A stretch of 64,000 nt of DNA from Candidatus Bipolaricaulis sibiricus (GTDB lineage Bacteria; Bipolaricaulota; Bipolaricaulia; Bipolaricaulales; Bipolaricaulaceae). Numbering within the stretch: the stretch's first letter is position 1; each line of letters starts with the position of its first letter. Location: the NCBI GenBank assembly GCA_004102645.1, contig CP034928.1, forward strand, positions 124,001 to 188,000, read 5' to 3'. The position numbers and the translations under genes were made by a program. The notes beneath the pieces were generated by a model. That model ran no database searches and was not told where the DNA came from. It was given only the letters and a program-made list of their open reading frames with translations. Of this stretch, positions 1 through 64,000 are shown one piece after another.

Positions 1-482
1 GCACACCAGCTCCCCGGGTTCGTCGACAGCTACGTGCCGGGTCCGCCGGAGGTTCCGTCGCGTGCGCTCGGTGAGGAGCCCCGCGGTCTTCGCTACATGC
101 CCCTCCACGGCCAGGAGCCGCGCCTCACGACGTCCCAGCCCCATCCGCCGCAACGCCCGCCACACCGTGCTTGGGGAGACGTGGACCCCTTGTCGTGCAA
201 GCTGCAAGGACACCCGGTTCGGTCCCCACGTCGGCCACGCCAGCGCCGTCGCTACGATCGCACGCTCCTCCACGGGCCCCAGCAGCGGTGGTCGTCCGGG
301 ACGAGCGGACGTTCGTCGGGGATGAAGAGCATCCGCCCCGTACGCCCGGAGGCGCTTCTTCCACCGGTAGAACACCGTGCGCGAGATGTCGAGTTCTCGA
401 CACGCCGCGCTCACGTTGCCCAGCTCCTCCGCTCGGCGGAGTGCATGGAGCCGAAAACCGTGTACCTTGTCTCGAGGGTCAT
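1..482 (-). pseudogene. IS481-like transposase, 5' part, in two frames
   Basis: Translation shows a helix-turn-helix region (ELGNVSAACRELDISRTVFY), then a second DNA-binding part (WPTWGPNRVSLQLARQGV), then the start of an rve/DDE catalytic domain (HVAVDEPGELV), as in IS481-type transposases. The expected start (ATG at 482, MTLETRYTVF) is in one frame; everything after about residue 10 continues in the -1 frame. The switch falls at a run of four T on the coding strand (454-457). This may be a loss-of-function frameshift or a programmed -1 shift. The downstream frame has no good start codon of its own. The catalytic acidic residues are beyond the window. Confidence 0.6.
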
Positions 483-598
483 CGGGCCACCTCCCAGGTT
501 TCTTGTCGGATCCCTGGTGAGCTTGCCACGGTGACCCTCGCTCCTGCTACCCCCTCCGTGTACCTCCACCTGTCAACACTACTGTGAAACCGAACAGC
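1..598 (-). mobile_element. IS481-like insertion sequence, partial at window edge
   Basis: A transposase reading frame runs leftward off the window edge. Behind it lies a short non-coding end reaching about 598, directly against the stop codon of the next gene. The minus strand of 571-590 carries a TTGACA hexamer that could be the element's promoter. The other end lies outside the window, so terminal repeats and target duplication cannot be checked, and the boundary near 598 is inferred only from the abutting gene. Confidence 0.6.
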
Positions 599-1417
599 CT
601 AGCGACATGTGGGACCACGCGTCCGCTGCCCGGTGATGTCGCCGGCGCGGACGTCGGGGTGGTGGTAGCGGCCCCGCATCCGGGTCCGCTTGCCCTGGAC
701 CTGGATCGCCGCCACGGGGCAGAAGTGGATGCAGGCGAAACACTGCTCGCAGTGCCCGAGCCACTGCGGCGACTTGTCCACCATCTGGATGTTCTCCACG
801 GGGCACACGTAGGCGCACGTCCCGCAGTGGACGCACGACGGGTCCACGGTGAACCGTCGGTCCCGGGTCCGGGCTTCCTGCACGAACTTTCGGCCGAGCA
901 GGCTGAACATCGCCCGCCCCAGCAGGCGGTCGAACGGCCCCCCTTTCTCGAGGTGGCGCTCGCCGGCCTGGACGATTCGCACGATCTCCGCCGCCCGCCG
1001 CTCCATCCGCTTCCCCATCGCGCGGACGGAACGCTCCCCGCGCACGTTGTACTCGGCGATGTAGTTCGCGAACATCCGCACCGCGAACCCAGCGTGGAGT
1101 TCTCCTCCCGCTTTCTTGAATAGTTTCTCCCCGTGCTCGACGGCGAGGCCGGGGAGGCCCCCCATCGTGACGACGAGGAACGCGTACTTCACTCCGGACA
1201 GGTCCAGCCGGGGGATGAACTCCCGGACGATGAGGGGAAGGCTGTAGAAGTACACTGGACACACGATCCCCATCCGCTCGGCGGGGACTCGGATCCGATC
1301 CTGCTCGCGAAGTGAGGCGATCGGGACGAGGTCGGTATCGCCGAGTCCCTTAGCGATCGCCCGCGCACAGGCGAGCGAGTTCCCGGTTCCGGTGAAGTAG
1401 TAGAGCGTCGTCCTCAT
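599..1417 (-). CDS. EFR1-family flavodoxin-ferredoxin fusion protein
   Basis: This is a cytosolic electron carrier of about 272 residues. It begins MRTTLYYFTGTGNSL, where TGTGNS is the FMN phosphate loop of a flavodoxin fold. Two [4Fe-4S] motifs follow near the C-terminus (CVHCGTCAYVCP around 195-206 and CEQCFACIHFCP around 223-234), and the protein ends with the RYHHP segment typical of this family. The start at 1417 is preferred over an upstream in-frame start at 1453 because the flavodoxin fold begins there. The stop touches the IS boundary, so its last few residues may be altered. The physiological partner is unknown. Confidence 0.85.
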   Translation of the reverse strand: MRTTLYYFTGTGNSLACARAIAKGLGDTDLVPIASLREQDRIRVPAERMGIVCPVYFYSLPLIVREFIPRLDLSGVKYAFLVVTMGGLPGLAVEHGEKLFKKAGGELHAGFAVRMFANYIAEYNVRGERSVRAMGKRMERRAAEIVRIVQAGERHLEKGGPFDRLLGRAMFSLLGRKFVQEARTRDRRFTVDPSCVHCGTCAYVCPVENIQMVDKSPQWLGHCEQCFACIHFCPVAAIQVQGKRTRMRGRYHHPDVRAGDITGQRTRGPTCR

Positions 1418-1482
1418 GTCCAGTCCCTCCGGCTGGATTGTACCGGCCGGCACACGATACCCGTGGCCGGCCGGAAGGGGTG

Positions 1483-1932
1483 CTATCCAGCGGCCTCCTC
1501 GGCGAGGCAGATCATCTTCCCAAACCTCTTCCCCAACCAGATCTGGGGCGCCTCTCTCCCCTCCGTCGTGCCGAGGATCGCCGCACGGAACCGCCTCTCG
1601 TCTCCTCCTCTGCCGTCTGCAACGATCCTCAGGTCCTCAACACACCAGTTGTCCTTCTTCCCGTCGGGCTCGTAGCGAACGTACACGGGGTAGTCCCGGA
1701 GTGTGTCGGTGGTCAGCCGCTGGGCAGATGGGTCATTCTCTCCGGCGTGTTTCGTCGGAGATGGATTCTCACCGAATGCGTACACGAGCACTCTGTCAGG
1801 GGGAAAGTCCTCGCGCTTGAGGGAAACCACGAATTCGCGGCCTCCGACACCGACATACAGATCCCCGTCCGGCCGCCTTCCCGGTACGTGGGCCGTCCGA
1901 ACGTGTATCTCGACCCGCTTGATCTGTGACAT
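1483..1932 (-). CDS. PLAT/LH2-like beta-sandwich protein
   Basis: This is a 149-residue soluble protein with a strong ribosome site (AAGGAGGAAGAAC before ATG). It has no signal peptide and no membrane segment. The early pattern of VEIHVRTAHV followed by GDLYVGVGGREF, with a later DNWCVEDLRIV strand, resembles PLAT/LH2 or lipoxygenase-type beta-sandwich domains, which bind lipids or proteins. That resemblance is from pattern memory only. It stands alone between the EFR1 gene and the inositol cassette, and its role is unknown. Confidence 0.5.
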   Translation of the reverse strand: MSQIKRVEIHVRTAHVPGRRPDGDLYVGVGGREFVVSLKREDFPPDRVLVYAFGENPSPTKHAGENDPSAQRLTTDTLRDYPVYVRYEPDGKKDNWCVEDLRIVADGRGGDERRFRAAILGTTEGREAPQIWLGKRFGKMICLAEEAAG

Positions 1933-2198
1933 GTTCTTCCTCCTTGCGTTCCTTCACGGATTCGGTGCTCACATCCTGAGAACAGCACGAGCTCCTGGTG
2001 CTGCCAGGCTTGTGGGCTGGCAGCTCAGCCGCCGGCTGGGGCGAGCGCCGCTCCCCAGCCGGCCTTCACCCGAGAACCCACTTCCGGCATGAGCATCTCC
2101 GCGCCCCCCGTCCAACCATGTGTTGGGAGAGCCGGTGCAGTAGTTGGTGCGGCTCCGTCAGCATGTCCGCTCCCCATGCCCTCGACGAGGCTCCTGAG

Positions 2199-3329
2199 CT
2201 AGCCCCCCCCGGAGGGGTTGACTTCTGCCACGAACTGCCGGAAGAGCTGGCGTGCCGTCTGCTCATCGAACTGGACCGGGGGGGACTTGAACAGGTAGGC
2301 GCACGCATCAGAGATGGGTCCCGCCAAGCCTCGGTCAAGCGCGACTCTCGCCGCTCGTACTGCATCCATCATCACGCCCGCGGAGTTTGGGGAATCCTCG
2401 ACGCTCAGCCTGATCTCGATCTCCATGGGCACACCACCGAACTGCTCGGCCTCGATTCGGAGGAAACAGACCTTGCGGTCGTTCAGCCAGGATACGTAGT
2501 CGCTTGGCCCGATGTACACCCCGTCTGGGTCCAGGTAGGAAGCGTCGAGTTGGCTGAGCACGGCCTCGGTCTTGCTCCGGCGCTTGTCCTCGAGCCGATC
2601 CTCGTCCAGCATGTTCAGGAAGTCGGTGTTCCCCCCTACGTTCAGCTGATAGGTGCGCTTGATCGGGATACCGCGATCACAGAACAACGACGCCAGCGCA
2701 CGGTGGAGGATCGTCGCCCCGACCTGGGACTTGACGTCATCGCCCAGGTAAGGGAGGCCCGTCTGGCGAAAGCGCTCTCCCATCTCGTGCGCCATGAGGG
2801 AGGGCATCGCGTTCACGAACGCGCAGCCTGCTTCGAGTGCGCACTCGGCGTAGAACCGCGCGCTTCGGTTGCTGCCGACAGGCAGGAAGTTGGCGACCAC
2901 CTGAACGCGCGCGTCCACAAGCTCGGCCACAATCGCGCGGCGTGCATCCTCCAAGCTCGAGTAGACGTTCTCGATCGGCAGGAATCTCCTGTGCTCGGGC
3001 GTACGTACGGGGACAGGCCCGACTCCGTCGATCTCGAACCCGGGTCTCACCACGCAGCTGGAGAGGGGCATGGATTCCACGAACCGCGTGGTGCAGTTCG
3101 GGGAAGCAAAGATCGCCTCTGATAGATCGAGCCCAACCTTTCTCGCATCGATGTCGTACGCGGCCGCGAACACGATGTCCTCGGGGCGGTACCCGACAAG
3201 ACAGACAGTCTGCAGCCCCGGCTTGCCGATCCCCATCCCCGAGTAGAATGCGCACCCTTGCACGAGGGCACTGGCGCAGTTCCCCACGCCGATCAGGGCA
3301 ACTCGAATCTCCTTCGCACAGCGTTCCAT
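2199..3329 (-). CDS. ino1: myo-inositol-3-phosphate synthase
   Basis: The product converts glucose 6-phosphate to inositol phosphate with tightly bound NAD. Its 376 residues match the compact archaeal/bacterial form rather than the longer eukaryotic one. Family hallmarks are GVGNCASAL at 14-22 (dinucleotide loop), VGSNRSARFY at 151-160, GDDVKSQVGATI at 196-207, LNVGGNTDFLNM at 229-240 and EDSPNSAGV at 311-319. It is the last gene of a minus-strand cassette behind two MscS channels, a P-loop kinase-like gene and an ATP-grasp gene. Inositol phosphate could feed a compatible solute, a lipid or a more phosphorylated inositol; the cassette favours a phosphorylated product. Confidence 0.92.
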   Translation of the reverse strand: MERCAKEIRVALIGVGNCASALVQGCAFYSGMGIGKPGLQTVCLVGYRPEDIVFAAAYDIDARKVGLDLSEAIFASPNCTTRFVESMPLSSCVVRPGFEIDGVGPVPVRTPEHRRFLPIENVYSSLEDARRAIVAELVDARVQVVANFLPVGSNRSARFYAECALEAGCAFVNAMPSLMAHEMGERFRQTGLPYLGDDVKSQVGATILHRALASLFCDRGIPIKRTYQLNVGGNTDFLNMLDEDRLEDKRRSKTEAVLSQLDASYLDPDGVYIGPSDYVSWLNDRKVCFLRIEAEQFGGVPMEIEIRLSVEDSPNSAGVMMDAVRAARVALDRGLAGPISDACAYLFKSPPVQFDEQTARQLFRQFVAEVNPSGGG

Positions 3330-3376
3330 GCCGAACTGGCCTCCCTCTGCGGACTCGATGGCCGCTATGCCAGGCC

Positions 3377-4156
3377 TCAGTCCTTGCCCTTCTCCAACGC
3401 GGTCTTGATCCCCCGCAGGAGGTCGAACTGCACTGCGTCGAAGTCGTCACGACTTACCCACAGCCGAACCAGCAAGACCACGGCCTTCTCTCGTATCTCG
3501 CTGACGAGAACCTCGGGAGGTGGGTCGGCGAGCACGCGCTTGTCGCTCTGGGCGACGCTTTGGATGGAGCGTGTGACGTCCTCAACGGGCAGGCTCGGGC
3601 TGACCTCGACGGGCAGTTCAATCCGCCGCGTGGCAAACGCTGACGCGTTGCGGATGATGTTGCTCAAGACCTGGGCGTTGGGGACGAGCACCTCCATGTT
3701 GTCTGACGAGACGATCTCCGTTGTGAATAGCTGGATCTCGCGCACGGTCCCGATCGCAGCGTGTTTCCCCTTCTGCAGCGGACCCACATGGACGAAGTCG
3801 CCGACCTTGTAGGGTCGGAAGATGAGGATCAGGACACCGGCGGCGAAATTGGACAGCGCCCCCTGCAGCGCAAAGCCAATGGCGAACGCCACCGCACCGA
3901 ACAGCGCCACGAACGACGCCGTCTCGATGCCGAATCGGGCGAGCGTGGCGACGAGGGCCACGACAAGGATCCCGAAATAGACGAGCCAGGTGACAAACGA
4001 ACTTACCGTGGCATCCACCTTGGCCCGGTTGAGCAGCTGACGAACCACGCGGCGCGCGATCCTCGCCACGAAGTAGCCGACTACGAGAATGGCCAGCGCT
4101 GCGAGGAGGTTGACCCCGTGCGTTGCCCCCCACTCCATGATCTTCTCCCACGTCAT
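3377..4156 (-). CDS. small-conductance mechanosensitive channel, MscS family (copy 1)
   Basis: This 259-residue inner-membrane channel opens under membrane tension to release solutes. Hydrophobic segments lie at about residues 15-35, 55-75 and 80-105, followed by the pore helix and the FRPYKVGDF motif of the MscS beta domain. It is short, at the lower end for MscS. Residues 1 to about 120 are nearly identical in DNA to the neighbouring copy, whereas the cytoplasmic domain differs strongly. Loop residues HVGPLQKGKHA after the shared block are absent from copy 2. It lies 48 bp upstream of the inositol-phosphate synthase gene, suggesting release of an osmolyte made by this cassette. Confidence 0.9.
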   Translation of the reverse strand: MTWEKIMEWGATHGVNLLAALAILVVGYFVARIARRVVRQLLNRAKVDATVSSFVTWLVYFGILVVALVATLARFGIETASFVALFGAVAFAIGFALQGALSNFAAGVLILIFRPYKVGDFVHVGPLQKGKHAAIGTVREIQLFTTEIVSSDNMEVLVPNAQVLSNIIRNASAFATRRIELPVEVSPSLPVEDVTRSIQSVAQSDKRVLADPPPEVLVSEIREKAVVLLVRLWVSRDDFDAVQFDLLRGIKTALEKGKD

Positions 4157-5153
4157 AGACCCGTCCCTCCCCCATTCCCGAGATGAGAGTGGCGACAGTC
4201 CACGTTGCTGTCATCCGACATGCCACTCATGCTCGACCTCGGCAGGAATGCCCATCCATCTCTTCCCCCTCGCGCGAGTCCAACGTGGAACATCGGGCTT
4301 CGCACCTCTAGCGGGAGGCGGGCACGCCCAGAGCCGGCTGCTGCAGGTGGACGACGTGCTGTGGGAACGGGATCTCGATTCCCTGAGCGTCCAGGGTCTC
4401 CTTGACCCGCCGTAGAAGCTCGAACCGCAACGCGTGGAAGTCACCCTCCGCCATCCGCGGCACCCAGACCCGCAGCATCATGATCACGCTGGAGTTCGCA
4501 AGTTCTGTGACGAAGACCCGCGGGGCTGGGTCGGCCAAGAAGCGTTTGTCGCTCCGACCGAGGCCAAGGAGCGTCTCGACCGCGCGCTCGATGGAAGCGT
4601 TGTAGCTGATCCCGACCGAGATGTCCAGAGGACGGGGGTCGAAGGCAGAGTGGTTTGTGATGTTGTCGCTCAAGATCTTCCCGTTGGGGATGATGACCTC
4701 CAGGCCCGTTGGGGTGACGACCTCGGTGCTGAAGAGCTGGATCTCGCGGACCGTTCCCGAGGCCCCACCCGCGGCGATGAAGTCGCCGACCTTGTAGGGT
4801 CGGAAGATGAGGATCAGGACACCGGCGGCGAAATTGGACAGCGCCCCCTGCAGCGCAAAGCCAATGGCGAACGCCACCGCACCGAACAGCGCCACGAACG
4901 ACGCCGTCTCGATGCCGAATCGGGCGAGCGTGGCGACGAGGGCCACGACAAGGATCCCGAAATAGACGAGCCAGGTGACAAACGAACTTACCGTGGCATC
5001 CACCTTGGCCCGGTTGAGCAGCTGACGAACCACGCGGCGCGCGATCCTCGCCACGAAGTAGCCGACTGCGAGAATGGCCAGCGCTGCGAGGAGGTTGACC
5101 CCGTGCGTTGCCCCCCACTCCATGATCTTCTCCCACGTCATAGACCCATCCCT
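3794..5153. repeat. near-identical direct repeat covering the 5' halves of both MscS genes
   Basis: The blocks 3794 to about 4168 and 4779 to about 5153 (offset 985 bp) differ at one position that I can see inside the coding sequence (A at 4084, G at 5069 on the plus strand). Identity stops abruptly inside both genes at the codon for the start of the beta domain. A few bases upstream of the start codons also match. This is either a recent partial duplication or gene conversion limited to the pore-encoding half. Confidence 0.9.
4308..5141 (-). CDS. small-conductance mechanosensitive channel, MscS family (copy 2)
   Basis: This is a 277-residue MscS-type channel. Its N-terminal membrane region matches copy 1 except for one valine-to-alanine change (LVVGY versus LAVGY). 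From about residue 120 onward it diverges (GGASGTVREIQLFSTEVVT), with only moderate similarity in the cytoplasmic domain. Its start codon overlaps the stop of the 2-phosphoglycerate-kinase-like gene (ATGA), so it is translationally coupled. A 151-bp gap separates it from copy 1. Two channels with one shared pore and different cytoplasmic domains may differ in gating or desensitisation; this is inference. Confidence 0.9.
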   Translation of the reverse strand: MTWEKIMEWGATHGVNLLAALAILAVGYFVARIARRVVRQLLNRAKVDATVSSFVTWLVYFGILVVALVATLARFGIETASFVALFGAVAFAIGFALQGALSNFAAGVLILIFRPYKVGDFIAAGGASGTVREIQLFSTEVVTPTGLEVIIPNGKILSDNITNHSAFDPRPLDISVGISYNASIERAVETLLGLGRSDKRFLADPAPRVFVTELANSSVIMMLRVWVPRMAEGDFHALRFELLRRVKETLDAQGIEIPFPQHVVHLQQPALGVPASR

Positions 5154-5800
5154 CCTTTGGCGTACCTCGCGTAGATGGAATGAACTGCATCCTCGGCCGT
5201 CTCCCGAACCGTTGGCCGTTGATCCGGAAGGACCGCGTTGGAGGAGGCGCTCATGGCATCCTCCAGTACTCGATCGATGTTGAGAAGGTAGTCCACGGTT
5301 TCATCGTCGATTGAACCGTACTTCAGCGGATTCGCGCTCCTCATCCGACGAGCGTACGCCTCAGGGTCGCCGATTCGAAGGTGCAGGTGGACAGCCCCCG
5401 GTGGCAGGCGCAGATGAGAAGGCAGAAGCTGCACCCCCTCCACCACGCAGTGCACGTGCTGCGCGTGGTACGCGCCGACAAGGCGGTTGACGACGCGGGC
5501 GATCACCTCAGCCTGGCGCTCGAGCTGTAGGGCTGGCTCCTCAAGACGGAACCCGTTGTCCATCGCCTGCGCCATCTCCGGGGCCTCCGGGGGGATCCCA
5601 AACTCCCGGAGGGTCTTCACAATCGTCCCAAGCCCGACGTGCTGGTGGATACCCAGCCGACGTGACAGCTCGTAGCTGAGGGTTGTCTTCCCGATCCCGT
5701 TCACCCCGGAGATGAGAGCGATCAGCGGGTCGTCCACCTCCTGCATGCGGCGCCGAATCGCTCTGACTTCGCGCCAGTAAGCCAGCTGTGCCGTCGTCAT
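5138..5800 (-). CDS. 2-phosphoglycerate-kinase-like P-loop kinase
   Basis: This 220-residue cytosolic protein has a Walker A motif SGVNGIGKTTLS at 31-42, then RRLGIHQHVGLGTIVKTLRE, a pattern I associate with the 2-phosphoglycerate kinase family (COG2074). Archaeal members make 2,3-diphosphoglycerate for cyclic DPG. Plant LPA1-type relatives are needed for phytic acid synthesis. The middle part HVHCVVEGVQLLP resembles the substrate-lid region of small-molecule kinases. The gene overlaps both neighbours by 4 bp (ATP-grasp upstream, MscS downstream), so it works with them. Substrate candidates are 2-phosphoglycerate or an inositol phosphate; the context with inositol-phosphate synthase favours the second, as inference. 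Confidence 0.7.
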   Translation of the reverse strand: MTTAQLAYWREVRAIRRRMQEVDDPLIALISGVNGIGKTTLSYELSRRLGIHQHVGLGTIVKTLREFGIPPEAPEMAQAMDNGFRLEEPALQLERQAEVIARVVNRLVGAYHAQHVHCVVEGVQLLPSHLRLPPGAVHLHLRIGDPEAYARRMRSANPLKYGSIDDETVDYLLNIDRVLEDAMSASSNAVLPDQRPTVRETAEDAVHSIYARYAKGGMGL

Positions 5801-6606
5801 GCGAACCTCTCCCCCGCTTCCCGGAAGTAGTCTGCAAGGTGCTGGGCTGCGTTGGGAACGCCGTCACACGAACCCATCGGAATGACATCCACCACATGGG
5901 GTTGCCCGCAGCTGACCACCACGTCCAGCCCGTACAGGGTCAGTCCGAAGATCTCCCCGACGGCCCGCGCGATCTGCTCGATGTTGGCCGACACCGGGCA
6001 CGGCTCTGGAGCTGCGCCGCCTGCGGGCAGCCTCGGCCACACCCGTCGGGTGCCGAAGATCCGATCACCAATGCGATACACCTTCAGATACAGATCCCGA
6101 CCCGAAACGGGGCACACCTCGTCCGGCGGGCAGTAGCGCTGTACCAGGATAGGCGCAGGGATGTTGAGCTTGAGAAGGTCCTCTGGCGTCCGAACCACCT
6201 GAACGCCTTCTTCGCGCCGCCCGTCGTTGGGCTTGACAATCAGCGGGCCCGATGCCAGCAACGGGGCGATATCCGCGGCCCGCGTCACCAAGAAGGTCTC
6301 CGGCACTAGCAGACCGCCCTCTTGCAGCGCCTGCATGACAACCAGTTTGTTCCGCAGGATGACCGTGGTGGGATAGGAGTGGAGGAGCTTGGCGCCCGCC
6401 ATGTGCAGCATCCCGCCGATGGTCAACGCGGCTTGGCTGCCCCCCTTCAGGACATACCAGTCGTGGGCAAGTGACAACTCACCAAGGTTTACGAGCGCCC
6501 GATCGGCATCGAGGACCTCCATGCGAATACCCCAATGCGCCAACCGCCCGATGACCTCGAGCATGATTGCACTCGGCGGGCGATCCATGATCAGCCCGAC
6601 GTGCAT
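5797..6606 (-). CDS. ATP-grasp ligase/kinase, possibly inositol-phosphate kinase-like
   Basis: The product has about 269 residues from the internal ATG at 6606 (MHVGLIMDRPPS), which sits behind a GGGGGGAG stretch. A longer frame would start at 6684, but those extra residues look non-conserved. The layout fits an ATP-grasp enzyme: an N-terminal preATP domain, TVILRNKLVVMQALQEGGL, the ATP-binding strand GPLIVKPNDG, and a C-terminal acidic/metal segment GLDVVVSCGQPHVVDV. RimK-type ligases and eukaryotic ITPK inositol kinases share this fold, and the sequence alone does not decide between them. It is the first gene of the cassette, overlaps the next gene (ATGA), and lies 90 bp from an insertion sequence that may have replaced its promoter. 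Confidence 0.65.
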   Translation of the reverse strand: MHVGLIMDRPPSAIMLEVIGRLAHWGIRMEVLDADRALVNLGELSLAHDWYVLKGGSQAALTIGGMLHMAGAKLLHSYPTTVILRNKLVVMQALQEGGLLVPETFLVTRAADIAPLLASGPLIVKPNDGRREEGVQVVRTPEDLLKLNIPAPILVQRYCPPDEVCPVSGRDLYLKVYRIGDRIFGTRRVWPRLPAGGAAPEPCPVSANIEQIARAVGEIFGLTLYGLDVVVSCGQPHVVDVIPMGSCDGVPNAAQHLADYFREAGERFA

Positions 6607-6696
6607 CTCCCCCCCTGACGCCCTGCTCGAACCCCTGGAAATGCCCAAACAGGGCAGCATACCACTAAGCTGCTCGGTCATCAAACCTCCCGAGTT

Positions 6697-7954
6697 GCCT
6701 CAGTGAAAGTGTTACCGGGCGGGGTGTCGGTTCCTCAGAATTCGGGTTACCGAAGAGGAGGTACCGATGACCCAAGCGAGCGTGGCGGAGGTCGTGGGAG
6801 CCCTGCGCGCCCGCTACCTGCGTGCGAGGCGTGGCGACAAGACGATGATCCTCGACGAGTTCGTGGCCCTCACCGGGTACCACCGCAAGGCCGCGATCCG
6901 TGTCCTCCGGAACGGAAGGAGACCCCAGGGCAGGAACCGTCGGGGACGTCCCCGGGTGTACACCCCGGACGTGAAGGCAGCGCTCCTTCAGGTGTGGGAG
7001 GTCTGCGGACGGATCTGCTCGAAGCGCCTCGCTCCGTTTCTCCCCGAGATCGTCTCGGTGCTGGAGCGGGAAGGGGAACTTGCTGTGGCCCCGGACACGC
7101 GAAGGCTGCTCGTCCAGCTGAGCCCGGCCACGATCGACCGGATGCTTGTTACCCACCGCTACCGCAGGGACACGGGACGGCCTGCAACCAAGCCAGGGAC
7201 GCTTCTCAAGGCGAAGGTTCCTGTACGCACGTTCGCTGACTGGGAGGCTGTGGGCCCGGGGTTCCTGGAGCTGGACCTGGTGGCCCACTGTGGGGAGACG
7301 ACGGCGGGGGAGTACCTGCACACCCTGAACGCGGTAGATGTCGCCACCCTGTGGTGCGAGCCGGTGGCCGTGCTCAACCGAAGCCAGGAGGTCGTACGGA
7401 AAGCGATCCAGCGGATCCGGGAGCGCCTTCCGTTCCCGCTGCGGGGGATCGACTCCGACAACGACTCGGCGTTCCTCAACGCCCACCTCTACCCGTACTG
7501 CCAGAGGGAAGGGATCCAGTTCACCCGCTCGCGGCCGTACAAGAAGAACGATCAGGCGTACGTGGAGGGAAAGAACTGGTGTGTCGTGCGCCAGCTGGTG
7601 GGGTACCACCGGTACGAGTCGCAGGAGGCGTGCGACCTCCTGGCGGCGATCTACGCCGACTGGAGGCTGATGGTGAACTACTTCCAGCCGGTGCGGAATC
7701 TGATCGCCAAGGAACGCGTGGGGAGCAAGGTGCGGAAGAGATACGACCGTGCTCAGACACCCCACCAGCGGGTGCTCGCCGCATCCGACGTCCCTGAGGA
7801 GAAGAAGGTCGAGGCCGAGAAGACCTACAACACGCTGAACCCGGCCGGTCTTCAGCGGCGGATCGAGGCCAACCTACGAGCCCTCGCGAGGTTGCCCCGG
7901 TAACATGTCTTCTGAGGCATCGACACCGGCTTCGGTAACACCTACTTCTGAGGC
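6697..7954 (+). mobile_element. complete insertion sequence with about 50-bp imperfect inverted repeats
   Basis: The left end begins GCCTCAGTGAAAGTGTTACC at 6697. The right end, read on the minus strand from 7954, begins GCCTCAGAAGTAGGTGTTACC. The similarity continues inward for about 50 bp (GGTGTCG, CCTCAGAA and GTTA occur at matching positions), and CCTCAGAA is itself repeated inside each end. One transposase gene fills the element. I see no clear target duplication (left flank CGAGTT, right flank ATCACG). The left end lies about 90 bp upstream of the ATP-grasp start. Confidence 0.85.
6767..7903 (+). CDS. DDE (rve) integrase-type transposase
   Basis: This 378-residue transposase has an N-terminal helix-turn-helix region (LTGYHRKAAIRVLRNG at 35-50), a basic linker GRNRRGRPRVYTPDVK, and an rve catalytic core with the acidic triad visible as ELDLVAH (D170), GIDSDNDSAF (D229 or D231) and QAYVEGKN (E267). 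The C-terminal part resembles the uncharacterised integrase-type transposases of ISNCY/IS481-like elements. The start ATG follows GAGGAGGTACCG. The frame is intact and the repeats flank it on both sides, so the element may still be mobile. Confidence 0.9.
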   Translation: MTQASVAEVVGALRARYLRARRGDKTMILDEFVALTGYHRKAAIRVLRNGRRPQGRNRRGRPRVYTPDVKAALLQVWEVCGRICSKRLAPFLPEIVSVLEREGELAVAPDTRRLLVQLSPATIDRMLVTHRYRRDTGRPATKPGTLLKAKVPVRTFADWEAVGPGFLELDLVAHCGETTAGEYLHTLNAVDVATLWCEPVAVLNRSQEVVRKAIQRIRERLPFPLRGIDSDNDSAFLNAHLYPYCQREGIQFTRSRPYKKNDQAYVEGKNWCVVRQLVGYHRYESQEACDLLAAIYADWRLMVNYFQPVRNLIAKERVGSKVRKRYDRAQTPHQRVLAASDVPEEKKVEAEKTYNTLNPAGLQRRIEANLRALARLPR

Positions 7955-8102
7955 ATCACGACCTCCGCCCGGCGGGGGAGACAGAGTCAAGCGGATGGGC
8001 GTCCCGAGGCTTGGCAAAGTGGCAGCGGCGGGTGATGCGCGTTGAGATGTCTGCGCCGCATCCGAGGGGGCTCCGCTCGCGCGAACGGAGCCCACCAGAG
8101 AA

Positions 8103-8127
8103 CAGGGCCGACGCGGGGTCGGCCCTG
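8103..8127 (-). terminator. hairpin terminator after the redox/TCA operon
   Basis: A perfect 10-bp stem (CAGGGCCGAC / GTCGGCCCTG) with a 5-nt loop lies 23 bp beyond the malic enzyme stop codon. On the minus strand it is followed by TTCTCT, a modest pyrimidine tail. It probably ends the long minus-strand operon. Confidence 0.65.
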
Positions 8128-8149
8128 GGAACGCCTGCCCTTCGGAGCG

Positions 8150-9508
8150 CTACACCTTCGGTGGGGGCGGAACGTGGCCCGCCTTCTGGAGAATGTCCAC
8201 CTCGGCCCGTGCCCGCTTGATCATCGTCTCCGCCTGTTTTCGGAGCTCAGCCGCGGAGAGCACCCTCCGCGCCACGCCCTGCTCGATCGCCTTCAGGCCC
8301 ACCGCTACCGCCTCGTTTACGAACACGTCGAGGTCCATCATCGAGGGGACGATGTAGTCGTCGCGGAGGCCCTTGTCCTCGGCGGTCTTGGCGATGGCCT
8401 CGGCGGCGGCGATGGCCATCTCGTCGGTGATCGTCTTCGCGAACACGTCGAGGGTTCCGCGGAAGATCGCCGGGAACCCGATCGAGTTGTTGATCTGGTT
8501 CGGGAAATCGGAGCGGCCGGTGCCGATGATCCGCGCTCCGGCCTCCTTCGCCTCCCACGGCCAGATCTCGGGGATCGGGTTGGCGCAGGCGAGGACGATC
8601 GCGTCCTTGGCCATCCGCTTGATCCATTCCGGTTTGATCGTGCCCGGGCCGGGTTTGGAGGCGGCCACGCACACGTCGGTCCCCACGAGGGACTCGGCGA
8701 TCCCGCCGGTGCGGCGCTCCTTGTTCGTCCGGTTGGCGTAGTCCCACTTGTAGGGGTTGTGGTCCTTGTCCTTCTCCAGGTCCTCGCGCTGCGGGTTCAG
8801 GATCCCCTTCGAGTCGACCATCAGGATGTTCCCGGCCGGGATCCCGTAGGTGAGGGCGACGCGCACGAACGCGATGTTCGCCGCCCCGGAGCCAATCACA
8901 GAGTACGTGGCCCGCTTCGGATCTTTCCCCACCACCTTGAGGGCGTTGAGGACGCCGGCCAACGTGATCGCCGCCGTCCCCTGCTGGTCGTCGTGCCAGA
9001 CGGGGATATCGAGCTCCTCCCGCAGCCGATCGAGGATGTAGAAGCACTTCGGGCTCGCGAAGTCCTCGAGGTTGATCCCCCCGAACGCGGGCGCGATCCA
9101 CTTTACGGCCTGGATGATCTCCTCGGGGTCCTTCGTGGCGAGGGTGACCGGGAACGCGTCCACCCCGCCGAGGTACTTGAACAGGAGCCCTTTCCCCTCC
9201 ATCACGGGGAGCGCGGCGTGGGGGCCGATGTCGCCCAGCCCCAACACCCGCGTTCCGTCGGACACGACGGCGACCATGTTCCCCTTGTTCGTGTACTCAA
9301 ACACCTTCTCCGGCTTCTCGGCGATCTCGCGGCACGGCTGGGCCACACCGGGCGTGTACCAGATGGCGAAGTCGTCGTAGCCGGTGATGGCGCACTTCAC
9401 GCCCAATCCGACCTTGCCCCGGTAGAACGCGTGCCACGCTGGTGCCTTGCGCGCCGGTTCCTTCGCCTTGGCGAGGAGTTCGCCGACGTTCGGTTTCTGT
9501 TCGTTCAT
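8150..9508 (-). CDS. malic enzyme (malate dehydrogenase, decarboxylating)
   Basis: This 452-residue enzyme interconverts malate and pyruvate plus CO2 using NAD(P). It is of the short bacterial type, without the phosphotransacetylase domain of long MaeB. Visible features are FAIWYTPGVAQP at 48-58, VSDGTRVLGLGDIGP at 82-96, the substrate/metal region PVWHDDQQGTA, a Rossmann motif SVIGSGAANIAFVR and CANPIPEIWP. It is the last gene of the operon, behind fumarase, so it can link pyruvate to the fumarate/succinate arm in either direction. Cofactor preference cannot be told from sequence by eye. Confidence 0.9.
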   Translation of the reverse strand: MNEQKPNVGELLAKAKEPARKAPAWHAFYRGKVGLGVKCAITGYDDFAIWYTPGVAQPCREIAEKPEKVFEYTNKGNMVAVVSDGTRVLGLGDIGPHAALPVMEGKGLLFKYLGGVDAFPVTLATKDPEEIIQAVKWIAPAFGGINLEDFASPKCFYILDRLREELDIPVWHDDQQGTAAITLAGVLNALKVVGKDPKRATYSVIGSGAANIAFVRVALTYGIPAGNILMVDSKGILNPQREDLEKDKDHNPYKWDYANRTNKERRTGGIAESLVGTDVCVAASKPGPGTIKPEWIKRMAKDAIVLACANPIPEIWPWEAKEAGARIIGTGRSDFPNQINNSIGFPAIFRGTLDVFAKTITDEMAIAAAEAIAKTAEDKGLRDDYIVPSMMDLDVFVNEAVAVGLKAIEQGVARRVLSAAELRKQAETMIKRARAEVDILQKAGHVPPPPKV

Positions 9509-9523
9509 CTCCCCTCCCTAGAT

Positions 9524-9541
9524 CCCTCCCCCGGGGGAGGG
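9524..9541. repeat. perfect 18-bp GC palindrome between malic enzyme and fumarase beta
   Basis: CCCTCCCCC followed directly by GGGGGAGGG fills the 36-bp gap between two operon genes. It belongs to the common intergenic CCCTCYCC/GGRGAGGG hairpin type and may tune mRNA stability. Confidence 0.6.
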
Positions 9542-9544
9542 AGT

Positions 9545-10129
9545 CTACGCCCGAATCCGGGCCCGGATCGCTTCCATGTTCTTGTCCACCGTGACCGAAA
9601 GGTCCTTGTACAGGGACCGGCCGTGGGAGTCCATCGCCACGACGAGCGGCCCGAATCGCTCCACCTCCATCACCCACACCGCCTCCGGCATCCCCAGCTC
9701 CTCCAGCCAGTGGACGGCGGTGACCCGCTTCACGGCCTTGGCGGCAAGGGCCCCGGCCCCGCCGGTGAAGTGGGTGTACACCGCCCCGACTTCCCCTAGG
9801 GCGGCAAGGGTCTTCTCGCCCATCCCGCCCTTCCCGACGATGACTCGGGTCTTGAACCGGCGGAGGAAGTCGGCCTCGAACAGCTCCATCCGGGCCGAGG
9901 TCGTGGGGCCGGCGGCGAGGATCTCCCACCCACCACCTTTCTTCTGGGCCACGGGGCCGCAGTGGAAGAGGGCCAGCCCCTCCACCGGGAGGGGACTCCC
10001 GTGTTCGAGCATCATCTTGTGGGCCTCGTCGCGGGCCGTGAACATCGTTCCCGAGACGTAGATCACGTCCCCGGCCTTCAACGACCGGGCGTCCTTCTCT
10101 GAAATCGGCGTTGTCAGCACCTTGTCCAT
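9545..10129 (-). CDS. fumB: fumarate hydratase class I, beta subunit
   Basis: This 194-residue C-terminal-domain subunit of a two-subunit oxygen-sensitive [4Fe-4S] fumarase begins with the characteristic KVLTTPISEKDARSLKAGD and YVSGTMFTARDEAHKMM. Later AAGPTTSARMEL and IVGKGGMGEKTLAAL match family signatures. It works with the alpha subunit encoded 111 bp upstream to interconvert fumarate and malate in the cytosol. A hairpin in the gap between the two may set their ratio. A related possibility is L(+)-tartrate dehydratase beta (TtdB), but the fumarate reductase and malic enzyme in the operon argue for fumarase. Confidence 0.9.
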   Translation of the reverse strand: MDKVLTTPISEKDARSLKAGDVIYVSGTMFTARDEAHKMMLEHGSPLPVEGLALFHCGPVAQKKGGGWEILAAGPTTSARMELFEADFLRRFKTRVIVGKGGMGEKTLAALGEVGAVYTHFTGGAGALAAKAVKRVTAVHWLEELGMPEAVWVMEVERFGPLVVAMDSHGRSLYKDLSVTVDKNMEAIRARIRA

Positions 10130-10146
10130 CTCTTCCCCCTCACCCT

Positions 10147-10171
10147 ACCCTCTCCCCCCAGGGGAGAGGGT
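10147..10171. repeat. 11-bp stem hairpin in the fumarase alpha/beta gap
   Basis: ACCCTCTCCCC, a 3-nt loop and GGGGAGAGGGT form a near-perfect stem in the 111-bp gap between the two fumarase genes. It is a commonplace GC-rich intergenic hairpin of the CCCTCTCC type. Confidence 0.65.
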
Positions 10172-10240
10172 GTTGGCTCCGTCCCTCCCGCTTCCGGAGA
10201 GGGTTCGCGACGGACCCCGGCCGGCGCGGGCCATCCTCCC

Positions 10241-11092
10241 TCAAGCGAGGGTGACGTCCCCCCTTGCGGAGATGCGCACGGTGGTGCGGCGGTGGGCCCA
10301 GCACTGGACGACGATCCCCAATGGCAACGACGCCGGGTGCCGGTGCGCGTACTCGGCGTGAACGGCGAGCACGGTTGTCTTCCCTCCCAACCCCATCGGC
10401 CCGACGCCGGACGCGTTGATGAGTTCCTCGAGTTCCGCTTCCAGCGCCGCCACCTCTGGCTCGGGGTGCCGCTGCCCCACCGGGCGCAGAAGGGCCATCT
10501 TCCCCAGCTTCAGGGACAGGTCTGCCCCGCCGCCGATCCCGACCCCGACGATCGTCGGCGGACAAGGGAGGCCGCCGCACTTCACGATGTGGTCGACCAC
10601 CGCTTCCTTCACGCCCTTCAGCCCGACGCCCGGAGGGAGCGGACGAAACGCGCAGCAGTTCTCCGATCCGCCCCCTTTGGGGAGCACGTGAACTTCCGCA
10701 CCATCGCCGGCGACCATCTCCCACGTCACGGCGGGGACGTAGCGGCCGGTGTTGTCGCCCGGGTTCTTCCCCGTGAACGGGTGGACCGTGTTCGGTCGCA
10801 GGGGAACGGCCTTCGTTGCCGCTCGCGCCGCCTCGGGAAGCGCGCTGACGAGAGCGTCGAGGTGCGGAAACTTCGTCCCCATCTTCACGAAGAACGAGAT
10901 CGTTCCCGTGTCCTGGCAGATCGGAACCCTGCCGTCCCGGGCGATCCGCACGTTCTCCAGGATCGCCTCGAGCTGCACCCGCGCGGGCCCCGCCTCCCGG
11001 TCGCGCGCGGCCTCCAGTGCCTGCACGACATCCCGTGGAAGGATCGTCGCCGCCTTGCCGATCGCCTCGCCCAGCACCTGTGCGAAGTTCAC
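10241..11092 (-). CDS. fumA: fumarate hydratase class I, alpha subunit
   Basis: This 283-residue subunit holds the catalytic [4Fe-4S] cluster. The cysteines are seen in VPICQDTGT, GGSENCCAFRPLPPG and CGGLPCPPTIVGVGIGG, all typical of the N-terminal domain of class I fumarase. GTG at 11092 is chosen as the start because it overlaps the KorB stop codon (GTGA) and the conserved protein (VNFAQVLGEAIGKAA) begins there. The frame continues upstream but without family similarity. It is translationally coupled to KorB, tying fumarate hydration to 2-oxoacid synthesis. Confidence 0.9.
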   Translation of the reverse strand: MNFAQVLGEAIGKAATILPRDVVQALEAARDREAGPARVQLEAILENVRIARDGRVPICQDTGTISFFVKMGTKFPHLDALVSALPEAARAATKAVPLRPNTVHPFTGKNPGDNTGRYVPAVTWEMVAGDGAEVHVLPKGGGSENCCAFRPLPPGVGLKGVKEAVVDHIVKCGGLPCPPTIVGVGIGGGADLSLKLGKMALLRPVGQRHPEPEVAALEAELEELINASGVGPMGLGGKTTVLAVHAEYAHRHPASLPLGIVVQCWAHRRTTVRISARGDVTLA

Positions 11093-11955
11093 TTCTTCCC
11101 TCCCGTCATCTCGGCCACTTTGGCCGCGTACATCTCGTGGTACGTCGGCTTGTCCGATTCCACGAACTTCCCGACGAGGAAAGGCTTCCCGGGGATGATC
11201 TCCGCGTCCCGAGGATCCGCCCCGTGGCGGATCATCGCGTGGGCAGCGTAGTACCGAAGCTCGTCGACGCCCTCGCCGATCTTGTTCCGGCGACCGTAGT
11301 TCGTCGGGCACGGCGAGATGACCTCCACGAACGTGAACCCCCTGTGGGACAAGGCCTCCACGAACCCGCGCTGGAGGCGCCGCCCGTCGAGGGTCGTCCA
11401 GCGGGCGACGTAGCTTGCCCCCGCCGAGGCGGCGAGGTGGACGAGGTTGAACGAGTGCTCGAAGTTGCCGAACGGGGTCGTGGTCGTCTTTCCGTCGAGG
11501 GGCGTGGTGGGGCCGGACTGCCCGCCGGTCATCCCGTAGTTGAAGTTGTTCACGCAGATCACCGTCAGATCAATGTTGCGCCGCGCGGCGTGGATGAGGT
11601 GGTTCCCCCCAATGGCGAACAGATCGCCATCCCCGGAGATCACGGCCACGTGGAGCTTCGGGTTGGCGAGCTTGAGCCCCGTGGCGAACGCGATTGCCCG
11701 GCCATGGGTCGTGTGGTAGGTGTCGAGCCGCACGTAGCCGGGGATGCGCGCGGTGCAACCGATCCCGGCGACCACGGCCACCGAGTCAGGATCCCATTCC
11801 AACTCGTCGAGGGCGTAGAGGAAGTTCCCCAAAATCGTTCCCAGACCGCACCCCGAGCACCAGATGTGGGGGATGCGCTCCGTCCGGAGGTACTTCTCCA
11901 TCGGGTGCTGGGCTCCGGGAACGATCTCTGGAACCGGCTTCGCTTTCACCTGCAT
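11089..11955 (-). CDS. korB: 2-oxoacid:ferredoxin oxidoreductase, beta subunit (2-oxoglutarate type)
   Basis: This 288-residue thiamine-diphosphate subunit carries the TPP/Mg motif GDGDLFAIGGNHLIHAARRN ending in VNN and the IWCSGCGLG cysteine pair. It also has GIGCTARIPGYVRLDTYHTTHGR and ISPCPTNYGRRN. These match KorB/OorB rather than pyruvate-specific PorB, though specificity is inferred. The alpha, delta and gamma subunits are encoded at 12070-13221, 13402-13710 and 23554-24099 in the same operon. The cytosolic complex interconverts succinyl-CoA, CO2 and reduced ferredoxin with 2-oxoglutarate. Confidence 0.88.
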   Translation of the reverse strand: MQVKAKPVPEIVPGAQHPMEKYLRTERIPHIWCSGCGLGTILGNFLYALDELEWDPDSVAVVAGIGCTARIPGYVRLDTYHTTHGRAIAFATGLKLANPKLHVAVISGDGDLFAIGGNHLIHAARRNIDLTVICVNNFNYGMTGGQSGPTTPLDGKTTTTPFGNFEHSFNLVHLAASAGASYVARWTTLDGRRLQRGFVEALSHRGFTFVEVISPCPTNYGRRNKIGEGVDELRYYAAHAMIRHGADPRDAEIIPGKPFLVGKFVESDKPTYHEMYAAKVAEMTGGKK

Positions 11956-11979
11956 CGCACAACCTCCTCGGGCCCGAGG

Positions 11980-12007
11980 TCCGTCATCCGTGGCCCGTGA
12001 TCCGTCG
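11980..12007 (+). repeat. heptad array, four TCCGTNR-type units
   Basis: Four 7-bp units in exact register (TCCGTCA, TCCGTGG, CCCGTGA, TCCGTCG) lie in the gap between korA and korB. I found no inverted partner nearby. It is the same family as the arrays at 17928, 20561, 21034 and 23466. Confidence 0.8.
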
Positions 12008-12069
12008 AAAGCTCGTTCAGAACGAATGGCTTCGTCCCTTGGGGCCGGGCTGTGATTCCCACACCCTTC

Positions 12070-13221
12070 TCACCGCGCACGGGCGACCTCCTCGATCCCG
12101 GCGAGGACTTCCTCCGGGGTGTGGATCCGCCCGCCGGCGTGGAACACCCCGCCCAGGGGGACGCGGCCCCCCGTGGCCCGCTCCACCTCGCGGCTCATCT
12201 GGCCGAGGTTCAGCTCCACGGTCACGATCCCCTTCACCTGATCGGCGAGGGCGCGCACCCGCTCGTCGGGGAACGGCCACGCGGTGATGAGCCGGAGCAT
12301 CCCCACTCGGATCCCCTTCTGGCGCGCCAGCGCCAAGGCCCGGTACGCAACCCGAGCGGAGATCCCGTAGGACACCACGGCGATCTCGGCGTCCTGGAGG
12401 TTGATCTCCTCGTAGAACGTGATCTCGTTTCGGTAGCGGAGGATCTTCTCGCACAGTCGCCGCACGAGCCGGTCGTGGGTCTCGTCGGACATGTCGGGGT
12501 AGCCGCGTTCGTCGTGGGTGAGGCCGGTCACGTGCACCCGGTATCCCTCGCCCGCGCACGCCATCGGCGGCACGAGATCTGGATCAGGCCGGAACGGGAC
12601 GAACTCGCTCGGGGGGACGGTCGGGCGGCGGCGGGGAGCGACCGGGACTTCGTCCGGGATCTCCACCCGCTCGTACATGTGCCCCACCACCTCGTCCGTC
12701 ATCAGGAGCACCGGTACCCGGAACCGCTCGGACAGGGCGAACGCCCGCACGGTGAGGTCGAACGCCTCCTGGGGGGACGACGGGACGAGGGCGATGATCT
12801 CGTAGTGACCATGGGATCCCCATCGGGCCTGCATCATGTCCCCTTGGCCGACCGCAGTCGGTAGGCCCGTCGAGGGTGCGCCGCGCTGAACGTTCGCCAG
12901 CACGCACGGCGTCTCGGTCATGATCGCCAGGCCCAGGTTCTCCATCATCAGCGAGAACCCGGGGCCGGAGGTGGCGGTCATCGCCTTCTGCCCCCCCCAC
13001 GCCCCGCCGAGCACGGCGGCCATCGCCGCGATCTCGTCCTCCATCTGGATGAACGCCCCGCCGATCCGCGGCAGCCGCCACGCCAGGCGCTCCGAGATCT
13101 CGGACTGCGGGGTGATGGGGTACGCGGCGAAGAACCGGCACCCGGCAGCGATCGCGCCCTCGGCGATCGCCTCGTCGCCGTTCATGAAGTGGACGCCGGA
13201 CAGGGTGGCCTTAGGTGGCAT
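12070..13221 (-). CDS. korA: 2-oxoacid:ferredoxin oxidoreductase, alpha subunit (2-oxoglutarate type)
   Basis: The product has about 383 residues from ATG 13221, which follows a strong AGGAGGTGGGAG site. An in-frame extension to 13314 reads through a repeat array and is not conserved. Signatures are NGDEAIAEGAIAAGCRFFAAYPITPQ (substrate/CoA side), MEDEIAAMAAVLGGAWGG and TATSGPGFSLM. Later come the transketolase C-domain segments VVSYGISARVAYRA and VELNLGQMSREVER. There is no fused gamma domain, consistent with a separate korC at the operon's 5' end. Confidence 0.9.
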   Translation of the reverse strand: MPPKATLSGVHFMNGDEAIAEGAIAAGCRFFAAYPITPQSEISERLAWRLPRIGGAFIQMEDEIAAMAAVLGGAWGGQKAMTATSGPGFSLMMENLGLAIMTETPCVLANVQRGAPSTGLPTAVGQGDMMQARWGSHGHYEIIALVPSSPQEAFDLTVRAFALSERFRVPVLLMTDEVVGHMYERVEIPDEVPVAPRRRPTVPPSEFVPFRPDPDLVPPMACAGEGYRVHVTGLTHDERGYPDMSDETHDRLVRRLCEKILRYRNEITFYEEINLQDAEIAVVSYGISARVAYRALALARQKGIRVGMLRLITAWPFPDERVRALADQVKGIVTVELNLGQMSREVERATGGRVPLGGVFHAGGRIHTPEEVLAGIEEVARAR

Positions 13222-13250
13222 CTCCCACCTCCTGCACGAGCGTTCCCACC

Positions 13251-13430
13251 GCAGAGGGCGCGGAGGACGCGAAGGGACCAGTCGGTTGCTGACGAACCTG
13301 CGCCAAGACCGCACGTCCTGCTCGGGATAGAGGGGTGAACCCTCGCCGCTGCCGTCTGCGCTCTCGGCGTCCTCGGTGGTGAAACACAGTTCTGGGGTTC
13401 ATCATCGTGTCTTTGGGTCCTCCGTGTTCT
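13251..13430. repeat. 9-bp degenerate repeat arrays in inverted orientation
   Basis: On the plus strand 13251-13277 reads GCAGAGGGC, GCGGAGGAC, GCGAAGGGA. On the minus strand 13377-13351 reads ACCGAGGAC, GCCGAGAGC, GCAGACGGC. The two are therefore an inverted pair of the same 9-bp unit around about 73 bp. A further minus-strand stretch (AACACGGAGGACCCAAAGAC, about 13430-13411) lies inside the 3' end of korD and supplies its last residues. The type resembles the CACCACGGAGGACACGGAGG low-complexity repeats I have seen between genes of other environmental bacteria. Confidence 0.7.
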
Positions 13431-13710
13431 GGTGATGAGCAGCCTCGCCGGGTTCGTCCCCACCGCTCGAGGTCTGCTTCTCGGTCCAGATGGCGAAGTC
13501 TGGGCACACGAGCTCGCAGAACCCGCACATCACGCACGCGTCGGCATCCACCACCTCCGGGGGGTGGTACCCCTTGACGTTGAACCGCTTCGCCGGGGCA
13601 AGGACGTTCCGCGGGCAGTACTCGATGCAGAACCCGCACCCCTTGCAGATGTCGTCGGAAACGTACACGTGCCCTTGGGGCACCTTCCAGCGCTTCACCT
13701 GGCGGGTCAT
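13402..13710 (-). CDS. korD: ferredoxin-like delta subunit of 2-oxoacid oxidoreductase
   Basis: This 102-residue dicluster ferredoxin has two [4Fe-4S] motifs, CKGCGFCIEYCP at 22-33 and CVMCGFCELVCP at 59-70. The intervening NVKGYHPPEVVDADAC is typical of KorD/VorD. It passes electrons between the TPP subunit and free ferredoxin. The start ATG overlaps the stop of the flavoprotein gene (ATGA). The last 15 or so residues (HHQNTEDPKTR) are translated from a 9-bp repeat array, so the natural C-terminus was probably near residue 88. Confidence 0.9.
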   Translation of the reverse strand: MTRQVKRWKVPQGHVYVSDDICKGCGFCIEYCPRNVLAPAKRFNVKGYHPPEVVDADACVMCGFCELVCPDFAIWTEKQTSSGGDEPGEAAHHQNTEDPKTR

Positions 13711-15362
13711 AGCAGGTCCACCATCCGCGACAGGGCCTTCTCGCCCCGGTACTCGGGGAGGAGGATCGGCGCCTTGCGCTCCGGCGCGATCCCTGCCGAC
13801 CTGAGCTGCTCGACGTAGCGCTGGGCATGATGAAGGCTGGGTGTTCCGGGCGAGGCCTTCTTCACCCACCCCGCGGCGGCGATCCCGGCCCGCCGGCCGA
13901 ACACGTTGTAGTCGAGGAGCGAGTTCCCCATCAACCGGTTCTTGCCGTGGACTCCGCCCTCGACCTCCCCCGCGGCGAACAGGCCGGGGATTCCCGTCCA
14001 CCCGTGCTCGTCGATGACGACCCCGCCGTTCTGGTAGTGAAGCGTGGGGTAGACGAGGATCGGTTCCTTGGTGGGGTCGATGTCGAACCGGATGTACATC
14101 CGGTAGATGGACGACAGCGCTCGCTCGAACGAACCCTTCCCGTGGATCATGTCTACCATGGGTGTGTCGAGCCATACCCCGACCATCCCGGTGGGGGTGA
14201 TCACGCCCAGACCGCGCCCGCCCTTCTCGGGGAGCGCGCACTCGCGGATGAACGCCGCCGACTCCACGTCGCGCGGCTCCAGCGGGTGGACGAACACCTC
14301 GCCCAGCCGGTTCAGGGGCTGGGCATCCATCCCCCGCACCTTCTCCGTGATGAGGAGCCCCACCAGCTGGTCCGGGTACGCGGCACCCGTGGGGTGGTAC
14401 TGCACGGCGTCGAGGTCACGGAGCTTCGCCCCCACGCGGTAGGCGAGGACGAGGCCGTCCGCCGTCGCCCCGTAGTGGTTCGTGGTCGGGAACCCCTGGA
14501 TGTGGAGTCGGCCCCATCCACCGGTGGCGAGGACCGTTGCCTTGGCCCGCACCACCGTGTACTCGCTCGTCTCGAGGTTCCACAGGACGGCCCCCACGAC
14601 CTGGCCTTGGCTGTCGGTGAGGAGCTCCACCGCCGGGGAGAACTCGAGGACCCCGATCCCCCGGCTTCGCGCCTCGTCGCGCAGAACGCGCATGATTTCG
14701 AGGCCGGTGTAGTCTTTGGCGGAGTGCATCCGCTTGCGGGACGTCCCACCCCCGTGGATGGTGGACATCGTTCCGTCGGGGGCCTTGTCGTACATCACCC
14801 CGAGGTCCTCGTGCCAACGGATGAGTTCCGGCGCGTCCTCGACCATCGCCCGGACGAGCTTGGGGTCGTTCGTGAAGTGCCCGCCGCCCAACACGTCGAG
14901 GTAGTGGATCGCCGGAGAGTCGTTGGGCTTGTCCGCAGCTTGGATCCCGCCCTGGGCCATGATCGAGTTCGAGTCCCCGTGGCGGAGCTTGGTGGCGATG
15001 AGGATTCGCTCCGCGGGGACGCCCGACACGTGGGCCCAGATCGCGGCGACCGTGCCCGCCCCGCCGCCCCCGATCACGAGGAGGTCCACGTCGTGGTCCG
15101 GCTTCGTCACGTCCACGGCTCCCGGATCGAGGATCGGGTACGCCTCGAGGAGGTCGGCGAGCTCGTGGGGGACCGGTTCGCCCCACGACGCTCCCACCCG
15201 GAGCTTCCGCTTCCCCTCCGCCCGGTAGTCGGGGTGGAACCCCTTGAGGAGGGTCTCCTGCTCCTGGAGCGTGAGCCGCGCTGGCTTGGTGGCGAGCCGC
15301 GCCGGCCGCGTGGCCTCGACGCGCTCGATGGACTCTTGGATCTCTCGCGGATAGGTGCCCAC
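13707..15362 (-). CDS. fumarate reductase/succinate dehydrogenase-type flavoprotein
   Basis: This 551-residue FAD subunit catalyses fumarate reduction or succinate oxidation. It has a Rossmann FAD motif LLVIGGGGAGTVAA at 94-107, HGDSNSIMAQGGIQ, the active-site region DAVQYHPTGAAYPDQ, a catalytic-loop-like IRECALPEKGGRG, and GLFAAGEVEGGVHGKNRLMGNS for FAD binding. It most resembles soluble TfrA/FrdA-type flavoproteins. About 90 residues precede the FAD motif, longer than the usual ten or so; the extension (FHPDYRAEGKRKLRVG) could contact HdrB-like or iron-sulfur partners. The neighbouring iron-sulfur and CCG-domain subunits complete a soluble complex, with no membrane anchor gene seen. Confidence 0.88.
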   Translation of the reverse strand: MGTYPREIQESIERVEATRPARLATKPARLTLQEQETLLKGFHPDYRAEGKRKLRVGASWGEPVPHELADLLEAYPILDPGAVDVTKPDHDVDLLVIGGGGAGTVAAIWAHVSGVPAERILIATKLRHGDSNSIMAQGGIQAADKPNDSPAIHYLDVLGGGHFTNDPKLVRAMVEDAPELIRWHEDLGVMYDKAPDGTMSTIHGGGTSRKRMHSAKDYTGLEIMRVLRDEARSRGIGVLEFSPAVELLTDSQGQVVGAVLWNLETSEYTVVRAKATVLATGGWGRLHIQGFPTTNHYGATADGLVLAYRVGAKLRDLDAVQYHPTGAAYPDQLVGLLITEKVRGMDAQPLNRLGEVFVHPLEPRDVESAAFIRECALPEKGGRGLGVITPTGMVGVWLDTPMVDMIHGKGSFERALSSIYRMYIRFDIDPTKEPILVYPTLHYQNGGVVIDEHGWTGIPGLFAAGEVEGGVHGKNRLMGNSLLDYNVFGRRAGIAAAGWVKKASPGTPSLHHAQRYVEQLRSAGIAPERKAPILLPEYRGEKALSRMVDLL

Positions 15363-15373
15363 GGCTCCCTCCC

Positions 15374-16045
15374 TCAGGCCTCGATCTGGCGCGCCTTGTA
15401 CGCCGCGACCAGCTCGTCCTTGGACATCGTCACGAGCTTATCCAGCTCTCCCTTGAACTTCCCCGCCGCGATTTCGGCAACGCGTGCCTGGACATGCTCG
15501 GCGCGAGGCGTGAGGTACGCCCCGTTCAGCCGTCGCGCCAGCTGCCACACGTGGTGGTGCGAGATCTCCGCCGGGCAGCGCATCGTGCATAGCCCGCACG
15601 ACACGCAGTCGAACGTGAGCTCGGCGACCTGGCGGATGTCCCCGCGCAGCGCCGCCTGCACCGCGTCCATGACCTCCAGCTTCTGCGGGCAGGCCTTGGT
15701 GCAGGTGTTGCAGGCGACACAGCGGGCGAGCTCCGGGAACAGGGCAAGGAGCGTCTTCCCGTCCGGGGTCAGGTCTTGCAGCGCGTACGGGGGCCGCTCG
15801 GCGGGCGTGAACGGGAGCTGAGCGATGTACATCCCATCTTGAACCGGGGTCTGGCAAGCGAGGTCCGCGTACAGCTTGTAGTCGCCCGGAAGCCGGTACA
15901 CCGTGGCACACGCCCCGCAGTACCCGCCCCGGCAGCCGCACCCGCGGGCGAGCCGGTACCCGGCGTACTCCATCGCCTTCATGATCGTCAATCCCGCCGG
16001 AACGCGGTACCCCTTGCCCATGATGAACACCGTGATCTCGTTCAC
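15374..16045 (-). CDS. fumarate reductase-type iron-sulfur subunit (2Fe-2S plus two 4Fe-4S)
   Basis: This 223-residue electron-transfer subunit has a plant-type 2Fe-2S domain (CGCRGGYCGAC near 36-46, with C64). Two [4Fe-4S] motifs follow, CVACNTCTKACP at 109-120 and CVSCGLCTMRCP at 147-158, in a helical domain like SdhB/HdrC. Together with the HdrB-like protein encoded 1 bp away it equals a split TfrB of thiol:fumarate reductase, whose normal form fuses both parts. It carries electrons between the flavoprotein and the HdrB/HdrC side of the complex. Confidence 0.85.
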   Translation of the reverse strand: MNEITVFIMGKGYRVPAGLTIMKAMEYAGYRLARGCGCRGGYCGACATVYRLPGDYKLYADLACQTPVQDGMYIAQLPFTPAERPPYALQDLTPDGKTLLALFPELARCVACNTCTKACPQKLEVMDAVQAALRGDIRQVAELTFDCVSCGLCTMRCPAEISHHHVWQLARRLNGAYLTPRAEHVQARVAEIAAGKFKGELDKLVTMSKDELVAAYKARQIEA

Positions 16046-16046
16046 G

Positions 16047-16934
16047 TCACACCCCCGTGGAAACCAGTCGCCCGGCTGAACGTTCGTCTGCTACCAGGGC
16101 AGCCACTGCCGGCTCGTCGGCGCCCATCGCCCACGCCAGAAGCTGTCCGAGGTAGAGCACAGGCAGGCTCGGCGCCCCTGCCGGCCGGCGCTCGTCGAGG
16201 TTGAACTGGCACAGAGGGCACGTCGTGACGACAACGTCGGCCCCGTTGCTTCGCGCCGAGCGGAGGATCCGCTCCACTCGGTGGCCGACGATATCCGTTC
16301 GCCCCACCGTGAGGTAGGCGCCGCAGCACTCCATGCGCTCCGGGAACGCCACCGGCGTTCCGCCGAGCGCCTCGACGACGCGTTCCATGACCTCCGGCCG
16401 GTCCGGGTCATCCACCGCGAACTCCCGTGGCCGCAGGAGCACGCACCCGTAGTAGGTCGCGACCTTCAGCCCGTCCAAGGTTCGCTTGACCCGGGCGGCC
16501 AGCTTCTCGTACCCCACCTCGTCCCGAAGCAGGGTCAGGAGGTGGACGACCTCGATCCCGCCGCGGAAGTCGTCCTCGGTGTCCATGAACGCGTTGATTC
16601 GCTGGAGACGCTCCGGCTCCTGGACGAACCGCGCCGAGCGGGTGAGCGTGCCGTAGCACATCGCGCACAGGGTGAGGACGCGCCTCTCGCCCATCCCCTG
16701 GACGCGGACGAGGTTCCGCACCGGCCCCACGTGGCGCATGAGGTCGTCCTGGGCGAGCGAGTACACCGTGCCGCAGCAGTTCCAGCGCGGGATCTCCGCG
16801 ATCTCGTACCCGAGGAGGGCAAGCGCGTGGAGCGTGCCCGCCTCGTCGGCCCGAGCCTGATCCTTCATCGCACAGCCAGGGAAGTACGCCAGCCGCGATG
16901 GGTGACGCGTGACGGGTAACGGGTTAGCTGGCAT
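16047..16934 (-). CDS. hdrB: HdrB-like CCG-domain subunit
   Basis: This is a subunit of about 295 residues with two cysteine-rich CCG domains: NCCGTVYSL (C53, C54) with LCAMCYG, and ECCGAYLTV with TTCPLCQFN. These bind the unusual noncubane [4Fe-4S] clusters of heterodisulfide reductase. The first 13 residues (MPANPLPVTRHPS) are translated from a GTGACGN repeat array, and the conserved protein starts at RLAYFPGCAMK. The start overlaps the end of an S23-family gene. Only one HdrB is present and it sits with fumarate reductase subunits, so it may serve fumarate reduction rather than a heterodisulfide. Confidence 0.85.
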   Translation of the reverse strand: MPANPLPVTRHPSRLAYFPGCAMKDQARADEAGTLHALALLGYEIAEIPRWNCCGTVYSLAQDDLMRHVGPVRNLVRVQGMGERRVLTLCAMCYGTLTRSARFVQEPERLQRINAFMDTEDDFRGGIEVVHLLTLLRDEVGYEKLAARVKRTLDGLKVATYYGCVLLRPREFAVDDPDRPEVMERVVEALGGTPVAFPERMECCGAYLTVGRTDIVGHRVERILRSARSNGADVVVTTCPLCQFNLDERRPAGAPSLPVLYLGQLLAWAMGADEPAVAALVADERSAGRLVSTGV

Positions 16935-17349
16935 GCACGCCTCCCGTGGTCACGGTCCCCGTTGCCGACCGGGGCCGCTTCAGGCTGCGGATGAGCCCGA
17001 GGAGCATTCGTCGTGTCCTCTCCATGGTCACTTCGACTTCCTTGTCTTGCACGTTGTGCAGATCCTTTGCCAGCAAGAGCTGCGTCTCCATCTCGGCGAG
17101 TGAACCCAGTGCATGGTACAGGAACTGGATGAACTCCTTGCGCGAACTGCCCGCCGCTCCCTCTGCGATGTTGCTCGGGACCGAGACGGCGGCGCGCCGG
17201 AGCTGCGCGGTCAGGCCGTAGGCCTCCTCTTGGGGAACGGTCGCGGACAGCCTGTACACCTCTCCGGCGAGGCGCATCGCCCCGTTCCCCACGTCCAGGT
17301 CCTTATGCGTTCGGGTTTCACTCATCACGCGTCACCCATCACTCGTCAC
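16895..17349. mobile_element. putative S23-gene element bounded by inverted 7-bp arrays (GTGACGN family)
   Basis: Left array 16895-16922, plus strand: GCGATGG, GTGACGC, GTGACGG, GTAACGG. Right array 17315-17349 on the minus strand: GTGACGA, GTGATGG, GTGACGC, GTGATGA, GTGAAAC. The two arms share a perfect 16-bp inverted repeat (16897-16912 with 17325-17340). They enclose exactly one gene, a four-helix-bundle protein of the 23S-intervening-sequence family. The unit lies between hdrC and hdrB and supplies the first codons of hdrB. Mobility is inference. Confidence 0.6.
16924..17325 (-). CDS. four-helix-bundle protein, S23 / 23S rRNA intervening-sequence family (copy 1)
   Basis: This 133-residue helical protein has the family signature YGLTAQLRRAAVSVPSNIAE followed by GSSRKEFIQFLYHALGSLAE and a C-terminal helix RRMLLGLIRSLKRP. 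The family is found in intervening sequences inside 23S rRNA genes, as Avd-like accessory proteins of diversity-generating retroelements, and as stray genes of unknown role. The ATG at 17325 lies within the right repeat array, and the stop overlaps the hdrB start. It has no evident link with redox chemistry and looks like a passenger in the operon. Confidence 0.85.
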   Translation of the reverse strand: MSETRTHKDLDVGNGAMRLAGEVYRLSATVPQEEAYGLTAQLRRAAVSVPSNIAEGAAGSSRKEFIQFLYHALGSLAEMETQLLLAKDLHNVQDKEVEVTMERTRRMLLGLIRSLKRPRSATGTVTTGGVHAS

Positions 17350-17355
17350 CGCGTT

Positions 17356-17751
17356 TCACGGTGTGAGCTTCCTGAATGCCCCCACGAGGGCGATCTGGGG
17401 GCAGGGTCGGTCCGGCCGCACCGGCGCCGGCGAGATCCCCTTCCGCAGGGCCAGGATCCGCAGCGCCTCCATCGTCTTCGCGATGTCCACGCCCTTTGGG
17501 CACCGCACCCCGCACGCCAGGCACGACGCGCAGACCCACGGGGCGGAGAGCGTGAGCGCCGACTCGTCGCCGAGCTGGACGAGGCGCAACACCTGGTTCG
17601 GGAGGGCGTCCATGTAGTCCGCGAACGGGCACCCCGCGGAGCACTTCCCGCACTGGTAGCAGGCGTACGGGTTCTCACCCGACAGTTCCTCCACCCGGCG
17701 GGCGAACGGCGCGTCGAGCCGATCTCGGGACAGGTCTAGTTCGCTAGCCAT
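17356..17751 (-). CDS. hdrC: HdrC-like iron-sulfur subunit
   Basis: This 131-residue protein has two [4Fe-4S] motifs in a helical ferredoxin fold, CYQCGKCSAGCP at 31-42 and CASCLACGVRCP at 74-85. Length and layout match HdrC, the link between HdrA and HdrB. It starts at ATG 17751, overlapping the end of the maturation protease gene by 16 bp. An S23 element separates it from hdrB, although hdrC and hdrB are normally adjacent. That supports the idea that the S23 unit was inserted later. Confidence 0.88.
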   Translation of the reverse strand: MASELDLSRDRLDAPFARRVEELSGENPYACYQCGKCSAGCPFADYMDALPNQVLRLVQLGDESALTLSAPWVCASCLACGVRCPKGVDIAKTMEALRILALRKGISPAPVRPDRPCPQIALVGAFRKLTP

Positions 17752-18200
17752 CGGTTCACCTCCGCCACCGCCGCGGGCACGGCCCGGGCTACCTGCGGCG
17801 AGAGCCCCCGCCGGAACGGGAGCACAGCCTCCACGCCGATCGCGACGGCCCATGTCTCGGGAACGGCAAGCCCGGCCATCTCCAGCGCCCCAAGTGCCTG
17901 AGCCAGGCCCATCCCGTGGACCCAGGAACCGTGGTCCGTGATCCGTGGTCCGTGGTCCGTGAACAGGGGGAGCAGGGCCACCTCGCCCACCGGAAGCGCC
18001 GGGCAGGCGTCGACGACGAGTGCCCGCTCGAACCCGACGAGGGCCTGGGCGAGGGGGAGCCCACCACGGATCGCCTCCCACACCTCGACCCCCGGCTGCG
18101 GGCCCAGGGCCTGGACCACCGCCGGCCCCACGCCATCGTCGGCCCGGTCCGGGTTCCCCAGCGCCACGATCACCGTCCTAGCGGGAGATCCGGCGATCAA
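17736..18200 (-). CDS. hydrogenase maturation protease, interrupted by an in-frame repeat array
   Basis: The product (HycI/FrhD type, about 154 residues) should clip the C-terminal tail of the NiFe large subunit after nickel insertion. It shows VIVALGNPDRADDGVGPAV (nickel-binding acidic residue), VVDACPALP (second ligand) and WVHGMGLAQAL (histidine region). Residues about 80-91 (TDHGPRITDHGS) are translated from a TCCGTGR heptad array, apparently inserted in the loop just before the histidine motif without breaking the frame. The start at 18200 overlaps the end of the large-subunit gene; GTG at 18173, just after that stop, is an alternative. Confidence 0.82.
   Translation of the reverse strand: MIAGSPARTVIVALGNPDRADDGVGPAVVQALGPQPGVEVWEAIRGGLPLAQALVGFERALVVDACPALPVGEVALLPLFTDHGPRITDHGSWVHGMGLAQALGALEMAGLAVPETWAVAIGVEAVLPFRRGLSPQVARAVPAAVAEVNRWLAN
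17928..17962 (+). repeat. heptad array inside the maturation protease gene
   Basis: Five 7-bp units in register (ACCGTGG, TCCGTGA, TCCGTGG, TCCGTGG, TCCGTGA) lie within the coding sequence and are read in frame as a TDHGPRITDHGS-like peptide. It is the clearest intragenic copy of this repeat family in the window. Confidence 0.85.
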
Positions 18201-19629
18201 GGTTCCCCTCCGTGTCGTAGATCTCCACCACGAGCGGCATCTCGCCCGGCAGGAAGTGGGTCGCGCACGCCAAGCACGGGTCGTAGGCGCGGAACGCCAT
18301 CTCGATCCGGTTGAGGAGCACCTCGTCGAGGGTTCCCGCCCGCACCACGTCCTCGGCCATCTGCTTCACCGACAGCCCGATCCCCGCCGCGTTGTGGGTG
18401 GTGGCGACGATGAGGTCGAGGTCCTGGACGAGCCCCTGCGCATCGAGGACGTAGCGGTGGAACAGGGTCCCCCGCGCCGCCTCCACCACGCCCACGCCCT
18501 CTCCCGGCGTCCCGAGCTTCCCGCGGACCTCGGTCCCGGTGAGGCCCTTCTCCGCCGCGAGGGCGGCCGCGGCCTCCGCCGCCTGGACCATCTCCACGAG
18601 CCGCGCCCAGTGGTAGGCGAACGTGGCGTGGACCGGCTTCTCCCCGAAGAAGTCGAGGAACCGCTCGTACTCCTCCTGGGCAAGCGGCGTCGCCATCCGT
18701 TCGGCGACGTTCAGGCGCGCCAGGGGCCCCACCCGGTACACCCCGGACGCCGGCCCGGCCGCGAACCCGGTCCACCCGAGCTCCTTCAGGTACGGGAACT
18801 TCACGTAGGTCCACGGTTCGACCCGCTCGGCGATCTTCGCCAGCGCTCCCGCCCCATCGAGACGGAACAGCTCCGTTCCATCGGAAGACACGGCCCGCAC
18901 CTCGCCGCGGCAGAAGTGGGGCGCGGTGTTCCCGTCCACGAGCCCCATGTAGTGCGTGGGAAGCTGGGCGTGGGGCGAGGAGAGGAGCCCCTGGTACCCC
19001 GGGTCGGGGAGGACCTCCTCGTGGAAGAAGGTCACGAACGCCTTGGCGAGCGCGACCATCGCCTCGGTGTGGCCGGCGATCTCCTTCCCCTCGTCCGCGG
19101 TGAGGGGTCGGGCCACGCCGCCGGGGAGGGCGAACACGGGGTGGATCGCCCGGCCGCCGATGATCTCGAGCACCCGCTGCGCGCGCGCCCGCACCGTCAC
19201 GATCTCCCGGCCGAGCTCCGGGTAGGCCTGGAGGACGCCCAGGACGTTCCGGCTCGCCTTCGGCGTGTCCGCCGGGAGCAACAGGTCCGGCCCGCCGAGG
19301 AACACGAGGTGCAGCAGGTGGTCAGCGAAGATGTAGCAGTTGTAGAAGAGCTCGCGCTGGATCCACGCGGTCGGCGGGACCTCGGCCCCGTACGCCGCGT
19401 CGAGGGCCCGCGCTGACGCGAGGTGATGGGCCTCCGGGCACACCCCGCAGATCCGCTCCGTGATCTGGGGCATCTCCTCTCCCCGTCGGCCGCGGCAGAA
19501 CGCCTCGAACCCCCGCAGCTCGGGGACCTGGAGGGCGGCGCCCTTGAGCCCGCCCCCCTCGTCGAGGTAGAGGAGGATCTTCCCGTGCCCCTCGAGCCGC
19601 GTGATGGGATCGATCACGATCTTCTTCAT
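18178..19629 (-). CDS. mvhA: [NiFe]-hydrogenase large subunit, MvhA type (group 3)
   Basis: This 483-residue catalytic subunit oxidises or evolves H2. The nickel ligands are seen in RICGVC (C61, C64) and DPCLACATH (C452, C455, ending at H458). A 25-residue tail after the histidine is the expected substrate of the protease encoded next to it. No signal peptide is present, so the enzyme is cytosolic. Length and neighbours (MvhG, MvhD, HdrA) point to the group 3c hydrogenase that docks on HdrA for flavin-based electron bifurcation. Confidence 0.93.
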   Translation of the reverse strand: MKKIVIDPITRLEGHGKILLYLDEGGGLKGAALQVPELRGFEAFCRGRRGEEMPQITERICGVCPEAHHLASARALDAAYGAEVPPTAWIQRELFYNCYIFADHLLHLVFLGGPDLLLPADTPKASRNVLGVLQAYPELGREIVTVRARAQRVLEIIGGRAIHPVFALPGGVARPLTADEGKEIAGHTEAMVALAKAFVTFFHEEVLPDPGYQGLLSSPHAQLPTHYMGLVDGNTAPHFCRGEVRAVSSDGTELFRLDGAGALAKIAERVEPWTYVKFPYLKELGWTGFAAGPASGVYRVGPLARLNVAERMATPLAQEEYERFLDFFGEKPVHATFAYHWARLVEMVQAAEAAAALAAEKGLTGTEVRGKLGTPGEGVGVVEAARGTLFHRYVLDAQGLVQDLDLIVATTHNAAGIGLSVKQMAEDVVRAGTLDEVLLNRIEMAFRAYDPCLACATHFLPGEMPLVVEIYDTEGNLDRRISR

Positions 19630-20639
19630 CCATTACCCCCTTTGCGCCGGACGTAGGTCGGCAGGGAGTACTTGTAGAACGTGCCCAGGGGGTCGACGAG
19701 GGCGTCGAGGAGCTTGTCCTCCGCCGCGAACGCCCCCGGTCCCTCCTCCCCCGCCCGGGCGAGGGACCCGAGCGCCGAGATCATCGCCAGCCCGGGATCA
19801 CCCGCGTTCGGGGTCGGGCCGACGCAGCCCGTGCACGGCATCCCCGCCTTCGGGCACGCCGCCCCGCACCCGCCACGGGTCACCGGGCCCAGGCAGATCA
19901 TCCCCTGGTCGAGGAGGCACACCTCCGGGTCGGGGAGGGCTTCGTGGGGGCGGACGACCTTCGTGAGCCTGCGCTCCTCGCGCGTGCGCGGGCACTCCTC
20001 GCACAGGGCCTTGTCGTGGGCGAACACGTGGCCCGGGTGGGGGAGGTCCCCGGAGAGGAGGGCCGCGAAGAAGGGACCGATGAGGGACGGCATCGGTGGG
20101 CAGCCGGGGACGACGTAGTCCACGGCGATCTCGTCCGCGAGGGCCTTCGCCTCGGGGAGGAGCTCCGGGGGCGCGTCCTCCGCCTCCCCCCCCGGCGGGG
20201 GGGCCGGGCGGAACCCGTTTCTGGCCACGCGGCGGAGGAGCTGGTCCCGGGGCGAGAGATTGGCGAGGCCAGGCACGCCGCCCTGGTAGGCACAGGCCCC
20301 GAACGCGACCACGAGCTGCGACTTCTCCCGGAGGAGGTGCACCATCTCCACGTTCTCCTCCGTGCGCAGCGTCCCGTTGACGAGCGTGGCGGCGATCGAC
20401 CGTGGGGGGAACGCCTCCACCTCCGAGCGCTTCGTGTCCACGAGCGCGGGCCAGAACGCGATCTCGACCTGCGCGAGGACGTCGAGGAGCGCCGGCCCGA
20501 GCTCGAGGAACGACACGTCGCACCCCCCGCAGCCCCCCGTCCAGTACACCGCGATCTTGGGCCGTGATCCGCGATCCGTGGTCCGTGGTCCGTATCCCGT
20601 GGACTTCGGCAGCCCCGTGTTCGGCCGACTAGCGCTCAT
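19626..20639 (-). CDS. mvhG: [NiFe]-hydrogenase small subunit, MvhG type
   Basis: This 337-residue iron-sulfur subunit begins its conserved part at KIAVYWTGGCGGCDVSF, with proximal-cluster cysteines in GGCGGCD, FGACAYQGG and GGCGAACP and further ones in MPCTGCVG. There is no Tat signal, as expected for a cytosolic group 3 enzyme. The first roughly 27 residues include GYGPRTTDRGSRP, translated from a six-unit heptad array. The gene overlaps mvhA by 4 bp and starts within 11 bp of the end of an S23 gene. It transfers electrons from the NiFe site to MvhD. Confidence 0.9.
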   Translation of the reverse strand: MSASRPNTGLPKSTGYGPRTTDRGSRPKIAVYWTGGCGGCDVSFLELGPALLDVLAQVEIAFWPALVDTKRSEVEAFPPRSIAATLVNGTLRTEENVEMVHLLREKSQLVVAFGACAYQGGVPGLANLSPRDQLLRRVARNGFRPAPPPGGEAEDAPPELLPEAKALADEIAVDYVVPGCPPMPSLIGPFFAALLSGDLPHPGHVFAHDKALCEECPRTREERRLTKVVRPHEALPDPEVCLLDQGMICLGPVTRGGCGAACPKAGMPCTGCVGPTPNAGDPGLAMISALGSLARAGEEGPGAFAAEDKLLDALVDPLGTFYKYSLPTYVRRKGGNG

Positions 20640-21096
20640 CCTTGGGCTCCTTCTTCAGATGTCGAATCAGGCCGTAGATCACCATTCTCACCCGCTCCAC
20701 GTCGGCCGTGATGCCGCTTTCTCCCATCCACCCAAGCTTCTCTGCGAGCACGAGTTGAGTGTCCAACTCAGCCAGCGAGCCGAGCGCGTGGTGAAGGAAC
20801 TGAGCGAACTCCTTCCGCGACGCTCGCGCTGCCCCTTCGGCGATGTTGCTGGGGACCGACACGGCGGCCCTCCGCATCTGAGCCGTGAGGCCGTAGCGTT
20901 CCTGGTCGGGAAGAGCCTCCGTCACCTTGTACACCTTCTGGGCGAGGAGCACTCCCTCCTTCCACGCGTCCAGATCCCGATGGGTTCTAGGCGTCAACGC
21001 GGATCCCCCTCTGCCGCTCCGCAACCACCGACTCACGGTGTTCGGACGACGGACCCCGGTTGACGGACAACGGATCACGCTCCACGGACAACGGGC
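20561..21096. mobile_element. putative S23-gene element bounded by inverted 7-bp arrays (TCCGTGR family)
   Basis: Left array 20561-20602, plus strand, six units in register: GCCGTGA, TCCGCGA, TCCGTGG, TCCGTGG, TCCGTAT, CCCGTGG. Right array 21034-21096 has nine units in register and opposite orientation: CACGGTG, TTCGGAC, GACGGAC, CCCGGTT, GACGGAC, AACGGAT, CACGCTC, CACGGAC, AACGGGC. They enclose a second S23-family gene. The left array is read as part of the MvhG N-terminus and the right array as the C-terminal tail of MvhD. The architecture equals that of 16895-17349 with a different heptad. Confidence 0.6.
20629..20997 (-). CDS. four-helix-bundle protein, S23 family (copy 2)
   Basis: This protein of about 122 residues clearly resembles copy 1: THRDLDAW at the start, YGLTAQMRRAAVSVPSNIAE, ASRKEFAQFLHHALGSLAEL and a closing GLIRHLKKE helix. 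TTG at 20997 is chosen because the family's conserved start (TPRTHRDLD) follows it and an AGAGGGGG stretch precedes it; GTG at 21036 is an alternative inside the repeat array. It overlaps the end of mvhD and ends at the start of mvhG. Like copy 1 it separates genes that are normally adjacent. Confidence 0.83.
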   Translation of the reverse strand: MTPRTHRDLDAWKEGVLLAQKVYKVTEALPDQERYGLTAQMRRAAVSVPSNIAEGAARASRKEFAQFLHHALGSLAELDTQLVLAEKLGWMGESGITADVERVRMVIYGLIRHLKKEPKDER

Positions 21097-21490
21097 CGAG
21101 CTTCTTCAGCTCCGTCACGAACTCCCTCATCACCCGGGCGAACTTCGCCCCCTCGGTCGCCGACACCCACTCCAGCCTCACCCGCTCCGGCTCGATCCCG
21201 ATCTCCGCGAGGAGCTTCTTCAGGAGGTAGATCCGCCGCCGGGTCTTGTAGTTCCCGGACACGTAGTGGCAGTCCCCGGGGTGGCAGCCGCCGATGAGGA
21301 CGCCGTCGGCCCCCGAGCGGAACGCCTCCATCACCCACTCCGGCTCGACCCGTCCCGAGCAGTTGACCCGGATCGCGACCGCGTTGGAGGGGTAGGCGAT
21401 CCGGCTCGTCCCGGCGAGGTCCGCCCCCGCCCCGGCGCACCACCGGCACAGGAACGCCACGACCCGCGGTTCGAACGGCACCTCAGCCAT
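20987..21490 (-). CDS. mvhD: MvhD, iron-sulfur adaptor between hydrogenase and HdrA
   Basis: This 167-residue protein has the MvhD cysteine pattern: FLCRWCAGAGAD, RVNCSGRVEP, GGCHPGDCHY. It carries a [2Fe-2S] cluster and passes electrons from MvhG to the HdrA flavin. The core ends near FVTELKKLG (about residue 130). The remaining residues (SVERDPLSVNRGPSSEHR and on) are translated from a nine-unit heptad array and look like an acquired tail. The start overlaps the end of hdrA by 8 bp. Confidence 0.9.
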   Translation of the reverse strand: MAEVPFEPRVVAFLCRWCAGAGADLAGTSRIAYPSNAVAIRVNCSGRVEPEWVMEAFRSGADGVLIGGCHPGDCHYVSGNYKTRRRIYLLKKLLAEIGIEPERVRLEWVSATEGAKFARVMREFVTELKKLGPLSVERDPLSVNRGPSSEHRESVVAERQRGIRVDA

Positions 21491-23564
21491 GGCCCACCTC
21501 GAGGGGCTCGCCGGCGAGGGCGGCCCGGATCATCCGCTTGACCTGCTCGTCGGTCTGGTTCCTCATCCGCATCGCCCCCGACGGGCAGGCGGCGACGCAC
21601 GTCCCGCACCCCTCGCAGAGGAGCTCGTTCACGTGCGCCACGTCGCCGGGGGTGATCGCGCCGTACGGGCACTGCGGCACGCACACCGCGCACCCCGAGC
21701 AGAGGTCCTCGTCCACCTCCGCCACCTCCGGGGAGTGGGTGAGGGTCGGCGCGGCGAGGATCGCGATCGCCTTCGCCGCCGCGCCGGAGCCCTGGGCCAC
21801 CGCCTCCGGGATGTCCTTCGGGCCGTGGGCGGCGCCGGCGAGGAAGATCCCCCCCGTGAGGGCCTCCAGCGGGCGGAGCTTGGGGTGGGCCTCCTTGAGG
21901 AATCCCTCCCCGCCGCACGCGATGTGGAGCTTGCGGGCCAGTTCCTCCGTTCCCGCCGAGGGAACCATCGCCTGGGCGAGGACCACGAGGTCCGCCGCGA
22001 CCTCGATCCGCTTTCCGGTGAGCGTGTCCACGCCCCACACCACGACCTTGTCCCCGTCCCGGAACACCTTGGCCACCTTGCCCCGCAGGTAGAGGATCCG
22101 TTCGTCCTCCATCGCCCGCACGACGAACTCCTCGTACTCCTTCCCTCCCGCGCGGATGTCGATGTAGAACACATACGCCGTTCCATCGTGCACGTTGTGG
22201 CGGTACAGGAGCGCGTGCTTGGCGGTGTACATGCAGCAGATCTTCGAGCAGTACGACTTGTGGAGCTCGGGGTCGCGCGACCCGGAGCACTGGATGAACA
22301 CGACCTCCTTCGGGACCTTCCCGTCCGAGGGGCGGCGCACCTCGCCCCGCGTTGGCCCGCCCGCGGACAGGATCCGCTCGAACTCCAGGCCGTCGATCAC
22401 ATCGGGCACGGTCCCGTGGCCGTACTCCGCCATCGCCTCCTTCCCGTAGAGGTCGTACCCGGTGGCGACGACGATCGCCGCCACGTCCTCCTCAATCCGC
22501 TCCTCGGCCATGTCGTAGTCGATCGCCCCGACCGTGCACACCTTCGCGCACTCGCTGCAGCGGAGCGGGTTGAGGCCCAGGCAGTTCGCCTCGTCGAGGG
22601 TGTACGAGGACGGAACGGCCTGGGGGAACGGGATGTAGATCGCCGCCCGCTGGGAGAGCCCGCGGTCGAACTCGCTCGGGACGCGAATCGGACAGACCTT
22701 GGCGCAGTCCCCGCACAGGTTGCACTTGTCCGGGTCGACGTACGTCGGCCTCTTGCGGATCACCACGTGGTAGTTCCCGAGGAACCCCGTGACCGAATCG
22801 ACCTCGGAGTAGGTGAGGAGGCGGATCCGCGGGTGGCGGGAGACCTCGACCATCTTCGGGGTGAGGATGCACTGCGAGCAGTCGAGGGTGGGGAACGTCT
22901 CCGACAGCTGGGCCATCCGCCCCCCGATCGACGGGGAGCGCTCGACGAGGAGGACCTCGTACCCGGCGTCTGCGATATCCAGCGCGGCCTGAATCCCGCT
23001 GATCCCCCCGCCGATGACGAGGCACTTGGCGGCGTGGCCGACCTCGACCGGCTCGAGGGGGTGGTTCCCCTTCACCTTCTCCACCATCGCCCGGGTGATG
23101 CGGATCGCCTTGTCCGTGGTCTCCGGGCCATCGTGGACCCACGAGCACCACTCGCGGATGTTCGCGATCTCGAGGAGGTAGGGGTTGAGTCCCGCCTCCT
23201 CCGCGGCGTTGCGGAACGTGGTCTCGTGCATCGAGGGCGAGCACGCGGCGACGACGACCCCGGTGAGCCGGTGTTCCTTGATCGCCTTCTTGATCACGTC
23301 CTGGCCGGGGTCCGAGCACATGTACTCGTGACGGGCGGCGTAGGCGACGCCGGGGTGGCGGGACAGGGCGTCCACGACCCGCGGGACGTCGACCGTGGTC
23401 GCGATGTTCTTCCCGCAGTGGCAGACGAACACGCCGATCCGCGGACCGCGACCCGTAGACCGGAGTCGGTGGTCCGTGGTCCGTGGTCCGGGATTCGAAG
23501 CAGCGAACGGTGCTCGGCTTACGGAAGACGGATCACGGTTTGCGGGCAACGGATCACGGTTCAC
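21483..23564 (-). CDS. hdrA: HdrA, flavin-based electron-bifurcating subunit
   Basis: This is a FAD protein of about 650 conserved residues plus an N-terminal stretch made of repeats. The family core begins RIGVFVCHCGKN near residue 42. Then come the FAD site CLVIGGGISGIQAALDIADA, CNLCGDCAKVCP, CSECAKVCTVGAID, the thioredoxin-reductase-like half with ECA-type cysteines CSGSRD and SYCSKICC, and a C-terminal pair CSGCAVCVPQCP and CEGCGTCVAACP. It takes electrons from MvhADG and splits them between ferredoxin and HdrBC. The GTG at 23564 lies inside a repeat array and overlaps the korC stop. GTG at 23432 would give a start just before VCHCG. Confidence 0.92.
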   Translation of the reverse strand: MNRDPLPANRDPSSVSRAPFAASNPGPRTTDHRLRSTGRGPRIGVFVCHCGKNIATTVDVPRVVDALSRHPGVAYAARHEYMCSDPGQDVIKKAIKEHRLTGVVVAACSPSMHETTFRNAAEEAGLNPYLLEIANIREWCSWVHDGPETTDKAIRITRAMVEKVKGNHPLEPVEVGHAAKCLVIGGGISGIQAALDIADAGYEVLLVERSPSIGGRMAQLSETFPTLDCSQCILTPKMVEVSRHPRIRLLTYSEVDSVTGFLGNYHVVIRKRPTYVDPDKCNLCGDCAKVCPIRVPSEFDRGLSQRAAIYIPFPQAVPSSYTLDEANCLGLNPLRCSECAKVCTVGAIDYDMAEERIEEDVAAIVVATGYDLYGKEAMAEYGHGTVPDVIDGLEFERILSAGGPTRGEVRRPSDGKVPKEVVFIQCSGSRDPELHKSYCSKICCMYTAKHALLYRHNVHDGTAYVFYIDIRAGGKEYEEFVVRAMEDERILYLRGKVAKVFRDGDKVVVWGVDTLTGKRIEVAADLVVLAQAMVPSAGTEELARKLHIACGGEGFLKEAHPKLRPLEALTGGIFLAGAAHGPKDIPEAVAQGSGAAAKAIAILAAPTLTHSPEVAEVDEDLCSGCAVCVPQCPYGAITPGDVAHVNELLCEGCGTCVAACPSGAMRMRNQTDEQVKRMIRAALAGEPLEVGHG

Positions 23565-23567
23565 GGT
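23466..23567. repeat. inverted pair of heptad arrays without an enclosed gene
   Basis: Left arm 23466-23493: TCGGTGG, TCCGTGG, TCCGTGG, TCCGGGA. Right arm 23519-23567, opposite orientation, seven units in register: TTACGGA, AGACGGA, TCACGGT, TTGCGGG, CAACGGA, TCACGGT, TCACGGT. Only 25 bp separate them. The pair covers the first 33 or so codons of hdrA and the last codons of korC. Confidence 0.85.
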
Positions 23568-24099
23568 AGTGCTCCTTCACGTACGCGTACCCGGCTTCGA
23601 ACGCCTTCTGGTTGAGGTCGCGGGTGTGGGGGGGAACGGCGGCGAGCACGGCCCTGAGGAGGGCGTCCTTCGACACCGTCGGCACGGCGGCCGCGAGCGC
23701 GCCGAGGATGACCACGTTGGCCACGATCTTCCGCCCCAGGCCCTCCGCGAGGCGCGTTGCCGGGACAAGGAGCAACCGCACGTCCGTGCGCGGCTCGTGC
23801 TCCACGAGGTCCTCGTCCAAGATGAGCGTGCCCCCGGGCTGGATGTCGCGGCCGTAGGTCGTGTACGCCTCCTGGGACATGATGACGGCCACGTCCGGCG
23901 TTCCGACCACGGGGTAGTCCACCGAGGTGTCCGACACCACGACCTCGGCCGCGCAGGCGCCACCGCGGGCCTCCGGGCCGTAGGACTGGGTGAGGACGGC
24001 GTGCTTCCCATCGAAGATGACCGCACCCTGACCTGCGATGCGACCGGCGGAGATGATCCCTTGACCACCGAACCCGGCGAACCGGATTTCCTGACGCAT
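23554..24099 (-). CDS. korC: 2-oxoacid:ferredoxin oxidoreductase, gamma subunit
   Basis: This 181-residue subunit starts MRQEIRFAGFGGQGIISAGR, with GFGGQG being the family hallmark. YGPEARGGACAAEVVVS and a VANVVILGALAA helix follow. It completes the KorABCD set whose other genes lie 10-13 kb downstream in the same direction. It is the first gene of the operon, with 315 bp of non-coding DNA upstream. The separation from korDAB by the hydrogenase and Hdr genes is unusual and suggests that the whole block is expressed as one unit. Confidence 0.9.
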   Translation of the reverse strand: MRQEIRFAGFGGQGIISAGRIAGQGAVIFDGKHAVLTQSYGPEARGGACAAEVVVSDTSVDYPVVGTPDVAVIMSQEAYTTYGRDIQPGGTLILDEDLVEHEPRTDVRLLLVPATRLAEGLGRKIVANVVILGALAAAVPTVSKDALLRAVLAAVPPHTRDLNQKAFEAGYAYVKEHYREP

Positions 24100-24414
24100 G
24101 GTCCGCCTAAGATACCCCGCCCCCGGCGGCGCCACCATGACGGCGATCAGTCCTCCGCCTGATCGCGGACAGGAGCACCCGGGCGAAGACTTCCTCCGTG
24201 GCGGGGCACAGGCGCGCTGCTCCCCTCTGCCCCGCGATCGAGGAGCGACGGGGCACCGGCCTGTGGGATCAGCCTTCCGGTCAGCGTGAGCTTCCCCCAC
24301 CTTCCGTGATCTCCCTTCACCCGCCGTGGTTGTCCCGTCCGAGGGGAGGCGACGGTGCCGCGAGGGATCATGGTTGGACCGCCAACGATCGTCCCCGGCA
24401 CAGCCCAGGGATCT
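24100..24414. other. non-coding stretch between redox operon and AAA ATPase gene
   Basis: These 315 bp hold no credible gene on either strand. They contain the dyad at 24143-24166 and, being between a downstream-running operon and the 3' end of the AAA ATPase gene, should carry the operon promoter and the terminator of the ATPase gene. No strong hairpin with a T-tail was seen. Confidence 0.6.
24143..24166. promoter_or_regulatory. candidate operator: perfect 8-bp inverted repeat upstream of korC
   Basis: GCGATCAG, an 8-bp spacer and CTGATCGC form a perfect dyad 43 bp upstream of the korC start codon. A TATCTT hexamer lies between the dyad and the gene on the minus strand and could be a -10 box, but I see no convincing -35. 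The dyad is the best regulator-binding candidate for the redox operon. Confidence 0.5.
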
Positions 24415-25686
24415 CTAGGATCCTTTCTTACGACGAGGGTCCCTGGTCTTGGCGGACGCACTCCGCGCCGGATCGTCGGATGCCCAGCTCGAGACGTCCT
24501 GGCTGAGGAACCGTTCGAGGGGAATGCCATCCCCTCCCACCAAGAGCGGGCGCGCCTGCGGGTACTCCTTGAGAAAGAGACCCATCCCCGGCAGCGCATC
24601 GCGCCGTCGGCCGGCCTTCACCTCGATCGCCAGGAGTTGCCTGCCGATCTGGACCACGAAGTCCACCTCGCGATTCCCCTGCCGCCAGTAGTGCACCGCA
24701 CACGTCCCCGCCGCTCCTGCGTTGACCAGGTGAGCGCCCACTGCCGACTCCACGAGATGCCCCCAGAACTCCCGGTCCGCTTGCGCCTCCTCTGGCGACA
24801 GGCCGCTCGGGGCGGTGAGGAGCGCGGTGTTGTACGCCTGGAGCTTGGGGATCGAACCGCGCTGCCGGACCACGCTCCCCGAGTACTTGGGCAGCCCCGT
24901 CACCATCCCCGCCCCCGCCAGAAGATCGAGGTAGTGGGCAAGCGTGGTGGTGTTGCCCGCATCCTGGAGTTGGCCCAGCATCTTCGTGTAGGACAGGATC
25001 TGGCCGGAGTAGGTGCAGGCCAACTGGAACAGCTGCCGGAGCAAGGCTGGCTTGTCCACCCGCGTGAGGAGCAGGATGTCACGGGCGATCGTCGTCTCCA
25101 CCAACGAGTCCACGATGTACCGCCTCCAGCGGGCGGGATCGTCGGCGAGCTTGGCCCCGCCGGGGTACCCCCCGAAGTACAGGTACTCAGCCAGCGTGAA
25201 CCCGAACGCAGCCTTCATCTCGGCGAGCGACCAGTGCGGGACGTGGAGGAGCTCGAACCGGCCGGCCAGACTCTCCGAGAGTCCTTGTCCAACGAGCAGA
25301 GGCGCCGATCCGAGGAGAACCACCCGCAGCGGGACGGCGGTGGCGGTGTCCTCATCCCACAACCGCTTCACGGTCTCGGCCCACTGGGGGATCTTCTGGA
25401 TTTCGTCGAGGGCGAGGACGGCCCCTTGACGTCCGGCCTGGTGGGCCAACGCCCGGCCCACCTCCCACTGCTCGACGAGCCAGGTCCGGTCGCGCAGGGT
25501 TGGCTCGTCCGCTGACGCGTAGTGGGACGTCTCCCCCCATTCCTGAAGCACCTGACGCACGAGGGTGGTCTTCCCGGTCTGACGGGGACCCGCTACCACC
25601 TGCATGAACCGGCGCGGCTCGCCGAGCCGTCGTCGAAGCTCGAGCGCATGGGCGCGCGTGTAGTGCAGGTTCGAACACTTACTCAT
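24415..25686 (-). CDS. AAA_14/DUF4143 family ATPase with C-terminal nuclease-like domain
   Basis: This 423-residue protein of a widespread uncharacterised family has Walker A (AGPRQTGKTTLV near 32-43), Walker B (VLALDEIQKIP near 89-99), sensor LLGSAPLL, a winged-helix middle region (LLDLLAGAGMV-like segment) and a C-terminal DUF4143 part, REVDFVVQIGRQLLAIEVKAG, that looks like a PD-(D/E)XK fold. Such genes are often solitary and suspected to be stress or toxin-antitoxin-like elements. The start codon lies right at a palindromic promoter, suggesting autoregulation. Confidence 0.85.
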   Translation of the reverse strand: MSKCSNLHYTRAHALELRRRLGEPRRFMQVVAGPRQTGKTTLVRQVLQEWGETSHYASADEPTLRDRTWLVEQWEVGRALAHQAGRQGAVLALDEIQKIPQWAETVKRLWDEDTATAVPLRVVLLGSAPLLVGQGLSESLAGRFELLHVPHWSLAEMKAAFGFTLAEYLYFGGYPGGAKLADDPARWRRYIVDSLVETTIARDILLLTRVDKPALLRQLFQLACTYSGQILSYTKMLGQLQDAGNTTTLAHYLDLLAGAGMVTGLPKYSGSVVRQRGSIPKLQAYNTALLTAPSGLSPEEAQADREFWGHLVESAVGAHLVNAGAAGTCAVHYWRQGNREVDFVVQIGRQLLAIEVKAGRRRDALPGMGLFLKEYPQARPLLVGGDGIPLERFLSQDVSSWASDDPARSASAKTRDPRRKKGS

Positions 25687-25691
25687 GACAC

Positions 25692-25725
25692 TGAGTAAGT
25701 TTACTCAATAGCTTGAGTACTTCAA
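25692..25725 (-). promoter_or_regulatory. promoter with overlapping palindrome for the AAA ATPase gene
   Basis: On the minus strand TTGAAG (25725-25720) and TAAACT (25703-25698) are spaced by 16 bp. The -10 box lies inside a palindrome, TGAGTAA-GT-TTACTCA (25692-25707). The half-site GAGTAAG recurs at the start codon itself (ATGAGTAAGTG) and ACTCAAG upstream. This AT-rich cluster sits in GC-rich DNA and is a likely autoregulatory site. Confidence 0.6.
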
Positions 25726-26020
25726 CGGCCCTGACCCCGATCACCCCCATGAGCAAACTGCCCGATGCTGATCCCACCTTTTGTTCGGCCGGAGAGCAGC
25801 CCGCGTGGGAGTCCGATGGTCCGTGGGCAGTCACGCAAGCAGCCTGTGGGAGTACAGGAAGCATCGGCATCGCGTGTCCGACGAGCGAGGTGACACCACG
25901 CTCTCCCCACCGGTGGGGGGCGCCGAGAACGGGAGAGGGACGTAGGCTGCGGAGAACCTGCCCCATCGAAGGTCGGTCCCTATCCGAGCGTGCTGACGAC
26001 AGGGGTTCCCACAAGGGCTG
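25726..26020. other. intergenic stretch, nothing recognised
   Basis: The short frames present here have no family resemblance, no good ribosome site and no repeat or hairpin of note. It separates the AAA ATPase gene from the last gene of the defence island. Confidence 0.5.
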
Positions 26021-27031
26021 CTAGGATGGGCGTGGGGAACCCTCAGGCGCGGGCTTGCCGGGATGCCGCACAACCAACCGCGCGGCGAGCTTCAGGGCGT
26101 CGACGGGCCAGTAGGCGGGGGGTCGCGGGCGGTGCACCCCCGGGCGGCCCTCCTCCGGCCGGCAGTTCAGGATCGCAGTCGTCCATCGGTCGGGCACCGC
26201 GCCGCGCCCGTAGACCGCGCCCAGGAGGGCTCCGGCGATGCAGGCGTTCGTGTCCGTGTCCCCCCCGCGCATCACCGTGTCCACGACCCCCTCCTCGAGG
26301 TCCGCGGCGTGCAGAAGCTGCCAGAACGCGTTACGAAACGCGGTCAGCACCCACCCCTGCTGGCGGGTGTAGTCCGCCGGCGGGGCGGACGCGGCACCGG
26401 CCAGCGCGTCCCGAACGCTCCCTGCCACGTTCATCTCCGCTGCCCACTTCTCCACCTGGGCGTGGAGCTCGGCCGGGGAGCAGCCCGTCCGGACGGCGTG
26501 GGCAATGGCCATCGCGAACAGGGCGTTCGTCTCGAGGCACACCGGGTGCGGGTGGGTGAGCGCCGCGTCCTGGCGGGCCCACTCCGCCACCTGCCCGAGA
26601 TCGTGGTTCGCGCCGAAGATCCCGAGCGGGCTCACCCGCATGAGGGCCCCGTTGGCCTGGCTCGCCGGGTTCGGCGTTCCCAGAAGGCCCGTCCGCACCG
26701 TGGTGCCGCAGTCGAACGGCTCGGAGCGGAGCCATTCCTGGTACGCCCGCCGCGCTTCGGCGGGGTCGTACACCCCCACCCGGACCAGGGTTCGGGCAAG
26801 CGCCAGAGCCATCTCCGAGTCGTCCGTGGGCTGGCCGGCCAGGGTGTCCCACGTGCCTCCATCCACCAGGTCACGCACGCCGGCCGGGTAGTGCCGCCGG
26901 ATCTCTTCGGGCCCCAGGAACTCCACGAGGCTTCCCAGCGCGTCCCCCGCGAGTTGCCCGAGCAGACACCCCCGGGCCCGCGCGACCATCGCTTCGCTCT
27001 CGCTCTGTCTCGTCCGTGGGAACGCGATCAC
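26021..27031 (-). CDS. ADP-ribosylglycohydrolase (DraG/ARH family)
   Basis: This 336-residue enzyme should remove ADP-ribose from proteins, nucleic acids or small molecules. It carries both metal-binding signatures: RGCLLGQLAGDALGSLVEF with QPTDDSEMALALAR near the N-terminus, and MRGGDTDTNACIAGALLGA near the C-terminus. Its GTG start overlaps the stop of mcrC (GTGA), so it is made together with the McrBC restriction system. Known DraG relatives reverse nitrogenase reductase modification, but no nitrogenase gene is here. A role in countering or resetting ADP-ribosylation during defence is inference. Confidence 0.9.
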   Translation of the reverse strand: MIAFPRTRQSESEAMVARARGCLLGQLAGDALGSLVEFLGPEEIRRHYPAGVRDLVDGGTWDTLAGQPTDDSEMALALARTLVRVGVYDPAEARRAYQEWLRSEPFDCGTTVRTGLLGTPNPASQANGALMRVSPLGIFGANHDLGQVAEWARQDAALTHPHPVCLETNALFAMAIAHAVRTGCSPAELHAQVEKWAAEMNVAGSVRDALAGAASAPPADYTRQQGWVLTAFRNAFWQLLHAADLEEGVVDTVMRGGDTDTNACIAGALLGAVYGRGAVPDRWTTAILNCRPEEGRPGVHRPRPPAYWPVDALKLAARLVVRHPGKPAPEGSPRPS

Positions 27032-28281
27032 CGCTCCCCCCCAACCTGGCCACGCTGCGCGCCGACTGTCGGATGGCTGGGGTGACGTGCGGCCAGCCCG
27101 CTGGCCAGCTCGCGCAGGGCCAGAACCCCTTGTCCACCTATGTCCACGGTGCGAACGTGGACGGTGTAGCCCGCGAGCTCCAGCTGTGCATCCACCACCT
27201 CATTCACCTGGGGGTAGACGAGCACCACAGGGGCTCGCAGAGCCACCGCGTACGTGAACGCCTGGTACAGGTCTCCGCTCAGGAACCGCTCCGTCTCGCG
27301 GTGCCCGGTCGTCGGTCGCTTGTACTTGGCGTCCACGACCAGCCAGGGCCTCTCTCGGGGGCCCACGACGTTGTCCGGCCTGAACGCCACGGAATCGGGC
27401 GGGCCGCCCTCCACCACCGTGATCCGATCACCATATTGCGGCTGGCCCCGGTGCTCTCCGGGGAACGCCTCCCGCAGCGCCCGCTCCACGGCCTTCTCGA
27501 AAAGCGTGTTCAGCGGGAAGAAGAACGACGAGCCGACGACCCCGCCCGGGGAGAGTTCCATCCCCAGGCACTCCACCACCAGCCGGCACAGCTCCAGCGC
27601 CGGCCGGTAGTGGACGTTGAGCCGATCCCAGCGGATCCGGTCGAAGGCGGCTCGGGTCGGGGTCACGAGCGTAACCTGGCGGAAAGCCGCCAGCGATCGG
27701 CAGATCCAACGCCGGGTAGGCTCAGTCAACGGGCTCCCCGCGAGGAGCTCCAGAGTCCCGCGCAGGATCCGGTTCTCCTCGGTGTCGAGCACGAAGTCGG
27801 AGAACCGACAGGGAATCAGGCCGGGGTTCTCTGCCCGCAGCGCAAGGCGCCCGAAGTCGATCCGCCCTCGGACGTAGGGGATGTCGTCGTCCACCTCTCG
27901 GTACCCCTGGCGCAGCCCCTGAGCGAGCAGGCGTTCGACCTCCAACGACAGGAAGAGAGCGAGCCAATCCTGGGGTTCGTCCTCGGCAAGCGCAGCAGCC
28001 TCGCGGAAGAGGTCCGGAGTCACTCCCAGATCCAGCGCATAGGCGGCGAGCTCGATCAAGCTTCGCACCGGCCACCGCGGCCGCACGACCACGGTGAGAT
28101 CGGGAGACAGGGAGACGAGGCCCACCGCGCCACCCCGCGGTCCGACGCGGGCCTCGTGCGGCCCGAGCCACTGCACGTCGAGCGCGTCCTCCATCCGCCG
28201 CAGCGTCGCCGCCTCGGCCGGGGTCAGGCGGACGGTCTCCCCTTGCCCCCACTCCCGGAGCTCGACCACCCTGGGAGTCAT
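27028..28281 (-). CDS. mcrC: McrC-family nuclease subunit of a McrBC-type restriction system
   Basis: This 417-residue partner of the McrB GTPase supplies the PD-(D/E)XK nuclease. The catalytic core is visible as FRPDNVV, then WLVVDAKYK, followed by DLYQAFTYA. The N-terminal segments VVVRPRWPVRSLIELAAYAL and DDDIPYVRGRID match McrC. Overlaps of 4 bp with mcrB upstream and the ADP-ribosylglycohydrolase gene downstream indicate translational coupling. It should cut DNA bearing the modification recognised by its McrB. Confidence 0.88.
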   Translation of the reverse strand: MTPRVVELREWGQGETVRLTPAEAATLRRMEDALDVQWLGPHEARVGPRGGAVGLVSLSPDLTVVVRPRWPVRSLIELAAYALDLGVTPDLFREAAALAEDEPQDWLALFLSLEVERLLAQGLRQGYREVDDDIPYVRGRIDFGRLALRAENPGLIPCRFSDFVLDTEENRILRGTLELLAGSPLTEPTRRWICRSLAAFRQVTLVTPTRAAFDRIRWDRLNVHYRPALELCRLVVECLGMELSPGGVVGSSFFFPLNTLFEKAVERALREAFPGEHRGQPQYGDRITVVEGGPPDSVAFRPDNVVGPRERPWLVVDAKYKRPTTGHRETERFLSGDLYQAFTYAVALRAPVVLVYPQVNEVVDAQLELAGYTVHVRTVDIGGQGVLALRELASGLAARHPSHPTVGAQRGQVGGER

Positions 28282-30458
28282 GCGTTCAGGAACACCTCAC
28301 GCAGCCTCTCGACCTCGTCGGGCCGGGCGTAGAGATGCTCGGCGAGCACCGGGCAGAGCTGCCACTCCCACACGGGTTCGAACCCCTCCTGCGCGATCCG
28401 ACGGTCCATGAGGTACGTATGGCCTACCAGTCGGTGCGCATCGAGCAGTACCCGGAGTGCGTCGTTCAGCGCGACGAGCTTCCGGGCGGCCTTCTCCCCT
28501 GTGACGGCGTCGCCCTGCCGCTCCCACCAGCGGCGGAGGAGTTCGGGATCCGGATCGAAACGGATCTCCAGGAATCGACGGCGGAGCGCCGCGTCCACGA
28601 TCGCGATCGAGCGGTCCGCGGTGTTCATCGTGCCGACGATGAGCAGCTTCTCTGGGATCCAGAACTCCTCCCCCGAGTACGGGAGGCGGATCGCCCCGTC
28701 CTTTCCACGGTACTCGACGCAGTACAGGACCTCGCCGAGGACCCGCGGCAGGTTGGCGCGGTTGATCTCGTCGATGATGAGGACGAACTGGGCCTCTGGG
28801 TCGGCTGTTGCCTCCTGGCACAGCGCCTTGAGGGCGCCGGGGACGATCTCGTAGCGCACGCCACCGCCCTCCCCGATCCGGGGCCGGATCCCCTCCATGA
28901 AGTCCTCGTAGCCGTAGGTAGGGTGGAACTGCACGACTTCGATGTGCTCCTCGTCCACGGCCAGTGCCTCCGCCAGCTTCCGCGCCACGAACGTCTTCCC
29001 CGTTCCCGGCGGGCCGGAGAACAAGAGCGGTTTGCCCCGGGAGGCGGTGTTGAGAAGGCGTTTGGCCCGTTCTGGAGGCCAGAGAAGGGCCTTCGCCAGG
29101 CGCTCTGAAGAGGGTCGGCCGCCATTGGGATGAGGCTCGCGTCCTGTTAGGAGGTACAGGAAGCTCTGGGCATCGATCATGTCTCGAGCCGGTACTCCGC
29201 GCTCGCTTAGCGCCTGGAGGGTGTTCTGGACAAGCGAGCAGACCTCCGCATACCGGCGGCCACCGCCGGCGCTGGGCCAACGCACGCCGAGCTCTTCCAG
29301 CCCTCGTTGCAGACTGCCGGCATGGTAGAACGTGTACTGCTTCGGGTCATAGGCTCCGAGAATCAGTCCGACGAACTGGAGAGAGGGTTGTCTCACCTTC
29401 CACCCCGGCTCGAACCCGCCCCCATCCCGCAGATGGACCTGGATCTGCTCCATCTCCTCTCGGAAGCGGTCCACCCGCTCGCTCAGCGAGGGGTCCTCGG
29501 CGACGAGGGCACGGAACGCCGACCTGAGCTCCTCGCCAAGCCCCGTGTCCACGGCTCGGGGAATCCATGTGAAGTGGGGCAGGCCCCACCTCCCCCCTGT
29601 GAGGTTGGCGATGGCACCGAGGAGATCGAGACCCGAGTTGTCCAACCTGCGCCGCACTTCGGCTGCCGTCCCTTCATCCAGGCCAAGTTCCTCGGGCTCA
29701 AGTTCTCCCCGGAAGAACCTGGCAAGCAGGTCGGGAAAGCTCGGAGCGTCGAGCGATGCTTTCGACAGGAGAGCGCTCACAAGGAGGTGGACCGCCACCT
29801 TGTAGTCACGCTCCCGACGTGCGTACTCGGGTGTCGAGAGGAATCTCGTGAACCACTCAGCATCCTCGGGCTCGATCACCGGCAGCCCCTCGTCGCTCTC
29901 TGTAAGCAGCGAGAACAGCAAGTCCAAGGTCCAGAGGTCAGTTCCGAGGCTGTCACGAAGGCGGACGATGACCCCATTGACCCGCTCGTAGATCTGCCCC
30001 TTGCTGGCGCCCCGGGGCGCAGCCGGCCAAACCCCCAGCCGCTTAAGCGCAACCTCGGATCGTCCGTTCCAGACCCCATAACGGTCCGGGTAGGCCACCA
30101 GCAGGATCGCACTGGCGATGCCCGGTCCCAGTCCGCGGACGGACTGCAGCGCCTGGGCGAACCGTGGTGCCAGGGGTTGGCCTTCGTCCACAAGGAGGGC
30201 GAGCCCGCGGCGGAGGGCCTCCATGTCCGCGGTGAGGTTCGAAGCCATCCGATGAAGCCCGCCCCAGTGCTGGTTGTTCTCGAAGCGCAGGAACGACACA
30301 AACTCCTCCGCCGTGATCCGCTGCACCCCCTCCGGCCGGAACATCAGCCCGTACCTTCCCAGGACACGCTCCTTGGCCACCAGCGTTGGATCCGCTGGGT
30401 CCAAGGCGCTCAGCATCTCACGCAGCTTCGCCACCGCGCTTTCGTAGTCCGCGTTCAC
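28278..30458 (-). CDS. mcrB: McrB-family AAA+ GTPase with a large N-terminal specificity region
   Basis: In this 726-residue protein the AAA+ GTPase domain occupies the C-terminal part: Walker A SGPPGTGKTFVARKLAEAL near 485-503, VLIIDEINRANLPRVLGE (Walker B), and GTMNTADRSIAIVDAALRRR (McrB consensus MNTADRS). The first roughly 450 residues are variable. They contain a helix-hairpin-helix-like VRGLGPGIASAILLV and a segment QFVGLILGAYDPKQYTFYH that resembles EVE/PUA-like modified-base readers only loosely. It shares 4-bp overlaps with the DUF91 gene and mcrC. Confidence 0.88.
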   Translation of the reverse strand: MNADYESAVAKLREMLSALDPADPTLVAKERVLGRYGLMFRPEGVQRITAEEFVSFLRFENNQHWGGLHRMASNLTADMEALRRGLALLVDEGQPLAPRFAQALQSVRGLGPGIASAILLVAYPDRYGVWNGRSEVALKRLGVWPAAPRGASKGQIYERVNGVIVRLRDSLGTDLWTLDLLFSLLTESDEGLPVIEPEDAEWFTRFLSTPEYARRERDYKVAVHLLVSALLSKASLDAPSFPDLLARFFRGELEPEELGLDEGTAAEVRRRLDNSGLDLLGAIANLTGGRWGLPHFTWIPRAVDTGLGEELRSAFRALVAEDPSLSERVDRFREEMEQIQVHLRDGGGFEPGWKVRQPSLQFVGLILGAYDPKQYTFYHAGSLQRGLEELGVRWPSAGGGRRYAEVCSLVQNTLQALSERGVPARDMIDAQSFLYLLTGREPHPNGGRPSSERLAKALLWPPERAKRLLNTASRGKPLLFSGPPGTGKTFVARKLAEALAVDEEHIEVVQFHPTYGYEDFMEGIRPRIGEGGGVRYEIVPGALKALCQEATADPEAQFVLIIDEINRANLPRVLGEVLYCVEYRGKDGAIRLPYSGEEFWIPEKLLIVGTMNTADRSIAIVDAALRRRFLEIRFDPDPELLRRWWERQGDAVTGEKAARKLVALNDALRVLLDAHRLVGHTYLMDRRIAQEGFEPVWEWQLCPVLAEHLYARPDEVERLREVFLNA

Positions 30459-31571
30459 GTGTCTCCTCCTCCGGCCCGCCAGTCCCGTTCATCTGGAGCC
30501 TCGCCGCCCTTGCGCGAGCATTCACCCGGGGTGTTCCCGACTTGAGCCTCAAGCCACCTGTTTCCCTCCGGCCTCTTTGCTCCGTCCCCCTCGGATTCCT
30601 CCACAGAACTACGGACCCGGGCGAACAGGCGGTCGAGGCCCTCTACGAAACGGTCCACGCCGTCCGTCGAAAGCGTGAGGCGCTTGTTCCGGCCGAGCTC
30701 CCTGGTCACCTCCTCCTCGGTCAGCGGTGGGAAGAACTCGGCGAACGCCTCGGGAGCAAGCCAGCCCCGCAGCTCCCCTGCTCTTGTTGGGCGGGTCTCG
30801 ATTGTGTAGAGCATCCGCGAGCGGTTGGCCTGCGGCGTGATCATGAGGGACCTCTTCCACGGTCGCAGGTAGAGGCCATGGCGCCTGGCCGCGTCGGTCA
30901 GTCTGCGGAACTCCATCCCCATTCCGTTGACCTCGGCGTCTGCCAGAAGCTCCTCCACGGACCGCGCCGTCCACTTGCGCGGTCCCGTCACCGGTGTCTC
31001 CACCTCCGAGAGCTCCCGAACGAGCACCCGTTGGCCACTCCCGAGTTCGTAGGCCTCGAACGTGACCGCCTTGATGGCAACCCCGTATCGCCGCGCCAGA
31101 AACCCCGCGACCCTGTCCAGGCTTGGGTCCCGACTCAAGCCGACCACGCACACGCGGAGTTCCCACTCGCCTTCCTCGTCCTCCTCAAGGAGCTCCTCAA
31201 CGGTTTCCCCCTCGGGTTTCCCCCTCGTCCTTCCCGGGCTCACCGAGGTAGTCCCTGACCTTGTCTCGGAGCTCTTCGGCCGACATGGTGGCGATACACG
31301 ATGCGTAGTCGAGGGCTTGCGCGAGGGTGTCCCGGTACAGCCGGTCCCGCTTGATCTCGATCAGGATCCACCGGCCCTGGGGGTCCACGGCCAGGAGGTC
31401 AACGACCCCACCCTCCGTCTGCACCTGTCGACCAACGATGCGCAGTCCCGTCTCGACGAGGTCTGGATCCGCCTCAATCCACGACTCGAGCCGCTTCTCG
31501 AAGTCGATCGCCGCAGGCTGGACCCGCTCCGGCCCGGCCTCTCCTATCCGCCACACTCCCAGCTGGCCCAT
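30455..31571 (-). pseudogene. DUF91/NucS-like nuclease gene split by a 13-bp tandem duplication
   Basis: The 5' frame (ATG 31571, after GGAGGAGGCGATGGC) encodes MGQLGVWRIGEAGPERVQPA, then a NucS-like nuclease core (GGVVDLLAVD, ILIEIKRDRL, DTLAQALDYAS). It ends early at ETRGGNR. The second frame (GTG/ATG from 31243) continues with EELLEEDEEGEWELRVCVVG and VKAVTFEAYELGSGQRVLVREL-type sequence. Deleting one copy of a 13-bp repeat at 31203-31228 joins them exactly (GKDEGETVEELLEE) into one protein of about 370 residues, the usual fused layout. It is either inactivated, phase-variable, or made as two coupled chains. It overlaps mcrB by 4 bp. Confidence 0.8.
31203..31228. repeat. 13-bp tandem duplication causing a frameshift
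   Basis: On the plus strand GTTTCCCCCTCGG (31203-31215) is followed at once by GTTTCCCCCTCGT (31216-31228). Twelve of 13 bases match. Thirteen is not a multiple of three, so the copy number decides the reading frame of the DUF91 nuclease gene. Confidence 0.9.
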
Positions 31572-31646
31572 GCCATCGCCTCCTCCATCCAAGGAACGAA
31601 ATCCTACACCTAACCCAACCTGCCCAGTGCAACCTGCGCGTTGCCC

Positions 31647-31674
31647 TTGACAGAGGCCCGGCAAGTCCTACAAT
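31647..31674 (+). promoter_or_regulatory. sigma-70 promoter on the plus strand in an otherwise minus-strand island
   Basis: A perfect TTGACA at 31647-31652, a 16-bp spacer and TACAAT at 31669-31674 lie in a 178-bp intergenic gap. No plus-strand protein gene follows. The predicted start near 31681 leads into a short hairpin-terminated RNA. Confidence 0.7.
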
Positions 31675-31680
31675 AAAGGC

Positions 31681-31749
31681 GTCCTCTACTCATAGAAGGG
31701 GATTCGCCAAGGTCTCGGCCGCTGAACCGCAATCAGCGGCCACGTTGTT
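31681..31749 (+). ncRNA. predicted small RNA with its own promoter and terminator
   Basis: About 70 nt run from the predicted start to a terminator. The terminator stem is GGCCGCTGA (31717-31725) paired with TCAGCGGCC (31733-31741), a perfect 9-bp stem with a 7-nt loop, followed by ACGTTGTTT. The RNA contains no start codon with a ribosome site. It converges on the 3' end of the small protein gene at 31750-32187 and runs against the direction of the whole island. A regulatory or antisense role is inference. Confidence 0.55.
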
Positions 31750-32187
31750 TCATGTCCACCTCGGGTTGGCACACATCTTCTTGAGAGCTGAGTCGCTGTC
31801 GACAACATAGGCCGTGATAAACCTCGCTCTGTTCTGGCGCTTGGGGTGCATCTGGATGATCACCGCGTAGCGTTCGGTGGGGTCAAGAGCGATTCGACGA
31901 ACCTTGCCAGCATTCATGACCCGCTTGTACAGCTCCGCGTTCGGATCGAGCAGGAGGGCTCGAATCCAGGGCATCCGCTCAGCTCGCTGCCGGTCGAACA
32001 CGGCCTTGTCCTTCGTCTGGCGGGAGCTGTCGCGGAAGAACGCGTGGTCAAACGTCTCGGGGAAGAACCCCACCCAGATTCCATCGAACGTCACAACTCC
32101 TGTCTGGCAATACGTCTCCTTGTAGTGGTGTCGGTAGTCATCGCTGGTTGGCAGGTCCAGGTAGGGAGGGAGGCTCATCGAACTCAA
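31750..32187 (-). CDS. small protein, possibly BECR-fold (RelE/EndoU-like) nuclease
   Basis: This is a 145-residue soluble protein. The C-terminal pattern RRIALDPTERYAVIIQMHPK then RARFITAYVVDSDSALKKM recalls phage-associated BECR-fold nuclease domains, in which an FxTAYxxD motif follows a strand of the form YxVIIxxxP. This is recall, not a search result. The middle segment ERMPWIRALLLDPNAELYKR resembles the preceding helices of that fold. It overlaps the DUF3800 gene upstream by 4 bp (ATGA) and is therefore its partner. Confidence 0.45.
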   Translation of the reverse strand: MSSMSLPPYLDLPTSDDYRHHYKETYCQTGVVTFDGIWVGFFPETFDHAFFRDSSRQTKDKAVFDRQRAERMPWIRALLLDPNAELYKRVMNAGKVRRIALDPTERYAVIIQMHPKRQNRARFITAYVVDSDSALKKMCANPRWT

Positions 32188-32939
32188 GGAGCGCGTGGTC
32201 GGAACACGAACACGTTGAACTTCGCCTCAGATCTTGTCGTTGGCCCAATAGGCCGTCCCAGACGTTGCTCGATGGCCTGCACCAGCTCCAGGCGTGCCGC
32301 GCTTTCAGTATGGCCGTGCAGCTTGCACCCCGTGGCTCCGAGCAGAACGTCGACAAGCTGCAGGAACCCAACCTGGCGCGACGGCAGGGCCTGCACAACG
32401 ATGTTCTTGCAGTCAGGTCGAGCTGTGCGCAACACCTGTTCGAGTACCCTTAGACGGTTGGGTAGCCGGTTGGTTCTGCGGTCCACAAAGATGCGATGCT
32501 CGCATCCGTCCTCCAGCCAATGCACAAGCAGCTGGTAGTAGAACTTGTAGAACATGAGCTCGCCGTCGCCTTTGTGGAACCTCTGTGCATCCAAGTCTCG
32601 GGCGGGCAGGGCAATGCAACGGAAGGCCATGTCCTCATCGAAGAACACGTTGATGACGTCCTTGTAGAAGTCGAGGCGCGATGGACTGACCCGGTTCCAC
32701 TTGAACTCCGCCCACACGTTATGCTGTGCGCGGACGCGTTTGATGCGCTCCTTGATCTGATCTCGATGCTCTCTTCTGAGCCACAGCCCGCCGATGAGAA
32801 CGTAGGCGGGGCCAGAGGGTGGCGGAGTGCGCAGGTACTCGGGACGGCTCTCGTCACAGTAGATCTCAATGCGTCCGCCGAGTTCACCGAGGCGTGTGCT
32901 ACCGGGAGATGCATTCCACTGGTCGTGGTACTCTGTCAC
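32184..32939 (-). CDS. DUF3800-domain protein
   Basis: The product has about 251 residues from GTG 32939, which overlaps the stop of the gene before it (GTGA). The frame continues further upstream without similarity. DUF3800 features are IEIYCDES with the first catalytic-type aspartate, YVLIGGLWL, AEFKWNRVS, HRIFVDRRTN with a second aspartate, and LQLVDVLLGA. The family has an RNase H-like fold and recurs in phage and defence loci, with unknown activity. Here it is the centre of a three-gene overlapping unit. Confidence 0.8.
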   Translation of the reverse strand: MTEYHDQWNASPGSTRLGELGGRIEIYCDESRPEYLRTPPPSGPAYVLIGGLWLRREHRDQIKERIKRVRAQHNVWAEFKWNRVSPSRLDFYKDVINVFFDEDMAFRCIALPARDLDAQRFHKGDGELMFYKFYYQLLVHWLEDGCEHRIFVDRRTNRLPNRLRVLEQVLRTARPDCKNIVVQALPSRQVGFLQLVDVLLGATGCKLHGHTESAARLELVQAIEQRLGRPIGPTTRSEAKFNVFVFRPRAP

Positions 32940-33286
32940 CCGTCCTCCTGGGCTGCAGCGATCCGCTCCCATGCCTCTAGCACCAACCGGCGGGTGCGGT
33001 AGTGGCCGAACTGTCTGGTCTCCTTGTCTTTGAGCACGCGGAACGTCTCGCCGGGGAAGTCGGAGGCGGCGGCGCAAGTTCGGCGATCCCCCTCCGACTG
33101 AAACGGCAGCAGGAGGCTGGCCCCCTCATCTTGGCCCCTTCCCACTGAGGGCGAGGGAGATGCCGGGACTAAGCTCTCGGGCTGAGCCTTGGCCCACAAC
33201 TCGAGCGGAGCGTCGAAGTCGATCGCCGCAGGCTGGACCCGCTCCGGCCCGCCCTCTCCTATCCGCCAGACTCCCAGCTGGCTCAT
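32936..33286 (-). CDS. chimeric small protein: DUF91 N-terminus joined to SDFPGETFR tail
   Basis: The first 24 residues (SQLGVWRIGEGGPERVQPA and AIDF) are nearly identical to the start of the DUF91 nuclease encoded at 31571, and the DNA upstream, including the ribosome site, also matches. The nuclease core is missing. After about 40 unrelated residues comes AASDFPGETFRVLKDKETRQ plus FGHYRTRRLVLEAW, which also occurs in the gene at 34743-34928. It looks like a recombination product retained as the first gene of the DUF3800 operon. Function is unknown. Confidence 0.6.
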   Translation of the reverse strand: MSQLGVWRIGEGGPERVQPAAIDFDAPLELWAKAQPESLVPASPSPSVGRGQDEGASLLLPFQSEGDRRTCAAASDFPGETFRVLKDKETRQFGHYRTRRLVLEAWERIAAAQEDG

Positions 33287-33468
33287 GCCATCGCCTCCTC
33301 CGATGAACGAAACAAGATACGACCCTAGCTACTTGCCACACCACATCCGCGCCGGTCCGGATGCTCCGGCGCTAGCGTCGGCTCGTCCAACCCCGTTCGA
33401 GTGTACCGATCGCTTGGATTCGGCCGGTTCTGCTCCTCCGCCTACGGGAAGTAGCTGTTCTTGCACAC

Positions 33469-33717
33469 TCAGACCGGATTAAGCCCCGCGAGCGCCTCGA
33501 CCTCCGCAAGGAAGATGGCGGCATCATCGGGCCCCAACCCCAGCTGCCTGAGGCACGCGCGCTCGACCAGCGCTGTGTGGGCAAGCGCTGGGAGTGTCGG
33601 GACATCGTTGACGAAGACAGTGCTATGTCGGTCTATGCCATCGGTCCCCCACGCCGATGGCGCAACCCGGACGACGGGGATGCCAGACCGACCATACGGC
33701 TCGCGCTTGCTCTCACC
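33469..33717 (-). pseudogene. possible reading-frame remnant after the MAKKK small gene
   Basis: One minus-strand frame, open but lacking a start codon, reads SGIPVVRVAPSAWGTDGIDR, HSTVFVNDVPTLPALAHTAL and VERACLRQLGLGPDDAAIFL before a stop at 33469. It has a natural-looking composition and would be continuous with the preceding small gene if a frameshift joined them. No family was recognised. Confidence 0.3.
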
Positions 33718-33718
33718 C

Positions 33719-33871
33719 CTACTCCGCCCGGTCCTCGACCATTTTCCTCCTTGTTCCTCTCGGTGCGTTGCCCTGTCCGTCGGTCTTGCCTTTCCTCACA
33801 AGCGCTGCAAGGTCTGGATCGGAATTAGGCTGAGGTGGGGGTAGCTTGCTGTCTCGCTTCTTCTTTGCCAT
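33719..33871 (-). CDS. small basic protein of unknown function
   Basis: A 50-residue product (MAKKKRDSKLPPPQPNSDPD at the start, ending RRKMVEDRAE) follows an excellent ribosome site, AGGAGGTGACCCT before ATG. It is hydrophilic and proline-rich near the N-terminus, with no recognisable domain. The stop lies just before the frame described at 33469-33717, so it may be the 5' part of a broken gene. Confidence 0.45.
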   Translation of the reverse strand: MAKKKRDSKLPPPQPNSDPDLAALVRKGKTDGQGNAPRGTRRKMVEDRAE

Positions 33872-33898
33872 AGGGTCACCTCCTTCTGTCTCAGCAGT

Positions 33899-34423
33899 CT
33901 ACAACAATGGGACTATGACCAGCCTCCCCAAGGCCAATATGCCTATACCTATGATCAGAAGCCACAAGGCCCAACAAAGGCGCCTTGACTTCACCTGGAG
34001 AACTTCTTTGTTGAACTCCCAGGCATCACCCAGGTTGCCACATATTGCCCGCATGGCGGACTCTGTAGGCGCATCGATGTATTTGTGAACTAGATTCTTG
34101 ACGTCTGGATCAAAGCGCTCGGTCATCGGTACGATGCTTAGAATAGACAGGACCATGCTTGCGAGGAGGGCAGCAGTACCTGTATAGGTGAACAGAAGAC
34201 CCAACGCTGCTCCTCCGGAGGCTGGCGACCCCTCAAGGGAGAACAACACCGCAAGAGCGGTGAGCCCAAGAAGGACACCGGTCTTGGTATCGAGTGCGTC
34301 AACCGCGGCCCCTAGGCGCTTCAGCTGCTCGAGCGCGACGTTCGCTACGTACTGGACAGCTCTGTCTTCGCTATCGTGCACTTGGTCCCTGTTTTTCTCG
34401 TGTTGCGTCACCACCCCTCCCAT
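33899..34423 (-). CDS. membrane protein resembling SLATT/Pycsar-type 2TM effectors
   Basis: This 174-residue protein has a soluble N-terminal helix with repeated acidic and glutamine residues (EDRAVQYVANVALEQLKRL), then DTKTGVLLGLTALAVLFSL as first membrane helix, LLASMVLSILSIVP as second, a cytoplasmic helical segment, and a final hydrophobic helix LCWALWLLIIGIGILALGRL. This layout with the DxKxxxLLG start is typical of the 2TM effector domains linked to cyclic nucleotide or other immune signalling. No cyclase or sensor gene is adjacent, so the trigger is unknown. It abuts the next gene upstream with no gap. Confidence 0.55.
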   Translation of the reverse strand: MGGVVTQHEKNRDQVHDSEDRAVQYVANVALEQLKRLGAAVDALDTKTGVLLGLTALAVLFSLEGSPASGGAALGLLFTYTGTAALLASMVLSILSIVPMTERFDPDVKNLVHKYIDAPTESAMRAICGNLGDAWEFNKEVLQVKSRRLCWALWLLIIGIGILALGRLVIVPLL

Positions 34424-34654
34424 CTAGACCTCTACGGCCGAAACTCCGACCCTTTCAGCCCAGGCTCGTACCGCTTCTCGAACTTTGGTGATGGCCTCTT
34501 CTTCAGTCTCGCCCCAAAACTCGTACGCAGGTGGGTCTTCTGCGAACTCCCTCTCGTGGAGCTTGGACTGGAAAACGGGACGAGCTGCAAACTTGAAGCG
34601 TCCCAGAGGCCTCATTGGTTCGGACTCGATCAGGTACCACACTTCATCTGGCAC
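34424..34654 (-). CDS. small HicB-like protein
   Basis: The product has about 76 residues from GTG 34654, which has an AAAGGAGG site 5-7 bp upstream; an in-frame TTG further upstream is less likely. The sequence DEVWYLIESEPMRPLGRFKF, then YEFWGETEEEAITKVREAVR, ends in AWAERVG. The last half has the ETEEEA helix pattern of HicB/DUF1902-type antitoxins. No HicA-like partner is next to it; instead the 2TM protein follows directly. A regulatory or antitoxin role for that protein is speculation. Confidence 0.45.
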   Translation of the reverse strand: MPDEVWYLIESEPMRPLGRFKFAARPVFQSKLHEREFAEDPPAYEFWGETEEEAITKVREAVRAWAERVGVSAVEV

Positions 34655-34742
34655 AGGTACCTCCTTTCGATGACTCGACAATGAACTCTTCTCAGATCTA
34701 TTGGGAGGTGTGGGTCCCCCTTCTGCCTTCTAAGGGAGGTCA

Positions 34743-34928
34743 TCATCGGGCCTCCTTGCCCTCCGCCCAGGACTGGAGCACCAACTGGCGGGTGCGGTAG
34801 TGGCCGAACTGCCTAATTTTCTTCTCTTTGAGCGCCCGGAAGGTTTCGCCGGGGAAGTCGGAGGCGGCAACAAGAACCGGTGTAGCGGCGGCTGGTCTCG
34901 TGCGCCTCGGCGGCATGGGGACGCTCAC
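34743..34928 (-). CDS. small protein with the SDFPGETFR element, coupled to the DUF499 gene
   Basis: This 61-residue product starts with GTG at 34928, overlapping the stop of the DUF499 ATPase gene (GTGA). Residues about 22-54 (AASDFPGETFRALKEKKIRQ, then FGHYRTRQLVLQSW) recur at 32936-33286 with few changes. Conservation of this element twice in the island, once directly coupled to the Hma-type ATPase, suggests it is a real small module rather than noise. Function is unknown. Confidence 0.5.
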   Translation of the reverse strand: MSVPMPPRRTRPAAATPVLVAASDFPGETFRALKEKKIRQFGHYRTRQLVLQSWAEGKEAR

Positions 34929-37900
34929 TCCTCCTCGAAGCCGGCGGAGCGGAACTTGAGCGTTACCGCGTTCTCGGTGACCGTCCGCACGACGTTCTCC
35001 GGCGCACCATCGGGGATCACGGCCTCGATCTCCAGCGTCACCGTCACCTCGGCCCCCGGCAGCCCCACCAGGTGCGCCACAATCTCCTCCGCAACCTGGC
35101 TTGCGTCCCGACCCGCACGCGTGGTGTTCAGGACCACGCTCCCGTGAAAGCGCTTTGGCCGGCGAGGCTTCTTCTCCTCGGGGGCTCTCCCCGGACCTTC
35201 GGGTTGCCGCCCGCCCCCTTTCGCTGGCCCGGTCGGCGTTGTCACAGTCTGCATCCCCTCCGCTGCGAGCTGTCGCCGCGCTACGTCGGGCTTTACCACG
35301 AGGCCTTGGTCATCTTCCGTGACCCGGACCTGGGTTCCGGCCTTCAACCCCTGGTACCGCCCTGCTCCCTCGTCGTACGCCGCGGCGTAGGCGAACCCGT
35401 CGTTCTCCCACGTGAGCTGCCCCACGCCGTCGGACACGGCCGCCGCGAGCACCGCCGGGCTCTTCAGCCGCGGCAGGTACACATACCGTGCGAAGTCCTC
35501 GACGAGCTGGCGCACCTCCACGTGGTCCCCTCGCCACAGCGGCACGCGATCGAGCGCCATCCGCAATCGAACGCCGCCAAGGCTCGTCAGGAGAAGCTCC
35601 TGTCTTGCGAGCTTCCTCCCTACCCGCACGGCGAGGCCCTCGCTTCCCTGGAGGGGGATCTCGGTCCACGTGACCGGCTCCTCGGGGCTCCCCTGGACGG
35701 GGACGAGTGCCCACCGGTACACCTCGGGGAGCCTGGCGTCCACGGTGGCCTCCTCTCCCCGTCGCCGCTCCTCGGCGTTGCGCACCTGGAAGGGCGAGAG
35801 ATCGAGCGCGTCCTTGTCCCGGAGAATGGAGTCCCAGGCCAAGTACCGTCGCACCGCAGCGTCGAGGTCCTGCAGCTGCGATCGGTCCGGGGCGAGGAAC
35901 ACGAGGGCGTTGCGGTAGATCCGCGGTGCGTTGCCCCGTGTCTCCAGGATCTGTCGCGCCGCCGCCAGCGCGGGGCTCTCCTCTCCCTTGGCGTGTGGAG
36001 ACGAGATCCCCAGCACGACGAGGCGAGCATCGGGGTCATCCGGGATGTCCGCGCTCGATTGGGGGAAGGGATGGACGCGCGCGAAGTCTCCGGCCTGCCG
36101 GACTTCCCTCCGCACGCGGTTCTCGATCTCCTTGGCCACCTTCTCCGGCTCGCGCAGGAGCTGCTCGGCCCGGTCGTCGGCGAGCTTCGCCACCGTGGGC
36201 TGGGTGGTGTACCAGTACCGGTTCCCATCCTGGTAGAGGTACGTCGCGTCACCGGCGAGCCTCCGCAGGGCATCCCCGAACACCGCCACCGGCTCCCCGG
36301 GCATCACGCACCCGAGGTGCACGCGCCGATCCTCGATCCCCTGGTGCGCTGCCTTCTGGATCGGAGCCGACCCGAGGAAGATCGTCCGCGCCACGCGGCG
36401 CGACGCGGCGTACTTGCCGAGGTTCGACGCCTCACCGTCCAGTCGCACCGGAAGCGAGTTCGGCCCGTCCACGTCCTTCTCGATGACCGGGGCCCAGTTG
36501 TCGGGGAGGTAGCGCGTGAGCTCGAACTGCACCCGCGGCTCGTCGAGGGGGATCGTGGAGGGGAGGATGAGCGGGCTCTTGTCGCCGCGTTCCCACAGGC
36601 AGTGGATCACGGCCGCCATCAGCCGCAGCACCCCGCGCGTTCGCTGGAACTTGAGGAGCGTCGACCAGTCGGTGTACAGGCGGTCGAAGATCTCGGGGTG
36701 GATCGGGTACGCGGCCTTGATCCGCCTCTCGTAGTCAGCCTCGCCACACTCCGAGGGGAAGTCGCCCCTGTTGCGGCGGTAGAGCTCGGCGAACGCCCGG
36801 GCGGTCACGTCCCGCGCCTTGAACGCAGCGGGATCGGCTAGGGAATCGAACAGACGCCTGCGGACGATCTCGAAGCTCTCCTCGGCCGACGCGGGCCGCC
36901 ACGACGACTCGACCCGCCCGATCACGTTCCGCAGCCGCTCTAGAGCCTCGCGGCCGCGCAGGCCGCCCACCTCGACATCCTCAGCTTGGGCATGGGGCGA
37001 GGATGCGCCCTCCGACGCAGGCAGGCTCACCACCACCAAGCACTGGGGGACCGCCTTCGCCGACTCGGTGAGGGCCTGGGCGAACGTGAACTGGGTTTCG
37101 AAGCTGCCCCCGGGGAGGTCCGCGCCATCGTGGAGCTGGCGGGCGTAGGCCACCCACTCGTCGATGAGGATCAGGCACGGGCCATAGTCGCGCAGGAGCT
37201 CCCGTAGCCGGTCGCCGGGGTTCGTGGCCCGCTCGTCGTCGGCGCGGATCCGGTCGAACGCCTTCCGTGCCTCCTTCGCTCCGCCCTTGGCGTGGCCGAG
37301 CTGCCAGGCGAGCTCTCCCCATAGGGTGTGGACCTCAGTTCCATCTGGTTTTTTCGTGGGGTTCCCCGGCGAGAGGCGGTTGCCCACGAGGACCACCCGG
37401 TGGACCTCGGGGAGCTTCTCCACCCCAGCCTCCGCCAGGAGTTCCTCTACCCCAGGCAGTTCGTTCGGCGCCGCACCGGAGAACAGGTGATACAGGGCGA
37501 GGAGCGAGTGGGTCTTGCCGCCACCGAAGTTCGTCTGGAGCTGAACCACGGGGTCGCCCCCCGTGCCGGCGAGGCGCTCCGCCGCCCGCACGAGGAGCGT
37601 TCGCAGGCTGTCCGTGAGGTACGTGCGACGGAAGAAGGCCACCGGGTCCCGGTACTCGTCGCTTCCCTCGCCGAGGTAAACCTGCCACAGGTCGGCGGCG
37701 AACTCCGCCTCCTGGTAGCGGCCGCTCGCCACGTCGGGGTGTGGCGAGATGATGTCGCGCCACGGCGTGAGGGCGCCTGTGGCCACTGCCTCGACGAGCG
37801 ATCCTCCCACGCGCCGCCGCTCGCCCCGCACCTCCTCGTCGAACTGCTGGCGCAGGAGCTGGCGCTTCATCTTCGCCACCTCCGCAGCCTCGGGGGCGGA

Positions 37901-38266
37901 CACCGCGGTGAGCAGCCGCTCCACCGAGTCGAGCGCCCGGTAGGCGTCGTCGCCGGAGAACGTCTCCTGGTGCGCCCAGCGTTTGCGGACCTCCCGCAGC
38001 TCGGAGACGATGCTCCGCTCCGCGTACCCCAGGGTCTTCTTGAACGCCGCGTTCCAACCCTCCCACATCAGCTTGAGGAGCGCTGCGGCGTCCCACTCGG
38101 CGAGGGGCTTGCCGGTTGCGAGGCGCTCGTCCGCCGACAGCTTCTCCACGAGCCGTTTTGCCTCCTCCTCGGAGATCGTCCGGATCTCGCGTTCGATGAA
38201 CGGCGCGAGCCCCTTCTTGAGGAGCTCTAGCGCCCTGCCCACCCGCTCATGGTTCGTGATCGCCAC
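34925..38266 (-). CDS. DUF499 ATPase of an Hma-like (helicase-methylase-ATPase) defence locus
   Basis: This 1113-residue cytosolic P-loop ATPase has Walker A in LQTNFGGGKTHSLLALYHL and Walker B in CLILIDEWVAYARQL, the two hallmarks of the DUF499 family. A long helical C-terminal half and a lysine/arginine-rich linker (EEKKPRRPKRFHG) precede the last 70 residues. GTG 38266 follows GAGGAGGT. With the DUF1156 methylase upstream and the DUF3883 helicase at the head of the locus it makes the gene set catalogued as Hma. The role is anti-phage restriction or modification by inference; the mechanism is not known to me. Confidence 0.85.
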   Translation of the reverse strand: MAITNHERVGRALELLKKGLAPFIEREIRTISEEEAKRLVEKLSADERLATGKPLAEWDAAALLKLMWEGWNAAFKKTLGYAERSIVSELREVRKRWAHQETFSGDDAYRALDSVERLLTAVSAPEAAEVAKMKRQLLRQQFDEEVRGERRRVGGSLVEAVATGALTPWRDIISPHPDVASGRYQEAEFAADLWQVYLGEGSDEYRDPVAFFRRTYLTDSLRTLLVRAAERLAGTGGDPVVQLQTNFGGGKTHSLLALYHLFSGAAPNELPGVEELLAEAGVEKLPEVHRVVLVGNRLSPGNPTKKPDGTEVHTLWGELAWQLGHAKGGAKEARKAFDRIRADDERATNPGDRLRELLRDYGPCLILIDEWVAYARQLHDGADLPGGSFETQFTFAQALTESAKAVPQCLVVVSLPASEGASSPHAQAEDVEVGGLRGREALERLRNVIGRVESSWRPASAEESFEIVRRRLFDSLADPAAFKARDVTARAFAELYRRNRGDFPSECGEADYERRIKAAYPIHPEIFDRLYTDWSTLLKFQRTRGVLRLMAAVIHCLWERGDKSPLILPSTIPLDEPRVQFELTRYLPDNWAPVIEKDVDGPNSLPVRLDGEASNLGKYAASRRVARTIFLGSAPIQKAAHQGIEDRRVHLGCVMPGEPVAVFGDALRRLAGDATYLYQDGNRYWYTTQPTVAKLADDRAEQLLREPEKVAKEIENRVRREVRQAGDFARVHPFPQSSADIPDDPDARLVVLGISSPHAKGEESPALAAARQILETRGNAPRIYRNALVFLAPDRSQLQDLDAAVRRYLAWDSILRDKDALDLSPFQVRNAEERRRGEEATVDARLPEVYRWALVPVQGSPEEPVTWTEIPLQGSEGLAVRVGRKLARQELLLTSLGGVRLRMALDRVPLWRGDHVEVRQLVEDFARYVYLPRLKSPAVLAAAVSDGVGQLTWENDGFAYAAAYDEGAGRYQGLKAGTQVRVTEDDQGLVVKPDVARRQLAAEGMQTVTTPTGPAKGGGRQPEGPGRAPEEKKPRRPKRFHGSVVLNTTRAGRDASQVAEEIVAHLVGLPGAEVTVTLEIEAVIPDGAPENVVRTVTENAVTLKFRSAGFEEE

Positions 38267-38269
38267 GCG

Positions 38270-38416
38270 CTATACCTCCTCTTCGCTGAACATCGTGCGG
38301 GTCTCCGCCCGTTCGCCAGAGCCCGTCCGTGCCAGGCGGAGGATCTCCGGCCAGCTCTGGACGAGGGCGTTGTAGGCGGGCGTCCTCCCGATGCGTTCAT
38401 GATTGGTCACGGACAT
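38270..38416 (-). CDS. 48-residue chimeric reading frame between methylase and ATPase genes
   Basis: It starts 4 bp after the methylase stop behind GGAGGACTGAATC. Its first residues MSVTNHERIGR parallel the start of the DUF499 ATPase (AITNHERVGR). The rest, PAYNALVQSWPEILRLAR, parallels the end of the DUF1156 methylase (QAYNALVLGWPEVARLAG), and both end in an acidic tail. It therefore joins an ATPase beginning to a methylase ending. It may be translated, since a ribosome site is present, but it is best explained as a scar of recombination. Confidence 0.6.
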   Translation of the reverse strand: MSVTNHERIGRTPAYNALVQSWPEILRLARTGSGERAETRTMFSEEEV

Positions 38417-38419
38417 GAT

Positions 38420-41278
38420 TCAGTCCTCCGGTTCAGCAGAGAAGCCAAGGTCCTTTTGGGAGGTCCTGTGCTCCCCGGCAAGCCGGGCCACCTCCGGCCA
38501 GCCCAGGACAAGTGCATTGTAGGCCTGCGCGTCCTGGGAGCGCCCCTTCTTCTCGGCCAGGTCGAACAACCGGTAGGCCAGGTCGCGCGCAAGCTCGCCC
38601 CTCGCCCCGAGCTTCCGCAATAGTTCCGCCGTGGCCACATCCCCCGCCTTCTCATCGTAATAGATCCGGACGAGGTGGTGCGTGGCCTCCCAGACCGGAA
38701 GCCGCCGATCCTTATCCGGGTTCCAGTCCCCGGGCAGCTCGGCGGGCCGGAGCAGGCGTACCTTGCCGCCTCTGGAAGCCACGATGCCGGCCTCCACCAG
38801 AGCGCTCACGCTCGTCACCTTGGCCTTGGAGAGAAGCTCGGCCTGGCCGAACTCACCCTCCTCGAAGCCGTGCTGCTCGTACCAGGCGATGGCCCAGCGG
38901 GTGTCGGCGTCGAACTCGTCCTCCTGCTCGGAGAGCACTTCGGTCAAGGTCTGGTTGATGAGGGCCAGGGCCGTGCGCACGCTCATGGGCCGGCCGCTCG
39001 CCTCCAGAATCCGGCGGTACTTCGAGTAGATCGCCATCCCCGGACCGATGGCGGCCTGGGCGAAGTCCACGGGCGCGATGTTGCCCTGCTGCAGGCGCCG
39101 GAGCGCCGCCGGCAGCTCCCCCTTGAGCTCGGCCACAAAGGCGCGGCGGTCGGTCTGAGGGGCGTCCTCGGGCCGGGGGCGGCAGGCCAGCACGATGTAT
39201 GAGGCCAGGGCATTGGCGCCCATCGCGTTCTGCCGCCACTTCTGGGCCGAGCGCACGGGCCAGGTGGCGGTGATCTGAAAGCCCGTCTCGATGAGGGCGT
39301 TGAGCATGGTCTCCCAGCCGGTGGTCCGGTCCAGCCGGTGGCCCTTCCCGCCGCCGCTCCCCTCTTCCTCGTCGGCGCCGCTCTCCTCGTCGTCCTGCTT
39401 GAAGGCGTAGTACACGGTGAGGGGAAAGCGCGGGTCCATCTTTTCGCGCAGCACAGCAAAAGCACGGCGGAAGCCCTGCTCGAAGTGCTCCCTGGCCTTG
39501 TGTCGGTCGCCGCCGAAGCGCTCGGGGGCTGCCACCAGCTCCGGGGCTTTGGGGACCAGGATGGTTCCGAAGAGGTCAGGGTACAGCTCGCCGACGGTGC
39601 GCCTGAGCCAGACGTAGAAGAAGTCCGAGAGGGCGGCATAGCCGATGTTGTCGTAGTAAGGGGGATCTGTGGAGACGAGGACGTTCCCGAGGCCGTCCCA
39701 GGAGCTTGCCGCGTCGATGGGGCGGGCGTGGCCTTGATGCGACACAGCGAACGAGTCGATGCACTTGCCCGTACGCTCGACACATGTGGACCATCCGCCA
39801 ACTACATCACCCAAGACATTCACCTCGGCAAAGTCCCACACCATCGGGATGGCTTGGCGCTTGAAAAGATTCCGCGCGACCTGGTCCGAGTGGTTCCAAG
39901 TGCACAGAATGTTTCCGAGATCGGCGGCTCGATCAAGATTCAGGGCCAGGAAGGTGGTGACGGCGCGGGCGTAGTCCTCAACTTCTGCCGGCGAGAGCCC
40001 GGCACGCTCGGCATCCCGCCGCACCTCGGCCCGCACCTCTCGGATCAGCTCCGAAAGCGTCACCAGCGCCGTGAGCTGCCGGGGGGTGAAGAGATCGCCG
40101 AAGGTTCTCAGGCCGTAAGGCGGTGTCCAAAGCGCACGTGGGTCGTGCGCAATTGTCTCTTCCGGCCTCCACGCCGGCGCCGCCTGTCGGGCAACCACCT
40201 CGTGCTCCTCCGTCGCTGGAAGGTAAATTCTCCCCCGGCCCGTGTCGGCCACGATGGCCGTAAGCCGCGTCTGGAGCCGCCCCGCCCTGCCCTGCGCCTT
40301 GATGTAATCGTCGCCGATGGGATCGCCCGTCAAGAGACAGCGGAAGGTCGCCCGGCCGGTCTTGGTGCCCGCCTTGACCGCCTCACGGTCCCCCGGCGCC
40401 CCGGTGCGCACGACGAAGCGCCACGTTCCGGCCGTCCGGTCCACGACGGGTTCCAGGTACGCCTCGCTGCCCTTCTTGCTCGAAAGCCAGAAGGTGCTCA
40501 TGAGCGGCACGTGCGCCCCGCGGGCCGCGGGGTTCGGGCTCGGCACCGTACGCGCCCAGAGCCAGGCAATCACGGGCAGTGCCTTGCCAACATAGGGCTC
40601 GAGGTGCGGATGCTCGGCGGCCATCTCCGCCGTGACCCTGACCGTCGGATACAGATGGCCGATTTTCTCGCGCGCCCGCTCGAGGATGACCCGGCCGTAA
40701 TAGCGCACATCGGCAGCAAGCCCGCCCGCCCCGCGCCAGCCCGCCGTGCTGCCGATCCTGCTCCGGTCCTCCGGATTGACCGGCGGCCAGTCGGCCCAAC
40801 GCGGCACGATCTCCAGGTACACCTTGTTCAGCAGCACCGCCACCGGGTTGAGGTCGCCGGCGTACGCCTCCATCCCCAGGCGCGCAGCTTCGAGCGGGAT
40901 GGAGCCGCCGCCCGCGAAAGGATCGAGCACAGGAGGGAGCTTGCCGTCGCAGTACTTGAGCATCTCCGCCCGCGCCTCGGCGTATATCTCGGGGTGTTTG
41001 TGGAGCTGCCTCTGCATGAGGTCGCGGATGATGCCGAAGAGCCGCTCCCGCTCGCGCTCCTGGGCTTCGTCGGTGGGGAAGCGCTCGGGATGAGCCGACG
41101 GATCGTCCACCACCGAGGCGAATAGCACCGCCCGGCTCACCGGCAACGGCAGCCGTGCCCACCAATGATGGATCCCCTTGGGATGCGCCCCGATCCCCGG
41201 CATCTTGTCGTAGGCCGAGGCGTCGTTGATCTCGGAGAGCGGCAACGCGACTTCAATCAGTTTCTTCTTGGCGATCAT
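38420..41278 (-). CDS. DUF1156-containing DNA methyltransferase of the Hma-like locus
   Basis: The product has about 952 residues from ATG 41278 (MIAKKKLIEVALPLSEINDA). An upstream extension is not conserved. The DUF1156 start ends in GIHHWWARLPLPVSRAV. S-adenosylmethionine motif I is PVLDPFAGGGSIPLEAARLG with YAGDLNPVAV, and catalytic motif IV is VSTDPPYYDN, an amino-methyltransferase (N6-adenine or N4-cytosine) signature. A long insertion separates the motifs. It would mark host DNA for the partner ATPase and helicase. The C-terminal AYNALVLGWPEVARLAG segment recurs in the next small frame. Confidence 0.88.
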   Translation of the reverse strand: MIAKKKLIEVALPLSEINDASAYDKMPGIGAHPKGIHHWWARLPLPVSRAVLFASVVDDPSAHPERFPTDEAQERERERLFGIIRDLMQRQLHKHPEIYAEARAEMLKYCDGKLPPVLDPFAGGGSIPLEAARLGMEAYAGDLNPVAVLLNKVYLEIVPRWADWPPVNPEDRSRIGSTAGWRGAGGLAADVRYYGRVILERAREKIGHLYPTVRVTAEMAAEHPHLEPYVGKALPVIAWLWARTVPSPNPAARGAHVPLMSTFWLSSKKGSEAYLEPVVDRTAGTWRFVVRTGAPGDREAVKAGTKTGRATFRCLLTGDPIGDDYIKAQGRAGRLQTRLTAIVADTGRGRIYLPATEEHEVVARQAAPAWRPEETIAHDPRALWTPPYGLRTFGDLFTPRQLTALVTLSELIREVRAEVRRDAERAGLSPAEVEDYARAVTTFLALNLDRAADLGNILCTWNHSDQVARNLFKRQAIPMVWDFAEVNVLGDVVGGWSTCVERTGKCIDSFAVSHQGHARPIDAASSWDGLGNVLVSTDPPYYDNIGYAALSDFFYVWLRRTVGELYPDLFGTILVPKAPELVAAPERFGGDRHKAREHFEQGFRRAFAVLREKMDPRFPLTVYYAFKQDDEESGADEEEGSGGGKGHRLDRTTGWETMLNALIETGFQITATWPVRSAQKWRQNAMGANALASYIVLACRPRPEDAPQTDRRAFVAELKGELPAALRRLQQGNIAPVDFAQAAIGPGMAIYSKYRRILEASGRPMSVRTALALINQTLTEVLSEQEDEFDADTRWAIAWYEQHGFEEGEFGQAELLSKAKVTSVSALVEAGIVASRGGKVRLLRPAELPGDWNPDKDRRLPVWEATHHLVRIYYDEKAGDVATAELLRKLGARGELARDLAYRLFDLAEKKGRSQDAQAYNALVLGWPEVARLAGEHRTSQKDLGFSAEPED

Positions 41279-41515
41279 CGGCCCTCCCTCATCCAGCTCT
41301 TCCCAGCATCGGGGCCCGCACGCGCCGGGGACAATCCCGGTCGGGCCGTGCCGTCCTGGTCCACGGTGGTGCGAACTCGGAAGGAAGTCGGAACCTCTTC
41401 TCTTCCGAGTCGAAGGCGTGGTCCTTGGAAACGCGTTCCCCATTCCCCTCCGCACGTAGTCGTGCGTCCGCCCGCTGGGCGTGGACCCCGGCGAGGCGCC
41501 TCGGGTGGGGCGACC

Positions 41516-42154
41516 TCAGTCGGTCCCGTCAAAGAGCCCTCCGATGCCCCTGGAGCCGGGGGCGCTCGCCGCCAACACGGCGCGGAGGCACGCGATCGCC
41601 CCCGCCAGACTAGGGGATCGCCCCTCAGCAACCCTGGGCTGCCAGTGGTCGCGGGCGAAGCTCGCTAACCTCGACGCGTACGCCCGCCCCTCCCGCCGTC
41701 CGCTTCGCGGGTCCGGCACCAAGTCCTCACGTATCAAGCGCTTGCGAGACCGGCGCGCCAGATCGACCACGGTTGCCTTGGGATCGCGCAGGGTTTCCGG
41801 GTCGGCCGGTACCACTCTTTCGCTCACCCCCAGGAAGCGGGCGATGCCGGCCCGGTCGGCGAGCAGCCACGCCTCCACCTCGCGCACTGCTACGCGAAAG
41901 CAGAGAAAGGGCGCCCGGCGGGGAAGCCAAGCGGAGACAAGCCGAGGAGCACACGGTTCTTGGGTGTTCAGGTCGACCAACACCAACCACGGGGCTCGCT
42001 GCGCGGCCTTGTTCCACGCAGTGATCTTGCTCCGGAGGTACTCCTTCCCCTTTTCCCCGTACACCGTACCCGGCTGCCCGCCCACCCCCCGGATCAGCCG
42101 CTCGGCAACTGCGCGGTCCACCGAGCCCTCCACGGCGATGCTCACCGCTGTCAT
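41516..42154 (-). CDS. TOPRIM/DUF4276-like partner of an ABC-type ATPase
   Basis: This 212-residue protein begins TAVSIAVEGSVDRAVAERLI, the glutamate-containing first strand of a TOPRIM-like fold, followed by WLVLVDLNTQEPCAP and FRVAVREVEAWLLADRAGIA. Later DPKATVVDLARRSRKRLIRE and SPSLAGAIACLRAV are segments I associate with small DUF4276-like proteins paired with AAA ATPases. The usual DxD of TOPRIM appears as DLN here. It overlaps the ATPase gene by 4 bp (ATGA). The pair resembles split OLD-type or PARIS-like defence modules; assignment to either is not established. Confidence 0.6.
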   Translation of the reverse strand: MTAVSIAVEGSVDRAVAERLIRGVGGQPGTVYGEKGKEYLRSKITAWNKAAQRAPWLVLVDLNTQEPCAPRLVSAWLPRRAPFLCFRVAVREVEAWLLADRAGIARFLGVSERVVPADPETLRDPKATVVDLARRSRKRLIREDLVPDPRSGRREGRAYASRLASFARDHWQPRVAEGRSPSLAGAIACLRAVLAASAPGSRGIGGLFDGTD

Positions 42155-43341
42155 TGGTCAGCAAAGAGCGGAAGCTCCTCTACACCTTCTGGCTCCGTGC
42201 GCGGGAACACGGCGTCGGCAATGGAAAGACCGCCTTCCACCAGATCCCGAACTTCCTCGAAGCTGGAAGCCGGCCTCACGACTGTGCCCTCAGCTTCCGG
42301 AACCAAGAGCAGGACCTCGTGAAGGCCGATGCCGGGGTCGCTCAGCAGCTCAGAGGAGTGGGTGCTGACGATGAACTGCCGACCGGTCTGGCTGACCATC
42401 CGGCCAAACATCTGGGGGATCTGGCGCACGATCCCTGGGTGCAAGGAGAGCTCCGGCTCCTCCAGCAGGAGAGGTCCGGTCCCGTCAAGAAGCGCCCACA
42501 GCAGTCCCACGAGCCGCAGGGTTCCGTCGGAGAACTGCCGCTCATCCTGCCAGGCGCCCTGGGGGCGCCAGTGGACGTAGCGTCCCTTAAGGTGGTAGGT
42601 TCCCGTCTGGTCTGGCTCGAGTTGAATGTCCCTGAGTTGGGGGACCGCGGGCTTCAGAGCCCGCTCGATCCTCCGCAGCCGTTTTTCGCGTTCGCGCTTG
42701 GATGTTGTCGCCACTTGTTGGATGAAGTCCGCTCCGAACGGGTCTCCCGTTGGCCCCTGGTAGCGCTGTGGCTCACGGATGAGGTGAGGGACGACATGGA
42801 GATACCGGACCGAGGAGAGGAACTCTGCAAGGTCGCGGAACTCGCGGTTCATCGTCACCTGCTCGAGGTGGGTCTGGGAGAGGAGGGCGGGGTCGCCCTT
42901 GTCTGCGCCCGTCGGTCGCTGGACGATCTCCTCACCTTCGTGCTCAACGCGCTCGGTCACCACCCGAGCGCGGCCATTTCTCCCGCTGCTGAACGTGAGG
43001 CTGTACCTCCAGACCGACGTGCCGTCAACAGGTCCAACTCTCACGCTAACGGTGATGTCGGGCTCTCGCCGTGCCGCCAGACACCTGATCGGTCCCACCC
43101 CTCCGCGCAGGCGGACTGCTTCCTGAAGTCCTCCGCGGCTGACGATGTCGCGCAAAAACCGGAACGCATCCTGAAGGTTCGTCTTGCCAGAGGCGTTGGG
43201 CCCCACGAGAAACACCCGTTGCCCAAGGCCCACGTCAACAGCAGGGAAGTTCTTCCAGTTCTGCAGCGCCAGGCTTGTGAAGGTCCACGTCCCCCGACTC
43301 AACTGTCTGCCCTCCCCCGAGCCTTTCCCGCTCCGCATCAT
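42151..43341 (-). CDS. ABC/OLD-type AAA ATPase of a two-gene module
   Basis: The product has about 396 residues from ATG 43341; an extension to 43437 is unlikely. The N-terminal TFTSLALQNWKNFPAVDVGL and Walker A LVGPNASGKTNLQDAFRFL are SMC/OLD-like. The C-terminal half has the signature-like FSDGTLRLVGLLWAL, Walker B LLLEEPELSLHPGI and the H-loop FIVSTHSSELLSDP. It pairs with the TOPRIM-like gene that overlaps its stop. The pair sits between the helicase and methylase genes, where the Hma set would otherwise be contiguous, and reads as an embedded module. Confidence 0.8.
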   Translation of the reverse strand: MMRSGKGSGEGRQLSRGTWTFTSLALQNWKNFPAVDVGLGQRVFLVGPNASGKTNLQDAFRFLRDIVSRGGLQEAVRLRGGVGPIRCLAARREPDITVSVRVGPVDGTSVWRYSLTFSSGRNGRARVVTERVEHEGEEIVQRPTGADKGDPALLSQTHLEQVTMNREFRDLAEFLSSVRYLHVVPHLIREPQRYQGPTGDPFGADFIQQVATTSKREREKRLRRIERALKPAVPQLRDIQLEPDQTGTYHLKGRYVHWRPQGAWQDERQFSDGTLRLVGLLWALLDGTGPLLLEEPELSLHPGIVRQIPQMFGRMVSQTGRQFIVSTHSSELLSDPGIGLHEVLLLVPEAEGTVVRPASSFEEVRDLVEGGLSIADAVFPRTEPEGVEELPLFADQ

Positions 43342-43399
43342 GATAGCACCCGCTGTCGATCGTGCCCAGGCATCCGGTCGCCCCGTATCCCCATTCGGT

Positions 43400-46300
43400 T
43401 CAGTGCGGACCTTCGGCCCGCTTGAGAAGCTCGGCAAAGTACAAGTTCACGCTCGCCCCGTTGAAGTCCACGGTCACGCCGCTGCGCTCGAACGGCCGCC
43501 GCACGTAGTGCACCCGGTGCTCACGCTCTCCGAAGAACTCGACGATCGCCAGGATGTAGTCGTCGGGCTTGTTCAGGCTCGTCAGGACCTCATTCTTCGT
43601 GACGGTGATCGTGTCAGCACCGGCAGCGCGGCCCTTGACCTCGATGAACCGGAGCCTTCCTGTCCGTGGGTCCTTGCTCTCGATGTCGTAGCCGAGCTTC
43701 TCGTCCTCCCGATCTACAGGAAGGAACCCGAGCTTGCGCTCGACCTCGATCACGATCGCCCGCGCTGCCGCGGCCACCTTCTGCCGATCTACCTCTTCTC
43801 GGTCGTCGACCATGGGCTTACCCGCGACCTTCGCCAGGAGCCCGAGGGGCACGACGAGCACCCCTCCCCCCACCACCGGCGGCAGGGCCGTAATCTGTTC
43901 CTCCCGCTTCAGCTCATCCATCCGTCGCTCGAGCCGGGCCTGCAGCTCGTCGGCCCGCCGGCGGGCCTCCTGCCAGTTCAGCCGTGCCCCCACCTTGCCG
44001 GCCTCCTCGTCGAGCTTGAGCTGGGCTGCCCGGTTGTCCCAGTGCAAGATCTCCTTCGCGAGCCGGTCCTTCACCTCGGCGCGCGTCTTCGCTACCCACG
44101 CCAGCCGTCGCTCCCGCACCTCCCGCAGGTGCTCGGGCACCACGGTGGCCACAGCATGTTCGATCACGCGGACCTCCAACCCCGCCTGAACCCATTCGCA
44201 CTCCGGACTCGCAAGGATCGCGTCCACCCCGGGCTCGTCGGGGCGGAGGGGCCGGTAGTCGAGGTACGGAGCGTGGTAGAGGTGGCGCGCTTGGCCAGCC
44301 GCGTCGATCTCTACGTACAGGACGCGCCGGGAGATCACGCGGTGCTCGCCGCTCGGTAGGACGCTCCCATCCTGAATCGCGTGCTCGACGAAGAACAACG
44401 CCCGTGGGGTCGTCCCAAGGTCCGCTTCGTCCACCAGCACCGTCCCCCGCTTGAGAAGGTCCCGGTGGGCCTCCAGGGTGAGGTCCACCACCGCGTCCAA
44501 CAAGGGATGCCCCGGGCACACGAACGCGGCCAGGGGTTGTCCCGGTGGCGCGATGAGTTCCTTCTCGAACGTGATCCTCTCGTACCGCGGCAGGATGGGA
44601 TCGCCGATTCCGGTCTGCCGGTCGCGGCGGCGGATCGCGGCGGGGACATGGGTGATCTCGTACCGCCGCGGCTCCCGCTGTCGGGCCGACCCACCCAGGC
44701 GCCGGAGCGCTTCGAGGAAGAACGCCTCGACGTAGTGGGGCTGCAGCCGCCGCGCTTCGGCCCGCTCCATGTCCTCCCGGATCCGGCCCAGCCGTGCCGG
44801 GTCCATCACCTCGTGGGCAAGGGCCTTGTTCTCGACCAAACTCTGAACGTGCTCGGGGTCAAAAGCATCGGCGATCGCCTGGCTCAGCTTCGCCCGCACC
44901 TCGGGCCGCTCGCCGTAGCGAACAGCCTCGATGAGGAGGTCGCGCAGGGGACGTCCCTCGAACTGGAGCTTCCCGAGGACGTCGAACACCTGGCCCCCCA
45001 ACCGCTGCCGCACCTGCTCGATCTTGTCGAGCAGGGTGCGATACACGTCTCCCTCGCGGGTCTCGACCGCGACGAGGTTCCACAGGTGGCAGACCTCGGT
45101 CTGGCCGATGCGGTGGATTCGACCGAAGCGCTGCTCGATCCGGTTCGGGTTCCATGGGAGGTCGTAGTTGACCATGAGGTGGGCGCGCTGGAGGTTGATC
45201 CCCTCGCCTGCGGCGTCGGTGGCCACGAGCACCTGAACCTGGGGGTCGTACAGGAAGGATTCCTGGGCCTTCCGACGTTCCTCCCGGCCCATTCCGCCGT
45301 GGATCGTCACCACCGCCTCGGGGCGCCCGAGGAGCGTGCTGATCCGTTGTTCGAGGTAAGCGAGGGTGTCGCGGTGCTCGGTGAAGACGAGGAGCTTCTG
45401 TCGGGGTGAGGCCACGGGCTTGGGCAGGGGGTCCTCGCTGTAGGCAGGGCGGGGCTCGCCCACCTGGGGGGCAAGGGCGGCGGGGGTGAAGATCTCCCCG
45501 AGCAGGCTCGCCAGCTCTCGCCACTTGCGGTCCTCGCCGCTCGCGCGCACGCGCAGCGCGAGCTCCTCGAGCCGCTTCAGGGTCTCGATTTCAACCTGCA
45601 GCTCGTCCAGTGTCCGCGCGGCCGTCGCGCGGTCGAGGATCTCCTCCTCCGCCTGGGCGACTTCGGTGTCGGGCGCGTCCTCGAGGTCCTCAAGGGTCTC
45701 GGCGTCCAGGGCTGGCGTGACGAGATTGGCTACGGACGCACCTCGCTGCAGGACCTCGAGCTCGCGGAGCTGGCGCTCGATCCTCTCCTTCCGTCGGCGA
45801 AGAGACTGGTAGATCGCCTCGGGTGAGGAGGCAAGCCGGCGTTGGAGAATCGTGAGGGCGAACCCGACCGTGCCGGCGCGGCGGTTGTCGGCGAGGGCCT
45901 CGGCGCGGTTGAACTCCTCGCGCACGTACTCCGTGACCTCCTTGTAGAGCTGCGCCTCCAGGTCTGATAGCCGGTACGGGACGGTGTACGCGATCCTCTC
46001 GGGGAACAGGGGCGTACCGTCGAACTTGACGAGCTTCTCCTTCACCATCCGGCGCATCAGGTCCGAGACGTCCACCTGGTGTACGCCATCGCGAAACCGC
46101 CCTTCGAACCGGTCGCCATCGAGGAGGGCCATGAACAGCTGGAACTCCTCTTCCTTTCCGTTGTGCGGGGTCGCGGTGAGGAGGAGAAAGTGCCGGGTCA
46201 ACCTGGAGAGAAGCTGGCCCAGTTGATGGCGCTTCGTGTACTTGATCTCGCCGCCGAAAAACGTCGCCGACATCTTGTGCGCCTCGTCGACCACGATGAG

Positions 46301-46981
46301 GTCCCACCGACACTCCGGGGCAGCGAGCCTCGCCTGTACGTGCTCGTCGCGGGCGCACTTGTCGAGCCGGGCGATGACGAGTGGCGTCTCGGCGAACCAG
46401 TTGCCCGTCCGTGCGGCCTCCAGCTTGTCGTTCGTCATGATCTCGAACGGAAGATGGAACCGCTGGTACAGCTCGTCCTGCCACTGCTCGATGAGGCTGC
46501 CGGGGCAGACGATCAGACATCGCTCGATGTCACCACGGACGATCAGCTCCTTGATGAGAAGGCCGGCCATGATCGTCTTGCCGGCGCCCGGGTCGTCGGC
46601 GAGAAGGAACCGCAGCGGCTGCCGGGGGAGCATCGCCTCGTAGACCGCCGTGATCTGGTGGGGCAGGGGCTCGACAAGCGACGTGTGCACGGCAAGGAGA
46701 GGATCGAACAGGTGTGCAAGACGAATCCGGTACGCCTCGGCAGTCAGGCGGAACAGTGCCCCGTCCGCATCGAAGCTCCACGGCCGGCCCCGGGTGACGA
46801 TCGACAGCCGTTCCTCGTCGCTCCGGAACAGGAGTTGCGAGGCCACACGGCCGGAGGGGTCCTTGAACGTGACCTCGACCGCCTCCGAGCCAAGCCACTG
46901 CGCCTGAACCACGGTGGCTGGGCTGTCAAGGATGAGCCCGTGGATCACCGCCCCCGGGTGCAGGTCCTCGAGCCGTGTCAT
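43400..46981 (-). CDS. SNF2-type helicase with C-terminal DUF3883, head gene of the Hma-like locus
   Basis: This 1193-residue protein has helicase motifs in order: LLADDPGAGKTIMAGLLIKE (I), LIVVDEAHKMSA (II, DEAH), LLLTATPHNGKEEE (III), VTIHGGMGREERRKAQ (IV), LVATDAAGEGINLQRAH (V) and QRFGRIHRIGQ (VI). The C-terminus has LGYDIESKD then RLRFIEVKGRAAG, a DUF3883 domain with PD-(D/E)XK-like residues. Long charged helices (RRADELQARLERRMDELKRE) lie before it. It should move on or remodel DNA for the restriction function of the locus and is transcribed first in the minus-strand island. Confidence 0.88.
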   Translation of the reverse strand: MTRLEDLHPGAVIHGLILDSPATVVQAQWLGSEAVEVTFKDPSGRVASQLLFRSDEERLSIVTRGRPWSFDADGALFRLTAEAYRIRLAHLFDPLLAVHTSLVEPLPHQITAVYEAMLPRQPLRFLLADDPGAGKTIMAGLLIKELIVRGDIERCLIVCPGSLIEQWQDELYQRFHLPFEIMTNDKLEAARTGNWFAETPLVIARLDKCARDEHVQARLAAPECRWDLIVVDEAHKMSATFFGGEIKYTKRHQLGQLLSRLTRHFLLLTATPHNGKEEEFQLFMALLDGDRFEGRFRDGVHQVDVSDLMRRMVKEKLVKFDGTPLFPERIAYTVPYRLSDLEAQLYKEVTEYVREEFNRAEALADNRRAGTVGFALTILQRRLASSPEAIYQSLRRRKERIERQLRELEVLQRGASVANLVTPALDAETLEDLEDAPDTEVAQAEEEILDRATAARTLDELQVEIETLKRLEELALRVRASGEDRKWRELASLLGEIFTPAALAPQVGEPRPAYSEDPLPKPVASPRQKLLVFTEHRDTLAYLEQRISTLLGRPEAVVTIHGGMGREERRKAQESFLYDPQVQVLVATDAAGEGINLQRAHLMVNYDLPWNPNRIEQRFGRIHRIGQTEVCHLWNLVAVETREGDVYRTLLDKIEQVRQRLGGQVFDVLGKLQFEGRPLRDLLIEAVRYGERPEVRAKLSQAIADAFDPEHVQSLVENKALAHEVMDPARLGRIREDMERAEARRLQPHYVEAFFLEALRRLGGSARQREPRRYEITHVPAAIRRRDRQTGIGDPILPRYERITFEKELIAPPGQPLAAFVCPGHPLLDAVVDLTLEAHRDLLKRGTVLVDEADLGTTPRALFFVEHAIQDGSVLPSGEHRVISRRVLYVEIDAAGQARHLYHAPYLDYRPLRPDEPGVDAILASPECEWVQAGLEVRVIEHAVATVVPEHLREVRERRLAWVAKTRAEVKDRLAKEILHWDNRAAQLKLDEEAGKVGARLNWQEARRRADELQARLERRMDELKREEQITALPPVVGGGVLVVPLGLLAKVAGKPMVDDREEVDRQKVAAAARAIVIEVERKLGFLPVDREDEKLGYDIESKDPRTGRLRFIEVKGRAAGADTITVTKNEVLTSLNKPDDYILAIVEFFGEREHRVHYVRRPFERSGVTVDFNGASVNLYFAELLKRAEGPH

Positions 46982-47502
46982 CTCAGTTCCACCGCGGAGC
47001 TGAGCATCCGGTCCCTCCCCTTGAAGCTAACGGATTGTAGCCAAACACCTCGCAGAACCCCAACTCGTCGGAGGTTCCCGCACCAGAGTTGCGCTGGCAT
47101 GGGCCCGGAGCGACGCCTGCGCGTCTGCTCATGCAGCGTGGGCCCGCCTCGGGTTCGGGGGCACGCGGCGCAGGTCCGGGGTGGCCGCGAGGTGCGGGGC
47201 TCGGATCCCTGCAGCGGGCTGTCCGACCTGGATCCCAGGGTGCGTGAGCACCCCTCCGGACTGCCTGCACCGTGAAACCAACAGGGCTTCGGCCCGGTAT
47301 CATCTATGCGAGGTGGAGGCGACGATGACCACCCGTGAGCGTTGCCCAACCGCGCGTGCTTCACGACCAGCCCTGGCCTCTCTCTCGGAGGCGGACCGGC
47401 TGCGCCATCGGTTGGGGGCAGCGGCGGCTCCCAGAGGCACGGTGGCGGGGCGGGCCCTGGAAACGATGGACCCACCCGCGCCCGGGAGGAGGTGATGGCG
47501 GC
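46982..47502. other. divergent intergenic region between defence island and sigma-factor gene
   Basis: These 521 bp must hold promoters for the minus-strand island and the plus-strand sigma gene. I see a TATCAT hexamer at 47298-47303 in the right place for a plus-strand -10 but no matching -35. One small reading frame (47325-47495) is described separately. The rest shows no gene, array or tRNA. Confidence 0.5.
47325..47495 (+). CDS. possible 56-residue leader protein before the sigma gene
   Basis: ATG at 47325 follows GGAGGCGACG. The product (start MTTRERCPTARASRPALASL) is arginine- and alanine-rich, and no family is recognised. Its stop codon lies inside the ribosome site of the sigma-factor gene (AGGAGGTGA), a layout that would couple the two. 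Composition alone does not prove that it is coding. Confidence 0.3.
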   Translation: MTTRERCPTARASRPALASLSEADRLRHRLGAAAAPRGTVAGRALETMDPPAPGRR

Positions 47503-48348
47503 ATGACCGCGACCGCGCTTCGTGAGCGCAGCGTCGGCTCGACCGTGCGGCTCACCCGGGAAGACGAGGTCGAGCTCGCCAAGCGGATCGAGCGGGACGA
47601 CAAGGCCGCGCGCGAGCAGCTGATCATGGCCAACCAGGGGCTCATCTGGCACGTCCTCCGCACGGAGTTCCGCGGGTTCATCTACCTCTGGGACGACCTG
47701 TTCCAGGAGGGGCAGGTCGGGCTCATCAAGGCGGTGGACCGGTTCGACTGGCGCAGGGGCTGCAAGTTCAGCTCGTACGCCGTGTGGTGGATCCGCCGCG
47801 AGATCCAGCTCGCCCTCGGTCGGTGGTGGACGGGGGCGGCCCGCATCCCGGAGTCGCGGCTGAAGGAGCTGCGGGCGTTCAACCTGGCGACCCAGAAGCT
47901 CGCGGACCGGCTGAGTCGCCCCCCGACTCCGGAGGAGATCGCGGGTGAACTGGGGGTCCCCCTCGACAACGTGTACGACCTCCTGAAGATGATGGTCGCT
48001 GGCCGCCGGCTCGTGTCGCTTGAGGCCCTGGAGGAGAGGGGCCGGAGCGTGATGCACCTCGTCGCGGACGAGAGCCTGCCCGATGCGGAGGAGGGCCTCG
48101 AACCGCGGCTTAGGCACAGCCTGCGGCGGGTGATCGGGGTGTCGCTGACCGAGAAACAGCGCCAGGTGATCTGCCTCCGCTACGGGCTCGACCTCGACGG
48201 TGAACCCCTCCGACCGCTCTCGCAGCGGGAGATCGCGCAGCAGATGGACATCACCCCCCAGGCGGTGTCGCGGATCGAGGAGCGGGCCCTGGCCCGGATC
48301 CGGGCGGAGATGGACCTCATCACGCAGTCCCTCCGCCGCATCGACTGA
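47503..48348 (+). CDS. RNA polymerase sigma factor, sigma-70 family (group 2/3-like)
   Basis: This sigma factor of about 281 residues has region 2 (LFQEGQVGLIKAVDRFDWRR and CKFSSYAVWWIRREIQLALG), region 3 (PPTPEEIAGELGVPLDNVYD) and region 4 (LTEKQRQVICLRYGLD with SQREIAQQMDITPQAVSRIE helix-turn-helix). Region 1.1 and the non-conserved domain of housekeeping RpoD are missing. ATG 47503 is chosen from the AGGAGGTGATGGCGGC site. It may be an alternative sigma factor or the lineage's compact RpoD; the window does not decide. The downstream ROK promoter fits the sigma-70 consensus. Confidence 0.9.
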   Translation: MTATALRERSVGSTVRLTREDEVELAKRIERDDKAAREQLIMANQGLIWHVLRTEFRGFIYLWDDLFQEGQVGLIKAVDRFDWRRGCKFSSYAVWWIRREIQLALGRWWTGAARIPESRLKELRAFNLATQKLADRLSRPPTPEEIAGELGVPLDNVYDLLKMMVAGRRLVSLEALEERGRSVMHLVADESLPDAEEGLEPRLRHSLRRVIGVSLTEKQRQVICLRYGLDLDGEPLRPLSQREIAQQMDITPQAVSRIEERALARIRAEMDLITQSLRRID

Positions 48349-48409
48349 CGCCCGGCGGGGCGCCGCCCGGTCCCTCGCTCCGTCCCACTCCCCGACCCCT
48401 GCCCCCGGG

Positions 48410-48438
48410 TTGACACGGCCTCGGGGAGGGGCTATATT
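48410..48438 (+). promoter_or_regulatory. sigma-70 promoter of the ROK/sugar operon
   Basis: TTGACA (48410-48415), exactly 17 bp, then TATATT (48433-48438). The predicted transcript starts about 17 nt before the ATG at 48462. This is the strongest consensus promoter in the window for a protein-coding operon. Confidence 0.85.
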
Positions 48439-48440
48439 GT

Positions 48441-48462
48441 TTTTGTAAAAGGTTTTTCAAAA
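48441..48462. promoter_or_regulatory. AT-rich inverted repeat, likely ROK-repressor operator
   Basis: TTTTGTAAAAG and GTTTTTCAAAA form a 22-bp imperfect dyad (9 of 11 positions pair). It lies between the -10 box and the start codon, covering the transcription start. A repressor bound here would block its own operon. The run stands out from the surrounding GC-rich DNA. Confidence 0.65.
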
Positions 48463-49589
48463 TGCGCGACGATACGGTCTTCGCGGTGCTTCGACAGTTG
48501 TGGACCCCCGACGGGGCAACCCGGCGGGAGATCGAGTCGGCGCTCAACCTCTCGCGGCCGACCGTGGACAAGGCCCTCGCCGAGCTCCTCGGCCGGGGGC
48601 TCGTCGCCCCGGTGGGGACGCGTGCCTGCCGGGGGGGGCGCCCGGCAACGGTGTTCCGCGTGAGCGCGAATGTTTGTTCGGTGGCCGGGGTCGACCTCGA
48701 GCTTCCCCAACTCGACTGTGTCCTCGCCGATCTGTGGGGGAATCCGCTCCACCGCCTCACCCTGTCGGTGGCGCCTGGGTCAGCTGACCCGATCGCGCTG
48801 CTGCGCGAGGTGGGCGAGAGGATCGCCGGCTGGCTGGAGAGCCTCGGTGCCACCTGCCCGCGGATCGGTGGAGTCGGGGTGGCCGTGCCGGCGTTCGTCA
48901 CCGATGGTGTGGCGAGCTTCGCGGGGGCGACGATGCCCACTTGGCGAGGGGTGGCGATCGCAGGCATCCTGGAACGGGAGATCTCCGCGCCGATTCACGT
49001 CCACCACGACACGCACCTCATGGCCCTCGCCGAAGCGCGGGCCTGCCAGCTGGACGGGGAGGTGCTCCTCTACCTCGCCCTTCGGCCGGGCCTGTCGGGC
49101 GAGGTGCGATTCGGAGCGAGCCTCCTCCTGGGTGGCCGTCCGTATCGAGGGGGCCACGGCCACGGCGGTTCCCTGTTCCGGGCGTTCGTGGGGAGGGAGG
49201 AGCTGGACGGGCGCACGCCCGAGGACCGCGTCGTTCTCCTCGTGGACCGGGCAGTCGGGTTTCTCGTCCACGCCGTGACCCTCCTCGACCCGGAGCGGAT
49301 CGTGATCCACGGGGGGCTGTTGGGGGACGAGGAGGAGGCGTTCGTCGCCGGATGCCGGCGGCGGCTCCGCGAGACCCTCGCTGGGGAGTTCCCCGCCCTG
49401 CAAGAAGTGGCCCGCGCGGTGGAGCGTGGTCCGGCCGCGGCCCTCGGCGCGGCCCTGTCGGTAGTCGAGCACCTGCGCGACAACCCCCAGCCGTTGTTCG
49501 CGCACCAAGGGGGTGAGAGCGGGAACAGAGTCGCAGGACAAACCGTGTCCAAGGCGCAACTGAGGAGAAAAGGAGGCGATACATCATGA
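48462..49589 (+). CDS. ROK-family transcriptional repressor
   Basis: This 375-residue protein has an N-terminal winged helix-turn-helix (ATRREIESALNLSRPTVDKA and LGRGLVAPVG) and a C-terminal ROK/ASKHA domain with GVDLELPQLDCVLADLWGNP, GGVGVAVPAFVTDG, HVHHDTHLMALAEA and IVIHGGLLGDEEEAF. The zinc-binding CxCGxxGCxE motif of typical ROK proteins is not present; the region reads GGHGHGGSLFRAF. The gene overlaps the binding-protein gene by 4 bp (ATGA). It most likely represses the sugar operon until a sugar or sugar phosphate binds. Confidence 0.88.
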   Translation: MRDDTVFAVLRQLWTPDGATRREIESALNLSRPTVDKALAELLGRGLVAPVGTRACRGGRPATVFRVSANVCSVAGVDLELPQLDCVLADLWGNPLHRLTLSVAPGSADPIALLREVGERIAGWLESLGATCPRIGGVGVAVPAFVTDGVASFAGATMPTWRGVAIAGILEREISAPIHVHHDTHLMALAEARACQLDGEVLLYLALRPGLSGEVRFGASLLLGGRPYRGGHGHGGSLFRAFVGREELDGRTPEDRVVLLVDRAVGFLVHAVTLLDPERIVIHGGLLGDEEEAFVAGCRRRLRETLAGEFPALQEVARAVERGPAAALGAALSVVEHLRDNPQPLFAHQGGESGNRVAGQTVSKAQLRRKGGDTS

Positions 49590-50830
49590 TGAAGCGCTGG
49601 CTTGTTGGTCTGTTGCTGGCGGGTCTTGTGGCGGGCCTCGCCCAAGGTGCAGTGACGATCATGGTCCTGTGGAGCGGCGACGAGTTGGCCGCGTTCCAGA
49701 AGGTGGTGGACGCGTTCCAGGCCAGGACGGGGATCGCGGTCCGGGTGGAGAGCGTGGGCCGCGACCTCCCGACGATCCTCGCCACCCGCGTGGCCGCTGG
49801 CAACCCCCCCGACCTCGCGGGGATGCCGAACCCTGGCCAGATGGCGGAGTTCGTGGCCCGCGGGGCGCTCATCCCGGTGGACGGTCTCGTCGACCTAACT
49901 CAGTTCCCGACGGCGTTCGTGGACCTGGCGACCGTGGGCGGAAAGGTCTACGGGATCTTCATCTCCGCTGACCTGAAGAGCCTCGTGTGGTACAACCCCG
50001 ATGCCCTGTACGCGGAGGGGCTTGCCCCGGCGACCAGCTGGAACGAGCTCGTGTACATCACTCGAGAGCTTGCCAATCGCGGCAAAACGCCGTGGGCGGT
50101 GGGTTTCGAGTCGGGGGCGGCCTCGGGCTGGCCGGGCACGGACTGGATCGAGGACATCATGCTCCGCACCGCGGGGCCTGAGCTCTACGACAAGTGGGTG
50201 GCCCACGAGATCCCGTGGACCCACCCCGCGGTGAAGCGGGCGTTCGAGCTGTTTGGGTCCATCGTCCGCAACAACGCCTACGTGTACGGCGGGACCACCG
50301 GCGTCCTCTCCATCAACTTCGGCGACTCCCCGGCGGTGCTGTGGGACCCCGTCCCTGGGGCGTACCTCCACCGCCAGGCGACGTTCATCAAGAGCTTCAT
50401 CGCCGGTGCCCACCCCCAGCTCGACCTCGATCAGGACGTGGGGTTCTTCGTGTTCCCGCCGATCGACCCCCAGTGGGGGACGCCGCTTCTCGGGGCGGGG
50501 GACCTCATCAGCGCGTTCCGCGACACGCCCGAGGTACGGGCGTTCCTCCAGTACCTCGCCTCGCCCGACGCCCAGGCGATCTGGTGCGGGGCGCTGGGGA
50601 AGCTCGCCACGAACGTGAACGTGGATCCGGGGATCTACCCTGATCGGCTCACGGCCCAGGCGGCGGAGATCCTGAAGGGCGCCGAGATCTTCCGGTTCGA
50701 CGCCTCGGACCTGATGCCGGCTGCGGTGGGATCGGGCGCGTTCTGGAAGGGCGTGCTCGACTACGTGTCCGGCGTCCCGCTCGATCGGGTGCTCCAGGAC
50801 ATCGAGGCCGCGGCCCGAGCCGCTTACTGA
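49586..50830 (+). CDS. ABC transporter sugar-binding protein (family 1)
   Basis: In this 414-residue secreted or membrane-tethered protein, residues 1-21 (MMKRWLVGLLLAGLVAGLAQ) form a signal peptide with no lipobox cysteine. The mature part starts VTIMVLWSGDELAAFQKVVD, typical of family 1 solute-binding proteins for oligosaccharides, with FQARTGIAVRVESVGRDLP and a closing ILKGAEIFRFDASDLMP. It supplies substrate to the two permeases encoded next. With TreT and a glycosidase in the operon, an alpha-glucoside such as trehalose is a likely ligand, as inference. Confidence 0.9.
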   Translation: MMKRWLVGLLLAGLVAGLAQGAVTIMVLWSGDELAAFQKVVDAFQARTGIAVRVESVGRDLPTILATRVAAGNPPDLAGMPNPGQMAEFVARGALIPVDGLVDLTQFPTAFVDLATVGGKVYGIFISADLKSLVWYNPDALYAEGLAPATSWNELVYITRELANRGKTPWAVGFESGAASGWPGTDWIEDIMLRTAGPELYDKWVAHEIPWTHPAVKRAFELFGSIVRNNAYVYGGTTGVLSINFGDSPAVLWDPVPGAYLHRQATFIKSFIAGAHPQLDLDQDVGFFVFPPIDPQWGTPLLGAGDLISAFRDTPEVRAFLQYLASPDAQAIWCGALGKLATNVNVDPGIYPDRLTAQAAEILKGAEIFRFDASDLMPAAVGSGAFWKGVLDYVSGVPLDRVLQDIEAAARAAY

Positions 50831-50847
50831 GGCGGCTGTTCCGCACG

Positions 50848-50877
50848 CGCCGGGGCGGGGCTGCCCCCGCCCCGGCG
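50848..50877 (+). terminator. perfect 13-bp stem hairpin after the binding-protein gene
   Basis: CGCCGGGGCGGGG, a CTGC loop and CCCCGCCCCGGCG, then TATACTCCTTT. It lies between the binding-protein and permease genes. Such structures commonly end part of the transcripts or protect the upstream mRNA so that the binding protein is made in excess. Confidence 0.7.
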
Positions 50878-50903
50878 TATACTCCTTTCCCAAGGAGACG
50901 GAC

Positions 50904-51770
50904 ATGAACATGGGACGAGCCCACTGGCTGTACCTCGCTCCCGCCCTCCTCCTTCTCGGGGTGTTCCTCGTCTACCCGAGCGCGGAGACGATCCGCCTCA
51001 GCTTCTACGGCCCGCGCTCGGACACGTTCGTGGGCGTCCAGAACTACGTCCGCGCCTTCACGTCTCGGCCGATGCTGATCGCGTTCCGCAACAACCTCCT
51101 GTGGCTAGGGGTGTTCACCCTGTTCACGGTCGGGATGGGTCTCGTCCTGGCCGTGCTCCTCGATCGGGTGCGCTACGAGGCGGTGATCAAGTCGGTGATC
51201 TTCCTTCCGATGGCCATCTCCTACGTGGCGGCGGGGGTGATCTGGCGGTTCGTGTACGCGTTCCGTCCGGCGGTGGCCCCCCAGATCGGCCTCCTCAACG
51301 CGATCGTGGTCGGGTTGGGGGGGCAGCCGGTGGGCTGGCTGATCCAACGGCCATGGGTGAACAACATCGCCCTCATCGTGGTTGGGGTGTGGGTGTGGAC
51401 GGGGTTCTGCATGGTCATCATCTCCGCCGCGTACAAGGGGATCCCCAGGGAAATGCAGGAGGCAGCCCGCATCGACGGGGCCAACGAGTGGCAGGTGTTC
51501 CGGCACGTGACGATCCCGTTCCTCAAATCGACCCTCGCCGTGGTGACCACGACGATGATCGTGTTCGTGCTCAAGGTGTTTGACATCGTGTACATGATGA
51601 CCAACGGCGCGTACGACACGGACGTGATCGCGAACCGGATGTACAACGAGATGTTCCAGTTCAGCAACTACGGGATGGCGAGCGCGATCGCGGTGATCCT
51701 GTTCCTGGCCATCGTCCCCTTCCTCGTCCTCAACGTGCGCCGGTTCCGGGTCCAGGAAGCGGTCCGATGA
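50904..51770 (+). CDS. sugar ABC transporter permease, MalF/UgpA type
   Basis: This 288-residue inner-membrane protein has about six hydrophobic segments. The EAA loop that contacts the ATPase is KGIPREMQEAARIDGANEWQ at about 177-196, followed by VFRHVTIPFLKS. It starts after AAGGAGACGGAC and overlaps the next permease gene by 4 bp. No nucleotide-binding subunit gene lies in the operon, so a shared MsmK/MalK-type ATPase encoded elsewhere must energise it. Confidence 0.9.
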   Translation: MNMGRAHWLYLAPALLLLGVFLVYPSAETIRLSFYGPRSDTFVGVQNYVRAFTSRPMLIAFRNNLLWLGVFTLFTVGMGLVLAVLLDRVRYEAVIKSVIFLPMAISYVAAGVIWRFVYAFRPAVAPQIGLLNAIVVGLGGQPVGWLIQRPWVNNIALIVVGVWVWTGFCMVIISAAYKGIPREMQEAARIDGANEWQVFRHVTIPFLKSTLAVVTTTMIVFVLKVFDIVYMMTNGAYDTDVIANRMYNEMFQFSNYGMASAIAVILFLAIVPFLVLNVRRFRVQEAVR

Positions 51771-52621
51771 AACGAAAACTGCTGCTCAAGCGTCTGCCCG
51801 TGCACCTCATCGTCATCGCCCTCGCCGCGGTCTGGCTCGCCCCGTCGCTCGGTCTCCTCGTGAGCTCGTTCCGGCCCCGCCAAGACCTCCTCTCGTCGGG
51901 ATGGTGGACGGCGGTCATCACCCCCAGCCAGTGGAGCCGGTTCACGACCGCCAACTACCGCGATGTTCTGACCCAGCAGGGGATGGGACGGGCCTTCCTC
52001 AACAGCTTCCTCATCACCGTCCCCACGACGCTGATCACCCTCACCATCGCTGCCCTCGCCGCGTACGCCCTGGCGTGGATGGAGTTCCGCGGACGGCAGG
52101 TCCTGCTCATGACCGTGATCGGGCTGATCGTGATCCCCCTCCAGATGACGCTCATTCCCGTCCTGCGGATGTTCAATGCCTTCCGCCTCTCCGGGACGTT
52201 TCCCGGGATCTGGCTGGCCCATGCGGGGTACGGTCTTCCCCTCATGATCTACCTCCTGCGCAACTTCTTCGGGGCCCTCCCCCGCGAGCTGTTCGAGTCC
52301 GCGTTCATCGACGGGGCGACCCCGTTCCGGGCGTTCGTCAAGCTGGTGCTTCCCCTCTCCGTCCCCGTGCTGGCCTCGGCGGCGATCTTCCAGTTCCTGT
52401 GGGTGTGGAACGACCTGTTGGTGGCGTTGGTGTACCTGGGGGGGTTCGAGGAGGTCGCGCCGCTCACGTTGAGGCTCTCGCTCCTCGTGGGGTCCCGCGG
52501 CCAGGACTGGCACCTCCTCACTGCGGCCGCGTTCGTGTCGATGATCGTCCCCATGATCGTGTTCCTGTCTCTGCAACGCTACTTCGTGCGCGGGATCCTC
52601 GCCGGGGCGATCAAGGGGTGA
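51767..52621 (+). CDS. sugar ABC transporter permease, MalG/UgpE type
   Basis: This 284-residue inner-membrane permease has an N-terminal hydrophobic helix (LIVIALAAVWLAPSLGLLVS), five further segments and the EAA loop LPRELFESAFIDGATPFRAF then VKLVLPLSVPVLAS. It pairs with the MalF-type protein encoded upstream. The start ATGA overlaps the previous stop, and its own stop overlaps the glycosidase start (GTGA). Confidence 0.9.
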   Translation: MKRKLLLKRLPVHLIVIALAAVWLAPSLGLLVSSFRPRQDLLSSGWWTAVITPSQWSRFTTANYRDVLTQQGMGRAFLNSFLITVPTTLITLTIAALAAYALAWMEFRGRQVLLMTVIGLIVIPLQMTLIPVLRMFNAFRLSGTFPGIWLAHAGYGLPLMIYLLRNFFGALPRELFESAFIDGATPFRAFVKLVLPLSVPVLASAAIFQFLWVWNDLLVALVYLGGFEEVAPLTLRLSLLVGSRGQDWHLLTAAAFVSMIVPMIVFLSLQRYFVRGILAGAIKG

Positions 52622-53808
52622 CGGTGGAGCCCGAGCGGTGGGCACGGCTGCGGGAGGAAGGGAAGAGAGCGTTCGCGCGGCTGCGGACCGAGATCACGCT
52701 GGACGGACAGCGGTTCGATCTTGCCCACGCGGGGAAGAAGGGGGACCGCGTGCGGTTCGGGATCTTCCCCCGCGATCTCCTCGTCACAGGCCTGATCGGG
52801 GATGAAGTCCAGTTCCTCCACGAGACCGTCCGGTTCTGTGCTGCCACGATCGGCCGTCGGAAGGATCCGGCGAGTGGGGAGGAGCCGGGCCGGGTGCTCC
52901 ACGAGTTCGATCCGTACACCGAGGATGGGCTCTCCACTCGGTACAACGCCTGCGAGACGAGCCAGCTCTTCCTCATCGGGGGGGCGCGGTGCCTCGCCGC
53001 GGGGATTGACCTCCGGGCGATCGGGGACGAGCTGCGGGCGGCCGGGGAGTACGTCCTCCGGCACATCGAGGACGACCTGTTCTGGGAGGACCCTCGCCAC
53101 GCCGGGGCGGAGCGGTACCTTCTCCGGGCGACGTACTGGAAGGACTCGTTCCTCCCTGGGCGGCGGGAGCTGCGGTTCCCGGTGGCGTACGCCCTCGTCC
53201 AAGCCCAGACAGTGGCGGCCCTGCGCGCGCTGGGGAGGCTCTCCCAGGCCCTCGATCTCGGGTTCGACCCCGGGGCGCTTGAGACCCGGGCGCAAGCCGT
53301 GGCCGCCGCGCTGTGGGACGGGCTTTGGGATGCGGGTACGGACTACCTCGCCCTGGCCAGGGATGGGGAGGCGCTCGTCCCGGGGGTGAGCTCGGATGGG
53401 CTCCACCTCCTGGCCTACCTCCGGCCGGAGGACGTTCCCCCCGCCAGGCTCGACTCGATCCGGCGTCGGGCGAGCGAGCTTGCCACCCCGTACGGGTTCC
53501 GCACCTACGCCCCCGGCCAGCCGGACTACTCCCCCACCGGGTACCATCAGGGTGCGATCTGGCCCTACGAACAATGGTTCATCGCCCACGGAGCGGTGGT
53601 TCACGGGCTTGCGGATGTTCTGTTTGTGGCGGAGCGCGTGTGGGCCGCGCTCGAGGCTCTCGGGTTCGTCGAGTTGTTCTACTGGCAAGACGAGCTCCGC
53701 GGACCAGGGGTCGTCCCCGGCGAGGGGTGCGACCTCCAGCTGTGGTCGACCGTCGTGCCGGAGGGGTTCGTTCGGCTGCGCACCGGAGGTGAACGTGGGG
53801 CGCTGTAG
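52618..53808 (+). CDS. six-hairpin glycosidase (GH15/GH63-like superfamily)
   Basis: This is a cytosolic protein of about 396 residues without a signal peptide. It shows the alternating aromatic/acidic pattern of (alpha/alpha)6-barrel glycosidases: GIFPRDLLVTGLI, LSTRYNACETSQLFLIGGAR, RATYWKDSFLPGRREL, then YHQGAIWPYEQWFIAHGA near the C-terminus, with the tryptophan-proline and acidic residues of the active-site rim. GTG 52618 overlaps the permease stop. It probably cleaves the imported alpha-glucoside; the exact linkage and family number cannot be set from sequence by eye. Confidence 0.7.
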   Translation: MTVEPERWARLREEGKRAFARLRTEITLDGQRFDLAHAGKKGDRVRFGIFPRDLLVTGLIGDEVQFLHETVRFCAATIGRRKDPASGEEPGRVLHEFDPYTEDGLSTRYNACETSQLFLIGGARCLAAGIDLRAIGDELRAAGEYVLRHIEDDLFWEDPRHAGAERYLLRATYWKDSFLPGRRELRFPVAYALVQAQTVAALRALGRLSQALDLGFDPGALETRAQAVAAALWDGLWDAGTDYLALARDGEALVPGVSSDGLHLLAYLRPEDVPPARLDSIRRRASELATPYGFRTYAPGQPDYSPTGYHQGAIWPYEQWFIAHGAVVHGLADVLFVAERVWAALEALGFVELFYWQDELRGPGVVPGEGCDLQLWSTVVPEGFVRLRTGGERGAL

Positions 53809-55027
53809 CCCCGAGCACATGGATCTCTTGGGAATCGAGAAGTACATGAAGTACGTCGGGGAAGAACTGGTGGCGGCCGTGTTCGCGGCCGCGCGGCCGC
53901 TTTACGGGCTCCGGCTGTTGCACGTGAACGCCACGTTCCACGGGGGCGGGGTGGCGGGGATGCTTCACTCGCTCGTCCCGTTGATGAACGATGTGGGGAT
54001 CAACGCGGACTGGGGCTTGCTGTACGGGGATCCGTCCCTGTTCCAGGTCACGAAGAAGCTCCACAACGCCCTCCAGGGCGAGGCGGTGTCCCTGTGCGAG
54101 GAGGACCTTGCCAACTATCTCCGCGTGAACGAGACCTTCACCCGCTACAGCCCCGTCGCCGACCACGACGTGATCATCGTCCACGACCCGCAGCCTCTGC
54201 CCATGATCCGCTACCAGCAACGGGAGAACCCGTGGGTGTGGCGGTGCCACATCGACATCTCCACCCCCCACGAGCCGGTGTGGGAGGTGCTGAAGCCGTT
54301 CATCCTCCGCTACGACGGGGTGGTCGTCTCGTCGGAGGCGTTCCGCAAGCCGGACCTTCCCGTGCAAACCCACATCATCGCCCCCGCCATCGACCCGTTG
54401 TCCGAGCTCAACCGCGATCTCTCTCCAGACGAGGTGGAGCGGAAGCTCGCTCAGTACTCCGTGCCCCGCGACAAGCCGATCCTCGTTCAGATCTCGCGGT
54501 TCGACAAGTGGAAGGACCCGCTGGGGGTCCTCGATGTCTTCCAGCGGATCCGCAAGAGCGTCGACTGCCGGCTGGTGATGATGGGGAACATGGCCACCGA
54601 CGACCCGGAGGGCCCGGAGATCTTCGCCCGGGTCCTGAGCCAGGTCGAGGGGATGGACGATGTCCACCTGTTCACCCACACCGATGCCCTGTTCGTGAAC
54701 GCGCTCCAGCGCGCGGCGGCGGTGGTCGTGCAGATGTCGCGCCGGGAGGGGTTCGGGCTCACCGTGTCCGAGGCCCTGTGGAAGGGAACGCCCGTGGTGG
54801 CCACGGACGTGGGGGGGATCCCGCTCCAGGTGGTCGACGGCCAAACGGGGTACCTCGTCCAGCCGGGGGACTACGAGCGAGCGGCGGAGCGGGCGGTGCA
54901 GATCGTCGAGGACCGGGAGCTGCGCGAGCGGTTGGGAGCGCAGGGACGGATGCACGTTCGCCAGAAGTTCCTCATGCCGCGGCTCCTCCTGGACTGGCTG
55001 CGAGTCTTGGGCGAGCTCGTCCGGTGA
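53795..55027 (+). CDS. treT: trehalose synthase, TreT-type GT4 glycosyltransferase
   Basis: The product has about 410 residues. GTG 53795 behind GGAGGTGAAC is preferred; ATG 53819 is an alternative. GT4 features are VNATFHGGGVAGMLHSLVPL (donor-domain glycine loop), WRCHIDISTPHEPVW, QISRFDKWKDPLGVLDVFQR and VQMSRREGFGLTVSEALWKG with the EX7E motif, then GGIPLQVVDGQTGYLV. This matches TreT, which reversibly joins NDP-glucose and glucose to trehalose. Being in an uptake operon, it may run in the cleavage direction, giving NDP-glucose and glucose from imported trehalose. Confidence 0.88.
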   Translation: MGRCSPEHMDLLGIEKYMKYVGEELVAAVFAAARPLYGLRLLHVNATFHGGGVAGMLHSLVPLMNDVGINADWGLLYGDPSLFQVTKKLHNALQGEAVSLCEEDLANYLRVNETFTRYSPVADHDVIIVHDPQPLPMIRYQQRENPWVWRCHIDISTPHEPVWEVLKPFILRYDGVVVSSEAFRKPDLPVQTHIIAPAIDPLSELNRDLSPDEVERKLAQYSVPRDKPILVQISRFDKWKDPLGVLDVFQRIRKSVDCRLVMMGNMATDDPEGPEIFARVLSQVEGMDDVHLFTHTDALFVNALQRAAAVVVQMSRREGFGLTVSEALWKGTPVVATDVGGIPLQVVDGQTGYLVQPGDYERAAERAVQIVEDRELRERLGAQGRMHVRQKFLMPRLLLDWLRVLGELVR

Positions 55028-55034
55028 GGGAGAG

Positions 55035-56216
55035 ATGGACCCGAGCGCAATCCGACCGGGCATCTTCTGGGTGGGGGTCAACGACCGCATCACGGACCTG
55101 TTCGAGGGGCAGTGGCCGCTCCCCCACGGGGTGAGCTACAACGCGTACCTCGTGGTCGGGGAGCGGGTAGCTCTCGTGGACGGGGTCAAGGCTCCGTTCG
55201 GGGAGGAATTGCTTCGGTGCGTCGCCGAGGTCGTACCGCCCGAGAGGATCGCTTACCTGATCGTGAACCATCTGGAGCCCGACCACTCGGGATCCCTTCC
55301 CCTCCTGCGGCGGGTCGCGCCTGGTGCCGAGGTCCTGGCCACGAAGGCCGCGCTGCCTCTTCTCGACGCGCTGTACGGGATCCGGGATCGGGTGCGGGCG
55401 GTGAGCGATGGGGAAACCCTCGACCTGGGTGGAAAGCGCCTCTCGTTCTACGCGATCCCGTTCGTCCACTGGCCGGAGACGATGGCCACCTACGAGGAGA
55501 CGGAGCGGATCCTGTTCTCCTGCGACGCGTTCGGGGGGTTCGGGGCGCTCGACGGCGTCCTGTTCGATGACGAGGCCGATCTCGCCCACTACGAGGGGGA
55601 GGCGGTCCGCTACTACACAAACATCGTCGGCGCGGTGTCGAAGCCCGTGCTCCGGGCGATCGACAAGCTCGGGGGCCTCCCGATCGAGGTGATCGCCCCG
55701 TCCCACGGGCTCGTGTGGCGGCGGGACCCGCGGCGGATCGTCGACCTCTACGGCAGGTTGGCCCGGATGGAGGGGGAGCCGGCGGTGACCGTTCTCTACG
55801 GGTCGATGTACGACCACACGCGGGAGATGGCGGATGCGGTGGCCCGCGGCGTGACGGCGGCGGGCGTGCCGGTGCGGGTGGTGGACGCGGCCCGGGTCCA
55901 CCCGAGCACCGTCCTCACCGAGGTGTGGCGCCGGAAGGGGCTGATCCTCGGGTCCCCGACGTACGATTCGGGGATCTTCCCCGCGGTCGAGCACGCGCTG
56001 CGGCTGGTCGTCTGCAAGAGGCTCGCGAACCGGGTCGTGGGCCTGTTCGGCTCGCTCGGGTGGCAGGGGGGAGCGGTGCGGAAGATGGCCGACGAGGTCG
56101 CTCCCTTGGGCTGGGACCTCGTGGACAAGGTGGAGTTCAAGGGCGCGCCGCGCGCCGACGACCTCGCCCGGGGGGACGAGCTCGGGCGGGCGGTGGCGGA
56201 ACGGGTGAGGGGATAG
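55035..56216 (+). CDS. flavodiiron protein (FprA/ROO type)
   Basis: This 393-residue cytosolic protein reduces O2 or NO in anaerobes. The beta-lactamase-like domain carries the full diiron set: NHLEPDHSG (H79, E81, D83, H84), FVHWPETM (H145), SCDAFGGFG (D164) and APSHGLVW (H). A flavodoxin domain follows from about residue 250 (VTVLYGSMYDHTREMADAVA, then LGSPTYDSGIFPAVEHAL). It starts 8 bp after treT. Together with the polyferredoxin and AOR genes behind it, it suggests oxygen protection of tungsten and iron-sulfur enzymes. Confidence 0.93.
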   Translation: MDPSAIRPGIFWVGVNDRITDLFEGQWPLPHGVSYNAYLVVGERVALVDGVKAPFGEELLRCVAEVVPPERIAYLIVNHLEPDHSGSLPLLRRVAPGAEVLATKAALPLLDALYGIRDRVRAVSDGETLDLGGKRLSFYAIPFVHWPETMATYEETERILFSCDAFGGFGALDGVLFDDEADLAHYEGEAVRYYTNIVGAVSKPVLRAIDKLGGLPIEVIAPSHGLVWRRDPRRIVDLYGRLARMEGEPAVTVLYGSMYDHTREMADAVARGVTAAGVPVRVVDAARVHPSTVLTEVWRRKGLILGSPTYDSGIFPAVEHALRLVVCKRLANRVVGLFGSLGWQGGAVRKMADEVAPLGWDLVDKVEFKGAPRADDLARGDELGRAVAERVRG

Positions 56217-56218
56217 CC

Positions 56219-56626
56219 GTGGCCAAGCGGTTGGCGGTGGTGGACGTCGAGCGGTGCGTGGACTGCCTTCTTTGCGCCCAGGCCTGCGCCCGGCGGTTCG
56301 GGGAGGGGGGTCTCGCCCGGTCGGCGATCGCCGTCCGCTCGGCGGGCGGGGTCGAGCGGGGGTTCGTCGTTGTCGTGTGCCGGGCGTGCGACGACCCACC
56401 GTGCCTCCACGCCTGCCCGGTGGGGGCGATCGAGAAGGGCCCGGTGGGGGTGAGGGTCGTCCTCGACCGGTGCATCGGGTGCAAGGCGTGTGTCGCGGCG
56501 TGCACGATCGGGGCCGTCCGATGGGACGAGGGGGGAGGGAAGCCCGTGATCTGCGTCCACTGCGGCCTGTGCGCGCGGTTCTGCCCGTACGGGGTCCTCG
56601 CCCTGGAGGAGGTGGAAGGTGGATAG
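56219..56626 (+). CDS. four-cluster ferredoxin (HycB/AOR-associated type)
   Basis: This 135-residue electron carrier has four cysteine motifs: CVDCLLCAQACA, CRACDDPPCLHACP, CIGCKACVAACT and CVHCGLCARFCP. GTG 56219 starts just after the flavodiiron stop, and the C-terminus overlaps the AOR gene by 8 bp. The position suggests it is the electron-transfer subunit of the AOR-family enzyme, as in the AorAB-type complexes of some bacteria. It could pass electrons to ferredoxin or a further reductase. Confidence 0.88.
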   Translation: MAKRLAVVDVERCVDCLLCAQACARRFGEGGLARSAIAVRSAGGVERGFVVVVCRACDDPPCLHACPVGAIEKGPVGVRVVLDRCIGCKACVAACTIGAVRWDEGGGKPVICVHCGLCARFCPYGVLALEEVEGG

Positions 56627-58391
56627 GCTCCTCCCGCGGGTCCTCCGGGTGGACCTGACGCGAAAGCGGTCCTGGGTCGAGGAGCGACCGGATCTCTTCC
56701 GGGATCGGCTCGGCGGGACCGGGGCTGCGATCGAGCTCCTCCACGAGCTGTGCCCCGAGGGCGCGGACCCCCTGGGCCCGGAGAACCCGATCGTCTTCGC
56801 GGTGGGCGCGCTGTCGGCCCTCTACCCGCTCGCCTCGAAGACGGTCGCCCTGTTCAAGTCCCCCCACACCGGGAACCTCGGGGAGTCCCACTGCGGGGGA
56901 CGGACCGCGTTCGCCCTCCGCCTGGCGGGCTACGGGGCGCTGGCCATCGAGGGCCGGAGCGATGTCCCGGTCTACCTCTCGATCCACGACGGCGGGGTTC
57001 GGTTCCGCGACGCGCGCACCCTGTGGGGGATGGGGTCCTCGGTCACGGTGGGCCGGATCCTGCGCGACGTGGAGCCGGGCTCGGGCCACCGCACGATCCT
57101 CCGCATCGGCCGGGCCGGGGAGCGGGGGGTGACCTACGCCGCGGCGATCGCCGAGACGTACCGCCACTTCGGCCGCCTCGGGCTGGGGGCGGTGCTGGGG
57201 AGCAAGAACCTGAAGGCGATCGTCGTCTCGGGGCAGGGGGCGATCCCCGTCGCCGAGATGGGCCGCTACCAGAAGCTGTACCGCGAGCTCCACGAGCGGG
57301 CGGTGCGCTCCGATCTCATGAAGAAGTACCACGAGCTGGGCACGGCCCAGAACGTGGGACCGCTGAACGAGATGGGGGCGCTCCCCGTGCGGAACCTCCA
57401 GGCGACGCGGTACCCCGAGGAGCCGGCGTTCTCCGGGGAGAGGCTCGCCCAAGGGTACCTCGGCCGGCGGCTCGCCTGCGCGGGGTGCCCGGTGGCGTGC
57501 ATCCACCTCGCGGCGCTGCGCGAACCCCATCCCGAGGAACCCTACTTCTACAAGACGACGTTCGTGTCCTACGACCACGAGCCCCTGTACGCCCTGGGGG
57601 CGATGCTCGGGGTGGAGGAGGCCGCGGGCGTCCTGAAGCTGATCGACGCCGTGGGGCACGTGGGCCTCGACGCGATGACCGCCGGGGTGGTCCTCGCCTG
57701 GGCCACGGAGGCGTTCGACACGGGGCTGATCACGGAGCGCGAGACGGGGGGCGTCCGGCCGCGGTGGGGGGACGTCGCCGTCTACAGGGAGATGGTGCGC
57801 CGAATCGCGGACCGGGACTCGGAGTTCTACCGGGTCCTCGGGGAAGGGGTGCGGGCGGCGGCGGCGCGGTACGGGGGAGCGGAGTTCGCCCTCCACTTCG
57901 GGGGAAACGAGATGCCGGGGTACCACACCGGACCGGGTGCTCTCCTCACCTACCTCGCGGGGGCCCGCCACTCCCACCTCGACTCGGCCGGGTACGCCGT
58001 GGACCAGGACCTCCTCCGGCGGGGGGAGGAGCTCGCCCCGCCGGACCTCGCCCGGCGGCTCCTCGCCGAGGAGGCGCGGCGGCAGGTGTTGTCGTCCCTC
58101 GTGATCTGTTTCTTCGCCCGCGGGCTCTACGACTTCCCCACGATCGCGGCGTGCCTGGGAGCGCTCGGGGACGACTGGGACGAAGGGCGGCTCCGGAACC
58201 TGGGGGCGGAGGTCCTGCGGCGGAAGCACGCGTTCAAGGTCCGCGAGGGGTTCCGCCTCGCGACGCTCCCCATCCCCGAGCGGGCGATGACCACGCCCGC
58301 CCCGGGCGGGGCGGTGGACGAGGAGTACCTCCGCCAGGCGTTGGCGGAGATGGAGCGGTGGTTGGAGGGGAACGATGGGCTGGAAGGATAG
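56619..58391 (+). CDS. aor: aldehyde:ferredoxin oxidoreductase family tungsten enzyme
   Basis: This 590-residue protein starts with the AOR N-domain (VLRVDLTRKRSWVEERPDLF and LGGTGAAIELLHEL). It has tungstopterin-binding stretches KSPHTGNLGESHCGGRTAF and RIGRAGERGVTYAA, and LGLGAVLGSKNLKAIVVSG. The [4Fe-4S] site is CAGCPVACIHL near 284-294, with a late cysteine in LVICFFARG. It oxidises aldehydes to acids with ferredoxin, or reduces acids in reverse. Which AOR subfamily (AOR, FOR, GOR or WOR) applies is unclear. Confidence 0.9.
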   Translation: MDRLLPRVLRVDLTRKRSWVEERPDLFRDRLGGTGAAIELLHELCPEGADPLGPENPIVFAVGALSALYPLASKTVALFKSPHTGNLGESHCGGRTAFALRLAGYGALAIEGRSDVPVYLSIHDGGVRFRDARTLWGMGSSVTVGRILRDVEPGSGHRTILRIGRAGERGVTYAAAIAETYRHFGRLGLGAVLGSKNLKAIVVSGQGAIPVAEMGRYQKLYRELHERAVRSDLMKKYHELGTAQNVGPLNEMGALPVRNLQATRYPEEPAFSGERLAQGYLGRRLACAGCPVACIHLAALREPHPEEPYFYKTTFVSYDHEPLYALGAMLGVEEAAGVLKLIDAVGHVGLDAMTAGVVLAWATEAFDTGLITERETGGVRPRWGDVAVYREMVRRIADRDSEFYRVLGEGVRAAAARYGGAEFALHFGGNEMPGYHTGPGALLTYLAGARHSHLDSAGYAVDQDLLRRGEELAPPDLARRLLAEEARRQVLSSLVICFFARGLYDFPTIAACLGALGDDWDEGRLRNLGAEVLRRKHAFKVREGFRLATLPIPERAMTTPAPGGAVDEEYLRQALAEMERWLEGNDGLEG

Positions 58392-58803
58392 GCTCAGACG
58401 GGAGTTCTTCGAGGCCGACCGGGAGTTCGTGGACACAATCCTTCCCGTGGGGTCAGTGGACCGGGCCGCGTTCGGCCTGCTTGCCGACGCCACGCGGTAC
58501 GTGCTCGTGGAGGAGGCCGGCGAGGTCCACCTCCGGGCGGAGATCGCGGCCCAACGGGAGGTGTTGGCGTCGCTGGCGCGGGCCGGGGCAGCGGTGAAGG
58601 CCCCCGATGCCCAGGAGGCGGTGGCCCGGTTCGCCGCCCTGTGGGAAGCCAAGGCCCGCCACCGCGGGACGTGGGATGCGGCGGTGGCCCACGCCCGCCA
58701 GGGCGGAGAGGTCGAGCAGCGGCCCCGCGACGTGCCCGCCGCGCCCGGTGGATCGTTCTGGTCCAGGCTGTGGCGTCGCCGACCGCCGCGGGAGGGGGGG
58801 TGA
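58375..58803 (+). CDS. small helical protein of unknown function behind AOR
   Basis: This 142-residue protein overlaps the AOR gene by 17 bp. It is mostly charged alpha-helix (LRRGFFEADREFV-like start, AEIAAQREVLASLARAGAAV, ARFAALWEAKARHRG) with a basic tryptophan-containing end, SFWSRLWRRRPPREGG. No membrane segment, cysteine cluster or known domain is seen. Because it is coupled to aor it may be a maturation or anchoring factor; this is a guess from position only. Confidence 0.6.
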   Translation: MGWKDRLRREFFEADREFVDTILPVGSVDRAAFGLLADATRYVLVEEAGEVHLRAEIAAQREVLASLARAGAAVKAPDAQEAVARFAALWEAKARHRGTWDAAVAHARQGGEVEQRPRDVPAAPGGSFWSRLWRRRPPREGG

Positions 58804-58805
58804 GG

Positions 58806-58835
58806 TTGCCTTCGTTGCCGAGGGTTCCGTATGAT
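58806..58835 (+). promoter_or_regulatory. candidate promoter of the bacterioferritin gene
   Basis: TTGCCT (58806-58811), an 18-bp spacer, TATGAT (58830-58835), then a short leader with AAGGAGGGTGAC before the ATG at 58856. No iron-box-like palindrome was recognised. Confidence 0.45.
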
Positions 58836-58855
58836 CGTGAACGAAGGAGGGTGAC

Positions 58856-59323
58856 ATGAAAGGGAACGAGAAGATCATCGCTGCGCTCAACGAACGGCTG
58901 GCCGAGGAACTGGGGGCCACCGTCCAGTACATGCTCCACGCCGAAATGTGTGCCGACTGGGGCTACGGCAAGCTCCACGAGGTACTCGAGAAGCGCGGGA
59001 TCACCGAGATGAGGCACTGGGAGAAGCTTGTGGAGAGGATCCTGTTCCTCGAGGGGAAACCCGTCGTGACGAAGCTCGGCCCGGTCAAGATCGGGGAGGA
59101 CATCGTCAAGATCCATCGCTCGGACCTCCAGGCGGAGCACGACGCGGTGAAGGCGTACAACGAGACGATCCAGCTGGCCGCGAAGCTGGGGGACAACGCA
59201 ACGAAGGTCCTCCTCGAGGGGATTCTCAAGGACGAGGAGGATCACGTGGACTGGATCGAGACGCAGCTCGGCCTCATCGAGCAGCTGGGTCTGGAGAACT
59301 ACCTCACGGAGCAGGCGGGGTAG
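58856..59323 (+). CDS. bfr: bacterioferritin
   Basis: The 155 residues match the usual subunit length. All ferroxidase ligands are in place: E18 (LAEELG), E51 and H54 (EMRH), E94 (LQAEHD), E127 and H130 (DEEDH). The haem-ligand methionine M52 of true bacterioferritins is also present. It forms a hollow cytosolic shell storing iron and using up peroxide or O2. It has its own promoter and neighbours peroxiredoxin and flavodiiron genes, forming an oxygen-defence group. Confidence 0.95.
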   Translation: MKGNEKIIAALNERLAEELGATVQYMLHAEMCADWGYGKLHEVLEKRGITEMRHWEKLVERILFLEGKPVVTKLGPVKIGEDIVKIHRSDLQAEHDAVKAYNETIQLAAKLGDNATKVLLEGILKDEEDHVDWIETQLGLIEQLGLENYLTEQAG

Positions 59324-59341
59324 GGGGCCGGCCGACCCACG

Positions 59342-59363
59342 AAAAAACCGGGCTACCGCCCGG
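59342..59363 (-). terminator. hairpin-plus-U-tract terminator facing the minus strand
   Basis: CCGGGC (59348-59353), TACC, GCCCGG (59358-59363), with six A on the plus strand just before it (59342-59347). Read on the minus strand, it is a stem followed by TTTTTT. No minus-strand gene precedes it. A minus-strand TTGACA at 59400-59395 with TACTTA 17 bp on would give only a very short RNA. It may block antisense transcription into bfr. Confidence 0.5.
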
Positions 59364-59467
59364 CAATGAGGTAAGTACGACAATCCTCCCCCGTTGTCAA
59401 GGGGGGGGCGGAGGGTTCGGGCTGAAGACGCCACAGTGGCCTGTGGAAGGAGATCAAGGAGGCGAGG

Positions 59468-59941
59468 ATGGTCAAGGTGGGAGATCGGGCGCCGGCGTTC
59501 TCGTTGGTGGACACCGAGCGTCGGCCGGTCAAGCTCGATGACTTCGCGGGCAAATCGGTGGTGCTCGCGTTCTACCCCGGGGCGTTCACCAAGGTCTGCC
59601 AGAAGGAACTCTGCGCGTTTCGGGACATGCTCGCCAACCTCGAGGCGCTGAATGCGCAGGTTCTCGGGATCAGCGTGGACAGCCCGTGGGCGAACGGCGC
59701 GTTCGCTGCCGCCAATCGGATTCCGTTCCCCCTTCTCTCCGACTACACCCGGGCCGTGTCCCGCCAGTACGGGGGGGTGCACGAGGACTTCGCGGGGCTT
59801 CCGGGGTTCTCCGTCTCGAAGCGGGCGGTGTTCGTGGTGGATGGAGGGGGGGTCGTCCGTTACGCGTGGGTCAGCGACGACCCGGGGGTCGAGCCCCCCT
59901 ACGCGGAGATCGAGGCCGCTCTGAGCGCGACTCAACGATGA
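59468..59941 (+). CDS. peroxiredoxin (AhpC/TSA family)
   Basis: This 157-residue thioredoxin-fold peroxidase has the peroxidatic site FYPGAFTKVCQKELCAF, giving T41 and C44 of the TxxC motif. A second cysteine, C49, is placed as the resolving residue in atypical 2-Cys or Bcp-type enzymes. The conserved arginine region appears as GGVVRYAWVSDDPG. It reduces hydrogen peroxide or organic peroxides in the cytosol. The stop overlaps the start of the next oxidoreductase gene (ATGA), which links peroxide defence to a ferredoxin-dependent enzyme. Confidence 0.93.
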   Translation: MVKVGDRAPAFSLVDTERRPVKLDDFAGKSVVLAFYPGAFTKVCQKELCAFRDMLANLEALNAQVLGISVDSPWANGAFAAANRIPFPLLSDYTRAVSRQYGGVHEDFAGLPGFSVSKRAVFVVDGGGVVRYAWVSDDPGVEPPYAEIEAALSATQR

Positions 59942-61608
59942 GCACCGTGGTGAGGATCGCCGGGTCGGCCGGTCAGGGCGTGCAGACCCTGGGTGACATC
60001 CTCGCCCGCAGCGTCTTCCGCAGTGGGCTCTACCTGCACGGGGAGATGAGCTATCACTCCCGGATCCGGGGAGGTGAGAACACGTTCACCCTCCGGATCG
60101 GGGAGTCGCCGGTGCTGGCGACGGAGGCCCAAGCGGATCTCCTCGTGGCCCTCAACGAGGAGATGCTCGTCGTTCACCGGCCTGCGGTGCGCGAGGGCGG
60201 CGTGGTCTTCACGGACGAGGAGGTGGGGGAACCGGGCCACGGTGCGGTGCGCCTGCCGGCGGGGCGTCTCGCCCGGGATGAGCTCAAGCTCCCCATCGCG
60301 GCGGGGGTGATCCTCCTCGGGGCGGCAGCGAGGTTCCTGGGCCTCACGCCGGAGGTGGTGCGGGCGGAGATCCGTGCTGCGTTCGGCGAGAAGGCTGAGC
60401 CGAACGTGCGGGCAGTGGATCTGGGGTACGCGCACGGTCCTGCAGGCACGCCGAGGTTGCCCGCGCCCCGGTTCGCGCCGGGGGACCGGATGCTGCTCAC
60501 GGGCGGGCAGGCGGTGGGCGCCGGCGCAATCGCCGCGGGTTGCCGGTTCGTGGCCTCGTACCCGATGACCCCGGGCACGGCGGTGTTCGAGTTCATCGCC
60601 CAGCACGCGGCACAACACGGGATCGTGGTCGAGCAGGCCGAGGACGAGATCGCGGCGATCAACATGGCCCTCGGCGCTTCCTACGCCGGGGCGCGGGCCC
60701 TCGTCACGACCTCCGGGGGCGGGTTCGCGCTGATGGTCGAGGGTCTGTCGCTGGCGCGGATGATCGAGACCCCCGTCGTGATCCACCTCGGCCAGCGGCC
60801 CGGTCCGGCGACCGGGCTTCCCACCCGGACGGGGCAGGAGAACCTCCTGTTCGCCCTCCACGCCGGGCACGGGGAGTTCCCGCGGTACATCGTTGCCCCC
60901 ACCGACCCCGCCGATGCGTTCTACCTCACGATGAAGGCGTTCGAGGTCGCGGAGAAGTACCAGGTTCCGGCGTTCGTCCTCACGGATCAGTTCCTGGTGG
61001 ACTCCTACGCGGTGGTTTCCGCCTTGAGCCCGACGCGGGTGCCGGTAGAGGAGCACCTCGTTCCGGTCGAGGAGCTCGATCGGCTGGGCCGCTACGAGCG
61101 GTTCGCCGTCACCCGATCCGGGATCTCCCCCCGCGCCCTCCCCGGCGTGTCGGAGAAGCTGGTCCTCGTGGATTCCGACGAGCACGACCCGTACGGACGG
61201 ATCACCGAGGACCTTGGGGTCCGGAGGGCGATGGTCGAGAAGCGGCTGCGAAAGGCGGATGGGATGCGGGAGGAGATCTCCCCACCCGAGATCTACCCTG
61301 CGGGATCGCTGCGCGGGAAGCGCGTGCTCCTCGGGTGGGGCTCGACGTACGGCGCGATCCGGGAGGCGACGGAACGGCTGGGGGAGGGGTACGCCCACGT
61401 CCACCTCCGCGAGCTGTGGCCCTTGCGGACGGAGGAGCTCCGGCGGGTGTGGGGCGAGGCCGAGGAGGTCATCCTCGTGGAGGAGACGGCCACCGGACAG
61501 CTGGGGAGGCTCGTCGGCGGCGAGACGGGGCTCCGACCGCACCGGTTCGTCCCGCGCTACGACGGCCGGCCGTTCACCGCCGAGGACATCCTGGGGGCCC
61601 TTCGATGA
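59938..61608 (+). CDS. 2-oxoacid:ferredoxin oxidoreductase, gamma-alpha fusion subunit
   Basis: In this 556-residue fusion, residues 1 to about 185 are a gamma domain (VVRIAGSAGQGVQTLGDILA, then SYHSRIRGGENTF). From about 190 a KorA-type alpha domain follows (TGGQAVGAGAIAAGCRFVAS and YPMTPGTAVFEF, VEQAEDEIAAINMALGASYA, VTTSGGGFALMVEG, RPGPATGLPTRTGQENL). The fused form differs from the split KorABCD in the long operon and probably acts on another 2-oxoacid. The beta subunit gene is 181 bp downstream. No ferredoxin subunit gene is nearby. Confidence 0.9.
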   Translation: MSTVVRIAGSAGQGVQTLGDILARSVFRSGLYLHGEMSYHSRIRGGENTFTLRIGESPVLATEAQADLLVALNEEMLVVHRPAVREGGVVFTDEEVGEPGHGAVRLPAGRLARDELKLPIAAGVILLGAAARFLGLTPEVVRAEIRAAFGEKAEPNVRAVDLGYAHGPAGTPRLPAPRFAPGDRMLLTGGQAVGAGAIAAGCRFVASYPMTPGTAVFEFIAQHAAQHGIVVEQAEDEIAAINMALGASYAGARALVTTSGGGFALMVEGLSLARMIETPVVIHLGQRPGPATGLPTRTGQENLLFALHAGHGEFPRYIVAPTDPADAFYLTMKAFEVAEKYQVPAFVLTDQFLVDSYAVVSALSPTRVPVEEHLVPVEELDRLGRYERFAVTRSGISPRALPGVSEKLVLVDSDEHDPYGRITEDLGVRRAMVEKRLRKADGMREEISPPEIYPAGSLRGKRVLLGWGSTYGAIREATERLGEGYAHVHLRELWPLRTEELRRVWGEAEEVILVEETATGQLGRLVGGETGLRPHRFVPRYDGRPFTAEDILGALR

Positions 61609-61789
61609 AACCACGTGGCATCGCTCGCCGAGCTCGCGGAGGGACCCTGAGCCTCACCGCGCGGGGCACGAGGGATGCACGAACAGCGCGAAGAAATGCG
61701 CAACCCCAGAGCTCGGGCGCGTCCCTGTTCTGTGGTGCCCGTCGTGGCGGGCTCTGTGACGGGACTGCCCGTGGGCGGGAGGCGAAAGC

Positions 61790-62656
61790 GTGGCGGAGCT
61801 GAACGGGGAGAAGTACCTGGCCGACGTCGAGATCGCGTGGTGCCCGGGGTGTGGGAACTTCGCGATTCGGAAGTCCCTCGCCCGCGCGCTCGCTCAGGTC
61901 GACCTTCCGCCCCACAAGGTGGTCCTCGTGACGGGGATCGGCCAGGCGGCGAAGATCGCCCACTACGTCAACCTGAACGGGTTCAACGGCCTCCACGGCC
62001 GGACGATCGCCGCCGCGGCGGGGGTCAAGCTCGCGCGGCCGGACCTCACCGTGATCGCCGAGTCGGGGGACGGGGACCTGTACGGGGAGGGGGGGAACCA
62101 CCTCGTCCACAACATCCGCCGCAACGTGGACCTGACCGTGATCGCCCACGACAACCGCGTGTACGGGCTCACCAAGGGCCAGGCGTCCCCGACCGCGCCC
62201 CGCGGCTACCGGACCCGGGCCCAGCCAGCGGGCAGCCCCTCCGCCCCGCTGAACCCCCTCGCCCTGGCGGTGGCCGTCGGCGCGCCGTTCGTGGCCCAGG
62301 CGTTCTCCGGGGAGATCGAGCGGACAGCGGACCTCATCGCCCAGGGGATTCGGCACAAGGGGTTCGCGCTCGTGAACGTCCTTCACCCTTGTCCAAGCTG
62401 GAACCGGGTCCAGACGTTCGCGTGGTACCGGGAGCGTCTCGTCCACCTCGAGGAGCGGGGGCACGACCCGACCGACCGCGCGGCGGCGTTCGCCGTGGCA
62501 ATCGGCAGCGGGGAGGAGATCCCGATCGGTGTCGTCTACCGGACGGAGCGGCCGACGTTCGCCGACGGGCACCCCGTCCTGGCTGGTGACCCGGTGGGCC
62601 TGCGCCCCCTTCCGTCCCCGGAAGACGTGCGACCCATCCTGGAAGGATTCCTGTAG
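61790..62656 (+). CDS. 2-oxoacid:ferredoxin oxidoreductase, beta subunit
   Basis: This 288-residue TPP subunit has EIAWCPGCGNFAIRKSLARA with the CxxCG cysteines, GIGQAAKIAHYVNLNGFNGLHGR and the TPP/Mg motif ESGDGDLYGEGGNHLVHNIR ending HDNRVYGLTKGQASPT. GTG 61790 follows GGGAGGCGAAAGC. It pairs with the gamma-alpha fusion upstream. The 181-bp gap between them is unusually long for subunits of one enzyme and contains no recognised gene or clear hairpin. Confidence 0.9.
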   Translation: MAELNGEKYLADVEIAWCPGCGNFAIRKSLARALAQVDLPPHKVVLVTGIGQAAKIAHYVNLNGFNGLHGRTIAAAAGVKLARPDLTVIAESGDGDLYGEGGNHLVHNIRRNVDLTVIAHDNRVYGLTKGQASPTAPRGYRTRAQPAGSPSAPLNPLALAVAVGAPFVAQAFSGEIERTADLIAQGIRHKGFALVNVLHPCPSWNRVQTFAWYRERLVHLEERGHDPTDRAAAFAVAIGSGEEIPIGVVYRTERPTFADGHPVLAGDPVGLRPLPSPEDVRPILEGFL

Positions 62657-62863
62657 GGCTCGGGCGGTACCCCACGGGGGGCGGTGCGGAGGCCCGCCAG
62701 GGCGGACGCCCAACGGCCGGGTCGGACACCGCCGAGGGCGCCGAGGGAGCGAACGACAGCCGGTCCCGGTTGAACCCGATGTTGCGGGTGGCGACAGCCC
62801 TCGCGGGGGTTCCGCGGGCTTGGTGGCTCTGCCTTCGCTCGTCTCCGGGGTTCTACGCTGGCG

Positions 62864-63952
62864 CTAGAGGGCGATCTCGTGGTACGCGCCCGCGCACGGT
62901 GGACCAGCGGCGTACTGCAGACGTCGCGCTCGGAGGTCCATCACCACGGAGAGCACGGTTCGGTAGTTGAGCGCGGGTGGGAAGAGCGGGCTCTCGTGAC
63001 GGCACACGGAGTCGGGGCGGCCGACGTGGTCCCGAAGCGCGTCCTGAACGGATTCTACCGACACTTGCCCCGCGCCTGCCGCTTGGGTGAGCCGGTCCGC
63101 CAGCCGGCGTTGACGGAGGTGGGTGGATCGGCGGTCCTCGGCCAGAGGTTCTCGTACCCCGAGCTGCTCGGCGCGAAGGAAATGGTTTGCGTGGACGAGG
63201 ATCCCGTTGTCGGGCTCGATCTGTGCGGTCCCGGTCGGAGCCCGTTCGAAGGCGCTCGCTCGGCCTCGCGTGGCATCGCCGACGAGGAAGCTCGCTGAGC
63301 ACGGGCTCCTTCCTGCCTCAACCACGGCCGCCGCGGCGTCGAGGTCCGAGGAGAGAAGGACGCGCCACGCGCGGACGTGGAAGGGGATTCCTTCGCCATC
63401 CCACCTATCGAGGTGAGACAGGAGGCCGGTCACCGCGAGGCCGATCCCGGCCGAGTTGAAGCCGATCTTCCCCCCGACGATTCCCGCCTCGGTGAAGGCG
63501 AGCACGGTGAGGTCTCCCCAGCGAACCCTCAGCCACACGCCCTCCACCTCGGGGAACCAATCCCAGTTCTCGCCCACGAGGAGGCCGCCTCCGGCGCACG
63601 CGGGGAGGATGGCGAACGCGGTGCAGGCCGTGGCCAGACCGGTGGAGGAGAACTCGCTGTAGAAGAGCTCGTAGCGGGCATTGAGCGCAGCGATGTCGAG
63701 GACGGACAGCCCGGAACCGGCAGCAACGCCCCTCAGTGCGGCTGCGTAGGGCGGGTCCAGTTCAGAGACGCGCTCCAGCCACATCGCAGCACGTCGATGA
63801 ACCTCGGCCTGTTCCAGCCCCACCTCGTCACGGTACCGGCGGGTGTAGAGGGAGAGGTTGTTCTTGATCCGATCGCTCGCCTCTCGTCCGTGGCCGAGGC
63901 CGATGGCACGGGGGCCGCCTGCCAACTCCAGGATGGGGAGTGGCGCGCTCAC
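62864..63952 (-). CDS. C45-family (acyl-CoA:6-APA acyltransferase-like) Ntn hydrolase
   Basis: This 362-residue protein begins PILELAGGPRAIGLGHGREA. The expected nucleophile of autoprocessing Ntn hydrolases is C110 in GLATACTAFAI, followed by LLVGENWDWFPEVEG and AGIVGGKIGFNSAGIGLAVT, both typical of the family. Self-cleavage before C110 would create the active site. Family members hydrolyse or exchange acyl groups on amines and peptides, and the natural substrate is unknown. It is the only minus-strand gene at this end and faces the oxidoreductase genes. Confidence 0.85.
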   Translation of the reverse strand: MSAPLPILELAGGPRAIGLGHGREASDRIKNNLSLYTRRYRDEVGLEQAEVHRRAAMWLERVSELDPPYAAALRGVAAGSGLSVLDIAALNARYELFYSEFSSTGLATACTAFAILPACAGGGLLVGENWDWFPEVEGVWLRVRWGDLTVLAFTEAGIVGGKIGFNSAGIGLAVTGLLSHLDRWDGEGIPFHVRAWRVLLSSDLDAAAAVVEAGRSPCSASFLVGDATRGRASAFERAPTGTAQIEPDNGILVHANHFLRAEQLGVREPLAEDRRSTHLRQRRLADRLTQAAGAGQVSVESVQDALRDHVGRPDSVCRHESPLFPPALNYRTVLSVVMDLRARRLQYAAGPPCAGAYHEIAL

Positions 63953-64000
63953 GATCGCCGAGCCTCGTGCTGTCTCCGCACCGCTTCCTACCTCGGCAGC

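Follow-up and report, generated by a model that had tools for sequence, protein, structure and literature searches.

An S23 gene between inverted heptad arms at the hdrC-hdrB junction

Analysis of a 64,000-nucleotide stretch of the Candidatus Bipolaricaulis sibiricus genome (the window) revealed an insert at positions 16897-17349, between hdrC and hdrB, consisting of an S23 (PF05635) gene and two inverted arms phased at 7 bp. The two arms and all three genes lie on the minus strand. The HdrC-like gene (17356-17752; Fer4_8 match, start read from the sequence) ends with its stop codon at the 5' boundary of the insert. The 5' arm, named in the S23 sense (17318-17360), has the sequence GTGAAACGCG GTGACGA GTGATGG GTGACGC GTGATGA GTGA and is missing from empty sites in relatives; both the stop codon of HdrC and the start codon of S23 fall within it. 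The S23 gene (16924-17328) is followed by the 3' arm (16897-16924), an inverted copy of the 5' arm, and by the HdrB-like gene (16047-16934; PF02754, CCG), with its N-terminal part extending across the 3' arm. The start codon and the stop codon of the S23 gene are both placed within array units. No gene other than S23 was found inside the insert by ORF translation and profile search.

The enclosed gene had been assigned from the letters alone to the four-helix-bundle family of 23S rRNA intervening-sequence proteins, and profile searches agree with this: the ORF matched PF05635 (E 4e-32, 110.9 bits against a cut-off of 33.8), TIGR02436 (E 4e-32, 110.7 bits against a cut-off of 24) and the structure PDB 2gsc (E 2.5e-22). 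The PDB relatives of this protein, 2gsc and 2rld, contain five chains each, and the S23p of X. campestris is described as a pentamer (PMC4990558).

The first-pass annotation had described a perfect 16-bp inverted repeat between arms in 7-bp register. Exact matching reproduced the repeat, GATGGGTGACGCGTGA at 16897-16912 being the exact reverse complement of 17325-17340, and the match grows to 21 nt if two mismatches are allowed; by simple counting, a perfect 16-bp inverted match is expected by chance about 2e-5 times in ~450 bp. The register was recovered as lag-7 segments at 16897-16924 and 17318-17349, and both arrays were also detected by TRF. The description of the heptads as GTGACGN was right as to the 7-bp phasing and incomplete as to the unit, since GTGATGG and GTGATGA units are interspersed with GTGACGN. 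The suggestion that the hdrB start codon is made of array sequence did not hold: the HdrB ATG (16932-16934) falls within the 3' end of the S23 gene, immediately beyond the array, and the HdrB codons that come from the array are the ~12 following the ATG (NPLPVTRHPS). RNA folding predicts that the arms pair, in a 19-bp stem that closes the S23 ORF (z -3.15). No target-site duplication is evident at hdrC|hdrB, where the arm boundaries are blurred.

Other S23 genes and arrays in the same genome

Four PF05635 genes were identified in the complete 1.70-Mb genome. The second one in the window (20629-21078, minus strand; PF05635 E 3e-32) lies at the mvhD|mvhG junction, for which relatives provide empty sites. 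Its 5' arm (21043-21094, minus strand; GTTGTCC GTGGAGC GTGATCC GTTGTCC) is a lag-7 segment, and its inverted 3' arm (20562-20600, minus strand) was found both as a lag-7 segment and by TRF; the arm unit is GTNNTCC, unlike that of the hdr insert. Arms of the GCTTGTG type surround the third gene (C1:583513). The fourth (C1:714121), a relic with one internal stop, lies between a tRNA gene and the SRP RNA gene; copies at this site in relatives have AAGTC-type arms, and the copy in L025 is broken too. This tRNA gene/large SRP RNA gene site holds an S23 gene or relic in L003, L025, L028 and L032, the window genome included.

Arrays of another unit, CCGTGRT, occur in the window without an S23 gene. 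An inverted, MITE-like pair lies at 23439-23567 (no strand assigned; lag-7, folding z -2.3), and a similar array is found ~6 kb from hdrB in G004 (L153). A solo array at 17918-17961 (minus strand; lag-7, TRF and translation) lies in the ORF of a HycI-like hydrogenase protease, which reads through it in frame; coding sequence can therefore carry arrays. A solo CCGTGRT-type array was detected by TRF at 11980-12005 (minus strand; genome pattern match C1:135974-136006).

Empty and filled sites in related genomes

Comparison of the hdrC-hdrB junction within the family of the window genome, for which 40 genomes were searched and 30 loci read, as the first-pass annotation had proposed, revealed both empty and filled sites, and two further junctions gave the same result. 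At empty sites the HdrC stop overlaps the HdrB start (ACACC-ATGA-AG...YFPGC), the HdrB orthologues begin ATGAAG..YFPGC, and no heptads are present. At filled sites the order arm, S23, arm lies between the two genes. Because the empty junctions of relatives lack heptads, arms and gene together represent one insert. The insert is absent from nine congeners of the window genome, in which the ATGA overlap is intact. The patchy occupation of this site could also reflect ancestral presence followed by precise loss instead of repeated gain. In the hdrC-hdrB loci of G009 and G005 (L114 and L115) the arms and the first S23 codons are kept and the remainder has been lost to other sequence. The replacing sequence is repeat-like with its own inverted ends, which in L114 are CACCGCCGAGACGCAGAGAAGAG ... 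CTCTGCAAGCTCCGCGCCTCTGCGGTG.

The fumarase alpha|beta junction (fumA|fumB) carries an insert of the hdr type in L221 and L026, is empty in L229, L234, L235, L238 and L245, and in L240 and L241 holds just two inverted arms with a short loop. In the S23 tree the S23s of the fumarase site nest within the hdr-site clade, and the unit is GTGACGN at both sites; thus arms and gene moved together. The mvhD|mvhG junction is filled in three genomes and empty in five. A site upstream of a DegT-like aminotransferase (L004, L006, L007, L011, L013, L018, L019 and L030) has received separate S23 clades with three heptad units and represents an insertion hotspot.

Reading frames and orientation of the inserts

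An in-frame extension that traverses the 3' arm is present in HdrB (MPANPLPVTRHPSRLAYFPGC) and in MvhG (MSASRPNTGLPKSTGYGPRTTDRGSRPKIAVYW); the latter reads MAAKPKIAVYW at an empty site. In the family of the window genome, stops in the 5' arms number 59 against 6 on the opposite strand, stops in the 3' arms 6 against 79, and 19 of 22 3' arms are stop-free in all frames. Since 7 is not divisible by 3, a unit that bears a stop closes every frame within three units; it is inferred further that the gain or loss of a single unit shifts the frame. The first-pass annotation had pictured a small mobile or stem-forming insert that keeps its host operon translated, and the empty and filled sites, the predicted stem and the in-frame downstream extension bear this out, mobility itself being inferred from sequence. 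A universal rule of an open 3' arm was considered and rejected: bacteria-wide, only 23 of 68 3' arms are stop-free in all frames. The 5' arms remain stop-rich bacteria-wide (352 vs 154).

Among sampled bacterial loci, S23 genes between co-directional neighbours are co-oriented with them 54:3. Annotated S23 inserts on plasmids were found at cmr2|cmr3 with octad arms, at cas6|cas4 with direct arms and at nrdB|nrdA with the S23 antisense. The first of these (L219, 1992-2348, Picosynechococcus PCC 7003 plasmid) has octad-like arms (AGGAGATA) and an S23 between cas10/cmr2 and cmr3. The second (L216, 2001-2360, Pseudanabaena plasmid) has long near-perfect arms of GCTAAAA (5') and GCCAAAA (3'), direct and not inverted.

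S23 loci across bacteria

Searching a collection of 84,980 species genomes with the S23 alignment yielded at least 551 confirmed relatives, of which the best 80, from many phyla, were kept; this bacteria-wide spread of the layout goes beyond what the first-pass annotation foresaw. Among these best 80, the arms are heptads at 62 loci, octads at 12 and without clear period at 6. Strong lag-7 periodicity was observed in the 150 bp adjoining S23 at 62% of loci upstream and 72% downstream, and lag-8 at 18% and 15%, respectively; lags of 5, 6 and 9 appeared at 0-4% of loci, and periodicity in tiles farther from S23 was ~3%. The S23 ORFs found in the family search are mostly stop-free.

Within loci, the inverted match between arms has a median score of 16 against 7 in direct orientation (p 5e-7). 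The controls, matches with other loci and with a distant flank of the same genome, both have a median of 7 (p 3e-12 for the same-genome flank), and the direct orientation matches better in about 10 of 69 loci. The units vary by locus yet follow S23 relatedness (Mantel r 0.26, 0 of 2000 permutations), also in cross-phylum pairs such as L051/L067 and L061/L070. The period, 7 or 8, clusters on the S23 tree, the forks of which are weakly supported. In the Dysgonomonas loci L054 and L063 the 5' arm is octad (AGTTGACG AGTAAACA) and the 3' arm consists of heptads (CTTGTAT CTCGTAT), possibly a transition between periods. In L034 (Saprospiraceae) the array downstream of S23 has a 9-bp period (score 126) and the upstream array a period of 7/14.

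Dispersed arrays and the resident S23 type

Both array patterns are scattered over dozens of places in the window genome, with 98 matches to the three-unit CCGTGRT pattern (reversed control 0) and 42 to the GTGACGN pattern (reversed control 1); 20 of 22 arrays inspected there are solo arrays. Association between arrays and S23 was analysed by unit-specific whole-genome counts in 40 related genomes, the S23 type of each genome being assigned by the analyst from the arms. Genomes with the cognate-unit S23 have a median of 81 CCGTGRT pattern matches against 2 elsewhere (Mann-Whitney p 2.5e-4), and for GTGACGN the medians are 93 and 7 (p 2.4e-4). Within-genus shuffles gave 63 of 20,000 for CCGTGRT and 2 of 20,000 for GTGACGN. 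With the S23 arms' own matches crudely subtracted, p was 0.001 and 0.02, respectively. No cross-association of a unit with the non-cognate S23 type was detected in the 40 genomes (p 0.40 and 0.46). As these genomes are related, the p-values are a guide only. Many arrays are also present in some genomes without a detected cognate S23, such as G009 and G037.

The first-pass annotation had stated that arrays unlinked to S23 genes throughout the genome would argue against a single element. Most arrays in the genome are indeed solo; the unit type nevertheless tracks the resident S23 across genomes, and solo arrays that do so fit a REP/RAYT-like arrangement and not an accidental neighbourhood.

Comparison with known systems

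In REP/BIME systems, inverted copies of a repeat lie on both sides of a master gene, RAYT (TnpA_REP); the repeat also occurs dispersed over the genome, and gene and repeat are specific to each other. The S23 gene is likewise flanked by inverted repeats with kin dispersed in the same genome. It differs from RAYT in being a four-helix bundle without a Y1/HUH domain, PF05635 being its sole match in the profile search, and its repeat is a tandem unit of 7 or 8 bp in place of the 20-40 bp REP palindrome. Terminal inverted repeats and clean empty sites are shared with insertion sequences and MITEs; unlike an insertion sequence, the hdr insert has no known transposase, and S23 is its sole gene.

The 23S intervening sequence (IVS) of Coxiella burnetii has a 28-bp terminal stem, is excised by RNase III and carries two to three tandem GACAGAT heptamers before the S23 start codon (PMC4990558). 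It resembles the present insert in its S23 family gene, similar size (428 nt), terminal inverted-repeat stem, heptamers by the S23 start and patchy distribution, and it has been called selfish (PMC4990558). Unlike a 23S IVS, the hdr insert is hosted by a protein operon (hdrC/hdrB) and not by an rRNA helix, both of its arms are phased arrays, its units are locus-specific and the genome contains dispersed solo arrays of the cognate unit. In CPR bacteria, insertions in 16S and 23S rRNA also contain S23 genes (PMC11270868).

Dispersed heptamers are documented in Xanthomonas (GGGAATC) and Nostoc (GGGGAYT) (PMC4692102), in Beggiatoaceae (TAACTGA; PMC4679880) and in the SPADE survey (PMC6344855), and are similar to the present arrays in being tandem 7-bp units, largely intergenic and sometimes inverted. 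No mention of S23 was found in these three texts, which leave the function open. Heptamers beside one S23 gene are already published (Coxiella, PMC4990558); no text joining S23 genes in general to heptad arrays was found in the open-access literature. Genes annotated 23S_rRNA_IVP are known from cas loci (PMC3936711, PMC10910872), and our S23 inserts at cas6|cas4 (L216) and cmr2|cmr3 (L219) similarly lie within cas operons. Insertions such as that in L219 may explain the CRISPR-linked reports; the arms of these S23s suggest insertion into operons generally, not a CRISPR function.

Alternative explanations

The alternative that survives best, although we regard it as unlikely, is that S23 is a passenger without any role in the arrays, which polymerase slippage and template switching at hairpins would produce. 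The inverted arms would favour the chance copying of a segment that bears a hairpin, and the insert would be a passive intervening sequence that is transferred sporadically. Slippage has been proposed for the over-representation of heptamers (PMC4692102), the Coxiella S23p is seemingly unexpressed, its ORF decaying while the RNA stem persists (PMC4990558), and most arrays of the window genome have no S23. This explanation is at odds with the concentration of arrays beside S23 genes but not in other parts of those loci, with the dependence of unit and period on S23 lineage, with the abundance of dispersed arrays of a unit mainly alongside the cognate S23 type and with the largely stop-free S23 ORFs.

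Still less probable in our judgement is a host-useful RNA-processing module, in which an RNase III stem between subunit genes tunes expression and S23 acts as regulator. It would account for the sense orientation, the placement between subunit genes (hdrC|hdrB, fumA|fumB, cmr2|cmr3) and the predicted stem. Its difficulty is the very patchy distribution, the nine congeners without the hdr insert included, together with unit sequences that change freely and the use of one site by unrelated S23 clades.

Avd of diversity-generating retroelements is homologous to PF05635 proteins, and PF05635 is the commonest Pfam near such retroelements (PMC10053308), so S23 might be the Avd-like partner of a reverse transcriptase. 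We disfavour this strongly: the profile search found no RVT_1 match, and hence no such partner for S23, in the complete window genome, nor in most S23-bearing relatives, and the NCBIfam match is TIGR02436 and not an Avd model. That arrays and S23 merely adjoin, without relation, in intergenic DNA rich in repeats, for which only the dispersal of arrays in the window genome speaks, is refuted by the inverted pairing, cognate units, heptad-free empty sites and bacteria-wide recurrence.

Proposed element and implications

We consider it probable, on the evidence of sequence comparison, that S23 and its inverted arms constitute a minimal mobile element of ~450-500 bp, in which S23 likely recognises and spreads cognate arrays. 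The best reading is a chromosomal relative of the S23-bearing 23S rRNA intervening sequences with REP/RAYT-like logic. The arms, their inversion, the empty sites, the cognate unit of each S23 lineage, copying to a new site, co-orientation and dispersed cognate arrays are read directly from the genomes compared; recognition of arrays through S23 binding, cleavage by RNase III, the insertion chemistry and the mechanism of spread are inferred.

The putative element would comprise one S23 gene with two arms, inverted relative to each other and built of tandem units of 7 bp (8 bp elsewhere), and would insert at operon gene junctions in sense orientation. Its 5' arm would terminate the upstream ORF and, in the family of the window genome, its stop-free 3' arm would be fused in frame to the next gene, with a new ATG at the S23 stop. 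The arms are predicted to pair in RNA into a stem that encloses the S23 ORF, like that of S23-bearing 23S rRNA intervening sequences, and RNase III could excise the insert from the operon mRNA at this stem. Because of the predicted stem, together with the stem and heptamers of the Coxiella IVS, the hdr insert is viewed as the operon-borne form of an IVS element. Since the unit follows S23 lineage and solo arrays follow the resident S23 type, recognition by S23 of its own array is suggested; the S23 oligomer would probably recognise the cognate array and, with host enzymes, would probably help both the element and solo arrays to spread, as RAYT relates to dispersed REPs. We know of no nuclease or transposase motif and no catalytic site in S23, and with no RVT_1 match in the window genome either, the insertion chemistry is supplied by host functions or else is not known. 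Bolder, and held only tentatively, is the proposal that S23 proteins generate or mobilise bacterial 7- and 8-bp arrays, an oligomeric four-helix-bundle ring reading a heptad code that is specific to itself and drifts fast.

Descriptions of S23 genes go back to the 1990s, and no function has been assigned to them. Tandem heptamers have been reported to exceed all other intergenic repeats in abundance across a broad range of prokaryotes, with 'no clear clue' on function (PMC6344855). Our analysis ties these two old puzzles by a cognate relation that is directly testable, adds protein operons to rRNA as hosts of IVS elements and offers a plain reason for the emergence of S23 genes as CRISPR-linked in screens. 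If the bolder proposal is true, S23 and its arms would represent one-gene mobile elements of a pan-bacterial class that lacks any recognised nuclease, spreading paired arms and solo arrays, and S23-driven arrays would explain a large part of the heptamer periodicity in bacterial genomes that has had no explanation.

Follow-up and report, generated by a model that had tools for sequence, protein, structure and literature searches.

The window analysed here is a 64,000-nucleotide stretch of DNA from Candidatus Bipolaricaulis sibiricus (contig CP034928.1, positions 124,001 to 188,000). It contains an operon on the minus strand whose genes encode a helicase (HmaA), a methylase (HmaB) and an ATPase (HmaC), together with an accessory module and a frame of 48 codons. 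All three core components were recognised by profile and domain searches and, judged from its genes, the operon is of the Hma or Type-1 BR (BREX-related) type and a candidate phage defence system. Type-1 BR is the name used for operons of this helicase/DUF1156 methylase/DUF499 ATPase type (PMC12839542). As in the systems outlined there, helicase, DUF1156 methylase and HEPN-DUF499 ATPase share one operon with an embedded accessory module, but the window differs by its chimeric scar frame and by a methylase lineage that is mismatched with helicase and ATPase. The features are compiled in Table 1. The annotated start of HmaB is doubtful and the true start probably lies near 41280, because homologues align only from about residue 60 of the annotated protein.

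Table 1. Features of the Hma operon and of the 48-codon frame (positions within the window)
Feature	Position	Strand	Evidence
HmaC: Swt1-like HEPN + DUF499 ATPase	34925..38266	−	PDLC00662 (E 0), PF18731 (N-terminal HEPN), PF04465
Chimeric 48-codon frame (scar)	38270..38416	−	translation, neighbours, start and end profiles
Tail: last 35 codons + stop of HmaB, G005/G027 kind	38270..38377	−	DNA matches
GGAGG, 8 nt 5' of HmaC GTG, within last scar codons	38275..38279	−	sequence
Junction: two ambiguous codons ACG CCC (T, P)	38378..38383	−	sequence; origin ambiguous
Head: first 11 codons of HmaC (DUF499 ATPase), another lineage	38384..38416	−	profile, DNA identity
HmaB: DUF1156 N6-adenine methylase, L048/L049 lineage	38420..41455	−	PDLC00660 (E 0), PF06634
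GGAGG, 8 nt 5' of scar ATG, within last HmaB codons	38425..38429	−	sequence
HEC-01B (DUF4276), embedded module	41516..42154	−	domain and defence profiles
HEC-01A (AAA_21 ATPase), embedded module	42151..43437	−	domain and defence profiles
HmaA: SNF2-type helicase, C-terminal NOV_C domain	43400..46981	−	PDLC00659 (E 0), helicase domains

The HEC-01 pair (HEC presumably standing for Hma-embedded candidate) sits between helicase and methylase in the window. Modules at the HmaB-HmaC boundary differ within the genus (L042:1500-2163; L041:14949-16830): in genome G001 there is a pair which, read by eye, resembles a nucleotidyltransferase and a HEPN protein, and in G005 there is HEC-03. Downstream of HmaC, positions 31462-34868 of the window hold two direct-repeat pairs about 1.7-1.8 kb apart (31462-31586/33177-33301, 86%; 32968-33070/34766-34868, 85%), near a DUF3800 gene matching PADLOC PDC-M04A; part of this is common to G001. 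The window's genome (G000) has a second, divergent DUF1156-DUF499 locus (L162, G000:C1:1078000-1090000).

The 48-codon frame lies between HmaB and HmaC, separated from each by a spacer of 3 nt, and its translation is MSVTNHERIGRTPAYNALVQSWPEILRLARTGSGERAETRTMFSEEEV, followed by a stop codon. Upstream of it the methylase ends in AYNALVLGWPEVARLAGEHRTSQKDLGFSAEPED and a stop codon, and downstream the ATPase starts with VAITNHERVGRALELL. The frame itself starts with MSVTNHERIGR, like HmaC, while its end, from AYNALVQSWPEI onwards, resembles that of HmaB. Against a profile of HmaB ends the tail scores an E-value of 1.1e-8. For the 11-residue head and a profile of HmaC starts the value is 0.07, which is weak alone, and the head is in register with the conserved HmaC start. 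Translation, end profile and register confirm the preliminary description of the frame as an ATPase start joined to a methylase end, and the 11 + 37 division given there equals the present one with the two ambiguous codons assigned to the tail. A chance resemblance to the end of HmaB was ruled out by the E-value of the tail together with its DNA matches to G005 and G001. At the join, HmaC (R-A-L) and HmaB (E-A-L) have in common a short GC-rich stretch in frame, and a microhomology over Ala-Leu, possibly common to both parents, is suggestive only.

The DNA of the tail was compared with other methylase ends. Over a 51-nt core it is 94% and 92% identical to the ends in G005 and G001, respectively, in contrast to 74.5% for the window's own methylase and a median of 69% for 97 methylase ends. 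Longer alignments to the HmaB ends of these two genomes, both of the same genus as the window, give 87.9% over 91 bp (G005) and 89.6% over 67 bp (G001). The tail belongs to a different methylase lineage than the adjacent HmaB, which bears out the earlier reading of the frame as a recombination relic. It had also been expected that each half would be closest to a second lineage of its gene, and for the tail this holds. The head and the HmaC start of the window have only 64% identity (rank 50 among 73 alignable HmaC starts), so the head is not a recent copy of that start; no donor was found among the HmaC starts compared, 33 nt being too short to fix a lineage.

Among 100 genomes of the class, the window itself aside, the best match to the scar is a methylase end in G027 (locus L196), which belongs to the same family and another genus. 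There, a methylase frame running from the contig edge for 248 aa ends in GERAETRDMFAKEEV and a stop codon, and HmaC follows after 3 nt. Scar tail, spacer and HmaC start align with this region without gaps over 127 bp at 82.7% DNA identity. G027 thus retains the unrecombined parent-type junction for the tail, an ordinary methylase end directly before the ATPase, and in the window, by comparison, only the last 35 codons of such a methylase are left, attached to an HmaC start. In the trees, the helicase of G027 is of another lineage and its ATPase is not placed with that of the window.

The proteins of the operon do not have a common set of relatives. Amino acid identity between the window and G005 is 85.1% for HmaA and 83.7% for HmaC, but 54.4% for HmaB. 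The nearest relatives of the window HmaB come from a Bacillota MAG (L048, about 75-77%) and a Limnochordaceae MAG (L049, 73%), whose helicase (75-76%) and ATPase (66-70%) are more distant. Quick trees of 33-35 rows placed the window with G005 for HmaA (support 100) and with G001 (98), then G005 (100), for HmaC, whereas the window HmaB grouped with L048 (100) in a clade without G005 and G001. In the full-length HmaB tree the methylases of G005 and G001 are not sisters, and therefore at least one of them must have been exchanged too. Searched against phages, the window methylase matched only distant archaeal-virus methylases (5 records).

Divergence at 4-fold sites between G000 and G005 is 0.503 for HmaA and 0.477-0.497 for rpoB and three tRNA-synthetase genes, which we take to be valS, ileS and leuS; the helicase of the operon has therefore diverged like the genome. 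The similarity to G005 reaches the end of HmaA (43413) and stops there because the accessory genes differ. The chromosomal flanks are absent from G005 and occur just as fragments in G001; the event may therefore be older than the arrival of the operon in this genome.

We conclude that the frame is, with high probability, the recombination scar of a methylase exchange between two divergent Hma operons. The first lineage would have given the complete upstream methylase (HmaB1) and the first 11 ATPase codons beyond its stop, and the second, of the G005/G027 kind, the last 35 methylase codons and the whole ATPase gene. The crossover would have been staggered, with its breakpoint within HmaC in one of the two molecules and within the last part of HmaB in its partner; the HmaB-HmaC boundary is therefore present twice. 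We infer a staggered or microhomology join here and homologous exchange at the other side; the head presumably arrived together with HmaB1. Such a combination of a short-homology join with ordinary recombination at the other side is a known process, described in PMC6382021 as homology-facilitated illegitimate recombination. There, too, homology anchors the foreign DNA at one side and a few bp serve for the join at the other (PMC6382021); the window differs in that the mechanism is deduced from the sequence and no donor of the head turned up. Since the methylases are 54% identical, and helicase and ATPase are single and of the genus type, the event joined two different operons. The earlier proposal that the frame records an ancestral duplication of core defence genes is thus not supported.

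Regarding the direction of the exchange, we lean moderately towards HmaB1, perhaps with HEC-01, as the newcomer; that the lineage-2 HmaC arrived with the methylase end appears considerably less probable, and the remainder falls to the loss of genes from an array, discussed below. With HmaB1 as the incoming part, the exchange would have one of its ends between helicase and methylase; for an incoming HmaC with the methylase end a single crossover would be enough. HmaB is less diverged from L048 at 4-fold sites than HmaA (0.519 and 0.661, a comparison blurred by the lower GC3 of L048, 0.68-0.77), which suggests that HmaB moved. In the same way, HmaC (0.426 to G005 and 0.371 to G001) is less diverged than HmaA and the four housekeeping genes are between G000 and G005, suggesting that HmaC moved. 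The HmaB topology (L049,(L048,window)) would also fit vertical descent of HmaB1.

The same product would result exactly if a methylase-ATPase-methylase-ATPase array had lost its middle ATPase and methylase, as proposed in the preliminary description. Tandem methylases do exist (L131), but a second methylase-ATPase pair in tandem was found in none of the 102 loci with a strong HmaB. Moreover, an array born by duplication should hold similar copies, while the two methylases of the window are only 54% alike, and a direct exchange needs no former tandem stage. We therefore regard the array as improbable. The equal spacing first suggested that some 150 bp spanning the HmaB-HmaC boundary had been duplicated locally in tandem and had diverged afterwards, and the 147-150 bp offset of the copies and the 3-nt spacers fit this. 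It was dropped on sequence and is very unlikely, because the tail is far closer to the ends in G005, G001 and G027 than to that of the adjacent methylase (over the core, 94% for G005 and 92% for G001 versus 74.5%) and the head is so dissimilar to the window's HmaC start. It is possible that such a duplication took place in lineage 2 and the methylase was then replaced, a course that must account for the foreign head. Hardly credible is an independent conserved small gene that resembles both neighbours, such as a HEPN-domain regulator: the frame is open, preceded by GGAGG and without decay, but conserved small genes of this layout, named beforehand as the finding that would speak against a relic, are absent, the layout occurring in one of 100 class genomes (the window's own), in one of 76 distinct HmaB-HmaC pairs and in none of 72,556 plasmids, no Pfam family matches, and in G027 the sequence of the tail closes a longer methylase frame.

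Exchange of the methylase was then considered across Hma operons. Over 61 loci (1830 pairs, which are not independent of each other), the correlation of identities is 0.948 between HmaA and HmaC and 0.60 between HmaA and HmaB. Most loci were picked by likeness to methylases, which narrows the HmaB range; an internal control from the same sample is provided by the C-terminal part of this protein. This part (residues 781-1000) correlates at 0.79 with HmaA and 0.83 with HmaC, in contrast to 0.38-0.47 with HmaA for residues 62-780. When HmaA is at least 75% identical (224 pairs), HmaB falls below 60% in 66 pairs and HmaC in 0. A Mesorhizobium pair (L050/L070) has 99.1% identity in HmaA and 95.6% in HmaC but 69.4% in HmaB, with sharp breakpoints in the DNA: identity is 86-100% from the helicase into the start of HmaB, 60-78% over HmaB, and 86-99% again in HmaC. 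In the viral contigs L130 and L136 high DNA identity resumes already ahead of the HmaB end. This return and the C-terminal correlation indicate that helicase, ATPase and the C-terminal part of HmaB usually remain together. In the window, by contrast, the whole methylase appears to have been exchanged. HmaB exchange thus looks general among Hma operons.

Profiles of gene starts and gene ends were used to scan the collected loci, 102 of which have an HmaB above 500 bits. Locus L111 carries, between HmaA and HmaB, an in-frame chimera of 114 aa made of an HmaB start (E 2e-32) followed by an HmaA end (E 2e-20). At the DNA level it has 94% and 89% identity with the genes of its own operon, and the accessory stretches flanking it are dissimilar to each other. 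The chimeras of the window (HmaC start, HmaB end) and of L111 (HmaB start, HmaA end) are independent cases of the same kind. Gene-start stubs were present in six loci, five with an HmaB start (L044, L052, L085, L097, L102) and one with an HmaC start (L066); hits at or running to contig edges (L020, L071, L121) and parts of split or contig-cut genes were left out. The stubs of L097 and L066 are near-identical to their operons' own gene starts (99% over 105 bp and 98% over 57 bp, respectively) and therefore look like recent module insertions. The DNA of the L052 stub does not match the HmaB start of that operon; it comes from another methylase lineage and therefore mirrors the relic of the window.

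A broader model, which we put forward tentatively and do not favour over its negation, would treat Hma as a fixed helicase-ATPase chassis. The plug-in methylase body and accessory modules would enter by out-of-register recombination at gene boundaries and leave a chimera in which the start of the next gene runs in frame into the end of the preceding gene, with partial forms in L066, L097, L052 and others; translated scars would keep the operon coupled.

In the window the join is in frame, and both boundaries retain GGAGG before the start codon. The ribosome-binding site of HmaC probably lies within the scar frame. Because GGAGG stands 8 nt before both starts, the second time inside the scar, it is plausible that the scar is still translated, and it may then pass ribosomes from HmaB on to HmaC. 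Both chimeras found (window and L111) are in frame, for which the chance expectation is once in nine.

Other arrangements of duplicated methylases were also seen. Two divergent tandem methylases are followed by one ATPase in L131:5586-14118 (HmaB, HmaB, HmaC), and an inverted partial HmaB (residues about 222-771) lies upstream of a full HmaB in L123:7955-9610. In L084:5501-12907, a near-complete inverted HmaB copy lies upstream of HmaB, with two phage-integrase-family recombinase genes (PF00589) between them; by analogy this is probably an invertible methylase switch, PglX-like as in some BREX loci. In L. rhamnosus the BREX locus combines a complete PglX methylase with a partial one, and a site-specific integrase lies between the two (PMC7513527). 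L084 has both a second methylase and an integrase, unlike the window, which has neither. In hsdS switching of Type I restriction-modification systems, the part bearing specificity is likewise exchanged and the rest retained (PMC7394358); duplicated genes recombine there within one cell, whereas in the window a whole methylase would have passed between divergent operons, leaving an out-of-register seam. In the literature searched, no description of exchange of Hma/DUF1156 methylases or of such chimeras was found, and the words recombination, exchange, shuffling and swap are absent from the main text of PMC12839542.

The scar is physical evidence that an Hma (BREX-related) operon can have its methylase replaced while helicase and ATPase remain, and the swap would have altered the sequence methylated by the system. 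If the operon still works, the methylase body would be a plug-in carrier of sequence specificity, as HsdS is in Type I systems. The prediction is that the same helicase and ATPase with swapped methylases would modify and restrict different sequences. Scars of this kind also offer a handle on how accessory defence genes become embedded in Hma operons.
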